Positions 1 to 7,653 of a stretch of 7,653 nucleotides of DNA are shown piece after piece. This DNA is from an uncultured Clostridium sp. (GTDB lineage Bacteria > Bacillota_A > Clostridia > Lachnospirales > Lachnospiraceae), in the NCBI GenBank assembly GCA_947174825.1, contig CAMWKN010000060.1, positions 1-7,653 on the forward strand, written 5' to 3'. How positions within the stretch are numbered: the first letter of the stretch is position 1; every line of letters starts with the position of its first letter. Position numbers and translations under genes: made by a program. The notes below the pieces were generated by a model that saw only the letters and a program-made list of their open reading frames with translations, was not told where the DNA came from and ran no database searches.

Positions 1-1609
1 GACACACATCTGCAGATAGGATTGTTGTCAAATCCTCACTCAAAACATCTTCTTCTACAATTCTAGAACTCTGCCTGCGAATAATATCCTCAATAAAGTT
101 TCTGACCATTCTCCCATTTCCAGAAGAGGCTGTCGCATGTCTCTTTAATCTGACTATCTCTTCTTCAAATATCTTCTCTGCATCATTTTCCATAATAAAA
201 CCGCGAACGGAAATCATTTGTTTTCCAATTTCAAACATTTCAGTAGCAGAGTAATCCGGGAAGTCTATTCTCAAAGGAAATCTGGATTCAAGTCCAGAGT
301 TTGCTTTCAGAAAATCACTCATTTCCTTACTATACCCAGCCAGAATCACTATAATTTCGCCCTTATGATCTTCAATGAGTTTAACAAGGGTATCAATGCA
401 CTCCTGTCCAAAACTGCTGCCATCATTTGTTAACGCATATGCCTCATCAATGAAAAGGATACCACCAATAGCAGACTTAAACACATCCTCCGTCTTCTTA
501 GCAGTTTGCCCTACATACTCCGCAATCAAGCCAGCCTTATCCGTTTCCACAAGCTGTCCCTTTTTCAGAATCCCCATTGATTTGAACATATCTGCAACTA
601 CTCGAGCAATAGTAGTTTTTCCTGTGCCAGGATTACCGGCAAATATCATATTAAGAGCTTGTGACGTGTCAACATTTAAGTCTGCCTTACGTCTCTTCTC
701 AATTGCAAGACACATCTTATATTGTGTACGGACAAAATCCTTAACCTTTTCTAGCCCTATAATCTTTGCCAATTCATTTTCAAGATCATAGTTCTTAAGT
801 TTGTCCTCCCCTTTGATGTCCTGTGGCAAAATCAGATTAGTTTCATCTTGATTAACATCCTCTTCAACTACTCGCACGGACTGCTTGCGAACAATCTCAT
901 CTATTATATTACGTACCATGCGACCATTTCCAGCATTTTCCGATGCATATTGTTTCTGATCCGCAATCTCATTTCTAAAGGCTTTTTTGCCCTCATCCTC
1001 AAGACGAAATCCTCGGGAGACAATCATCCTTAAACCGATCTGATATAACTCATCCGCTGAATAATCGGAAAATTCTATAAAAAGAGGAAACCTCGACTCA
1101 AGTCCGGAATTGGCTTTCATAAAATCCTTCATCTCCTTGCTGTATCCCGCAAGGATGACTACTATCTCGCCTCTAAAATCTTCTATCAGCTTTACAAGAG
1201 TATCAATGCACTCCTGCCCAAAACTACTACCATCATTTGTAATAGCATACGCTTCATCAATAAATAGAACTCCACCAAGAGCAGATTTGAATACTTCCTC
1301 CGTCTTTTGTGCAGTCTGTCCTACATACTGTGCCACCAATCCACCTTTGTCCGTTTCAATTAACTGTCCGGACTTAAGTAAATCCATAGAATACAACATA
1401 TCTGCTACAATCCTCGCCATAGTTGTTTTTCCCGTTCCAGGATTGCCTGCAAATATCATATTAAGAGACTGAGTGGTATCAACATCAATATTTGCCTTTT
1501 TTCTTTTTTTATTTGCCTGAAGCATAGTGTACTGAGTTCGAATAAATTTCTTAACTTCCTCCATTCCTATCACTTCAGACAGGCTTTTCTCCAAATCGAA
1601 TGCAACAAT
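1..1609 (-). repeat. Tandem AAA+ module duplication with an 810-bp (270-codon) period
   Basis: The second and third CbbX-type modules (residues 669-938, bases 800-1609, and residues 939-1204, bases 1-799) align without gaps at a spacing of exactly 270 codons. Walker A lysines 729/999, Walker B aspartates 786/1056, arginine fingers 841/1111 and sensor-2 arginines 901/1171 all keep that offset. By hand alignment about 143 of 200 residues are identical over 711-910 versus 981-1180, and about 114 of 140 in the Walker A to arginine-finger core. The DNA is similar too: tatcaatgcactcctg occurs at 391 and again at 1201. The first module (400-668) is more divergent and offset by 267-268 codons. The pattern indicates a later duplication of one module. 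Confidence 0.85.
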
Positions 1610-3613
1610 CTTATCAAATCCAAAATCTGATGGGATAAGAAGTTCCATATCATCCTCTGGATTCTGAACAATCCTCTGTGATTGATTTAGTATGGCAGAT
1701 TCTATGAGATTCCTTACGAGACGTCCATTACCTCCATCATTCTTGCCTTTTATCTGATGCTTCTCAAATACATGAAGCATACCCTCTTCACATGCATCCG
1801 ATAATCGATATCCTTTGGATTTTGCAGTTATCTTGGCAATTTCATACATTTCATCTATAGAGTAGTCTTCGAAATGTACTACATTAGGGAATCTTGACTT
1901 CAACCCAGAATTTACTTTCAGAAATTCCTGCATTTCATCTTCATACCCGGCAAGGATTACAACCAGATCATCTCTGTGATCCTCCATCCCCTTTACGAGA
2001 GCATCTATAGCTTCCAAACCAAAGGTATCATTCATGTCTCTGCTAAGAGAATATGCCTCATCAATAAAGAGTACACCGCCTAAAGCACTTTTTATTACAT
2101 CCGTCGTTTTAACTGCCGTGTGTCCAGCATATTGTCCCACTAAATCTGCTCTTGTCACTTCGCACAAATGTCCCGAAGATAATACGCCTATTGCCTTAAG
2201 GTATTTAGCAACAATACGTGCTATAGTCGTTTTTCCGGTTCCCGGATTTCCAACAAAAATCATATGCATGGAAACATCTGATTTCTTCAATCCTTTTCCT
2301 TCACGCATCTGTTGCACTTTGTAGTTTGTTTCGAGATCAAGGACATACTTTTTAACCTTTTCCAGTCCTATAACCTGATCCAATTCCTTTCGTGCCTCTT
2401 CCAGCTCGGCTGCACTGTAGTTCTTTAGGAATTGTGAAGTTTGAATCTTTTCTCCACCTTTCCGTTCAACACAATATCCATCTTCATATGTTAGCTTTAC
2501 GCTCTCATCATCCCACAGAAGTTCCTGTAATTTCATTTCAGAAAGCGTGTCGTACAGATTATCTTCAATATATTCTTCAACCCCCTTAACGCCTTGATCT
2601 GATTGATAATGCTTGCCGATTTCACTGAGAATCTGCTCATCGATTTCTATGTTAATATGGAGATTATCTCTGCACTTCCGTTCCAGATTTACACATAATG
2701 TAACTACCAGGTCTCTGACCTGTTTATCCGCAATCGGATCAAGCGTGATAATATCACCAAGTTCTTTAACAATCTTATTTCCCAAGAAAGATATCGCTTC
2801 GGCCTGTGGCATTGTAGTTGTAAATACAAAAAATTTTCCGTTAGTATCTATTTCGGAAATCAACTCCGTGTTCAAAACACCAGTTGCCTCAACAAGGCTT
2901 CCGTTGTTGATCATATATCGTTTTGATAGTTTATATGTTCCCTCTGTCAAAAGCTGATAAATGATATCCATCTGAGTTAATGATGCTTTGTCAATATTCT
3001 CAAAAACCGCAGTTTCTGTATTTATATTGAGAACCTTGTATAAATCGCTCAAGAAAAGAGCATTTGATGAATCTGAAGCATAATCCTCGAAATCCATCAT
3101 AGCTACTTCTGCATATCGGAACACTTTTTTCTGTCTTAGCAGCTCACTGATACATCGAATAGCATACACCCGTCCCCTGCTCTCAGAACCAATAAGCAAA
3201 ATCGCATTCTTAGGCTTTTTATTATCAAACCCTCGGACAAATGGTCTTTGATACGCCTTACATATGGCATCTCGGTCTTTTTCAGATCCTACCCAATACT
3301 TCTTAAGGACATCTGCAAGTCCCTCGAAAGCATCGCCTGCTTTTGATACAGATTTGACATCTTCCTTTGTCGGCGTATATGTATTCTGGCTAGTTTTAGC
3401 AGTCTGCGAAGCTGCTGGGGCTGATGCCACCCCCTGCATTGGTTGCGAGTAAGCTGGGGCTGCCTGTTGCTGGACTGCTCCCTGCGCATATACCTGAGAT
3501 GTCTGTTGTGCAATTTTTTTTTCAGATTGGGATTTGGCAATGAAGCCACGCTCATCAACACATGCTTTTATCTGATATTCTGGGAATAGAAACTTTAATA
3601 TGTCCTTTGCCAT
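1..3613 (-). CDS. Giant multi-module AAA+ ATPase (ClpB-like pseudo-module plus three CbbX/SpoVK-type modules), 3' end outside window
   Basis: The frame is open from ATG 3613 to the left edge (1204 codons). AGGAG at 3621-3625, 7 nt before the ATG, fixes the start. Order: N-terminal tail 1-37; Q/A/P/S-rich linker about 38-80; degenerate ClpB-like AAA+ module about 105-385; CbbX/SpoVK-type modules at about 400-668, 669-938 and 939-1204. Each CbbX module has Walker A GNPGTGKT (K461, K729, K999), Walker B FIDEAY (D518/E519, D786/E787, D1056/E1057), a pore-loop tyrosine (Y495, Y763, Y1033), an SRFP arginine finger (R574, R841, R1111) and sensor 2 GNGRxVRN (R634, R901, R1171). Known: CbbX-type ATPases are hexameric remodelling motors (Rubisco activase CbbX, SpoVK, EccA of type VII secretion). 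Inferred: a cytosolic ATP-driven remodelling or unfolding machine; no signal peptide or membrane segment is seen. Its client is unknown. The visible end aligns with the module boundary, so the protein may stop soon or carry another module. Confidence 0.93.
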   Translation of the reverse strand, partial: MAKDILKFLFPEYQIKACVDERGFIAKSQSEKKIAQQTSQVYAQGAVQQQAAPAYSQPMQGVASAPAASQTAKTSQNTYTPTKEDVKSVSKAGDAFEGLADVLKKYWVGSEKDRDAICKAYQRPFVRGFDNKKPKNAILLIGSESRGRVYAIRCISELLRQKKVFRYAEVAMMDFEDYASDSSNALFLSDLYKVLNINTETAVFENIDKASLTQMDIIYQLLTEGTYKLSKRYMINNGSLVEATGVLNTELISEIDTNGKFFVFTTTMPQAEAISFLGNKIVKELGDIITLDPIADKQVRDLVVTLCVNLERKCRDNLHINIEIDEQILSEIGKHYQSDQGVKGVEEYIEDNLYDTLSEMKLQELLWDDESVKLTYEDGYCVERKGGEKIQTSQFLKNYSAAELEEARKELDQVIGLEKVKKYVLDLETNYKVQQMREGKGLKKSDVSMHMIFVGNPGTGKTTIARIVAKYLKAIGVLSSGHLCEVTRADLVGQYAGHTAVKTTDVIKSALGGVLFIDEAYSLSRDMNDTFGLEAIDALVKGMEDHRDDLVVILAGYEDEMQEFLKVNSGLKSRFPNVVHFEDYSIDEMYEIAKITAKSKGYRLSDACEEGMLHVFEKHQIKGKNDGGNGRLVRNLIESAILNQSQRIVQNPEDDMELLIPSDFGFDKIVAFDLEKSLSEVIGMEEVKKFIRTQYTMLQANKKRKKANIDVDTTQSLNMIFAGNPGTGKTTMARIVADMLYSMDLLKSGQLIETDKGGLVAQYVGQTAQKTEEVFKSALGGVLFIDEAYAITNDGSSFGQECIDTLVKLIEDFRGEIVVILAGYSKEMKDFMKANSGLESRFPLFIEFSDYSADELYQIGLRMIVSRGFRLEDEGKKAFRNEIADQKQYASENAGNGRMVRNIIDEIVRKQSVRVVEEDVNQDETNLILPQDIKGEDKLKNYDLENELAKIIGLEKVKDFVRTQYKMCLAIEKRRKADLNVDTSQALNMIFAGNPGTGKTTIARVVADMFKSMGILKKGQLVETDKAGLIAEYVGQTAKKTEDVFKSAIGGILFIDEAYALTNDGSSFGQECIDTLVKLIEDHKGEIIVILAGYSKEMSDFLKANSGLESRFPLRIDFPDYSATEMFEIGKQMISVRGFIMENDAEKIFEEEIVRLKRHATASSGNGRMVRNFIEDIIRRQSSRIVEEDVLSEDLTTILSADVC
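2459..3301 (-). other. Degenerate ClpB/ClpA D2-like AAA+ module inside the giant ATPase
   Basis: Residues about 105-385 follow the layout of a Clp/Hsp100 D2 domain. The Walker A position reads GSESRGRV (142-149) where GPTGVGKT is expected, so the lysine is R148 and the threonine V149. The Walker B position reads VFENIDKAS (203-211) instead of LLDEIEKAH. The following helix, IIYQLLTEGTYKL (217-229), matches the ILLQILDDGRLTD stretch of ClpB. FFVFTTTMP (261-269) takes the sensor-1 place (VIIMTSNLG). FLGNKIVKELGDIITLDPI (276-294) resembles the arginine-finger segment but has K where R is expected. Residues about 295-360 resemble the ClpB small domain. The GYVGYEEGG pore loop is absent. I infer a non-hydrolysing structural or client-binding module. 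The match was made by eye against remembered family motifs. Confidence 0.7.
3374..3502 (-). other. Low-complexity Q/A/P/S-rich linker in the giant ATPase
   Basis: Residues about 38-80 are dominated by Gln, Ala, Pro, Ser and Thr, with almost no charged residues and few bulky hydrophobic ones. This suggests a flexible, disordered tether between the N-terminal tail (residues 1-37, containing FLFPEY and CVDERGF) and the ClpB-like module. The tail could be a targeting or docking element held away from the motor; that is inference. Confidence 0.7.
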
Positions 3614-3701
3614 TTTCCTTCTCCTATCTCATTGGCTATACTCATCCTAAATAATTTATGATGTAAGATGGTCTGAATGCTTCAACAAACTGCTTTTATT
3701 T

Positions 3702-3740
3702 ACGATAGATTATACCACTTCCCAATTTCATTTGCCACAA
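3702..3740 (-). promoter_or_regulatory. Extended -10 SigA-type promoter of the giant ATPase gene
   Basis: Read on the minus strand, TATAAT (3709-3714) is preceded directly by TGG (3715-3717), giving an extended -10 element TGnTATAAT. A weak -35 candidate, TGGCAA, lies 17 nt upstream of the -10. Transcription would start near 3702, leaving a 5' leader of roughly 90 nt before the ATG at 3613. The promoter sits immediately past the terminator of the preceding operon, so the ATPase gene appears to be transcribed independently. Confidence 0.7.
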
Positions 3741-3765
3741 AAAAATAGAGCATGACAAGCTCCAT
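3739..3765 (-). terminator. Intrinsic terminator ending the acetyltransferase/methyltransferase operon
   Basis: On the minus strand ATGGAGC (3759-3765) pairs with GCTCTAT (3745-3751) across a 7-nt loop, forming a 7-bp stem with one G-U pair. It is followed at once by a T-run (A-run on the plus strand, 3739-3745). It lies about 50 nt after the stop of the truncated phosphotransferase and just before the ATPase promoter. A second small hairpin (ATCGT 3780-3784 with ACGAT 3789-3793) is followed on the plus strand by TTTTT and might act weakly in the other direction. Confidence 0.75.
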
Positions 3766-3817
3766 GCCCCACATTCCTTATCGTTCCAACGATTTTTCTA
3801 TTTTTCATTTCTGCCCT

Positions 3818-4324
3818 TTACGTATAACCTCCTTTGCAATACTCCATCCCCTTCAAATATTTATCCTGCCATTTTTCATTCCCCAATAGGAAAAATGTTC
3901 TTGCTACGTCATATTCCTTTGATCCACAGCAGACATTCAGTAAATCAATGATTACAAACTTCCCCTCTGCGGTTATCATTACATTACCCGGATGATAGTC
4001 TCCATGCAAAACAAAATTGCCATCTGGCAATTCTAAAATCTCCTTTATAATATCTCCTGATATTTCCCTATTGTTCCCTCCACTTATCATCGCAATCAAA
4101 AAAGCTTTGTATGAGATTAGTACGTCAGTTGAAATATCCAGTAATTTCTTATGCTCTTCAATAAATGCCTCAAATATATTCTTATTGTCTATATACTCCC
4201 ACATTGGAACTCCATCAATCTTTTCATAAATAACCCCATACCGCCCATCACGACTCACTATCTCAAATGTCTCCGGCACACGAATCCCCAATTTGAAAAG
4301 GTTTCTGGCATTTTCATTCTCCCA
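3818..4324 (-). pseudogene. Truncated aminoglycoside/choline kinase-like phosphotransferase
   Basis: The reading frame gives 168 residues between a stop at 4325-4327 and TAA at 3818-3820. The kinase-like C-lobe is recognisable: catalytic loop HGDYHPGN (H96-N103 counting from the TTG at 4291), then a metal-binding-type Asp in VIIDLL (D116) and YDVART. The upstream part resembles the end of an N-lobe (RVPETFEIV, then GRYGVIYEKIDG). The family is usually well over 200 residues with a complete ATP-binding N-lobe. Here that lobe and its lysine are missing, because the methyltransferase gene ends only about 35 bp upstream. The C-terminal helices also seem short, the protein ending soon after FFLLGNEKW. 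The frame has no ATG with a ribosome binding site; TTG 4291 is the first plausible start and lacks one. I infer a deletion remnant, probably inactive. A short functional protein with a new role is possible but less likely. Confidence 0.75.
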
Positions 4325-4358
4325 TTATAGTCAGTTTCTACCATGTTATATACAGCAT

Positions 4359-5027
4359 TTATTTCCTTGCCAATATCCCTACCTGCATATAAGACACCCA
4401 CAAAATCTCCACCACTCGAAAACCACAGTCTTTCAAAAGTTCGATAGATTCTGAAATCGATATAGGAAAATAACTCTGTCCATAACGTTTAATATGCAAC
4501 TCCGCCTCTTCCTTAGTTTTCCCATTTGCAATCTGAAAATCTTTCCAACGCTCTAAATATAATCTTGTACACTCCTCACTGTCCGGTGCAAAATTTTCAA
4601 AAGAAATATATATTCCGTTTTCTTCTAAAGCATCATAACAATTTTTTATGGCTGCTATACGCTCATCTTTCTTAAAATAATGATTTACCTGTATTGCAGT
4701 CAAGATATTGAACATCTCTTGATACGGCAGTTCTCTGACATCACATTGCAGAAATTCCACTTTCTCATGATTACAAAGTTTTTCTGCCCACTCAAGCATT
4801 GACTCCTCCACATCAATGCACACCATTTTCTGTATATCAAAATTATCCAATGCCGTCCTTGCCATTTTCCCTGTTCCACATCCCACATCAAGCCACCGAA
4901 GTGATTGCAAATCCAACAACCTTACAATATCAACAATCTGCTGAATCATTTCCTCATAAAATGGTAATGTTCTTTTTATCTGTTTATCATATTCCGCCAC
5001 ATCAAAGGGTGTAGAATTTTGTTTCAT
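4359..5027 (-). CDS. Class I SAM-dependent methyltransferase
   Basis: A 222-residue protein with the Rossmann-like SAM-binding fold. Motif I is LDVGCGTG (L46-G53). An acidic residue ending strand beta-2 is in VCIDVEESM (D72), motif II is in LQCDVRELPY (D96), and ALEENGIYISFENF (133-146) corresponds to the motif III strand region. The length fits a complete stand-alone methyltransferase; residues after about 150 form the variable substrate-side region. The ATG at 5027 has AAGGAAG at 5035-5041, spaced 7 nt. It follows a GNAT gene by 31 bp and precedes the phosphotransferase remnant, so it is probably co-transcribed. Substrate unknown: small molecules, tRNA or quinone-like compounds cannot be told apart from motifs alone. 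The sequence shows no sign of damage. Confidence 0.9.
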   Translation of the reverse strand: MKQNSTPFDVAEYDKQIKRTLPFYEEMIQQIVDIVRLLDLQSLRWLDVGCGTGKMARTALDNFDIQKMVCIDVEESMLEWAEKLCNHEKVEFLQCDVRELPYQEMFNILTAIQVNHYFKKDERIAAIKNCYDALEENGIYISFENFAPDSEECTRLYLERWKDFQIANGKTKEEAELHIKRYGQSYFPISISESIELLKDCGFRVVEILWVSYMQVGILARK

Positions 5028-5058
5028 ACCGTTTCTTCCTTCCGTTGTAACATAAGTA

Positions 5059-5568
5059 TCATATATTTTGATAACAATACTGTACTTCTTTCAATTTCTT
5101 CCCGCCAATATCACTGAACAAACAACGCTCCGTCTGCACAAAGCCACACTTCTCATAAAAATAACGTGCATTCTGATTTTCCTCCAACACCCATAAAAAC
5201 ACTTTGTCAAATCCCATTTTCTTCAATTCATTGACAGCTGCCTGCAATAGCAATCTGCCATACCCCTTTCCCATATATTCTGGCAAAAAATAAAGGGAAA
5301 TAATTTCACCAAAACCATTCATTTCTGCCATTCTTGATTTGCTAAAACCAGATGTTCCAATAATCATCTCATCCTGAACCATTACCAGATTCTTTCTATC
5401 TGCCTGTTCTATATGCGATGCCCACTGCCCCTTCGGAATGCTATCAAGATAATCCTGCGGTATTATACCTTTATACGCATATTTCCAGCTTTCCTCATAA
5501 ACTTTACTAATAGCATGCCTGTCGTCTGATTTTGTGATGTAACGAATTTCCAAGTTCAACATCTCCAT
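5059..5568 (-). CDS. GNAT family N-acetyltransferase
   Basis: A 169-residue single-domain acetyltransferase that transfers acetyl from acetyl-CoA to an amine. The acetyl-CoA pyrophosphate-binding motif A is at 93-107, with G100-K101-G102-Y103-G104 following the beta-4 strand IISLYFLPEY. Motif B is LWVLEENQNARYFYEKCGF (125-143), with the typical helix carrying Y138. The N-terminal segment containing SKVYEESWKYAYKGIIP resembles a common Firmicutes GNAT group annotated only generically, so the substrate is not assignable. The start is uncertain: ATG 5568 and ATG 5562 both lack a clear ribosome binding site. Translation may depend on coupling to the TfoX-like gene 53 bp upstream. The gene is intact and sits 31 bp before the methyltransferase. 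Confidence 0.9.
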   Translation of the reverse strand: MEMLNLEIRYITKSDDRHAISKVYEESWKYAYKGIIPQDYLDSIPKGQWASHIEQADRKNLVMVQDEMIIGTSGFSKSRMAEMNGFGEIISLYFLPEYMGKGYGRLLLQAAVNELKKMGFDKVFLWVLEENQNARYFYEKCGFVQTERCLFSDIGGKKLKEVQYCYQNI

Positions 5569-5621
5569 TCCATACTGTATAAAGTTCGCAAAACCATTGA
5601 TTCTGAAAGTTATCCAAAATA

Positions 5622-5876
5622 CTATTTTAGAAAATCACTAAACTCTTTTAATTCTTTTTTCTTTTCTTCGGAAAGACAATTAAACTCGGTATTACAAATC
5701 GCACCTTCTAAAGTATACAAATGTACCAGACAAACATTGGGATATTCCTGTTTCAACTGCAAAAATGCCTGTTTGCTCCCTATCTGGATCAATTTCTCCG
5801 ATGAATCAATCCCAATTGTTGTCAATTTTTTTGCCATTTCTTTCCCAATATTCATCATTTCTGTTAATTCTGACAT
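5622..5876 (-). CDS. Stand-alone TfoX C-terminal domain protein
   Basis: An 84-residue protein that resembles the C-terminal domain of TfoX/Sxy. It begins SELTEMMNIGKEMAKKLTTIGI, continues with EKLIQIGSKQAFLQLK (27-42), CLVHLYTLEGAI (49-60), and ends LSEEKKKELKEFSDFLK (68-84). The first half has the helix-turn-helix spacing of helix-hairpin-helix-like folds. In proteobacteria TfoX is a competence regulator, but isolated copies of this domain are widespread in Firmicutes with no established role, so no competence function should be assumed. ATG 5876 has GAGGAG at 5884-5889, spaced 7 nt. The gene lies between two acetyltransferases in the same operon. Length matches a complete single domain. 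Confidence 0.85.
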   Translation of the reverse strand: MSELTEMMNIGKEMAKKLTTIGIDSSEKLIQIGSKQAFLQLKQEYPNVCLVHLYTLEGAICNTEFNCLSEEKKKELKEFSDFLK

Positions 5877-5986
5877 GTATTTTCTCCTCTATCAAATTCA
5901 AATTTATTCTGTTCTGTAGTTTCTCCATTATCCGTTTCCCACTCCTTGCCATAACGGTTATAAATCTCAGCATTCCATATACACAC
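5864..5986 (-). CDS. Possible small ORF or C-terminal gene remnant overlapping the TfoX-like start
   Basis: A 40-codon frame from GTG 5984-5986 to TAA 5864-5866 fills most of the 130-bp gap between the second GNAT and the TfoX-like gene. It encodes a charged, aromatic peptide starting CIWNAEIYNRYGKEWE and ending FEFDRGENTC. Its end overlaps the start of the TfoX-like gene, a layout typical of translational coupling. An in-frame TGA lies just upstream of the GTG, and no good ribosome binding site precedes it. I do not recognise it. It may be the tail of a deleted gene or non-coding. Confidence 0.25.
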   Translation of the reverse strand: MCIWNAEIYNRYGKEWETDNGETTEQNKFEFDRGENTCQN

Positions 5987-6006
5987 CCTATATTTTACTC
6001 ACAATT

Positions 6007-6456
6007 TTATACTTTCTCCATATACACAAATCTCAATTCTTCTGTAACCTGTTCCTCGTCAAAAATTTTATAACCAAGTTTCTTATACAATGCTATATTC
6101 TTTTCACTTCTGGTACTGGTAAACAACTCGTATCTTTGTTTTGGATATTGCTTTTCCATTTCAAGCAAAAGTTGTGTCCCTATCCCTTGTCCTTGTTTTG
6201 ATGGATGAACCATCAATTTTCCAATATAAACAGTTCCATTATTGCAAAATGCCCTAACCGATCCTATAATAACATTGTTTTCATCTAATGCTTTCAAAAT
6301 AATACCTCTTTGATATTCGTCCTCTACATCAGCCAAAGTTTGTTTTAGTGGTGGAATATCTTCGTTATCAAAAAGCCTCGCCTCGCTTTGATAAGCAAGA
6401 TACTGCAAGTCAAGTATTTCTGATAAGTCTCCTTTTTCTGCTTTTATTATGATCAT
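6007..6456 (-). CDS. GNAT family N-acetyltransferase
   Basis: A 149-residue single-domain acetyltransferase. It starts at ATG 6456 (MIIIKAEKGDLSEIL) because GGAGG at 6464-6468 lies 7 nt upstream. A longer frame from 6501 would overlap the preceding gene and has no such site. Motif A is IGKLMVHPSKQGQGIGTQLL (78-97), with Q88-G89-Q90-G91-I92-G93 contacting the acetyl-CoA pyrophosphate. Motif B is TSTRSEKNIALYKKLGYK (113-130), with the conserved helix tyrosine Y124. The tail ELRFVYMEK is a usual last beta strand. The gene begins 23 bp after the upstream GNAT stops, so the two are very likely co-translated. The substrate (metabolite, peptide or drug) is not predictable from these motifs. Confidence 0.92.
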   Translation of the reverse strand: MIIIKAEKGDLSEILDLQYLAYQSEARLFDNEDIPPLKQTLADVEDEYQRGIILKALDENNVIIGSVRAFCNNGTVYIGKLMVHPSKQGQGIGTQLLLEMEKQYPKQRYELFTSTRSEKNIALYKKLGYKIFDEEQVTEELRFVYMEKV

Positions 6457-6479
6457 GCTATATCCTCCAAAACAAAAAA

Positions 6480-6932
6480 CTAAAGTTTCTTTTTCATACA
6501 AATTGATTCGTCCATATCAACATATTGTCCATAATTGGGAATAACTCTATAACCAATTTTTCTGTATAATGCCATCGCTGATACAAGCAGTTCCCCCGAC
6601 TCCAGTATAAAATACCGAAATCCCCTTTCCTTCGCCTGCTTTTCGAGCATTTCCATTAGTTCCTTTGATATACCCATTCCACGATATTCTTCTTTCACAA
6701 ACACTCTCTTTACTTCCGCACATTCATCATTAAATTTCTTGAAACTAGCACAGGCAACAGGAATATTATTGTCATACACTACAATAACATCATGTATATC
6801 ATCCAATTTGTTGTATTGAACATATCCTATGCTATTTTCTTCTCCTCCAACAAGTTCATTTAGAAAATCATCTAATTTATGGCACAATTCTATAAAATCT
6901 TTGTTGCAACCATCTTTATATTCAAATTGCAC
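6480..6932 (-). CDS. GNAT family N-acetyltransferase with GTG start
   Basis: A 150-residue single-domain acetyltransferase. The chosen start is GTG 6930-6932 (M-QFEYKDG), because AAGGAGG at 6942-6948 stands 9 nt upstream. The alternative ATG at 6965 lies inside the upstream small ORF and has no comparable site. Motif A is VFVKEEYRGMGISKELMEML (77-96), with R84-G85-M86-G87-I88. Motif B includes LESGELLVSAMALYRKIGY (110-128) with Y123. This 'ESG...A..LYRK.GY' pattern followed by IPNYGQY is typical of a broad GNAT subgroup seen in many bacteria. It shows no close similarity by eye to the neighbouring GNAT, so the pair is not a fresh duplication. It is the first long gene of the operon. Confidence 0.92.
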   Translation of the reverse strand: MQFEYKDGCNKDFIELCHKLDDFLNELVGGEENSIGYVQYNKLDDIHDVIVVYDNNIPVACASFKKFNDECAEVKRVFVKEEYRGMGISKELMEMLEKQAKERGFRYFILESGELLVSAMALYRKIGYRVIPNYGQYVDMDESICMKKKL

Positions 6933-6946
6933 GGTATATAGCCTCC

Positions 6947-7078
6947 TTAACCACTCATATTGCACGCTACTAGCACCATGCCCTTTGTATCATCAAAGGA
7001 AAATATAATTTTTTTTTCTTTGATTTGAGAATAGTCATAATAAAAATTTACTGGTTCAACTTCTAGTTCTTTTCTCAT
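6947..7078 (-). CDS. Small unrecognised ORF whose stop overlaps the next gene's ribosome binding site
   Basis: A 43-codon frame from ATG 7078 to TAA 6947-6949. It starts MRKELEVEPVNFYYDYS, contains KIIFSFDDTKGMVLVACN (23-40) and ends MSG. Composition looks protein-like: alternating charged and hydrophobic segments that could form two beta strands. The stop codon runs into the AAGGAGG that serves the downstream GNAT, an arrangement expected for translational coupling. I see no ribosome binding site before the ATG. The frame stays open nine codons further upstream (from ATT after a TGA), so it may be the tail of a lost gene rather than a complete one. A run of nine A's lies inside it. No family is recognised. 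Confidence 0.45.
   Translation of the reverse strand: MRKELEVEPVNFYYDYSQIKEKKIIFSFDDTKGMVLVACNMSG
6992..7024. repeat. AT-rich inverted repeat (hairpin) inside the small ORF
   Basis: ATCAAAG (6992-6998) and CTTTGAT (7018-7024) are exact inverted repeats. Pairing can extend to about 12 bp through the flanking A/T runs, including one G-U pair. It lies about 45 nt upstream of the ribosome binding site of the first GNAT, so an mRNA hairpin could influence coupling. It is not followed by a T-run in either direction that would make it a terminator. Confidence 0.45.
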
Positions 7079-7182
7079 TTTATAAAAACATTCATAAATG
7101 TAAATTCACACAAGAGACTGAAATGGCTCCTTAGGGTTAAATGAAATACATATTAACAACAATTATGAATAGTAAATAGCAT

Positions 7183-7199
7183 GCACTTTTAAAATGTGC
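7183..7199. repeat. Palindrome at the transcription start of the operon (operator or 5' hairpin candidate)
   Basis: The 17-bp sequence GCACttttaaaatGTGC has 4-bp arms (GCAC/GTGC) around an AT core that is itself nearly symmetric. It lies about 9-25 nt downstream of the predicted transcription start of the operon promoter. That position suits a repressor roadblock site or a 5'-stabilising RNA hairpin. No specific regulator can be named. Confidence 0.4.
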
Positions 7200-7214
7200 T
7201 CAATGTGTATTTAC

Positions 7215-7243
7215 ATAATAGCTGATAAGAGTTCTACTGTCAA
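7215..7243 (-). promoter_or_regulatory. Near-consensus SigA promoter of the acetyltransferase operon
   Basis: On the minus strand TTGACA (7238-7243) is separated by exactly 17 nt from TATTAT (7215-7220): a perfect -35 and a -10 with one mismatch. Transcription would begin near 7208, about 130 nt before the small ORF and about 275 nt before the GTG of the first GNAT. No other promoter of similar quality was seen down to the terminator at 3739-3765, which supports a single operon of about 3.4 kb. Confidence 0.8.
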
Positions 7244-7300
7244 GTAAATAATACCATAGCTGCCTTTAAAAGTCTTTAATTACCTACAGTATTTGCAAAG

Positions 7301-7314
7301 TCCATTGTAATGGA
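7301..7314. repeat. Perfect 6-bp inverted repeat, operator-like
   Basis: TCCATT and AATGGA flank a 2-bp centre (GT). The site lies about 60 bp upstream of the -35 of the operon promoter, outside the usual repressor position, but could bind a dimeric regulator or belong to a divergent promoter. The 2-nt centre makes it a poor RNA hairpin. Confidence 0.35.
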
Positions 7315-7413
7315 TTTCTGGTTTGTATGGCGCTCTACTCCCTTCCCTTTTCTTTTCTTCCCCGGTTTCAATACATATATACTTAGGAAAATAATTTTAA
7401 ATTGGCACTGAAA

Positions 7414-7653
7414 GAAACCACCTATCTTAGGTAGAATGGCCTTCAATGGTTTCACTTACGTGAAAGGGAAACTTTTGAAGTGAGATGGTAATACCATGCT
7501 GACATCGTGCCCATAAAGACCATCTTATAAATCCAAACAAGTAAACAAAATAGAGTACCTTGGTAAACTGAACTAATGTTTCAGCCCTTTCCTGCCCGTC
7601 TGTGGGACCTGGTATACCTCAGACTCATTTCCTGTTCTGTCACAGGATTGGGA
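7414..7653. ncRNA. Candidate structured RNA, possibly edge of a group II intron; strand unresolved, truncated at right edge
   Basis: Many inverted repeats are packed into 240 nt. GAAACCA (7414-7420) pairs with TGGTTTC (7447-7453), enclosing CCTA/TAGG (7421-7424, 7428-7431). TCACTT (7452-7457) pairs with AAGTGA (7478-7483), enclosing AAAG/CTTT (7463-7466, 7472-7475). ATGGT/ACCAT (7485-7489, 7493-7497) competes with AGATGGT/ACCATCT (7483-7489, 7519-7525). CTGAA/TTCAG (7568-7572, 7580-7584), GTCTG/CAGAC (7598-7602, 7620-7624) and TCCTGT/ACAGGA (7630-7635, 7642-7647) follow. No open frame competes. The style resembles domain I of a group II intron, but no GUGYG 5' boundary and no domain V are visible, so the family is not established. 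tRNA, rRNA, T-box and cobalamin riboswitch signatures were looked for and not seen. Confidence 0.35.

Follow-up and report, generated by a model that had tools for sequence, protein, structure and literature searches.

What does a bacterial protein do that joins an inactive Clp-like AAA+ domain to a row of apparently active CbbX/SpoVK-type modules? The question is raised by a stretch of 7,653 nucleotides (the window; GenBank assembly GCA_947174825.1, contig CAMWKN010000060.1) from an uncultured Clostridium sp. An initial annotation had described such a multi-module chain here, and the observation was confirmed: inactive and active modules reside on a single polypeptide. A frameshift or misassembly as the origin of this architecture is ruled out because the architecture recurs across many contigs and genomes. 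The gene is designated A in the following. It looks as if it belongs to an operon in which it is followed by two genes for membrane proteins, B and C, which are known from relatives and would lie outside the window.

Layout of gene A

The features of gene A are compiled in Table 1. The ATG is preceded by a purine-rich stretch resembling a ribosome-binding site. Further upstream, the terminator-like site (3772-3745) and the promoter-like site with a TG before the -10 element (3738-3709) are weak signals; two terminator-like sites were found versus 0.7 expected from shuffled sequences, and four such promoter-like sites versus 3.9 expected. An evident transmembrane segment is absent from A, and a hydropathy scan found no hydrophobic stretch in the three A proteins tested. 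Window 3818-6965 carries small upstream genes on the same strand, namely an APH-family piece that matches only the C-terminal part of its profile, a methyltransferase, three GNATs, and a TfoX_C protein; these genes look unrelated to the A-B-C operon.

At the opposite side, the reading frame of A leaves the window just after M3 and shortly before the position where a last module is expected from a comparison with the relative P0002. The window ends there near DNA repeated at 810-base spacing (window 1-455), and the break may be an assembly end caused by this repeat.

Table 1. Positions of gene A features in the window and of DUF4236 genes in related loci
Feature	Position	Strand	Basis or remark
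Gene A, 3' end missing	2..3613	(-)	Dead Clp-type domain and three CbbX-type AAA+ modules, out of probably four
N-terminal peptide, residues 1-30 (includes FLFPEYQI...GFIAK), candidate docking peptide	3524..3613	(-)	AF2 and motif counts
Linker, low-complexity, disordered, ~residues 31-88	3350..3523	(-)	pLDDT <50 for residues 25-88
Dead AAA+ domain, Clp NBD2 fold, ~residues 89-390	2444..3349	(-)	Fold match and lost catalytic residues
CbbX-type module M1, ~residues 399-668, Walker A at 455	1610..2419	(-)	Motifs; M1 clade in module tree
CbbX-type module M2, Walker A at 723, middle type	803..1609	(-)	Motifs and module tree
CbbX-type module M3, Walker A at 993, middle type	2..802	(-)	Motifs, module tree, comparison with P0002
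Possible own transcription start of gene A	3614..3772	(-)	Terminator-, promoter- and RBS-like signals
DUF4236 gene directly upstream of A	L001:8173-9693, L013:8690-9745, L019:8620-9675		Phage-family matches up to 5.1e-66 for L001
DUF4236 gene directly upstream of A	L020:8651-9715, L021:8511-9626, L101:12393-13868		L101 by eye

Number and types of the active modules

All three modules in the window contain Walker A and B motifs, an aromatic pore loop, the GY of sensor 1, an Arg finger, and the Arg of sensor 2, as the CbbX/SpoVK/EccA clade does; the pore loops and Arg fingers noted initially are thus indeed retained. Section 7 of PMC10659427 names as clade features the GY, a second Arg finger, and an Asn located four positions ahead of the Arg finger; in the modules of A the Asn is located six positions ahead (by our count). 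Loss of a Walker motif or of the Arg finger is rare in the active modules throughout the family, the last module included. Among 328 modules from 111 proteins, which were picked by their Walker A pattern and include many near-identical sequences, the pore loop is present in 323, Walker B in 326, sensor 1 in 325, the Arg finger in 326, and sensor 2 in 319.

A search with residues 90-400 yielded 88 relatives. According to Walker A/B counts, four active modules are found in 22 of them, three in 56, two in eight, and one in two; many of these rows are near-identical, and the two with one module may be cut by contig ends. None of the 88 has more than four, in a search that admitted proteins of up to ~2100 aa. 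In a tree of 68 modules, M1 (19 rows), middle (17), and last modules (18) are each separated by one branch with SH-aLRT values of 98, 100, and 99, respectively; the tree was calculated by a quick method and leaves 18 of its 65 inner branches open. M2 and M3 of the window are both of the middle type, and the last module of gene A is therefore missing from the window. The two closest relatives (90% and 89% identity) have four active modules. Judged by sequence, the three modules claimed initially are present, and the full protein probably carries a fourth one that is cut off.

The initial annotation had also taken one CbbX-type module per protein as the norm, but tandem modules on one chain are not unique to A: a Mesobacillus genome (L086:6524-8848) and a Virgibacillus plasmid (L089:3536-5614) encode CbbX-type proteins (774 and 692 aa) that have two such modules and lack the dead Clp domain. 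Single-module relatives that lack B and C occur mostly in Acutalibacter and its kin (L024-L032, L034), and several of them adjoin, by eye, an aroD-like gene and an iron-type ABC transporter. In the module tree, five relatives that have a single module and lack B and C fall together with M1. This grouping fits an ancestor that would have consisted of the dead Clp domain and M1.

The dead domain and the N-terminal peptide

Residues ~86-388 of A match the NBD2 fold of the ClpB/ClpC unfoldases. A working ATPase site is lost: the catalytic Glu is present in none of 21 dead domains and GK[ST] in only five of the 21. In four genomes of the draw around Mesobacillus (L104-L107) the domain is very divergent, with profile matches of 9.7e-16 to 3.1e-19 and none in G1183; these loci nevertheless keep the same operon and the N-terminal peptide. 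An unverified and unannotated 7.4-kb metagenome record named 'Bacteriophage sp.' (L111), which may be bacterial DNA, matches the dead domain at 28%.

For the N-terminal peptide, AF2 places helices at residues 2-9 and 11-22 with modest confidence (block pLDDT 63-64). The motif PE-x-[QN]-[LIV] is found in all 27 A proteins that are accompanied by B/C and have their N-terminus available, and in none of ten relatives without B/C, which are kin to one another. An eleventh relative without B/C, from Clostridium (L110), lacks the peptide as well. This 1126-aa protein (L110:7263-10643) is an orphan whose last module looks decayed. When the 88 relatives and the window protein are taken together, the motif occurs in 86 of 89; the exceptions are one PEHQI variant and two proteins lacking the N-terminus.

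Two predicted membrane proteins accompany gene A in relatives

The initial annotation had placed partner genes beyond the left edge of the window, and this is what is seen in the relatives, where the same pair of unnamed membrane proteins mostly comes after A. A simple hydropathy scan of 13 B and 13 C proteins gave about four hydrophobic stretches for B, which is small, and one hydrophobic region for C. C is predicted to cross the membrane once and to combine a beta-sandwich with a disordered tail. Its TM helix comprises residues 62-86 (pLDDT 66-87), and nine strands are predicted for the ectodomain (block pLDDT 84-98). Fold comparison of the ectodomain gave no clear relative; the CBM60/36 and SpyCatcher-like rows are weak leads.

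A, B, and C occur in this order on one contig in 20 of 22 loci (L001-L022). In L018 and L022 the contig breaks off within A; here, the remainder of A is found with B and C on another contig. Each of the 22 genomes has exactly one copy of C, and the remaining 12 of the 34 genomes have none; these 12 include the genomes of L023 and of L033, the latter with a 71-residue piece at 48%. With C as bait, four genome draws gave 2/397, 6/391, 6/250, and 7/348 positives; these rates are too high, since every draw contains the genome it started from, and there may be overlap between the draws. Of the 21 C-positive genomes, 18 have a contiguous A-B-C; in one of the 18 (G1017) the contig has only the later part of A. 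The exceptions are a fragment with stops (G398), a lone 118-aa piece (G1264), and a B-C fusion without adjacent A (G1179). Ten of the 21 genomes lie outside the 34 original loci, and seven of these ten have A-B-C. The B-C fusion just mentioned (L109:7419-8348) is one protein of 309 aa; a WXG-like 588-aa protein is located, by eye, ~3.6 kb away. Pairwise distances over 19 loci correlate with 0.87 for A-B, 0.69 for A-C, and 0.79 for B-C, and in each case none of 2000 permutations was as high.

Neighbouring genes were taken as longest-ORF calls, some of which are surely false. DUF4236 is the top recurrent family (5 of 127 neighbours), and no other recurrent family was found among the 25 of 156 families listed. 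The DUF4236 gene is possibly a fourth member of the operon.

A possible membrane-coupled AAA+ machine and its alternatives

We give a little less than an even chance to a reading in which the three genes A, B, and C encode a membrane-coupled AAA+ machine with A as its motor. On the inner side of the membrane, A would dock onto B/C through its N-terminal peptide, and the dead Clp domain may serve as a collar or adaptor without hydrolysis. The active modules would form stacked homohexameric rings that share one axial pore, and the pore-loop tyrosines would pull a polypeptide at the membrane, as CbbX, the model for pore-loop pulling, does with the Rubisco tail. The pulled chain might be the disordered tail of C, in which case an extracellular event sensed by C would be converted into work; alternatively, B/C might present a dedicated substrate from the membrane or envelope. 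Motor length would be tuned through the number of middle modules.

The best surviving alternative, which we regard as unlikely, is an anti-phage or other conflict system with C as surface sensor, A as ATP-driven relay, and B as membrane effector. The operon is rare and patchy in the genome draws, Fibrobacter falls within a starred, otherwise Bacillota group of the M1 tree, and A and C are also found in a Holophagales MAG. L001 is flanked by a serine-recombinase-like gene (by eye) and the phage-like DUF4236 gene (5.1e-66), and P0002 resembles IetA of IetAS (1.2e-38), a match that may however reflect only the shared AAA+ module. Against this reading, family searches matched B and C to no nuclease, protease, or toxin family, and the 127 neighbours gave, in raw counts, only scattered PADLOC matches with at most two members per family. 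The L001 C protein is unmatched in plasmid and phage records, as is the C alignment in viral contigs. A viral origin was likewise rejected; the queries A1 and A2 found no relative in viral_contigs. The best A-like plasmid record (43.7% over 93%) is unannotated and was not counted as part of the family.

It is distinctly unlikely, in our estimate, that A is a dedicated chaperone of an envelope-building enzyme, like SpoVK for MurG, with B/C as membrane receptor or substrate. B and C do look like envelope proteins, and Delerue et al. 2023 (PMC10659427) propose the AAA+ clade as dedicated chaperones, several of them linked to the cell envelope. However, among the families listed (25 out of 156), no single envelope-synthesis family accounts for more than 3 of the 127 neighbours, and the need for two to four motors is left unexplained.

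The modules of one chain could also lie side by side and close a single ring, as those of dynein and midasin do, and four active domains plus one dead domain per chain come near six. We nevertheless consider this arrangement, which corresponds to the pseudo-hexamer from few chains proposed initially, very unlikely. Stacked rings are preferred because members with the same operon have three, four, or five AAA domains in total, and because the motifs are kept in the last module, the one that a ring would set against the dead domain.

An EccA-like part in a type VII secretion system, and with it the secretion role considered initially, is highly improbable. EccA is the second-best NCBIfam match of A, after SpoVK, and eight of the 28 genomes with A have an EssC above the cut-off, but all eight EssC lie on another contig or at least ~0.8 Mb from A, WXG100 occurs in only 7 of the 28 and neither was found near A (draft contigs could hide neighbours), and the N-terminal fold of A is that of Clp rather than TPR.

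Returning to the membrane-coupled machine, a more specific version appears doubtful to us: A-B-C would be an undescribed class of trans-envelope machines in which a stack of two to four CbbX rings, with a dead Clp ring as its cap and a short peptide clamping it to the membrane, pulls a bitopic protein and couples ATP hydrolysis inside to a beta-sandwich outside, its length being altered by gain or loss of whole middle modules. With a membrane-coupled A-B-C machine, the dedicated chaperones of the CbbX/SpoVK/EccA clade would come to include a membrane machine that has as many as five AAA+ domains per chain. Two unnamed membrane protein families are singled out as tied to A, and position-specific module types with variable copy number lend themselves to testing why tiers are stacked in AAA+ motors. 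The operon is small and self-contained and has members in Bacillaceae, which makes it amenable to genetics.

Comparison with known systems

A literature search of listings and text passages, with Fig. 3A of PMC10659427 (architectures of the clade) outside its scope, found no description of the architecture of gene A or of the A-B-C operon. PMC11090510 shows that dead/live AAA tandems and modules of the CbbX type are already known. The combination in gene A and its partner set B/C therefore appear to be undescribed, as no account of them was found.

SpoVK (TIGR02881), the best NCBIfam match of A, has the same type of AAA+ module with the sensor-1 GY and the sensor-2 Arg. It contains one module, whereas A has two to four, and it has no dead Clp domain. 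A SpoVK is expected to exceed 422.95 bits with one module and to occur in sporulators. Single A-family modules reach 286.3-322.2 bits (9 genomes), and the 861.8 bits of the window protein are the sum over three modules. Among the nine genomes searched, a separate true SpoVK over the cut-off is present in G013 and G019, and one just below it in G016 (420.3 versus 422.95). Furthermore, A is also found in Butyrivibrio, Mogibacterium, and Fibrobacter, genera that are not known to sporulate.

Mycobacterial EccA (PDB 9lur) shares the CbbX-type module. EccA has a TPR region (PMC10659427) and belongs to a type VII secretion system; A has a dead Clp-type domain and no adjoining secretion system was found. 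IetA of the anti-phage system IetAS has a related AAA+ module, but A scores 89 bits versus a cut-off of 510 (NF042959), and a protease family is matched by neither B nor C. A described tandem-ATPase system resembles A in that only the C-terminal ATPase is predicted to be active. Its partners are a VWA and a glycine-zipper protein, it has C-terminal leucine-rich and beta-barrel domains, and the available portion of its description mentions neither B nor C. NBD2 of ClpA/ClpB/ClpC (Hsp100) has the fold of the dead domain, which in A lacks the catalytic Glu and is followed by CbbX modules. The closest solved structures by sequence are those of CbbX, the red-type Rubisco activase (PDB 3zuh, 3syk; E 3.4e-55), which differs from A in being a single module with Rubisco as its substrate.
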